Positions 1 to 22,969 of a DNA stretch of 22,969 nucleotides are shown here, one piece after another. A program made the position numbers and the translations under genes. The first letter of the stretch is position 1, and every line of letters begins with the position of its first letter. The notes under the pieces were generated by a model. It ran no database searches and was not told the origin of the DNA. It saw only the letters and a list, made by a program, of their open reading frames with translations. This stretch comes from a virus, in the IMG/VR virus record IMGVR_UViG_3300005617_000173, positions 1 through 22,969 of that record; one strand, written 5' to 3'.

Positions 1-2177
1 GCTGCGTTCGGGCCAGCGATACCGTGATCCGAGACGACGTCCTCCTGAGCGAGGCCGGTCGTGAGGTCGGTGTCGTTCTCGCTGGGCAAGTAGTTCACCC
101 GCTTGATCGACTCCTCCATCCCGACGAGCAGCGAGGCGTTGACGGATCGGATGTAGGTGATCTTGTCCTTCTTGCCAGTGTTGAAGACGATCTGGTACGG
201 CTTCGGCCAGCACTCGATGTCGCCCGGAAGCGACCAGTGGAGGGCCGTCTCGTTGTTGGCGTCGTTGATGACGAGCGAGCCACGGAAGAAGTCGCCAGTG
301 GTGCAGCCCCCCGGGGCCAGTGCAGCCGGATCGGAGGCGGTCGTGCCGACCTGATCTCGGTAGGTCACGATCCGGTAAGGGACGCCTCGGGTGACGGTCG
401 TACCCCAGTGAACGAGGACGCCGACCGAGTCGATGAACAGCTTCTGCGGCTTCTCGGTCCCCTTCTTCGCGATGCACAGCTTGAAGCCAGCCGCGAACTC
501 TGCGGCCGTCCATGCGACGCCCATCGGGTCGCCGGGCCCGCCATGGTAGTGCGTGTCGGTCTTGGGCGAGAGGTTTCCGAAGGAGATGTTGCTCTTCTTT
601 CCGGTGGCACTCACGAGGTAGACGTAGTACTCGCCACCGATCGCAAGGGTCGAGCCGGGCAGGAAGGAGAAGCTGGAGTAGCCCCGGACACGGATCGAGA
701 CGCCAGAGACGGGCCGAGTCGACCATGGGGAGGCCGTGATGAAGGCCGCGCCGGTCTGCTCGCAGGTCCAGAGGGCACCAGAGCCGAGGAAGTCGGCCGC
801 ATCCCGTGCGACGCCGCCCTCGGTGTAGCCGGAGGTCGAGACGCCGACCGAGTTGGTGTCGGGCTTGCCGAGCATGTTCGCAGCGTTCGTCCACTCGACC
901 TTACCATCTGCGGCAGCGGTCGTCGTGTTCGGGTACATCCAGCCCTGCGTGCTGCTCGCGTCGTAGATGTCGATGTTCTGCGACTCTCCGTACTTGGTCG
1001 TGGTCGTTGCCTCGGCGATGGCAGCCCGGCGGACCCGACGGAAGGTCGAGATGTCGGGCGGGGTCGAGGCATCGGTCGTGGCGGTCGACATGTAGACGCC
1101 CCAGTGGGTCGCCAGCTTGCCGACGCCACCGTTGTTGACAGCGCCACCGTTCGGGGTCGTGAGACGGACGCCGTTCGTCAGGGCCGTGACGTTGATAGCG
1201 ATCGGCTTGCCGGCCTGAAGGACGTTCGACTGTCCCTCGGTCTGGGCGAGGTATGCGCCCTCGGCGATGTCGATGTCCTGTCCGTGCTCGTCCTGACGGC
1301 CATAGATTTCCGTGAGGACGAACCAGTAGACGCCGATGCCGAGCGAGGCGGGCCATGCGTAGGTGTCGGTGCCGCCGCCCGGGATCGTGCCCGAGAGGAG
1401 CGTCAGGCTGAACTGCTGCGTGACCGGGTCGAGACCGACCGGCCGCATACAGAGGGCTTCGGTGCCGGCCGAACCCGAGGTGGTCGTGAGGGCACGCCAT
1501 TCGAGCCGGTACGGGACGCCGTTGCCGAGCCAGAGGAAGTAGGTCGAGCCGTAGAAGACGCCGCCCAGAATCTCGTTGACGCTCGGGATTCCGGTCGTGG
1601 CATTGTCGGCCAGAGTCTGACTGACGCCTCGGTCGAGCGCGATCGTACACGTACCACCACCGGGGGCCACGTCGAAGGTGAGCGTGGCGTAGTAGTTGCC
1701 GGAGGGGCTACCGACGGCCGTAACACGGGCGACGGCAGTGACGGACGCGCTGGCCGAGATGAAGTGGACGATCGTGCCGACCGCGTCGGCCGTGAAGGGA
1801 GCGCCGGTCGTGGCCGTGAAGGTCGTGCTGGAGACGGAGCCAGCGACCGAGCCCGCGCCGCTGACCTCGTTGAAGAGCATGGAGCCGCTGGCGAACGTCG
1901 AGGAGTTGGCAGGGCCCGTGTAGACCTTGGTTCCGACGTAGGCGAGCAACTGCGAGTCGTGCTTGGCGAAGGGGCAGAACTTCAGGCCCTTGACCGGAGA
2001 CGATGCGCCCAGAGTTGCGAAGTTGAGGTTGACACGTCCCGGCGCACGCCAGATCGCGGGGTCCTTGTCCCGGTAGATGCAGTCGTCGCCACGCTGAATC
2101 TCGCCCGGCTGAAGCATCCAGCCCGGACGGGCGGTCACGACGCCGCCATTCATGTATTCGGTGACTGCTCTGCTCAT
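1..2177 (-). CDS. Large podovirus-type tail protein, C-terminus cut by window edge
   Basis: About 725 codons stay open from an ATG at 2175-2177 to the left edge, so the C-terminus is missing. The start has GAGGT a few bases upstream, overlapping the stop of the adaptor gene. The N-terminus (residues about 15-45) reads RPGWMLQPGEIQ, then a Cys-Ile-Tyr-Arg segment and a RAPGRVNLN stretch. This is the kind of opening found in large virion proteins built of beta-sheet repeats, where per-strand calibration loops precede a propeller-like body. The rest is rich in Thr, Gly, Ser and Val with regular aromatic strands and has no signal peptide or membrane segment. Its place directly after the tubular-tail adaptor suggests the tail tube or nozzle component, comparable in position to T7 gp12. 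The position argument is stronger than the sequence argument, so a fibre-like structural role is possible. Codon third positions are strongly G/C, as in the neighbours. Confidence 0.7.
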   Translation of the reverse strand, partial: MSRAVTEYMNGGVVTARPGWMLQPGEIQRGDDCIYRDKDPAIWRAPGRVNLNFATLGASSPVKGLKFCPFAKHDSQLLAYVGTKVYTGPANSSTFASGSMLFNEVSGAGSVAGSVSSTTFTATTGAPFTADAVGTIVHFISASASVTAVARVTAVGSPSGNYYATLTFDVAPGGGTCTIALDRGVSQTLADNATTGIPSVNEILGGVFYGSTYFLWLGNGVPYRLEWRALTTTSGSAGTEALCMRPVGLDPVTQQFSLTLLSGTIPGGGTDTYAWPASLGIGVYWFVLTEIYGRQDEHGQDIDIAEGAYLAQTEGQSNVLQAGKPIAINVTALTNGVRLTTPNGGAVNNGGVGKLATHWGVYMSTATTDASTPPDISTFRRVRRAAIAEATTTTKYGESQNIDIYDASSTQGWMYPNTTTAAADGKVEWTNAANMLGKPDTNSVGVSTSGYTEGGVARDAADFLGSGALWTCEQTGAAFITASPWSTRPVSGVSIRVRGYSSFSFLPGSTLAIGGEYYVYLVSATGKKSNISFGNLSPKTDTHYHGGPGDPMGVAWTAAEFAAGFKLCIAKKGTEKPQKLFIDSVGVLVHWGTTVTRGVPYRIVTYRDQVGTTASDPAALAPGGCTTGDFFRGSLVINDANNETALHWSLPGDIECWPKPYQIVFNTGKKDKITYIRSVNASLLVGMEESIKRVNYLPSENDTDLTTGLAQEDVVSDHGIAGPNA

Positions 2178-2181
2178 CGGG

Positions 2182-3117
2182 TTACCTCATTTCGTCGAAT
2201 GCGCCATTGCCCCAGAGACGCCGGTTCATCATGGGCGACTCGTAGCTCGCCTTCATGCACTGGTCGACGTCGTTGTCTTCGCTCGGCTCCATGTCGTTCT
2301 CACGGGCCGCCTCGGCACCATCGGCAACGCTCTTCAGGAACGCGGCCGGGTTGTCCTTGGCCGCCTTGTTCGCAACGAGCAGTCCGCGCGCGTAGTCGAG
2401 GAACTGGTAGAGCAGATCGTCCGGGACGTCGATGTAGGTGCCGGTCGTGTTGAACTTCCGGTAGTAGCGGGCGAGGAGCGTGTCGGCCGTGTCGGGGACA
2501 CAGTCGAACGCGAGCCGCTGGGTGCCGAAGTTCTGGGTCTGGTCCGAGTACGGGTTGTAGGTCGTGTACTCGGAGGGAGTGCCTCGCTGGGTCGTGTTGG
2601 CGTTGTTCCGGTCCCAGTACCGACGATCACGCTTCGTGAGGACACGCTGGTTCGTCACCATCATGAGCGTGTACATCGAGTTGAAGTCGTTCGGGAGGGC
2701 GTAGTCGTTCGTGCCCGCCACGATCGGGATCGTCTGGTTCCACGTCGCCGTAGTCGTGCTGCTCGCCGAGGCCGTGCCGTCGACCGTGATGCTGGTGACG
2801 ACGCCGTCGGTGCCTCGCGTGACTGCGGTGACCGTCACGGTGCCGGTGAAGGAGGGATTCGTGAAGGTCATGCCGACGTTGACGAAGTCGAGGTCACCCG
2901 CCGTCACGGGCGTCACGGTCGTGTTGCTGGCCGTGGTGATCGAGATGGCGAAGGGCTTCGTGGTGTCCTTCAGGAGGAAGGACCAGAACTGCTTGGCCTG
3001 CCAGTCCTGATAGGCCCGAAGGATGGCCTCGCCAGCCTCGTCCTGCGACTCTTGGGAACCTGTGCCGCCCAGCACGCGGCTGACGTACAGCTTCCCATTG
3101 ACGGTGGTCATGCTCAT
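2182..3117 (-). CDS. Head-to-tail adaptor / tail tubular protein A-like
   Basis: A 311-residue protein. The first Met and a second at residue 3 are both possible starts; GAGGTAA lies just upstream, inside the stop of the glycosyltransferase gene. Residues about 20-55 (EAILRAYQDWQAKQFWSFLL) and the C-terminal half (DYALPNDF, a YYRKFN motif, then IDVPDDLLYQFLDYARGLL) follow the pattern of phage adaptor proteins. In those proteins a helical bundle sits under the portal and a conserved 'pd.l...l..yA...l' helix follows a YYR motif. Residues about 56-127 are an extra Thr/Val-rich beta segment between the first helices and the rest, longer than in the compact adaptors of this class. The product probably joins the portal to the tail. 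Adaptor identity is fairly likely; assignment to a T7 gp11-like or P22 gp4-like branch is open. Confidence 0.65.
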   Translation of the reverse strand: MSMTTVNGKLYVSRVLGGTGSQESQDEAGEAILRAYQDWQAKQFWSFLLKDTTKPFAISITTASNTTVTPVTAGDLDFVNVGMTFTNPSFTGTVTVTAVTRGTDGVVTSITVDGTASASSTTTATWNQTIPIVAGTNDYALPNDFNSMYTLMMVTNQRVLTKRDRRYWDRNNANTTQRGTPSEYTTYNPYSDQTQNFGTQRLAFDCVPDTADTLLARYYRKFNTTGTYIDVPDDLLYQFLDYARGLLVANKAAKDNPAAFLKSVADGAEAARENDMEPSEDNDVDQCMKASYESPMMNRRLWGNGAFDEMR

Positions 3118-3120
3118 GGG

Positions 3121-4398
3121 TTACCTCGGGATGGGCGTCCCCAGCCGCTTGATGTCGGCGAAGGAAGGCTTCACGATGGAGGGCTTGCCGAGATCGCGCG
3201 TATGCTTGGCACGGGTCTCGGAGTAGAACTGATGGAGGGCCGGAATGGTCGCCTCGGGAGTGCGGTTGGCGAGGACCCAACGCTTCGCTTCTTGGCCTAG
3301 CCGGGCCCGCAGAGGGGCGTCCTCGATCAACCGCGACAGCTTCTGGACGAACTCTTCCGGGCTGTTGTAGAGCAGGCCGGTGACGCCGTCCTCGATCTCC
3401 TGATAGGGGCCGACATTCGCCGCGAGCGTTGCCTCGGGGCGTTTCCACACGACCGACTCGTACCACTTGATCGCCGACTTGCATCGGTTGAAGAGGTTGT
3501 CGGAGAGCGGGCAGAGGTTGATGTCGATGTTCAGCAGGCCGCGCTTCAGCTTGTAGGCCTCGTACGGCTTCCACTGGTGGTGCTCGATCTGCGAGTCGGG
3601 GATCACGTCGTGAATCCACGAGAAGTACTCACCGAAGAGGACGATCTTGACCTTCGGGTACTTCTTGCAGACGGCCGCGAGCGCATCCTTGAGCGGGTAC
3701 CAGTCCGGGAGGTGCGACTGGCCGCCCTGCCAGAGGATGCGGATCGAGTCGTCCGTGCGGACGATCTCGTGCTGCTCGTAGTCCTCGGGCACGACCGTGT
3801 TCGGGAAGAAGTGAACGGCCTGCGCCCCGACCACTTCCTTGAAGTAGCGGGCCAGAACCGGCGAGGCAGCGGTGACGCCATGGCACTCGCGGATGATCTC
3901 GTGGCGGACCTTCATGTCGAAGAGGTTCCGCTCGATGTCGAAGACGACGTTCTCGTCGTGGGTCCGCTGGTCGACGATCTCGGTGACCTTGCCATTGCCG
4001 AGCGGGACCACGAGGCCCTCGCCCGGTTCGAGCAGGTAGCCGTCCATGTCGCGGGTACCCATCGTCAGGTAGGCCGAGTTGAACGGATGGACGAAGTCGT
4101 TGTTGTCGTCGTGATCGTAGAAGATCGTCGGGGGATAGAGGTCGTTCCCCTGACGGACGTTCGGACGGATTTCCTTGAGCGTCTGGATGCGGTGCAGTGC
4201 CCGGGTGCCGGCCCATGCGTAGAAGAGGGCGTAGTTGGCGTGCGTGAGCGCGATGTTCGAGTTGCGTGTGCCGCCCTTGTCCACGAACCAGTCGCACAGG
4301 TCCAGCTTGGTCATCTGCGAGGTGGGGACTTGGATGCGGTAGTAAGGGCACGCGCCCGGCCGCATGATGTCGATCGTCCAACCGTACTGCTTCGCCAT
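3121..4398 (-). CDS. GT4-like glycosyltransferase (GT-B fold)
   Basis: A 425-residue protein whose ATG is preceded by GAAAGGAG at good spacing. The C-terminal half has the donor-binding pattern of GT-B enzymes. It starts with RILWQGG (220-226) followed by a WYPLKDAL helix and KIVLFGEY (251-258). It continues with KSAIKWYE (307-314) and NVGPYQEIEDGVTGLLYNS (328-346), then a helical end (EEFVQKLSRLIEDAPLR). E314 and E334 sit where GT4 enzymes place residues that bind the nucleotide sugar. The N-terminal half has a Rossmann-like acceptor domain with a DHDDNND run (95-101). Such enzymes move a sugar from an activated donor to an acceptor; the sugar and acceptor cannot be read here. The gene lies inside the tail module, so glycosylation of virion proteins or of the host surface are both possible. 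Family assignment is strong and substrate is unknown. Confidence 0.85.
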   Translation of the reverse strand: MAKQYGWTIDIMRPGACPYYRIQVPTSQMTKLDLCDWFVDKGGTRNSNIALTHANYALFYAWAGTRALHRIQTLKEIRPNVRQGNDLYPPTIFYDHDDNNDFVHPFNSAYLTMGTRDMDGYLLEPGEGLVVPLGNGKVTEIVDQRTHDENVVFDIERNLFDMKVRHEIIRECHGVTAASPVLARYFKEVVGAQAVHFFPNTVVPEDYEQHEIVRTDDSIRILWQGGQSHLPDWYPLKDALAAVCKKYPKVKIVLFGEYFSWIHDVIPDSQIEHHQWKPYEAYKLKRGLLNIDINLCPLSDNLFNRCKSAIKWYESVVWKRPEATLAANVGPYQEIEDGVTGLLYNSPEEFVQKLSRLIEDAPLRARLGQEAKRWVLANRTPEATIPALHQFYSETRAKHTRDLGKPSIVKPSFADIKRLGTPIPR

Positions 4399-4410
4399 GG
4401 AAGGCTCCTT

Positions 4411-4845
4411 TCAGTTCAGCTTGATCTTACCGCGCAGGTCGCACGGCACGCCCGATTGTTCGAGCATTTCGATGACAGCGTAGAAGAACGGCTTGTTCAA
4501 CTGGAGCCGCCCATCGATCGTCTTGTATAGCTGGCCGTCGTCCATCAGTTCACCGGACGCCTCGTCGTAACGGGCGAACATGCCGAGGATCAGAGCCCAC
4601 GTTGCCTCGGAGACGCGGGCGACGTGCTGGAACTGACGGGTCGGATCGAACCCGTCAGCCCTTGAGTACTTGCCAAGCTGGGAGAGCGTCTGCTGCATGT
4701 TCCGGTACTCGACGAGCCCGTCACGCATCGCCTTCTCCTTGGCGACATGCTCCTGTGCCAGCTTGAGGCCGTCGGTAGCGAAGTCCATCTGCTGCCTGAT
4801 CCCGGCCTTGATGCGGGTGACTTTCAGTTCACCACTGGTGCTCAT
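4411..4845 (-). CDS. Hypothetical helical protein of the tail module
   Basis: A 144-residue protein. The chosen ATG (4843-4845) has AAAGGA upstream, inside the last codons of the adhesin-like gene, and begins MSTSGELKVTRIKAG. An upstream in-frame Met at 4932 would extend into that gene and give a Ser/Arg/Pro-rich shadow sequence, so it was rejected. The protein looks mainly helical, with a charged stretch (residues about 15-45, QEHVAKEKAMRDGLVEY) that could form a coiled coil. A hydrophobic segment near 77-86 contains WALILGMFARY. The stop TGA lies next to the Shine-Dalgarno sequence of the GT4 gene (TGAAAGGAG), so the two genes are probably translated together. No family was recognised; a minor virion or chaperone protein is a guess from position only. 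Confidence 0.75.
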   Translation of the reverse strand: MSTSGELKVTRIKAGIRQQMDFATDGLKLAQEHVAKEKAMRDGLVEYRNMQQTLSQLGKYSRADGFDPTRQFQHVARVSEATWALILGMFARYDEASGELMDDGQLYKTIDGRLQLNKPFFYAVIEMLEQSGVPCDLRGKIKLN

Positions 4846-4846
4846 G

Positions 4847-5968
4847 TTACGAGTCCTTTCTCCAGTAGACCGCCTGCTTGTTGTAGGTGGTCCGCACGGA
4901 GGCCATGTTCGTGAAGGTGACGACGACGTCAACTCCTGTCGATGGCACGGTGTAGGGGATGTCGACCGGCGTGTCGTTGGTCGTTCGGGCGTAGGTCGCG
5001 GACTGATCGACCCCGTTGATGGCGACGTGAGTGACCCGGTTGCCGGGTGTCGGCCGGGCAGTGATGGTCAGGACGTCGCCCGTGTGGACCGTGGTCGGGA
5101 TGCCCGAGATGGTTCCGGTCGTCGCCTGCCCTGTGGGCGGTGCGGTGACGGTCACGGCCGAGGCACCATTGCCCGCTGCGACCGTCGAAAAGGCGACCGT
5201 GTGGTCCGCATTCGAGACGATGTCGTAGTAGCCGTTGGTTCGGGCAGTGGTTACGGCCGAGTTGCCGATCGTGACGCCATCGAGCAGGATGTTGTCGAGT
5301 GAGTAGCCGTTGGCAACCGTCAGGGTGATCCGGAGGGTCGCACCGTCGTTCACCGTGTTCGCGCCAGTATGATCGGACGTGACGTGAGCATCGCTCATCG
5401 TTGCGGTGATCGTATGGGCAGCCGGCGCTACGTCGGCATAGGTGATCGCGACATAGACCGAGGTCCCGGCTGCGAGCGAGAGGTTGCAGGCGATCCAGAG
5501 AGCGTTGCCGGTGTTGCCGCTGCTCAGAGGTGTGCCGGAACAGACGATCGTGCGGGTGAAGGTCGTGAAGACGGCGTGCGTCGCACTGATCTCGTTCGCG
5601 GCGAGAGCAGCATTGCCGTGGTTCGGGCCTCCCCCGTCCGTCGTGCTGATCCACTCGTGCCCCGCCGAGTCGATCAGCGAACAGGCGAAATACGTGCCGT
5701 TGTTTGTGACGTCGACGTTGTCATTGAGGAGTGCAGCGATCTTGATAGTGACGATGTACGTGGCACCGGGCGTGATCGTCCCATCGAGGCCGAACTTGGT
5801 CGGGTTGCTACCGTTGCCACCGTTGACGTTGGCAGTGATGTAGGAGGTGATCCCGTCGTCCGACGCGAGTGCTGCCGCGTTCGTTCCGCCGATACCACTA
5901 CCGCCAGTGCCGGTACGCGGTGGGTCCCACGCAGCGAGGATGTCGCTGTTGGTATGAAGCGCGGTCAT
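4847..5968 (-). CDS. Virion surface protein with beta-repeat (adhesin-like) domains
   Basis: A 373-residue protein that looks entirely beta-rich. The ATG has AGAGGTGA upstream. Residues about 1-185 are Gly/Thr/Asn-rich (TNAAALASDDGITSYITANV, then GATYIVTIKIAALL and TYFACSLIDSAG). They look like a jelly-roll or carbohydrate-binding type module. Residues about 187-265 and 275-350 look like two bacterial Ig-like or InlB-type repeats. Each has a 'dG.tl.iT...a..GY.ldnil.DGv' strand pattern followed by a V.ADHTVAFS- or VDVVVTFTN-type strand. These folds are common in phage decoration proteins and fibres. A role in binding sugars or other surface structures outside the virion is inferred. It lies just upstream of the glycosyltransferase block, so it may be the substrate of the glycosyltransferases. 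No catalytic residues or signal peptide are seen. Confidence 0.7.
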   Translation of the reverse strand: MTALHTNSDILAAWDPPRTGTGGSGIGGTNAAALASDDGITSYITANVNGGNGSNPTKFGLDGTITPGATYIVTIKIAALLNDNVDVTNNGTYFACSLIDSAGHEWISTTDGGGPNHGNAALAANEISATHAVFTTFTRTIVCSGTPLSSGNTGNALWIACNLSLAAGTSVYVAITYADVAPAAHTITATMSDAHVTSDHTGANTVNDGATLRITLTVANGYSLDNILLDGVTIGNSAVTTARTNGYYDIVSNADHTVAFSTVAAGNGASAVTVTAPPTGQATTGTISGIPTTVHTGDVLTITARPTPGNRVTHVAINGVDQSATYARTTNDTPVDIPYTVPSTGVDVVVTFTNMASVRTTYNKQAVYWRKDS

Positions 5969-5983
5969 TGGTTCACCTCTGGA

Positions 5984-6166
5984 TTACGCGCCGCGAACTT
6001 TCTTCAGCGCAGGGTTCTTCGCCTTCGCAGCCGGGGACGCCTTGCGTGCCGCAGCCGCGATCATCGCGCGTCCAGCCTCGATGGATTCGCCTTCGCCAGC
6101 CGCAGCCTTCTCCGCCGCAGCCTCGAAGCCGATGTGCTTCGTGGGGTTGCCTCGTTTGCTTGCCAT
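5984..6166 (-). CDS. Small Lys/Ala-rich basic protein
   Basis: A 60-residue protein with a good Shine-Dalgarno sequence (GGGGGAG) that overlaps the stop of the gene before, and an ATG start. It is rich in Ala, Lys and Arg, with a helical run from about residue 15 to 50 (EAAAEKAAAGEGESIEAGRA). The basic composition and the place in the structural region would suit a nucleic-acid-binding or internal head protein, but no family was recognised. The tight spacing (1 base to the upstream stop) puts it in one transcript with its neighbours. Its codon usage matches the rest of the block. Confidence 0.7.
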   Translation of the reverse strand: MASKRGNPTKHIGFEAAAEKAAAGEGESIEAGRAMIAAAARKASPAAKAKNPALKKVRGA

Positions 6167-6167
6167 G

Positions 6168-6416
6168 TTACTTCTCCCCCTTGAACGCCTTGTGCAGGCG
6201 CTTGATGTGGGTGCGGGCCTCCTCCATGCCGGGCTTCTCGGAGCGAAGGTGCTTCGGGAGCAACTTCTCGCCGCTGCCAGCGTGGGGCTTGCGGGCCTGA
6301 TCTTGCAGAGCGTAGAGGGCCGAATGCATCTCGGACGCCATCTGCTCGTGCGGTTCCATTTCCATCCCGGGCCCGCACGCCATCGCGTCGGACACCGGGC
6401 TCTTGCGCTTCGCCAT
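6168..6416 (-). CDS. Small Met-rich protein of the head region
   Basis: An 82-residue protein. The ATG follows AAGGAG that lies inside the last codons of the gene before (Lys-Glu-Tyr-stop). The sequence opens MAKRKSPVSDAMACGPGMEM, has a Met/His-rich middle, and ends with a Lys-rich helix (EEARTHIKRLHKAFKGEK). It is basic at both ends and has no membrane segment or Cys pair. Function unknown. Its position between the capsid and tail genes suggests a small virion or assembly protein. Confidence 0.7.
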   Translation of the reverse strand: MAKRKSPVSDAMACGPGMEMEPHEQMASEMHSALYALQDQARKPHAGSGEKLLPKHLRSEKPGMEEARTHIKRLHKAFKGEK

Positions 6417-6419
6417 GGC

Positions 6420-6650
6420 CTAGTACTCCTTCAGCGGCGCAGCCTTGTTGGCCTTGCGCGCCTTCGACACGGCCATCTTCGCCGTATCCTTGTTCTTCGC
6501 CCCGGCGACGTATGCCGCCTCGGTGGCGTTCATGTCCGTGCCCTTGGGGCCGAACAGGGTCTGGTCGATCGCGGGATCGCCGGTCGACTCGACGGGAGCC
6601 GCATAGTTGCCCACGCGGGCGGTGTTCACGGTCGGGTCCTTACGGGCCAT
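6420..6650 (-). CDS. Small hypothetical protein
   Basis: A 76-residue protein. The ATG at 6648-6650 (MARKDPTVNTARVG) is the more likely start because the previous gene's TAG ends at 6652 and a GGGGTG-type sequence lies just upstream. An in-frame Met at 6692 would overlap that gene and was not used. The protein begins with a Pro/Gly/Asp-rich loop region and ends with a Lys/Ala-rich helix (AKMAVSKARKANKAAPLKEY). No known domain. It belongs to the run of four small proteins between the capsid and the adhesin-like gene. Confidence 0.65.
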   Translation of the reverse strand: MARKDPTVNTARVGNYAAPVESTGDPAIDQTLFGPKGTDMNATEAAYVAGAKNKDTAKMAVSKARKANKAAPLKEY

Positions 6651-6651
6651 G

Positions 6652-6918
6652 CTAGCACCCCGGCTTGGCAGGCCACGGATTCTGACCGCCACGGTTGTCG
6701 GCGACGCGCTTGTCGACGCCGTCCGCGAAGGAGGGCATGGCGACGGTCTTCTGGTCGCCGTCGTTGGCAGTCATCGGAGCATCGATCATCATGTTGGCCT
6801 TTTCGAGGTTGTCCATGTTGACGCCGATCGGCTGCGGAAGATTGTCGATGCCATCGATGACGGGCGGCAGGTCCTTGTCGCTCGACGTGATGATGTACGG
6901 ATTCTTTCTGCTACCCAT
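6652..6918 (-). CDS. Small hypothetical protein downstream of the capsid gene
   Basis: An 88-residue protein. The ATG at 6916-6918 (MGSRKNPYIITSSDKDLPPV) is preceded by GAGGTGA at good spacing. The in-frame start at 6966 would run through the terminator hairpin after the capsid gene, so it was rejected. The protein is acidic to neutral and rich in Asn, Asp and Met. Its middle (IDNLPQPIGVNMDNLEKANM) and end (GGQNPWPAKPGC) show no recognised motif. It is the first gene after the capsid terminator and may be transcribed less than the capsid. Confidence 0.7.
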   Translation of the reverse strand: MGSRKNPYIITSSDKDLPPVIDGIDNLPQPIGVNMDNLEKANMMIDAPMTANDGDQKTVAMPSFADGVDKRVADNRGGQNPWPAKPGC

Positions 6919-6927
6919 TGTCACCTC

Positions 6928-6964
6928 AGACAAGAAAGGGGGCCGGGCCATCGACCCAGCCCCC
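6928..6964 (-). terminator. Intrinsic terminator after the capsid gene
   Basis: Read leftward, a 10-bp GC-rich stem (arms 6955-6964 and 6938-6947, one G-U wobble, 7-base loop) is followed by TTTCTTGT. It lies between the capsid stop (6990) and the next ATG (6918). It would terminate or attenuate transcription after the capsid gene. The U-tract is short, so partial read-through is expected. Confidence 0.65.
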
Positions 6965-6989
6965 ATTTCAGGTTGCAGAGGCGTCAGCC

Positions 6990-8027
6990 TTAGCTGACGG
7001 CGCTCTTGTTGTTCACGCCGACGATTCGGCCGTTCGCCTTCTCGTTCAGCACCTCCAGCGTCACTTCCCCGACCACGAGGCCAGCGACGGAGTCACCGCG
7101 CTTGCCCACGAGTTCGTGCGACATCGGACGGAGCCACGCGAGACGGTTGATCGCCCGCGACAGGAAGAACATCTGGCCGCCCGTGTTCGTCGCCGAACCG
7201 GTCGCGGTCGTGGTGTTCGTCGACTCGGGCACCCACCGATCGAGAACGATCTGGATGAGGCCGAAGTCACTGTCGTAGAAGTCGATCGCACCGACCAGCT
7301 TCTTGTCCACGGCCGCGATGTTGCGCGCGTGGGGGGTACCCGCCGCCGCTCCCGGAACCGTGAACGCACTGATCTGACGCTTCACCTTCGGGCTGACGTA
7401 CACCTGCTCGGGATTGCCACCCGCCGAGTAGATGCTGTTCAGCATCGAGTTGAAGTCGTACACGTCGACGATACCGTCGTGGGTCGCATCGGCGAGAGCA
7501 CCGGACGTACCGGCCGCACCCGCGAACGCGGAGTTCGTGGCGATGAAGGCCTGAAGACCCTTCATGACACGGCCACCCGCGCTGGACGACGTACCCGTCG
7601 AGGTCGTCAACTGACCGAACACGACCTTCTCCAGCTTGATCGCCAACTCCTTCGTGGCCTTCTGGACCTCGTAGGCGTAGCCGTCGGCGAAGCCGGCCGT
7701 ATCCACCGCGCGCTGGGACAGGGACATACCCACGTCCTTGCGGAGGATCATCGTGATGTTGAACTCACGGACCGGCGACACCTGCGTGTCGAGGGCCCAG
7801 TCAGCACCTTCCGCAGCGCCGGACAGGTCGGGCGTACCGAGCGTGTCCTTCAGCCACTGATGGTAGATGTGACGGCAACCAACCTTCGGAGCCTGCGACA
7901 CGAACGGCGTGTCGAAGGGCGAGATGTTGGTGATCTGCTCCAGCAAGTCCTCACGCGCGACACCGGACTTGAGGTCCGAGCCGTCGTACAGGTACGCGCC
8001 GAAGTTACCGGGGACTGCACCAGCCAT
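6990..8027 (-). CDS. Major capsid protein, SU10-like (DUF5309-type)
   Basis: A 345-residue protein with an ATG start. The order of features is that of the SU10/DUF5309 capsid family, which takes the HK97 fold. The N-terminus has ISPFDTPFVS (35-44) and a HQWLKDTL segment (56-63). It continues with REFNITMILRKDVGMSLSQRAVDTAG (87-112), an AYEVQKATKELAIKLEKVVF helix (118-137) and RVMKGLQAFIATN (153-165). After a variable loop come PEQVYVSPKVKRQISAF (206-222) and the C-terminal strands GLIQIVLDRWVP and GEVTLEVLNEKANGRI. It forms the icosahedral shell on the scaffold encoded just upstream. The leader carries a small hairpin (8040-8057), and a terminator follows the gene, so it is likely expressed at high level. 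Confident assignment. Confidence 0.9.
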   Translation of the reverse strand: MAGAVPGNFGAYLYDGSDLKSGVAREDLLEQITNISPFDTPFVSQAPKVGCRHIYHQWLKDTLGTPDLSGAAEGADWALDTQVSPVREFNITMILRKDVGMSLSQRAVDTAGFADGYAYEVQKATKELAIKLEKVVFGQLTTSTGTSSSAGGRVMKGLQAFIATNSAFAGAAGTSGALADATHDGIVDVYDFNSMLNSIYSAGGNPEQVYVSPKVKRQISAFTVPGAAAGTPHARNIAAVDKKLVGAIDFYDSDFGLIQIVLDRWVPESTNTTTATGSATNTGGQMFFLSRAINRLAWLRPMSHELVGKRGDSVAGLVVGEVTLEVLNEKANGRIVGVNNKSAVS

Positions 8028-8039
8028 TGTTGTATCCCC

Positions 8040-8057
8040 GCCAGCCTTTCTGCTGGC
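8040..8057 (-). promoter_or_regulatory. Leader hairpin upstream of capsid gene
   Basis: A perfect 6-bp inverted repeat (GCCAGC / GCTGGC, 6-base loop) lies 13 bases before the capsid ATG. Read leftward the loop is AGAAAG, and an AGAAAGG-type ribosome-binding sequence used elsewhere in this phage would be partly hidden in it. It has no following T-run, so it is not an intrinsic terminator. It could stabilise a processed capsid mRNA or modulate translation (inference). Confidence 0.45.
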
Positions 8058-8088
8058 AAGTTGTACTACGTTGAGTTACCCGGTGACG

Positions 8089-9273
8089 CTACTGGACGTA
8101 GAATCCCGGAGGGAGAGGGATGACCATCTTGCGGTACGCAGCACCCGAGGCAGAGCCGGGGCTGTCGCCCTCGATCGCCATTCGGTTGAGCAGGGCCTGC
8201 CTCTCTTCGAAGCTGCCTCGCTGCTGCCCGCCCTGATGGACACCTGTTCCACCAGCGGAACCGCGAACGACCCCGGCGTCTTTCAACGCCTCGGCCTTCA
8301 GTTCCTCACGGACCTCCTTGCGTGCGTCGAGTTCGATCTCGCGCTTGGTGTCGGCCTCAGTCTTGGCGGCACCGACCTGCGCTCCCGTGGCGGCCTTGTA
8401 GGACGTCCACGCGAGTTCGGTTGCGCCAACCTGATCGCCCGCCTTCTGGAGGGCGTCGATGGCCTTAGCAAGGGGGGTGTTGCTCCGAACGAACAGAGCA
8501 ACCTCATCGGAGAACTGCTCGGAGCCGGGGTGCTTCTCGGTCATGTACCGAGTCACCTCGCCCCACTTCCTGTCTTCCGCTTCTTGCGCGGATTCACGGG
8601 ACGCATCGTTCTCCTGCACGCGGTACGAAGCGATGGCGTCGGCCAGTTCACGGTTGGCCTTCGACAGCTTCTTGTTCGCCTCCGCGTCGAGAAGTCCACC
8701 TTCCTCGACGATCTCCGACAGCACCTTGTCGTAGTTGGCCTGCGCCTCGTCCACTTGGGTTCGTGACACCCTCGGGACAGGAGCGGCCTGCGGAGCGGCC
8801 TGCGGGGCCGGTGTCTGGCGAAGTCTCAGGTTCTCGGCTTCGATCGCAGCCAGCTTCGCAGCCAACTGGTCACGCTCGTCGAGAGCCTTGTTCGCCATCT
8901 GGGCGAGATTACTACCGCCCTTGATCGCCTCTTCCACCGTCAGGTACTTGCCGTTGTACTTCCCAGTCTTCGGGTCGAACGTGGCTTTCGCTGCGGCTTC
9001 GAGCGCCTCGGGGGTATCCGCCTTGACCGGAGCGTCACCGGCACTACCGGGCTTCACAGCGGGTTGGCCGCCTTCCACCGTCGTTGCCTGACCACCAGTC
9101 GTGGTGCTCCCTCCGGCACCGGGTTGTCCGGCGTCGGGGGTAGTTCCTGCGGGCGGCGGCGTACCGTGCTGCCACCCGATTGCATTCATGGGACCCATGA
9201 CGTCGCGCTCGACCAGCGTCTTCGCGAGCAACGAGGTCATTTCCTGCTCTTCTTTCGATCTTCCGAGACTCAT
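8089..9273 (-). CDS. Scaffolding protein
   Basis: A 394-residue protein directly upstream of the capsid gene, the usual place for a scaffold. The ATG at 9271-9273 follows AAGGAG with 5-base spacing; a second Met at residue 12 has weaker spacing. Residues about 35-95 are Pro/Gly/Thr-rich and probably disordered. Residues about 105-155 form a coiled coil (LAQMANKALDERDQLAAKLA). A short Ala/Pro/Gln linker follows, then a long charged helical region (residues about 170-345, ANKKLSKANRELADAI; KREIELDARKEVREELKAEA). This is the typical build of phage scaffolds: low complexity, highly helical, charged, no Cys. It would co-assemble with the capsid protein to form the prohead and then leave. Assignment rests on build and position, not on a specific motif. 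Confidence 0.75.
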   Translation of the reverse strand: MSLGRSKEEQEMTSLLAKTLVERDVMGPMNAIGWQHGTPPPAGTTPDAGQPGAGGSTTTGGQATTVEGGQPAVKPGSAGDAPVKADTPEALEAAAKATFDPKTGKYNGKYLTVEEAIKGGSNLAQMANKALDERDQLAAKLAAIEAENLRLRQTPAPQAAPQAAPVPRVSRTQVDEAQANYDKVLSEIVEEGGLLDAEANKKLSKANRELADAIASYRVQENDASRESAQEAEDRKWGEVTRYMTEKHPGSEQFSDEVALFVRSNTPLAKAIDALQKAGDQVGATELAWTSYKAATGAQVGAAKTEADTKREIELDARKEVREELKAEALKDAGVVRGSAGGTGVHQGGQQRGSFEERQALLNRMAIEGDSPGSASGAAYRKMVIPLPPGFYVQ

Positions 9274-9315
9274 CCTTTCTCCTTGCCGGGTGGTCCGGCG
9301 CGGTGATGGTTCGCG

Positions 9316-9510
9316 CTACTTGCGCTTGCGTCGCGTGCCCTGAAGAGGGTTGCGATGCTCAGGATAGACGCCACCGTTGGCGTCCTCCTTCTTTTTCTCG
9401 GACAGGAAGATGGCAACCTCTTGCTTCGGGTTGGTCACCACCGGACCGGCCGGGCCGCCGCTATGCAGCTTCCCGGACTTGAACTTCTTGTAGACTTCGC
9501 TCGAAGGCAC
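9316..9510 (-). CDS. DUF6496-like small protein
   Basis: A 64-residue protein starting at GTG (9508-9510). The Shine-Dalgarno GAGG lies inside the last codons of the gene before it, whose TGA ends 2 bases upstream. The pattern EVYKKFKSGKLHSGG, then PVV.NPKQEVAIFLSEKK, resembles the DUF6496 family ('vm.efk.GkLkSG...v.n.kQAiAIalSeA'), short proteins found in phages and bacteria. Function unknown. It ends in a basic tail (RNPLQGTRRKRK). Family similarity was judged by eye from memory of the motif. Confidence 0.65.
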   Translation of the reverse strand: MPSSEVYKKFKSGKLHSGGPAGPVVTNPKQEVAIFLSEKKKEDANGGVYPEHRNPLQGTRRKRK

Positions 9511-9511
9511 G

Positions 9512-9940
9512 TCAGTAGTCCTCGGCAGGATCGTATGGAGCGGGGGTCGCGTCCTGATCCATGCCCACGATCGGCTTCACGCCTCCGTGCTGCTGGAGGT
9601 TCGTGTAGTGATCGTCGTTCGACATGTTCGCCATCGCCTTCATGGCCCGCTCGTGCATGGTCTCCTCGATGATCTTGTCGAAGAACTCGATGAGGCCTTC
9701 GCCGAAGACCGTGCCGCCAGCGAGGAACTCGTCGGGGTACTTGTCTTGGCGCTCGCGGCTCCGGTCCTTCCACATCTTCTGGAAGGAGCGAAGGATGCCG
9801 TTCATGTACGGCTTCCAAGTGTGCAGGTAGGCGGGCGAGTTGAGTATCCACTCCATCTCGCCCAACTTCTGCTCGTCGAAGGTTGCTAGGGAGAAGAACT
9901 CGGAGAAGTCTCCGCGCTCAGTCCCTTTCTGTTCTGACAT
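9512..9940 (-). CDS. Hypothetical protein between portal and scaffold
   Basis: A 142-residue protein with ATG start and AAAGGA upstream. It is mainly helical (LGEMEWILNSPAYLHTWKPY, then LRSFQKMWKDRSRERQDKY) and has many aromatics. It has an acidic C-terminal tail (MDQDATPAPYDPAEDY). No motif was recognised. Its place between portal and scaffold would suit a minor head or assembly protein. The stop region carries the ribosome-binding site of the next gene, suggesting coupling. Confidence 0.7.
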   Translation of the reverse strand: MSEQKGTERGDFSEFFSLATFDEQKLGEMEWILNSPAYLHTWKPYMNGILRSFQKMWKDRSRERQDKYPDEFLAGGTVFGEGLIEFFDKIIEETMHERAMKAMANMSNDDHYTNLQQHGGVKPIVGMDQDATPAPYDPAEDY

Positions 9941-10091
9941 CGGACACTTCCTTTCTGATGGTCGTCTTCAGCATCCGCCTCGCTGTGCGGTGCTGACGAT
10001 GCTTGTCCAGCCGATGGGATCGGCACATCCGACACCAGCAAGCCTTCCAGCCGAGACGGGCCCGGATGGTGGCTAGGTGGAGGTCCTTCAT
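9918..10091 (-). CDS. Tiny Cys/Arg-rich protein overlapping the portal stop
   Basis: A 57-codon frame whose ATG (10089-10091) overlaps the portal stop in an ATGA, and whose end overlaps the next gene by 23 bases. It fills the only gap in this part of the block, which supports it. The product is very basic: MKDLHLATIRARLGWKACWC, then RMCRSHRLDKHRQHRTARRM. C18, C20, C23, H26 and nearby His residues could bind one zinc ion, and the Arg-rich helix could bind nucleic acid. No RBS beyond GAAGGA-type bases near the start is clear; translation is likely coupled to the portal. It may also be a chance frame, since other frames here are open too. Confidence 0.45.
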   Translation of the reverse strand: MKDLHLATIRARLGWKACWCRMCRSHRLDKHRQHRTARRMLKTTIRKEVSDVRTERD

Positions 10092-12058
10092 CCGGCGACG
10101 GGTGCGAGGACGGAGCCGATGTCGACCGGCGCACGGAGCGACTGGGCCGAGCCCGGAGGGGCTGCGGCGTTGCCGCCCGGCATACCGGGGATGACAGACG
10201 GACCGCCGTTCGCGATCTGACCGGAGGTGGGGATGTTCGCAGCGCCGCCCGGCTGGGCCATCGCGCCTGCGAGAGCCGGGTTCGTGACCATGTTCTGGAG
10301 CGCGGGCTGCATGAACAGTTCGTTGATGTTCGGAACTTCGAAGACCCGGAACAGGTTCCGGAAGAAGTTGACCGAGTTGATCTGGCCCATCATCTGGGCA
10401 CCGAGCGGGGAAGCGAGGGCCTGAAGTAGCTGGAGCAGGTTCTGCTGCTGCATCTGCTTCGAGAGGCCCATCGTTGCACCGAGGGCGCGGGCGACGTAGC
10501 TGGGGTGCAGATCGTATGCGGTCAGCGTCTCGCGGGAGGCCGGGATCGGCATGTTCGTGACCGGGTCGAGCATCGCACCGTCACCGAGGATCATCACCTC
10601 GATGGGCGGAGCGAGGAACTGCTTCGACAGGGACGCGAAGAAGTTGGCCGTCGGCTCCAGCATGTTCTCTTCGTAGATGCGGGCCTCCAGCATGAGCCGG
10701 GTGCCCGCTGCCTCGCGCCTGCCGACGAACTCGCGTGCGGTCTGACGGCTGTCGCCGCCCATACCCTGCACTGCATCGTCGACAATGCCAGTACCCATCT
10801 GGAGGTACTCACGAATCTGACCGATCCGCGAGTCTGCGATGGAGAGGCCTTGGTTGTTGAACTGGAACGGCATGATGACCGAGGAGGGGTTGCCGTTGAC
10901 ACCGACGAAGCGACCCGGACGCGAGTAGAGGTTCCGGGTGTTGAGGCCGGAGGCTCGATCGAAGAACCACATCGGGTCGATCATCAGATCGGCCGCGTCG
11001 AGGCTCTGGTTCAGGTAGCGGTTGCCGGTGATCTGCAACTTCTCGACGATCTCGGCCTTGCCCGGGGCGAAGAAGTAGTGCGGGTCGGGCGTAGGCGAGT
11101 AGGCGACGAAGGGGATTTTCTTGTGGTTGTACGGGTTCGGCCGGTTACGCATCAGGTACTGCCGATTGGCGACAGTGATGACGCGATTGACCATGCCGTC
11201 GGTCGCGAACTCCGAGGGGACACGGCCCCAGAACTCCAGAATCTCGATCGGGCGCGAGTACTTGTCCATGAAGCGGGCAGTCTCGTCATCCATCGCGACG
11301 CGGGTCTGGAAGCGCCGCACTGCGGCGAGTGTCTCGGGTGATGCGGAACCGGAGCCGTCACGTTCGAGCCGGGCCAGTTCGGCCTTGTCGAAGGTGCCGA
11401 TCGAGGCGAGGTAGCGGAGGTCGTCGAGGTCGAGGAAGTACCGACGGACGAACCACTTCATGTCGCGCAGGCGGCCTACCGTCGGCTGCGGGAAGCAGTC
11501 GAGGAGGTCGAGGTTGATCGTCTCGGGGCCGTCGAAGGTGACGACCTTGCCCTTGCGGATGTGCTGCACGACCTTGCCCGACAGCGGCATCTTGTCGATC
11601 TGCTCGATGACGGTGTCTTCCTCGTCGCGCCGCCAGCCGACCTGAGCCACGCCCACGCCGTAGAGCGAGGCAGCGAGGATGATGTCGACCTGCTTGAGGA
11701 AGCCATCGTCGTCCTTGAACTGGGCCGCGACGAGCGATTCCTGCTTGCGGGCGATCTTCGAGTCGTCGGGGCCGTATCCGAGGAAGGAGACGGGCGGGTA
11801 CGAGGAGAGCGAAGAGGCCGCCATGCGGGAGGCGAAGGACCACAGGGCCGAGAAGATCAGCGGGATGTGGACGTTGTTCTTGTGGGGCGAGAAGCGGCCG
11901 TTCCACGTTCCGCGCCAGAGGTCATAGAGGCGGGGCAGCTTCTGCCGAATGCCCATGCTCTGTGACTCGGAGTACTGGACGCTGTCGACCACCATCTTGC
12001 AGAGTTGGCGGTTGAACAGGTAGCCAGCGGGCTCCTTCTCGATGGTCAGTGAGTTCAA
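10088..12058 (-). CDS. Portal protein (P22/SU10 type)
   Basis: A 656-residue protein starting at TTG (12056-12058), which overlaps the exonuclease stop as TTGA; GGAGG lies 7 bases upstream. It has the length of podovirus portals. Landmarks are LWRGTWNGRFSPHKNNVHIP (48-67) and a SALWSFASRMAASSL helix. Next come FKDDDGFLKQVDIILAASLY (114-133) and a KKIPFVAYSPTPDPHYFFAP segment. The stretch EIVEKLQITGNRYLNQSLDAAD follows, the long helix region of the crown and stem. Residues about 590-656 are Gly/Pro/Ala/Asn-rich and probably flexible. It forms the ring at one capsid vertex through which the terminase pumps DNA and to which the adaptor binds. Position and build agree; the exact subfamily is open. 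Confidence 0.85.
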   Translation of the reverse strand: MNSLTIEKEPAGYLFNRQLCKMVVDSVQYSESQSMGIRQKLPRLYDLWRGTWNGRFSPHKNNVHIPLIFSALWSFASRMAASSLSSYPPVSFLGYGPDDSKIARKQESLVAAQFKDDDGFLKQVDIILAASLYGVGVAQVGWRRDEEDTVIEQIDKMPLSGKVVQHIRKGKVVTFDGPETINLDLLDCFPQPTVGRLRDMKWFVRRYFLDLDDLRYLASIGTFDKAELARLERDGSGSASPETLAAVRRFQTRVAMDDETARFMDKYSRPIEILEFWGRVPSEFATDGMVNRVITVANRQYLMRNRPNPYNHKKIPFVAYSPTPDPHYFFAPGKAEIVEKLQITGNRYLNQSLDAADLMIDPMWFFDRASGLNTRNLYSRPGRFVGVNGNPSSVIMPFQFNNQGLSIADSRIGQIREYLQMGTGIVDDAVQGMGGDSRQTAREFVGRREAAGTRLMLEARIYEENMLEPTANFFASLSKQFLAPPIEVMILGDGAMLDPVTNMPIPASRETLTAYDLHPSYVARALGATMGLSKQMQQQNLLQLLQALASPLGAQMMGQINSVNFFRNLFRVFEVPNINELFMQPALQNMVTNPALAGAMAQPGGAANIPTSGQIANGGPSVIPGMPGGNAAAPPGSAQSLRAPVDIGSVLAPVAG

Positions 12059-12663
12059 GAGAAGACCTCCATCCCTCCTTTCAGACTGTCGGGGATGTGG
12101 AGTGAGGTGAAGCGCCCACCGAGGGTGATGAGGCCACCGTCACGGCAGATGCGGGCGAAGAGGTCGCGGGTGAGGTACACGTCGGAGGCACAGTAGTTGA
12201 AGATGCGGCCCCATTGGCCCTTCTTCATCAGGTCCTTGACGTTGCTGCCATGGTCGATCTTGCCCCGGCCGAGGTTCTGCTTGGCGATCCGGTCGAGCGT
12301 GAAATCGCCCTTCTGTCCGTGCTTGCCGATCTTCCGATTCGCGGCCGTCGCCATCTCGTAGATGTCGTAGTGGAGCGGAATGCGGAGCCGGCGGCCGACG
12401 AGCCCTTCGAGGCAGGGAACGTCGAACCGCTCGGAGCAGTAGCCGACCACGGCGTCGGCCTGTTCGAGATGTCTCGCGCAGGTCTCGGCAGTGTGGTCAT
12501 CGTACATGTGAAGGGAGTAGTCGCGCGTGTCGTAGACGGCGATGGCGCAGGCACCGCCCTTGCCTCGGCGGAGTGCCTCCCATCCGGCTTCCTTGTCGGT
12601 GGGATTGAGGTCCTCGGCCCACTTCCGTGTCTCGACGTCGAAGATCATGATGCGGGAGCGCAT
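12055..12663 (-). CDS. DnaQ-like (DEDDy) 3'-5' exonuclease
   Basis: A 202-residue protein. ATG at 12661-12663 has AGAAAGG upstream; a second Met at residue 6 is less well placed. Exonuclease motif I is visible as FDVET (D9, E11). Motif II is in VVGYCSERFDVPCLEG (D81), where members usually show an Asn/Tyr-x-x-FD pattern. Motif III is the YxxxD of the DEDDy branch, in NYCASDVYLT (Y157, D161). A middle segment (HGQKGDFTLDRIAKQNLGRGK) also fits the ribonuclease-H-like exonuclease core, in the manner of YprB-type proteins. It would degrade DNA or RNA from the 3' end with two metal ions. The polymerase or other partner is not in the window. Its site between terminase and portal, overlapping both in tight order, is unusual for a replication-type enzyme. 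Confidence 0.75.
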   Translation of the reverse strand: MRSRIMIFDVETRKWAEDLNPTDKEAGWEALRRGKGGACAIAVYDTRDYSLHMYDDHTAETCARHLEQADAVVGYCSERFDVPCLEGLVGRRLRIPLHYDIYEMATAANRKIGKHGQKGDFTLDRIAKQNLGRGKIDHGSNVKDLMKKGQWGRIFNYCASDVYLTRDLFARICRDGGLITLGGRFTSLHIPDSLKGGMEVFS

Positions 12664-12676
12664 CGGTGCCGCCTTT

Positions 12677-14614
12677 CTAGCCTACAGGCTCGTACGGGAT
12701 GTAGTCGTCGCCCCAGTCGCCTCGGACGCCGTCGTCCATGAAGCCGTTCGCCCGTGCTTCGTCGCGATCGGCCAGCATCTGGAGGACTTCCTCGTTGGTG
12801 GGACGCCGTGCTATGGACTTGAGTTCCTGATCGCCCGGCGAGACGACGACAGCGCCCTCGTCCACCGCGTTGCCTCCTGAACCGAGGTTGGGCGGGAACC
12901 AGAGCTTCGAGATGAAGCCGTCGGCTTGAGCGTCAGCAAGGTCGTCGTGCGAGGCTGAATCAACCTTCAGAATCTGGTTGACCATCTTGTGGACGACCGG
13001 GTGAACGACGAAGTGGGGGCACTTGGTGGCCTCCATCGTCTTGGTAGCTGGGTTGTACTTGGGTGGAGGGCAGTCGCAGCGGGGACGGTCGAGCAGGATG
13101 CGGACATAGCCGGTGGCCCAGTGGCCGACGGCCGTACGGATGCGCGATCGCTTGTCCTTCTTGCGGTTCAACTGGATGAACCAGTCGTTGCCGAGTTGGT
13201 AGCCTGCGGAGCGCAGGAGACCGAGGACTCGGTTCTTGTAGGTGCCTTCCTTGCCGCCCGGCTCGACCTCGTCGGTGACGGCTTGGACCATGATGCCCCG
13301 GCGGCGCAGGTTACCGAAGACCTTGATGAGTTCGACGTTGAAGTCTTCCTCACGCCACTCGTTCGAGGCTTTCAGGTTCTGCGTGTCGAGGTAGAGGAGG
13401 CCGTTGTCCCGCTCGTCTGCGAGCCAGACCACGATGGCAGAGTCGTCGCCCTTGCCCATGTTGTCCTTGTTCTTGAAGGCCGTGTCGATGTGGATGGTGG
13501 CCCACTTCGGACGGACGTTCCAAGTGAAGTCGTCGTAGGACATGTACAGGTAGGGAATCTGCGACTCGACGAGCGGCGCGTGTTCCGATGCGCCCGGGTC
13601 GTTCTGCTGCTGGCAGGCGAAGTCTTCGGCGTCGATGCGCTTGGCATCGGCGATCGTCCGCTTCGTCCACAGCTTCGGGTGCGTGGGCTCGCCAGTGACG
13701 GGGTCTTCGGTCTGGTAGAAATAGACGTGCCAGACGCCCGCGCCCCATGCGACCTTCTCGGTCACGGAGGAGTAGTGCGGGCAGGGCATCCCATTCCACG
13801 AGGCGATTCCCTCTTCCTTGAAATGGCGGCCGGCGATGTCGTCTTCGAGGTAGCGGGTGAGCGTGAAGACGAGAAGGCCGTTTCGGTGGAGCGAGTTCTT
13901 CGAGGCCTTGACGCCGGCATGTGCAGCCCGAAGGTACGCCTCGCGTTCGTCGCGAATCTTGTTCGCTTCGAGCGGGTCGTCCCAGAAGACCGATCGCGGG
14001 TGATAGCCCGTTGAGCCGATGTTCGAGGTCGAGGTGTCGATCGAGGGCTCGCCGATGTTCTTGGCCGTCTTGCAGGCGTGGTTGATCGCTTCCTTCGTCT
14101 TGTCGGTCGCGCCTGCGACCCAGTCGCCATAGAGCCACGCGAACTGCGAGTCCTCGTCGGTCCCGGCCATCACGGAGATGAGGGACTTGAGGATGTCGCC
14201 GGACAGCTTGGAGGAGGCTGACTGGAGCAGGGTCGTCATGTTCCTGTCGAGGAGGTGCAGCCAGAGGATGGCCGACTTCTCGATCACGGTCTTGCCGTAT
14301 CCTCGGGGGAGGACGGAAGCGATCTTGTACTGCTCGGGGACTCCGGCGATGGCCCGCTCTCGCCACGAGAGGAGGTGGCCTTGGTACCAGCGAGCATACG
14401 GGTGATGGATGGGGTCGTAGAGCCACTGGGGCTCGGAGGGGTTGGACCGGAGGAAGGACTCGGCTCCCCAACCGCGCTTGATGAAGTACCAGAGGCTGTC
14501 AGGGTGCGTTCCCACATTTCCCGCACCGTCGTGCCACGCTTCCGGCGCACAGATCGCACGCCAGAGATCACGCTCCGCTTCCAACGCCCAACCTGTCTCA
14601 GCAGTCTGCGCCAT
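12677..14614 (-). CDS. terL: Terminase large subunit
   Basis: A 645-residue protein, the DNA-packaging motor. The N-terminal ATPase has Walker A as LPRGYGKTV (102-110), Walker B as SVFWDDP (208-214) and a coupling-motif-type TLTR (251-254). The C-terminal RNase-H-like nuclease has IHIDTAF (375-380, D377), a second acidic site near D390/D391 (GDDSAIVVW), and SHDDLADAQADG (555-566). Between these nuclease motifs there is a Cys/His-rich insert (C513, C515, C532, H534) that could bind zinc. The ATG at 14612-14614 has GGGAG upstream but lies inside the upstream ORF. Residues about 1-40 have a less G/C-rich third position than the rest. A later start, for example a GTG at residue 34, is possible. 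Functional call is strong. Confidence 0.92.
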   Translation of the reverse strand: MAQTAETGWALEAERDLWRAICAPEAWHDGAGNVGTHPDSLWYFIKRGWGAESFLRSNPSEPQWLYDPIHHPYARWYQGHLLSWRERAIAGVPEQYKIASVLPRGYGKTVIEKSAILWLHLLDRNMTTLLQSASSKLSGDILKSLISVMAGTDEDSQFAWLYGDWVAGATDKTKEAINHACKTAKNIGEPSIDTSTSNIGSTGYHPRSVFWDDPLEANKIRDEREAYLRAAHAGVKASKNSLHRNGLLVFTLTRYLEDDIAGRHFKEEGIASWNGMPCPHYSSVTEKVAWGAGVWHVYFYQTEDPVTGEPTHPKLWTKRTIADAKRIDAEDFACQQQNDPGASEHAPLVESQIPYLYMSYDDFTWNVRPKWATIHIDTAFKNKDNMGKGDDSAIVVWLADERDNGLLYLDTQNLKASNEWREEDFNVELIKVFGNLRRRGIMVQAVTDEVEPGGKEGTYKNRVLGLLRSAGYQLGNDWFIQLNRKKDKRSRIRTAVGHWATGYVRILLDRPRCDCPPPKYNPATKTMEATKCPHFVVHPVVHKMVNQILKVDSASHDDLADAQADGFISKLWFPPNLGSGGNAVDEGAVVVSPGDQELKSIARRPTNEEVLQMLADRDEARANGFMDDGVRGDWGDDYIPYEPVG

Positions 14615-15066
14615 TGGAACTCCCAGAAGCCGATGTAGCCTCGTGCGTAGAGGCGTTCGAGCGTCGTGTAGACGGTGTCAGGGGAACCGCCTCGCTGGTA
14701 GATGTCGGCGAGTAGGTCGAGGAAGGTCTTCTCATTGAAGGCAGATGCATCATCGACGATGGCCTGCGCGGCGGCCGACAGGGCAGTCTTGGGTGGATCG
14801 ATGCCGATGCGGCGAAGTTCGTCGTCGTATTTCTTGGTGCTGTCCAACCTCTCGGCCAGTTCGACCTTACCGGTGCCGCACCACGGATGGGGGCAGGGAG
14901 GTAGGATGTCGGGGATGTAGTAGCCTTCGGACCGGAAGACCTCGACCGGGTTGCCGTTGACCGGGATGAAGCGGCCGGGCCGCTTGTAGAGGCAGTCCTT
15001 GCAGGCCATGATCCGGGTCTCGCCCGGAAGGGCCTTGCCACAGACAACGCAGTGGTTCTCGATCAC
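14284..15066 (-). CDS. Cys-rich zinc-binding protein upstream of terL
   Basis: A 260-residue frame starting at GTG (15064-15066), which overlaps the GT2 stop as GTGA; AAAGG is 8 bases upstream. Residues 1-75 hold Cys pairs CVVC and CKDC, then CPHPWC, consistent with one or two zinc ribbons. Residues about 78-150 are a helical domain (LLADIYQRGGSPDTVYTTLE, then GYIGFWEFQWRRLLRQ). The frame continues for 331 bases into terL; its last 75 or so residues are Ser/Pro-rich and look like out-of-frame terminase sequence. Either the protein really ends in this tail, or a frameshift or sequencing error removed an earlier stop. An HNH nuclease was considered because HNH genes often sit next to terminases, but no HNH motif is seen. 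Confidence 0.6.
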   Translation of the reverse strand: MIENHCVVCGKALPGETRIMACKDCLYKRPGRFIPVNGNPVEVFRSEGYYIPDILPPCPHPWCGTGKVELAERLDSTKKYDDELRRIGIDPPKTALSAAAQAIVDDASAFNEKTFLDLLADIYQRGGSPDTVYTTLERLYARGYIGFWEFQWRRLLRQVGRWKRSVISGVRSVRRKRGTTVREMWERTLTASGTSSSAVGEPSPSSGPTPPSPSGSTTPSITRMLAGTKATSSRGESGPSPESPSSTRSLPSSPEDTARP

Positions 15067-15773
15067 TGGGGCCGCCTTTCGATCATGCCGGCGCGGATGA
15101 GGCGGGGCTTGGTCATGGAAGACTTGTTCGCGTGGTCGAAGTAGTACTTGATCTCGGGGCTCATCTCGATCTCGAAGTAGCGCGGGTCGCCCGAGAGTTT
15201 CGGGACGATGTGCCACGGGAGGTGCTTCGCCATGTAGGGCGCGCCGATCCGGACGCCGTTGATCGCGTACTCATGCTTCGAGCAGAGGGCGAAGGTCGTG
15301 TCGGTGGGGCGATTGTGGATGGCGATCGAGTCGAGCCACTTGATGATCGGGCCGCGAGACTCCGGGTGATAGCCGTCGGGGTAGTCGCAGAAGCGGTCAT
15401 CGGTCCACGCCGGATTCGTTGGCGGGATGCGGTAGTCCGAGAGGGTGAGTCCGACCTTCGGGTAGCCGAGCCGGAGGACCTCGGTCATTCGGTCGGCCCA
15501 GTCGTTCGGGAGGTCCGAGAGGTCGAGGTCAGGGTCGCTGACGACGTACTTGGTCCCGATGAGGGAGCGGCCGAAGATGTCCCACGGTGCCGTGTGGCCG
15601 AGGTTCGAGTCGAGCGAGACGACTTCGCAGGGGTTCGTCGCGTACCAGTCGAGGAGGGGCTGGTAGGTCGAGGCATTGTCGATGATGATGACTTCGTGCC
15701 CCTGACGCTTCAGTACCCCCACCATCTCGCGGGGCCACGTCAAGTAGTTGCGGTTGTTGATGAAGCAGAGCAT
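15063..15773 (-). CDS. GT2-family glycosyltransferase (GT-A fold)
   Basis: A 236-residue protein with a strong Shine-Dalgarno sequence (GAAAGGAG) and ATG start. The N-terminus has the GT-A pattern: HEVIIIDNAS (26-35), SNLGH (56-60), and VVSDPDLDL (77-85), where D80, D82 and D84 could form the metal-binding DxD. Further landmarks are RIGAPYMAKHLPWHIVPKLS (175-194) and the end near RLIRAGM. This is the minimal length of a catalytic domain, without a membrane anchor. It would transfer a sugar from a nucleotide donor; substrate unknown. It sits in the packaging module, apart from the GT4 gene in the tail module. Function by family is fairly sure; biological target is not. Confidence 0.75.
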   Translation of the reverse strand: MLCFINNRNYLTWPREMVGVLKRQGHEVIIIDNASTYQPLLDWYATNPCEVVSLDSNLGHTAPWDIFGRSLIGTKYVVSDPDLDLSDLPNDWADRMTEVLRLGYPKVGLTLSDYRIPPTNPAWTDDRFCDYPDGYHPESRGPIIKWLDSIAIHNRPTDTTFALCSKHEYAINGVRIGAPYMAKHLPWHIVPKLSGDPRYFEIEMSPEIKYYFDHANKSSMTKPRLIRAGMIERRPQ

Positions 15774-15815
15774 TACCTGCTCCTTTCGTGGCTGAAGAAC
15801 GACTACTTTTTTCGG

Positions 15816-16073
15816 CTAGCGGCCGGCGATGAACTTCTGGCCGCCGTTGAAGCGCGAGTGGAGTCGGGGATCGACGAGGTTCTTGGCGCGGGACATCGCG
15901 CGCTCGTGTAGCGCCTCGCGTGCGGCGTAGAGCGCGTCGGACTCGGGAGCCTCGGGATTGGCCTTCCGGTGCTCGTCGTAGCGGGCATCGTGGGCAGTCT
16001 GGCACTCGGCGCAGCGGACGGCGACATAGTCGGACTTGGCGTTGCCGCAGTTCTGGCAGTGGGACGTCAGCAT
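15816..16073 (-). CDS. Small zinc-ribbon protein
   Basis: An 85-residue protein whose ATG follows AAGGAG overlapping the stop of the gene before. The N-terminus holds two CxxC pairs (HCQNCG and RCAECQ, residues 6-9 and 21-24) that would form one zinc ribbon. The rest is a charged helix (HDARYDEHRKANPEAPESDA) ending in NGGQKFIAGR. Zinc ribbons of this size often bind DNA or proteins; no specific family was recognised. It is followed, after a 42-base gap, by the GT2 gene. Confidence 0.75.
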   Translation of the reverse strand: MLTSHCQNCGNAKSDYVAVRCAECQTAHDARYDEHRKANPEAPESDALYAAREALHERAMSRAKNLVDPRLHSRFNGGQKFIAGR

Positions 16074-16074
16074 C

Positions 16075-16377
16075 TCAGTTCTCCTTGGGAGGGGGCGGGG
16101 GCAGTAGCCTCGGTGGGTGGTCCAGCGAGTTCAGCACCCTTGTGATCCAGCCCGCGTCTGGCTCGTTGGCGTACTCCTCGTTGAGGAGGTGCTCGCGCAT
16201 CGAGAGTTGCTCGCGGTGATGCCTGTTCGTGGCGTCCTCGTGGGTGACGACCCGGACGAGGATTCCATGTTCGTTGCGAATCCACATGAAGTCGGAGGGC
16301 TCGCACCAGCAGTCGGCAGAGGACTCGTGGCCGACCGGGCCGATGGAGAGGTGGATGGTAGGCCGGTACTCTTCCAT
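16075..16377 (-). CDS. Hypothetical protein with CWCEP motif
   Basis: A 100-residue protein. The start ATG (16375-16377) lies 2 bases after the metallopeptidase stop, so translation is probably coupled; an AAAGGA sequence is 15 bases upstream, rather far. The N-terminal half has IHLSIGPVGHESSADCWCEP, with a Cys pair and an aromatic strand (DFMWIRNEHG). The C-terminal half is helical and ends in a polyproline run and a Lys-Glu-Asn tail. Function unknown. An upstream extension in the same frame gives an Arg-rich shadow sequence and was not used. Confidence 0.65.
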   Translation of the reverse strand: MEEYRPTIHLSIGPVGHESSADCWCEPSDFMWIRNEHGILVRVVTHEDATNRHHREQLSMREHLLNEEYANEPDAGWITRVLNSLDHPPRLLPPPPPKEN

Positions 16378-16379
16378 GT

Positions 16380-16790
16380 TCACTCGACGCCGTCCTTTCT
16401 GTCGGACTCCCGCAGCTTCCGGTCGATGATCTCGGTCCAGAGATGCAGGCGCTTGGGTGACTTGCGGACGTAGGCCGTGACGACCTTGTCCATGGCGAGG
16501 ATCACGTACTCTTCCATCTCGTCGGTCAGCCAGCCGAGGCACATCGGCATCAGGATGACGTGGAGCAGTTCGTGGACGACGGTCCCGATGTGATCGATGC
16601 CGTCGGCGGTCTGCTGGTTGGCGTCGACCTTGATCTGGATGTTGGTCGGCGGGAAGAGGTCGTCCCAGACGCACAGGCCCTGCTGGGCCTTCATCGGGGT
16701 GTAGCGGAGGGTGACTTCAGGGTGCTGGAGTAGCTCCAGACACGTCCGGTGCAGCTTCGGGAGGTTGAGGGGGTACTTGCCGCCCTTCAT
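16380..16790 (-). CDS. HExxH metallopeptidase-like protein
   Basis: A 136-residue protein. The ATG at 16788-16790 (MKGGKYPLNL) has GAGGT upstream at 5-base spacing. A TTG start six codons earlier (16808) exists but has a poorer site. The motif VVHELLHVIL (H73, E74, H77) is a zinc-protease signature, and E93 or E94 (DEMEEYV) could be the third ligand. This resembles SprT-like or ImmA-like folds, but the gene is short. It may be a peptidase, or a zinc-binding protein without activity. Its start overlaps the end of the terminase-small candidate by 74 bases. The role in a packaging block is unclear; such genes are sometimes placed there in environmental phages. Confidence 0.65.
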   Translation of the reverse strand: MKGGKYPLNLPKLHRTCLELLQHPEVTLRYTPMKAQQGLCVWDDLFPPTNIQIKVDANQQTADGIDHIGTVVHELLHVILMPMCLGWLTDEMEEYVILAMDKVVTAYVRKSPKRLHLWTEIIDRKLRESDRKDGVE

Positions 16791-17337
16791 CGGATACCTC
16801 GAAAGCAAGATGGAGAGCCGCTGTGGTCACCTTGGCCCCAGCAGCGATCATGAGGTCGGCCATCCTGCGGGAGGCCGCCTCGAAGGTCATGGGGGCACGA
16901 GGGCCCAGTTGCTTCTCCCGCTGCCTCTCCTTCAGCTTCGCCCACATCTGCGAGGCAGACATGCGGGTGTCGGGATGGAGGTTCGGGTCGAAGGCGAAGC
17001 GGATGCACTGCTTCAGCATCGCGGACGAGACCTGCTCGTCGGTCGCCTTGTCGTCTGTCAGGGCTGCCATGTCGGCGATCGCCTGCATGGCCGTGTGGTC
17101 CAGCATCTGGGCCGGCGGGGTCGGAGATTCGACCAGCGGGGCCGTCGGCTTGGGGGCGGGGGCGGTCTTCCGGGTGGAGCGGCCGACAGTGAGGAGCCCT
17201 TCGGCGACCAGTTCCCGGCGCACGAGGGAGATCAGGGGCTCGGAGCAGTCGGCTCCCATGGCCTGTTCCTTGATCGACTCGTCCTTGTGGGCGAGGATGT
17301 ACTCCCGGGCCCGTTCCTTTCGTGTCTGAGGAGCCAT
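16717..17337 (-). CDS. Candidate terminase small subunit
   Basis: A 206-residue protein and the first gene of the leftward block. The N-terminal 50 residues fit a helix-turn-helix (EYILAHKDESIKEQAMG, then SEPLISLVRRELVAEGLLTV). A Pro/Ala linker follows (57-77). A helical region (80-185) contains MSASQMWAKLKERQREKQL and FEAASRRMADLMIAAG, suitable for forming the ring of a terminase small subunit. The C-terminal tail is Pro/Ala-rich. The ATG is 13-14 bases from the GAAAGGAGG sequence, which is a little far. The gene order (this gene, then others, then terL) and the HTH support the call. A different DNA-binding regulator is possible. Confidence 0.55.
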   Translation of the reverse strand: MAPQTRKERAREYILAHKDESIKEQAMGADCSEPLISLVRRELVAEGLLTVGRSTRKTAPAPKPTAPLVESPTPPAQMLDHTAMQAIADMAALTDDKATDEQVSSAMLKQCIRFAFDPNLHPDTRMSASQMWAKLKERQREKQLGPRAPMTFEAASRRMADLMIAAGAKVTTAALHLAFEVSDEGRQVPPQPPEAAPDVSGATPAP

Positions 17338-17528
17338 AAGTTCTGGTAGGCCCTCCTTTCATCCGGTAAGTGTGGGCCCAGCACAGGGCAACGGCGGAAC
17401 GCACACGCGCGTTTACGGTGGCTGCCTCGCTGGTTCCGGACCCCTGTTATAGAGGTCCACGTTTTTCTGCGATCCGGGTGCTGCGTACAACTTCCTGACA
17501 ACTTTTGGGGTCTGTCCGGGGCCCCACT
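17338..17528. other. Leader of the leftward block, weak promoter signs
   Basis: This non-coding strip lies before the terminase-small candidate. The leftward Shine-Dalgarno sequence is at 17351-17361. A palindrome (17438-17458) surrounds a leftward TATAAC (17446-17451) that could be a -10 box, but no good -35 box is seen at the right distance. A direct repeat ACAACTT occurs at 17487 and 17498. No gene was found. Confidence 0.35.
17438..17458. promoter_or_regulatory. Palindrome over a leftward TATAAC
   Basis: The sequence GGACCCCT - GTTAT - AGAGGTCC is an 8-bp inverted repeat with one mismatch. Read leftward it contains TATAAC. It could be an operator on the late-gene promoter, or a hairpin in a leader transcript. 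Inference from symmetry and position only. Confidence 0.3.
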
Positions 17529-17544
17529 TGGCACGAACCTTGCT
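17529..17544 (+). promoter_or_regulatory. Sigma-54-like -24/-12 element 1
   Basis: TGGCAC - GAACC - TTGCT. It matches the sigma-54 consensus TGGCAC-N5-TTGCW exactly, with the GG-N10-GC core. Orientation is rightward. Element 2 starts 25 bases downstream. Confidence 0.55.
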
Positions 17545-17553
17545 AGCGCCCGT

Positions 17554-17569
17554 TGGCACGCTCCTTGCG
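17554..17569 (+). promoter_or_regulatory. Sigma-54-like -24/-12 element 2
   Basis: TGGCAC - GCTCC - TTGCG. Identical to the consensus except the last base. The palindrome GCATG-AAC-CATGC follows directly (17573-17585). Confidence 0.55.
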
Positions 17570-17674
17570 ATAGCATGAACCATGCCAACACGTTAGCCCC
17601 ACGCGCCTATGCAAGCGCCATGCCAGCCCGAGGCGATGTTCCACTCTGCAACAGCACGGGGTACGTACATAGCA

Positions 17675-17690
17675 TGGCACACTTCTTGCT
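17675..17690 (+). promoter_or_regulatory. Sigma-54-like -24/-12 element 3
   Basis: TGGCAC - ACTTC - TTGCT, an exact match to the consensus, rightward. No gene start follows within 1.3 kb, so if it is a promoter it makes a long leader or a non-coding RNA. Confidence 0.5.
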
Positions 17691-17762
17691 CCAAGTGTGA
17701 CGCCGGACGCAACTTTCGGACCAACGCGGCATCGGAGCGTGTCAAGAATGCAAGCGACAGGT

Positions 17763-17778
17763 TGGCACATTCCTTGCA
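17763..17778 (+). promoter_or_regulatory. Sigma-54-like -24/-12 element 4
   Basis: TGGCAC - ATTCC - TTGCA, an exact match, rightward, preceded by a T as in elements 1 and 2. It is 88 bases from element 3. The first copy of the 78-bp repeat begins about 40 bases after it. Confidence 0.5.
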
Positions 17779-17819
17779 TGGCCCCCGTTGCGTGCGTTCC
17801 ATTCTGAAACACCACCAGC

Positions 17820-17899
17820 GTAAGCCCTTGCGCCTCAGTGAGTTACGCCGGAACGCTCCCACGCTTCCAAGGATGCCCTACAATCGCGTCGACCCCCCT
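17820..17899 (+). repeat. Diverged 78-bp direct repeat, copy A
   Basis: It begins TAAGCCCTTG and shares with copy B the blocks CGCTCCCA, CAAGGATGCCC and AATCGCGTCG in the same order and nearly the same spacing. It contains the weaker CAGTGAGTTACG form of the second motif family. The copies have diverged by substitutions and small indels; no shared reading frame was found. Confidence 0.6.
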
Positions 17900-18015
17900 C
17901 CGAGGGTGTCCGTACTACCCCCTGTGTCAAGCCCTTGTCCCCCAACGACTTGACATTTAGATTGGCGCAGGCTGGCGGGCCATCTTCCTGTCCAGCCTTC
18001 GTCAGGCCGTTGTCA

Positions 18016-18031
18016 CGGCACGGCTCTTGCT
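18016..18031 (+). promoter_or_regulatory. Sigma-54-like -24/-12 element 5
   Basis: CGGCAC - GGCTC - TTGCT, one mismatch to the consensus (C for the first T), with the GG and GC core kept. It is followed by GCATG-TTC-CATGC (18038-18050), the same palindrome type as after element 2. Confidence 0.45.
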
Positions 18032-18058
18032 CCCCAGCATGTTCCATGCCACCGACAC

Positions 18059-18074
18059 TGGCACGATACTTGCC
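18059..18074 (+). promoter_or_regulatory. Sigma-54-like -24/-12 element 6
   Basis: TGGCAC - GATAC - TTGCC, the consensus apart from its last base, rightward. The G after TGGCAC is also part of the extended sigma-54 consensus. It starts 43 bases after element 5. Confidence 0.5.
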
Positions 18075-18137
18075 ACGCGCGCGCGTTCCTTTAGATTGGC
18101 GCTCGCCGGCCCGGACCGCCCTCCCGGCCTGCCCGCC

Positions 18138-18214
18138 TAAGCCCTTGAGCCGCAACACGTTAGGCGATTCGCTCCCAGACGCTCAAGGATGCCCCAGAAT
18201 CGCGTCGGACCCCT
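18138..18214 (+). repeat. Diverged 78-bp direct repeat, copy B
   Basis: Same order of blocks as copy A: TAAGCCCTTG, CGCTCCCA, CAAGGATGCCC, AATCGCGTCG. It carries a full CAACACGTTAG motif. A separate 13-bp exact repeat, TTTAGATTGGCGC, occurs upstream at 17956-17968 and 18090-18102, so the region appears to have grown by duplication. Confidence 0.6.
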
Positions 18215-18453
18215 CGCAAGTCCTACCCTACTCGGGAAAAACCTAAGTCTGTACAGGCCAACGAGTTACAGGCGCGCGTCCCGCAGGAACGGAGGCCTGC
18301 TAGGGCCATCCAGTTGTGCAGTTGACCACATGGAATCGTCAAGGATTCGCCATCTGCAATACCTGCGCGGCGGGCGCTCATTGTGGCACAACGACTTACG
18401 GGCTCGTGCGGGATGCCCCACGGTTTGAGGCTTTTCGCCCTGTTTTCGGCCAT

Positions 18454-18467
18454 CGCCTCGTGAGGCG
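18454..18467. promoter_or_regulatory. Short palindrome CGCCTC-GT-GAGGCG
   Basis: A perfect 6-bp inverted repeat with a 2-base centre lies 7 bases before the last CAAC-N3-TTA site and about 26 bases before sigma-54-like element 7. Its centre is too short for a stable hairpin, so a dimeric protein binding site is the likelier reading. Confidence 0.3.
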
Positions 18468-18493
18468 TCGTTGCGGCACAACGAGTTAGCTCG

Positions 18494-18509
18494 TGGCACA
18501 GCGATTGCA
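18494..18509 (+). promoter_or_regulatory. Sigma-54-like -24/-12 element 7
   Basis: TGGCAC - AGCGA - TTGCA, an exact match and the copy nearest to the rightward genes. Transcription from it would start near 18520, leaving a leader of about 560 bases before the first gene at 19082. Directly upstream sits a CGGCACAACGAGTTAGC element of the second motif family. Confidence 0.55.
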
Positions 18510-19081
18510 CTGTACGTTGGTGCAGCACGGTCCGCCTCCCGACGAGGCGGCGCGACACCGAAACGCACCGACGCCTGACCCGCCCGAGAGCCTCCTCCGG
18601 ACGACGACGGGATGGCGCACGGCCGGCCCCACAGCGGGCACCGCGACAGCGCGGCAGACGGTGGAGCGACAGGCGGAGCAGGGGATAGGCCACAAGCCCG
18701 CGTCACGCGAGCCGCCACGGCCTGCCGCCCAGACATCTGAACGAGACCGCACCCGGACCGCCATAGAGCGGACGCCGTGACGGCCCACCACGCACCAGCA
18801 GTGACCGCACCTTGTAGAGCCCCTCGGGGACAGTGAAGACGAGGCGGTCAAGCGCGTGACATCGGGGCCAGAGCGAAGCGCCAGAGCGCCACCCGGATGC
18901 CTGTTCTCGCGACGCCGTACACCGTGCTCCAATGTGGGCGCGGGCCCCAAGGTCAGCCTCAAGAGCACGCCGTGCGATGGCACGAGCCGCTCACCGGACC
19001 CCACTGCCCGCGCCCGGTCGCCTGCTTCAGTGGCAGGCCTGAAGAGCCCACAAGGGCGAAACCACAACCGGGAGAACCGCC
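18510..19081. other. Non-coding leader before rightward genes
   Basis: No convincing gene, tRNA or terminator is seen here. Frames are open because of the high GC, but they read as Arg/Pro-rich sequence without a ribosome-binding site. A CTTCAG-TGGCAGGC-CTGAAG inverted repeat lies at 19026-19045. Its first part (CTTCAGTGGCAG) recurs exactly at 19314-19325, on the far side of the first gene. Confidence 0.4.
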
Positions 19082-19270
19082 ATGCAGAACGTCACCGTGA
19101 CCGTCAAGGGCAACATCGCGACCATCACCGTCGACCTGTCGCAGGACCACGGGCCGAGCGCGTCGGGCAAGACGAACATCGTCGCGTCGACGCACGGCAA
19201 CGTGCTCATCCCCGGCAGCGACGTCACCCTCGGCCTGAACGCCTACCGCAAGGCGCGCAAGGCCGCCTGA
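19082..19270 (+). CDS. Conserved small phage protein (GPSASGKT type)
   Basis: A 62-residue protein with ATG start and GGGAG 7 bases upstream. It begins with two beta strands (NVTVTVKGNIATITVDL), then GPSASGKTNIVASTHGNV and the end GLNAYRKARKAA. Short proteins with this same layout ('ITVDLs...GpS.SGKt..vAST.GNv...GlNvYrk') are common in phages of several groups; their function is unknown. The SGKT is not a P-loop, since no nucleotide-binding fold can fit. It is the first gene of the rightward train and sits between two copies of a 12-bp repeat. Confidence 0.8.
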   Translation: MQNVTVTVKGNIATITVDLSQDHGPSASGKTNIVASTHGNVLIPGSDVTLGLNAYRKARKAA

Positions 19271-19525
19271 GACCACGCAAGGTCGAAACGCACGCGGGCC
19301 ACCGACGCCCCGCCTTCAGTGGCAGCGTGCGTACCACCGTCACGCGGTGGCTGACGAGACCGTTATGGGCAGGCTGGAACGAGTCCAGCGAAGCGCGGAG
19401 GGGCGGGAGTCATGACCCGTGAGTACGCGCAAGGCCGGTGCGACCCCGGCCCTGCCCACGCATCTTGCGATTGAACGAGGCGTCGTGACCCACGCCTACC
19501 GCATCACGCGGAGCAAGAGGGAACC
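19271..19525. other. Gap between first and second rightward genes
   Basis: Two hairpins, CCACCG-TCACG-CGGTGG (19334-19350) and GGCCGG-TGCGACC-CCGGCC (19433-19451), lack T-runs and are not typical terminators. Two tiny frames (19365-19415, 16 codons, and 19412-19474, 20 codons, the latter after GGGAG) overlap by ATGA. They could be leader peptides, but the evidence is thin. Confidence 0.3.
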
Positions 19526-19666
19526 ATGCGATTCACCCCAGAGCAGCCGCTGCCCGTGTGGGCAGAAGCGAAGCCCGAGCAGGACGCATTCCAACCGTTG
19601 TGGCCCATCGGCAACCCGCCTCGTGGCACCCGCAACGAGTCACCCACCACCTACACCAAGAGGTGA
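19526..19666 (+). CDS. Small Pro/Trp-rich protein
   Basis: A 46-residue protein with a good ribosome-binding site (AGAGGG, 4-5 base spacing). The sequence starts MRFTPEQPLPVWAEAKPEQD and continues with FQPLWPIGNPPRG. Three of its aromatics fall in Pro-rich context, so it is probably extended rather than globular. The next gene starts 6 bases after its stop. Unknown function. Confidence 0.6.
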   Translation: MRFTPEQPLPVWAEAKPEQDAFQPLWPIGNPPRGTRNESPTTYTKR

Positions 19667-19672
19667 GGCACC

Positions 19673-19831
19673 ATGTCCAAGTCCATCACGCTCGAACCGC
19701 ACTGGCCGTCGCTGCTCAAGTTCTTCGAGCACGCCGCCAAGTCCCACAAGGGTGCGAAGCGCCGCCTGTTCGAGAAGCAGGCCGCCGAGATTCGCGCCTA
19801 CCTCGCAGCGAACCCCGACAAGGCGGTGTGA
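19673..19831 (+). CDS. Small helical protein
   Basis: A 52-residue protein. GAGG (19662-19667 region) precedes the ATG, overlapping the stop of the gene before. The middle (WPSLLKFFEHAAKSHKGAKR) and end (LFEKQAAEIRAYLAANPDKA) fit two amphipathic helices with a basic face. No family recognised. Start codon of the next gene lies 2 bases after its stop. Confidence 0.6.
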   Translation: MSKSITLEPHWPSLLKFFEHAAKSHKGAKRRLFEKQAAEIRAYLAANPDKAV

Positions 19832-19833
19832 CC

Positions 19834-20037
19834 ATGTTCCGCAAGCCCCGCCGTCGCATCACGCTCACGCTCGAATGGCGCGACGACCAGCACCCGGTCG
19901 TGACGCTCACCCGCTGGACCTACGGCACGACCAACAAGGCCCTCCGCAACGCAATCGCGTGGGCCTTCGCGCAGCAGCCGGTCGACCCACCGAGCATCGT
20001 CACGGCCACGTACGACGGGTACGTCACCCGCGTCTGA
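19834..20037 (+). CDS. Small beta-strand protein
   Basis: A 67-residue protein whose ATG (19834-19836) follows the previous TGA by two bases. A longer upstream reading (from 19558) runs through two other genes and was rejected. The sequence is RRRITLTLEWRDDQHPVVTL followed by a TTNKALRNAIAWAFAQQP helix and a VTATYDGYVTRV strand. This is a plausible alpha/beta mini-domain. No known function. Confidence 0.65.
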   Translation: MFRKPRRRITLTLEWRDDQHPVVTLTRWTYGTTNKALRNAIAWAFAQQPVDPPSIVTATYDGYVTRV

Positions 20038-20046
20038 GGAGGCACC

Positions 20047-20235
20047 ATGGACCCGCTCACCGTCCTCGAATGCAACGCAACGCCTGCGCCCGGCACCTAC
20101 GTGGCGTGGACCACCGGCATCATCTCGCACGTCCGGTTCTACCGCGACGGGCTCGAAGGGGCGCTGCTCCTGAGCACGCTCAAGTTCAACCTCGACAGGC
20201 TGCACGTCCCGCACATCACCCGGAGGGCCGCATGA
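20047..20235 (+). CDS. Small hypothetical protein
   Basis: A 62-residue protein with a very strong ribosome-binding site (GAGGAGG, 4-base spacing). The end overlaps the next gene's start as ATGA. It reads MDPLTVLECNATPAPGTYVA and ends LDRLHVPHITRRAA. It looks like a compact beta domain with a single Cys. No family recognised. Confidence 0.65.
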   Translation: MDPLTVLECNATPAPGTYVAWTTGIISHVRFYRDGLEGALLLSTLKFNLDRLHVPHITRRAA

Positions 20236-20651
20236 AGCTGACCGCGAAGTTCCAATGGGTCTTCAACTCGCCCAAGGATGCAGGGCTCGCCGCTGCGGCC
20301 CTGAGCGACCGCAAGTCCTGCCACGTCGTGAGCAGCCTGTTCGTCGACGATGAGCAGGTCGCTCCGGTCGACACCAACGACGTGACACACGTCATCATCA
20401 CGCACCTCAAGGCCAAGTTCGTCGACCTGTGGCGCGTGACGGCCGTCACCAGCTTCCTCCCGTACGACGACGAGTCGTACGACGAGACGCCCGAGGTGTC
20501 CTTCTCGCCCGCCCTGTTCGACGGCGAGGACCTGCCCCGGCTCGACACGTATGCAGAGGTCCGGCCCAACGAGGTGCGGGGCAGCTACCGCCTCGCTGGC
20601 GGTGAGGCCGACGACTGGCGCGTCATCACCGAAGAGAGCGAGGTGGCCTGA
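20232..20651 (+). CDS. Hypothetical acidic protein
   Basis: A 139-residue protein. The ATG at 20232-20234 overlaps the stop of the gene before (ATGA) and has GGAGGG upstream. The long open frame upstream of it in the same phase is an Arg/Pro-rich shadow of the small genes. The protein begins MKLTAKFQWVFNSPKDAGLA. It has a central strand-rich part (THVIITHLKAKFVDLWRV) and an acidic C-terminal half (PYDDESYDETPEVSF; DGEDLPRLDTYAEV). No motif known. It is one of the larger members of the train. Confidence 0.7.
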   Translation: MKLTAKFQWVFNSPKDAGLAAAALSDRKSCHVVSSLFVDDEQVAPVDTNDVTHVIITHLKAKFVDLWRVTAVTSFLPYDDESYDETPEVSFSPALFDGEDLPRLDTYAEVRPNEVRGSYRLAGGEADDWRVITEESEVA

Positions 20652-20812
20652 TGGTCAAGGTCAGTGAGGTCAAGCGGTACCGGGTCACGTACACCGCCTA
20701 CGTCTACGCGGTGGACGAGGACGAGGCCGGGCAGAACATGCTCGACTGCAACGGTGACTTCGACACCGAGGTCGTCGAGGTTGACGACGCCGGCAACGAG
20801 GTGGTAGCATGA
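20651..20812 (+). CDS. Small acidic protein
   Basis: A 53-residue protein starting in TGATG overlap with the gene before. It reads MVKVSEVKRYRVTYTAYVYA then a stretch rich in Asp and Glu (VDEDEAGQNML; EVVEVDDAGNEVV). The alternation of valine and acidic residues suggests a small beta protein. The end overlaps the membrane peptide's start (ATGA). Function unknown. Confidence 0.6.
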   Translation: MVKVSEVKRYRVTYTAYVYAVDEDEAGQNMLDCNGDFDTEVVEVDDAGNEVVA

Positions 20813-20931
20813 AGACCTTCTGGGACGTCCTGCTCCTCCTCTGCTTCTGGTTCACCCTCATCGTCTGCGCGTGGGTCCCACCCTGCACCAGCACGCCCCC
20901 ACTCGGGGCGAGAAAGACGAGGCACAAGTGA
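20809..20931 (+). CDS. Tiny single-pass membrane peptide
   Basis: A 40-residue protein starting in ATGA overlap. Residues about 4-22 (FWDVLLLLCFWFTLIVCAW) form a membrane helix. A short hydrophilic, basic tail (GARKTRHK) follows. The positive-inside rule would place the C-terminus in the cytoplasm. Such peptides can be holin-like, or can act on host membrane proteins; nothing in the neighbourhood decides this. The stop overlaps the next GTG start. Confidence 0.55.
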   Translation: MKTFWDVLLLLCFWFTLIVCAWVPPCTSTPPLGARKTRHK

Positions 20932-21086
20932 GAACGAAGGTCCGCATCACGCTCCTCGTGACCGAGGACACGTTCGCCCGCCTGAACCGCAACACGACGT
21001 CAGGCGACATCGTCATCGACCAGAAGGACGGGCCCACGTACTTCCTGCCCATCGAGAAGGTCGAGTACATCCGCGAGAAGAGGTGA
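20928..21086 (+). CDS. Small hypothetical protein
   Basis: A 52-residue protein starting at GTG (20928-20930), overlapping the previous stop as GTGA, with GAGG 5 bases upstream. The longer open frame from 20871 has no ribosome-binding site and would cover the membrane peptide. It reads KVRITLLVTEDTFARLNRNT then IVIDQKDGPTYFLPIEKV. This is a plausible alpha/beta mini-domain. Unknown function. Confidence 0.6.
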   Translation: MRTKVRITLLVTEDTFARLNRNTTSGDIVIDQKDGPTYFLPIEKVEYIREKR

Positions 21087-21088
21087 GC

Positions 21089-21373
21089 ATGGGACGCTTC
21101 AGCACCGCAGCCAAGGTCGCGAAGGAGAAGGAGGAACACCCGGAGAGGTTCTGCCCCATCAAGGGCTGCCTCTTCCGGACCTTCAGCGAACGCACCAACA
21201 CGCACAAGCCCTGCATCAAGCATCCGAAGATGCTGAACTGGGCGGCCCGGTGCGAATGCTACAAGGGCCACAACTCGTCGAGCGGTCGCTGCAACGTGCG
21301 CGACGTCGTCAACGAGACCCACAACGAGGGCGACGCCGTCATCTGCGAGCGTTGCCAGAGGGAGTGCAAGTGA
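21089..21373 (+). CDS. Cys-rich zinc-binding protein
   Basis: A 94-residue protein. The ATG at 21089 has GAGGT about 5 bases upstream; a GTG at 21083 is possible. It has seven or more Cys residues and several His: CPIKGC, PCIKH, CECYKG, GRCNV and CERCQREC. Spacing fits two or more zinc sites. The N-terminal helix (STAAKVAKEKEEHPERF) is charged. No enzyme motif was recognised. It may bind nucleic acid or a host protein. Confidence 0.65.
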   Translation: MGRFSTAAKVAKEKEEHPERFCPIKGCLFRTFSERTNTHKPCIKHPKMLNWAARCECYKGHNSSSGRCNVRDVVNETHNEGDAVICERCQRECK

Positions 21374-21525
21374 ACGGATACTTCATCCTCATCCCGATTC
21401 AGGGTGAGCAGTCTGGCCGTGACATCCTCGCGGCCACTGGCCTCATCGGCACCGTCGTGCCGGCCGACCAGCACCTCGTCGACGTCTCGGTCGCTCACCT
21501 CTTCCCCAAGGAGCGTGTCGCATGA
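21370..21525 (+). CDS. Small hypothetical protein
   Basis: A 51-residue protein starting at GTG (21370-21372), overlapping the previous stop as GTGA, with GGGAG upstream. It reads NGYFILIPIQGEQSGRDIL, then GLIGTVVPADQHLVDVSVAH. It looks like an alpha/beta mini-domain with no Cys. The end overlaps the next start as ATGA. Function unknown. Confidence 0.6.
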   Translation: MNGYFILIPIQGEQSGRDILAATGLIGTVVPADQHLVDVSVAHLFPKERVA

Positions 21526-21728
21526 AAGAGCGATGCCTGTACTGTGACTCGCCCATCCCTCTCGACAGCGACTCGGACTTCTGCTCCGACGACTGCTCCG
21601 ACGACTACCTCGACGAGGAACCGTTCGAGGACGACGAGGACGACCTCTGGGATGGGGAGGATGACCTCGACGAGGATGAGGACGACCTGTGGGCCGAGGA
21701 GGACTACGACAGTGAGAGCGACGAGTAG
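21522..21728 (+). CDS. Zinc-finger protein with extremely acidic tail
   Basis: A 68-residue protein starting in ATGA overlap, AAGGAG upstream. Residues 5-25 hold a possible zinc finger (C5LYC8 and C21SDDC25). From residue 26 on, most residues are Asp or Glu, broken by a few Trp, Leu and Phe (EEPFEDDEDDLWDGEDDLDE). The net charge is very negative. Known proteins of this composition include DNA mimics that block restriction or other DNA-binding host proteins, and also simple acidic linkers. The sequence alone cannot decide. The next gene overlaps its end by 17 bases. Confidence 0.65.
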   Translation: MKERCLYCDSPIPLDSDSDFCSDDCSDDYLDEEPFEDDEDDLWDGEDDLDEDEDDLWAEEDYDSESDE

Positions 21729-21921
21729 CCTCCCGACCCAGCCTCGCGTCGGTGACAGGTGGCGCAGCATCGCCAACCCGGACGTCACCGCCGTCGTGAA
21801 GGACACCAGTAGCGCGTGGGACGGCACCGTCAAGCGCGTGCTCGTGAGCGTGAACGGCAGCCGAGAGTGGATGCTCGCCTCGGACCTGCGCGCAGCGTAC
21901 CGCCTCAACCGGAGGAACTGA
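21712..21921 (+). CDS. Small SH3-like or beta-barrel hypothetical protein
   Basis: A 69-residue protein starting at GTG (21712-21714) inside the acidic gene, with GAGGAGG 9 bases upstream. The reading from 21544 in the same frame runs over the acidic gene and lacks its own site. The sequence has PRVGDRWRSIANPDVTAVVK and later NGSREWMLASDLRAAYRLNR. The 'vGdrW.s..np....v' pattern is seen in small barrel proteins, but this is weak. Function unknown. Confidence 0.6.
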   Translation: MRATSSLPTQPRVGDRWRSIANPDVTAVVKDTSSAWDGTVKRVLVSVNGSREWMLASDLRAAYRLNRRN

Positions 21922-21924
21922 ACC

Positions 21925-22116
21925 ATGCACACCAGCATCCTGAAGATTCGCCTGCCCGAGCACCGCATCGAGTACACGGGCGTCGATGCCAAGGAGGCCC
22001 GCTTCCGTGCCTCGCTGGCCCGTGGCAACGGCCGCACCGTCACCACCGAGAAGGTCCTCGTGACCGGCTCGTCCACGCTGTTCCACTACACGGTCATCTC
22101 GCAGGAGGCCAAGTGA
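21925..22116 (+). CDS. Small hypothetical protein
   Basis: A 63-residue protein, GGAGG upstream of the ATG. It reads MHTSILKIRLPEHRIEYTGV and a strand-rich end (TVTTEKVLVTGSSTLFHYTV). Basic overall. The stop overlaps the next GTG start (GTGA). No family recognised. Confidence 0.65.
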   Translation: MHTSILKIRLPEHRIEYTGVDAKEARFRASLARGNGRTVTTEKVLVTGSSTLFHYTVISQEAK

Positions 22117-22427
22117 ACATCACCCGTGTCCCGTCGCCCAAGCAGTTCGACAACGGCGACTACGACCCCGTCGACAGTGCGCCGCCCGACAACTACGCAG
22201 GGGCCGACGAGGTCATCTACTGGTACTCGGTCGGCAGCTACTGCGGCGCGGGCCACGCGCTCATCTTCAAGAATGGCAAGGTCGCGCTCATCGGTCTCAG
22301 CCACTGCTCCTGCTACGGGCCGTGGGAGGGCGAGCCGCGCGAGTACCTCGACCGCATCGAGGTCAGCCCCGGCCTGATGGCCGAACTCGAAGTCTTCAAC
22401 CGTCCCGACCTCTTCCACGTCGTCTAA
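22113..22427 (+). CDS. Conserved phage protein with SHCSCYGP motif
   Basis: A 104-residue protein starting at GTG (22113-22115) in GTGA overlap, with AGGAGG 4 bases upstream. The core runs YWYSVGSYCGAGHALIFKNG, then LIGLSHCSCYGPWEGEPRE. Proteins with the pattern 'Y..G...l......L..l.HCSCYGP' occur in many phages; no role is known to me. Three Cys and two His residues may bind a metal. Last gene before the DUF932 gene. Confidence 0.7.
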   Translation: MNITRVPSPKQFDNGDYDPVDSAPPDNYAGADEVIYWYSVGSYCGAGHALIFKNGKVALIGLSHCSCYGPWEGEPREYLDRIEVSPGLMAELEVFNRPDLFHVV

Positions 22428-22446
22428 CCCAGAGGAGAACTCACGC

Positions 22447-22969
22447 ATGAGCACCATCGACATCGCCCACAAGCAGTGGGCCAGCCGTCCCGCCGACGAG
22501 CGGTTCACCACTCTCGCCGCCTTGGCCGCCAGTGTACGGGCCCGCAAGACCAACTCGGTCGATGGCCGAGTCGACCTGCGTCAGGTCGAGGTCGAGGTCA
22601 ACGGCAACTTCACCCTCGTGGGCAGCAATCGCCGGGCCATCCTGAACCACTGGACGGCCGGCCAGTTGCTCTCTCAGTTGGCCGTGCCCCGGGACCTGCT
22701 CGCCCGCCTCGATCCGAAGGTGGCCGCGGCCGTCGTCAACAACCGGCTGACCAAGGCCATCGCCGAGGAGGACATGAACCCGAAGCAGCGCGTCCTCATC
22801 GACAACGGGACCAGCACGGTCCGGGCCTTCCACGGCCGCAGGTACGAGCCGGCCTCCATTGGCTGGGCCTCTACCTCACGCAGTACTGGGACCCGAGTCA
22901 CAGCTACACCGACGGTGGCATGGGCGACTACATTCTGGTTGCGCTCATGGGGTTCATCGCCACCATCAC
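22447..22969 (+). CDS. DUF932-family protein, partial, with frame switch near 22850
   Basis: ATG at 22447 follows AGAGGAGA with good spacing. Residues 1-135 fit the DUF932 phage/plasmid family: HKQWASRPADERFTTLAALA, then HWTAGQLLSQLAVPRDLL, and VRAFHGRRYEP. DUF932 proteins are usually about 250-400 aa, so much is missing. After about 22850 the frame gives unlikely sequence (poor third-position G/C, Ser/Arg-rich). The -1 frame there reads GLHWLGLYLTQYWDPSHSYT, then a hydrophobic GDYILVALMGFIA, with normal codon use. So either a base was lost or gained, or a different gene has been joined at the window end. Confidence 0.65.
   Translation, partial: MSTIDIAHKQWASRPADERFTTLAALAASVRARKTNSVDGRVDLRQVEVEVNGNFTLVGSNRRAILNHWTAGQLLSQLAVPRDLLARLDPKVAAAVVNNRLTKAIAEEDMNPKQRVLIDNGTSTVRAFHGRRYEPASIGWASTSRSTGTRVTATPTVAWATTFWLRSWGSSPPS

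Follow-up and report, generated by a model that had tools for sequence, protein, structure and literature searches.

A conserved array of sigma-54-type sites, with face-to-face pairs, in the divergent control region of a soil phage

Why does a podophage carry, between two divergent sets of genes, a dense cluster of elements resembling promoters of the host factor sigma-54 (RpoN), and what binds them? The question was raised by the window, i.e., the whole stretch of 22,969 nucleotides analyzed here (IMG/VR record IMGVR_UViG_3300005617_000173). It comes from the genome of an SU10-type podophage: the genes for capsid, portal, adaptor, and terminase are oriented leftward, and small rightward genes lie beyond a 1.74-kb gap. 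Its capsid, portal, and adaptor proteins belong to the same families as those of SU10/phiEco32-type podophages; however, the capsid protein is only 25-34% identical to those of the phage records among the matches listed. A nucleotide search for isolate relatives, using the window region and three other array contigs, gave no useful match. The same phage is also represented by contigs G002 (57,353 bases) and G001 (24,548 bases), whose sites are identical. The remainder of G002 encodes an AAA protein, RtcB, an RNA ligase, ThyX, and glycosyl- and aminotransferases. It also contains, at 51304-51771 (17305-17772 of L015), a 155-aa ORF whose C-terminal part resembles the first ~45 positions of PF17236 (E 1e-7), a partial copy of the start of the capsid gene at a distance from that gene.

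The site array and its setting

Judging by the ORF list and codon-position GC, the gap holds no convincing ORF (Table 1). We found in it neither a terminator nor a usual sigma-70 promoter, the one sigma-70-like match being weak; known RNA elements were rejected, as the gap matched none in Rfam. The helix-turn-helix protein encoded by the adjoining leftward gene is possibly the terminase small subunit. Two repeats were also seen in the gap: a block of ~80 bases recurring 316 bases apart (window positions 17815-17897 and 18132-18213), and TTTAGATTGGCGC at 17956 and, 134 bases further, at 18090.

The preliminary description had reported seven rightward copies of the element. A pattern search of the window with YGGCAC-N5-TTGC recovered all seven, between 17529 and 18508 on the plus strand, while dinucleotide shuffles of the window predicted 0.14 copies and none of 100 shuffles reached seven. 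The four exact TGGCAC-N5-TTGCW matches were likewise found, and the search bore out the impression, gained by eye, that the window holds no further exact copy. That all copies point rightward is true of the strict pattern but not of its near-copies: relaxing the search to TGGCAT and WTGC added three leftward copies (TGGCAT-N5-WTGC) inside the array, giving ten in total. GG at -24 and GC at -12, at fixed spacing, are present in 10 of the 10 sites. We further scored the gap against a 17-mer reference consensus, YTGGCACGRNNNTTGCW, with GG and GC held fixed in the mismatch count. At up to one, two, and three mismatches, the gap contained 3, 8, and 11 sites, as compared to shuffle means of 0.01, 0.06, and 0.53; the shuffle maximum at up to two mismatches was 2. 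In a search of the whole contig G002, all nine TGGCAY-N5-WTGC matches (six on the plus and three on the minus strand) fell within the ~1-kb array region, and a reversed control pattern matched once.

Table 1. Coordinates of the control region, its sites, and the neighboring genes in the window
Feature	Positions	Strand	Remarks
SU10-type major capsid protein	6990-8027	-	PF17236, E 2e-63
SU10-type portal protein	10088-12058	-	PF23899, E 1e-29
Terminase large subunit	12677-14614	-	PHROG 38, E 8e-29
First leftward gene, 206-aa helix-turn-helix protein	16717-17337	-	Adjoins control region, also in relatives
Divergent control region	17338-19081		Leftward and rightward genes on either side; from ORF list and codon-position GC
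Site 1, TGGCACGAACCTTGC	17529-17543	+	17528-17544 has 0 mismatches to YTGGCACGRNNNTTGCW
Site 2, TGGCACGCTCCTTGC	17554-17568	+	Plus half of face-to-face pair A
Leftward site, TGGCATGGTTCATGC	17573-17587	-	Minus half of pair A; aimed at packaging/structural operon
Leftward site, TGGCATGGCGCTTGC	17611-17625	-	1 mismatch to 17-mer consensus
Site 3, TGGCACACTTCTTGC	17675-17689	+	
Site 4, TGGCACATTCCTTGC	17763-17777	+	
Site 5, CGGCACGGCTCTTGC	18016-18030	+	CGGCAC copy; plus half of pair B
Leftward site, TGGCATGGAACATGC	18037-18051	-	Minus half of pair B
Site 6, TGGCACGATACTTGC	18059-18073	+	
Companion element, second copy, ATTGTGGCACAACGACTTACG	18380-18400	+	Without sigma-54-type site
Companion element, GTTGCGGCACAACGAGTTAGC	18470-18490	+	Directly upstream of site 7; position shared by most relatives
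Site 7, TGGCACAGCGATTGC followed by ACTG	18494-18508	+	Last rightward site; in relatives TGGCACR-N5-TGCACTR
First likely rightward gene, 62 aa, no assigned function	19082-19270	+	Third-position GC 0.98

Pairs A and B are spaced 19 and 21 bp, respectively, from start to start. The earlier picture of a purely rightward array tied to the rightward genes was not upheld, because leftward copies pair face-to-face with rightward ones and are aimed at the packaging/structural operon. The distance to the leftward gene is ~235-275 bases for the first two leftward sites; site 7 lies ~570 bases from the first rightward gene. Apart from its two main copies, the companion element has weaker copies near 17586, 17943, 18153, and 18259; the one at 18470 is only a candidate for an activator (enhancer) site.

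Relatives and distribution among viruses

A capsid search gathered 68 loci. Whole-contig pattern searches revealed clustered sites in many of them, with almost no control matches. Twelve relatives carry sites past the start of the helix-turn-helix gene, in the same gap; one relative of lower GC, L164, in which the region is present (GC 0.44 there), has no site. Most of the 12 relatives contain a face-to-face pair at 19-23 bp, with the leftward member aimed at the helix-turn-helix gene. The last rightward site reads TGGCAY-N6-TGCACT or TGCACAG in every relative with a long enough region, and most of these have the companion element GTTGYRGCRCAACGASTTAGC ahead of it. A pattern-free count of gapped tetramers across the 12 control regions ranked GCAA-N6-TGCC, which is the core of the same element, first; it was counted 31 times, and the leading pair of the Markov sets 9-17 times. 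The recognition helix of the adjacent helix-turn-helix protein varies among the relatives, whereas the layout of the sites is kept. We also noticed that six soil contigs (G001, G003, G005, G016, G021, and G045) end inside or within ~1 kb of the array, which may reflect genome ends or strain variation there.

Searches of IMG/VR retrieved at least 120 stretches with face-to-face pairs, versus 2 for the mirrored control, and at least 120 with tandem pairs, these lower bounds counting stretches that include clusters of near relatives rather than independent lineages. The face-to-face pattern matched only 36 times in 257 Gb of bacterial and archaeal genomes; almost all of these matches stand alone, and their spacing is scattered. 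In viral loci, the face-to-face spacing is sharply 18-22 bp. Many tandem pairs in viral loci are spaced 26-28 bp and many back-to-back pairs 25 or 35 bp, and some arrays alternate strictly in orientation over up to nine sites. In a large marine group, the array lies a few hundred bases upstream of the terminase genes, and sites were also found in contigs as long as 236 and 480 kb. Arrays are common in tailed phages and, within the data searched, face-to-face sigma-54 boxes are a phage speciality. Two contigs, L052/G066 (147.5 kb) and L055/G068, have 22-26 sigma-54-type sites, many of which are gathered in a single run of small genes. Sigma-70-family proteins are also encoded by three viral contigs that bear arrays, G107, G108, and G093 (61.7, 68.4, and 480.8 kb), showing that sigma-54-type sites and a phage sigma factor can coexist.

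The clearest placement relative to genes was found in an unrelated phage, G100. It contains nine TGGCAY-N6-TGCAT sites in the sense orientation, shortly before genes and followed by A+T-rich DNA; for 8 of the 9, a likely ribosome site and an ATG lie within the 60 bases shown. A second set of sites, with TTGCTA ends, is antisense and located 80-155 bp upstream of several promoter-like sites. This layout is the most direct case of promoter-like use of the element, and it also shows that some copies are not simple sense promoters. Across other phages, intergenic sites were sense in 27 cases versus antisense in 33, rough counts given that the gene calls came from a crude ORF method. In the Pseudomonas aeruginosa phage Ab02 (Pakpunavirus), a non-coding gap of 0.6 kb and the terminal repeat of 1.2 kb together contain 8 of 9 sites. 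Plain same-direction promoters were rejected as a full account of the sites, given the leftward and antisense copies.

What binds the sites

The published sigma-54 consensus is YTGGCACGrNNNTTGCW (PMC13207237). Outside the searched pattern, our logo of sites from relatives and arrays has G at position 7 in 76-79% of sites, Y before TGG in 71-79%, and A/T after GC in 77-92%; the non-searched positions on both sides of the core thus fit the consensus. The 15-mer of site 1 is a predicted RpoN site in Bradyrhizobium, and that of site 2 is listed there for nif11 (PMC13207237). The phage sites therefore resemble bacterial RpoN -24/-12 promoters in their full-length consensus and strict spacing, with two cores equal to Bradyrhizobium sites; they differ in that the phage gap holds up to ten copies and face-to-face pairs at 18-22 bp. 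To our knowledge, sigma-54 is the only factor with this consensus. A conserved host factor is the simplest binder, since the site is asymmetric and recurs in unrelated phages while the helix-turn-helix protein varies. On the sequence evidence, we put at about 0.6 the probability that the sites serve sigma-54-bearing host RNA polymerase as promoters, including bidirectional units that would serve both operons. The sigma-54 part of the preliminary description is thus favored by the consensus at unsearched positions, the restriction to the control region, the relatives, and the promoter-core placement in G100. The pattern-free tetramer count, the spacing of the pairs, the lack of ordinary sigma-70 promoters in the control region, the placement of the Ab02 sites, and the annotated promoters of phage YuA (see below) speak for it as well. 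On the other side, alternating arrays and upstream antisense sites are unusual for promoters, and we identified no enhancer site for a sigma-54 activator. The near-equal numbers of sense and antisense sites, the ~570 bases beyond site 7, the site-free relative L164, and the failure to find a sigma-54 or activator gene in G002 and 49 other site-bearing records also count against it.

The main rival is an operator array in which dimers of a phage-encoded DNA-binding protein, e.g., the adjacent helix-turn-helix protein or another phage regulator, occupy the pseudo-palindrome GCAMR-N3-YWTGC. Joint occupation of face-to-face pairs, at a distance of two helical turns, would then switch both operons. 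The pseudo-palindromic core, the regular spacing of ~2 or 2.5 helical turns, the alternating orientation, the antisense upstream sites in several phages, and the presence of a helix-turn-helix gene next to the region throughout the soil group all speak for it. However, the site is no true palindrome, with TGG at one end and GC plus A/T at the other, and phages whose genes are unrelated share the same 17-base logo, a sign that the binder comes from the host. The recognition helix of the adjacent protein varies while the site stays constant, and on this ground we rejected that protein as the binder. Overall, we consider an operator array unlikely. Hairpins or N4-like promoters were discarded, as the spacer bases within the pairs show no complementarity.

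It is quite improbable that the sites, lying at a genome end or close to one, are the iterons of a replication origin or the pac sites used by terminase. The possible terminase small-subunit gene next to the region, the marine arrays upstream of terminase genes, the sites within the Ab02 terminal repeat, and the six soil contigs ending in or near the array would fit this, but other phages have sites scattered between genes, and neither function explains the nine promoter-core placements in G100. There is also only a slim chance that a phage-encoded sigma factor or polymerase with a sigma-54-like preference uses the sites as its own promoters. The phiEco32-like phages have their own sigma factors, with other promoters, and Sigma70-region-2 domains occur in G107, G108, and G093; however, G002 gave no match to the Sigma70_r2 or Sigma70_r4_2 profiles, and the Sigma54_DBD profile found nothing above cut-off in G002 and 49 other site-bearing records. 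We know of no sigma-70-family factor with this exact 17-base consensus. A search with RNA_pol (PF00940) carries no weight, as its controls were silent. Finally, a chance cluster in GC-rich non-coding DNA has the simplicity of the motif in its favor and nothing else. It is refuted by the shuffles (7 copies versus 0.14 expected), by the layout kept in relatives, and by the top rank in the unbiased count, and we give it practically no credence.

A possible bidirectional promoter and its precedents

Under the preferred sigma-54 reading, the -24/-12 cores would bind host RNA polymerase with sigma-54 (RpoN) and make up a control region from which the packaging/structural operon is read leftward and the other genes rightward. 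Transcription from pair A would enter the leftward operon and, in the opposite direction, the array, while site 7 together with the companion element would start the rightward genes. Placing the predicted +1 12 bp after the C of the -12 element makes the start separation 38 minus the pair spacing; the face-to-face pairs at 19-21 bp would therefore have diverging starts 17-19 bp apart. In bidirectional sigma-70 promoters, the commonest separation of start points is 18 bp (PMC12825309). These pseudo-symmetric promoters share with the phage pairs the opposed cores and the diverging starts ~18 bp apart (predicted for the phage); in contrast, the phage cores are of sigma-54 type, and PMC12825309 does not contain the term sigma54. 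The sequences have the spacing of a bidirectional promoter, at mostly 18-22 bp in array loci and 19-23 bp in the soil relatives. Because the predicted separation is close to that of the sigma-70 promoters, the pairs may be bidirectional sigma-54 promoters.

The genes normally under sigma-54 control are those for nitrogen, motility, and stress, and the factor does not fire without an activator. Promoter opening in the phage would thus need an activator ATPase (enhancer-binding protein), presumably that of the host, since none was recognizable in the phage: the activator profile PF00158 had no match in G002 or 49 other site-bearing records. Spare sites may keep polymerase waiting in closed complexes, titrate it, or soak up sigma-54. 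The sites, their full-length consensus, their confinement to this region, the conserved layout and pair spacing, and the promoter-like placement in G100 are observed; in this scheme, we infer the sigma-54 binder, the firing direction, the activator, and the timing. We tentatively propose, as somewhat less probable than not, that a mirror pair ~20 bp apart, occurring singly or in arrays, is a virus-specific, activator-gated bidirectional promoter or polymerase sink that ties expression in many unrelated tailed phages to host sigma-54 signaling. The data suggest an unnoticed route by which phages hitch their genes to host sigma-54. If phages use sigma-54 broadly, the course of infection would be coupled to host physiology, which raises the question of which activator gives the signal. 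The face-to-face boxes predict two diverging starts ~18 bp apart, and the element could be used to search for phages whose hosts carry rpoN.

For tailed phages, the annotation of YuA already records sigma-54 promoters. In the papers searched, we found no report of arrays or mirror pairs, nor a description of bidirectional sigma-54 promoters as a class; the conserved arrays and mirror pairs look new. The YuA promoters reportedly depend on host rpoN, a result attributed to Ceyssens et al. in 2008. The GenBank entry of YuA (NC_010116) annotates three "-24/-12" promoters in the structural-gene region. YuA (Yuavirus) is thus likewise a tailed phage with annotated -24/-12 promoters; however, these are three separate promoters with another motif and no array. 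None of them matched TGGCAY-N6-TGC, and YuA was rejected as a motif match, so the precedent backs the idea and not the motif. YuA also contains five 28-base repeats beginning CTTTACTTCTTCGG (at 7722, 10500, 22639, 29058, and 31098), which the annotation describes as sigma-70 promoters dependent on a cofactor from the phage.
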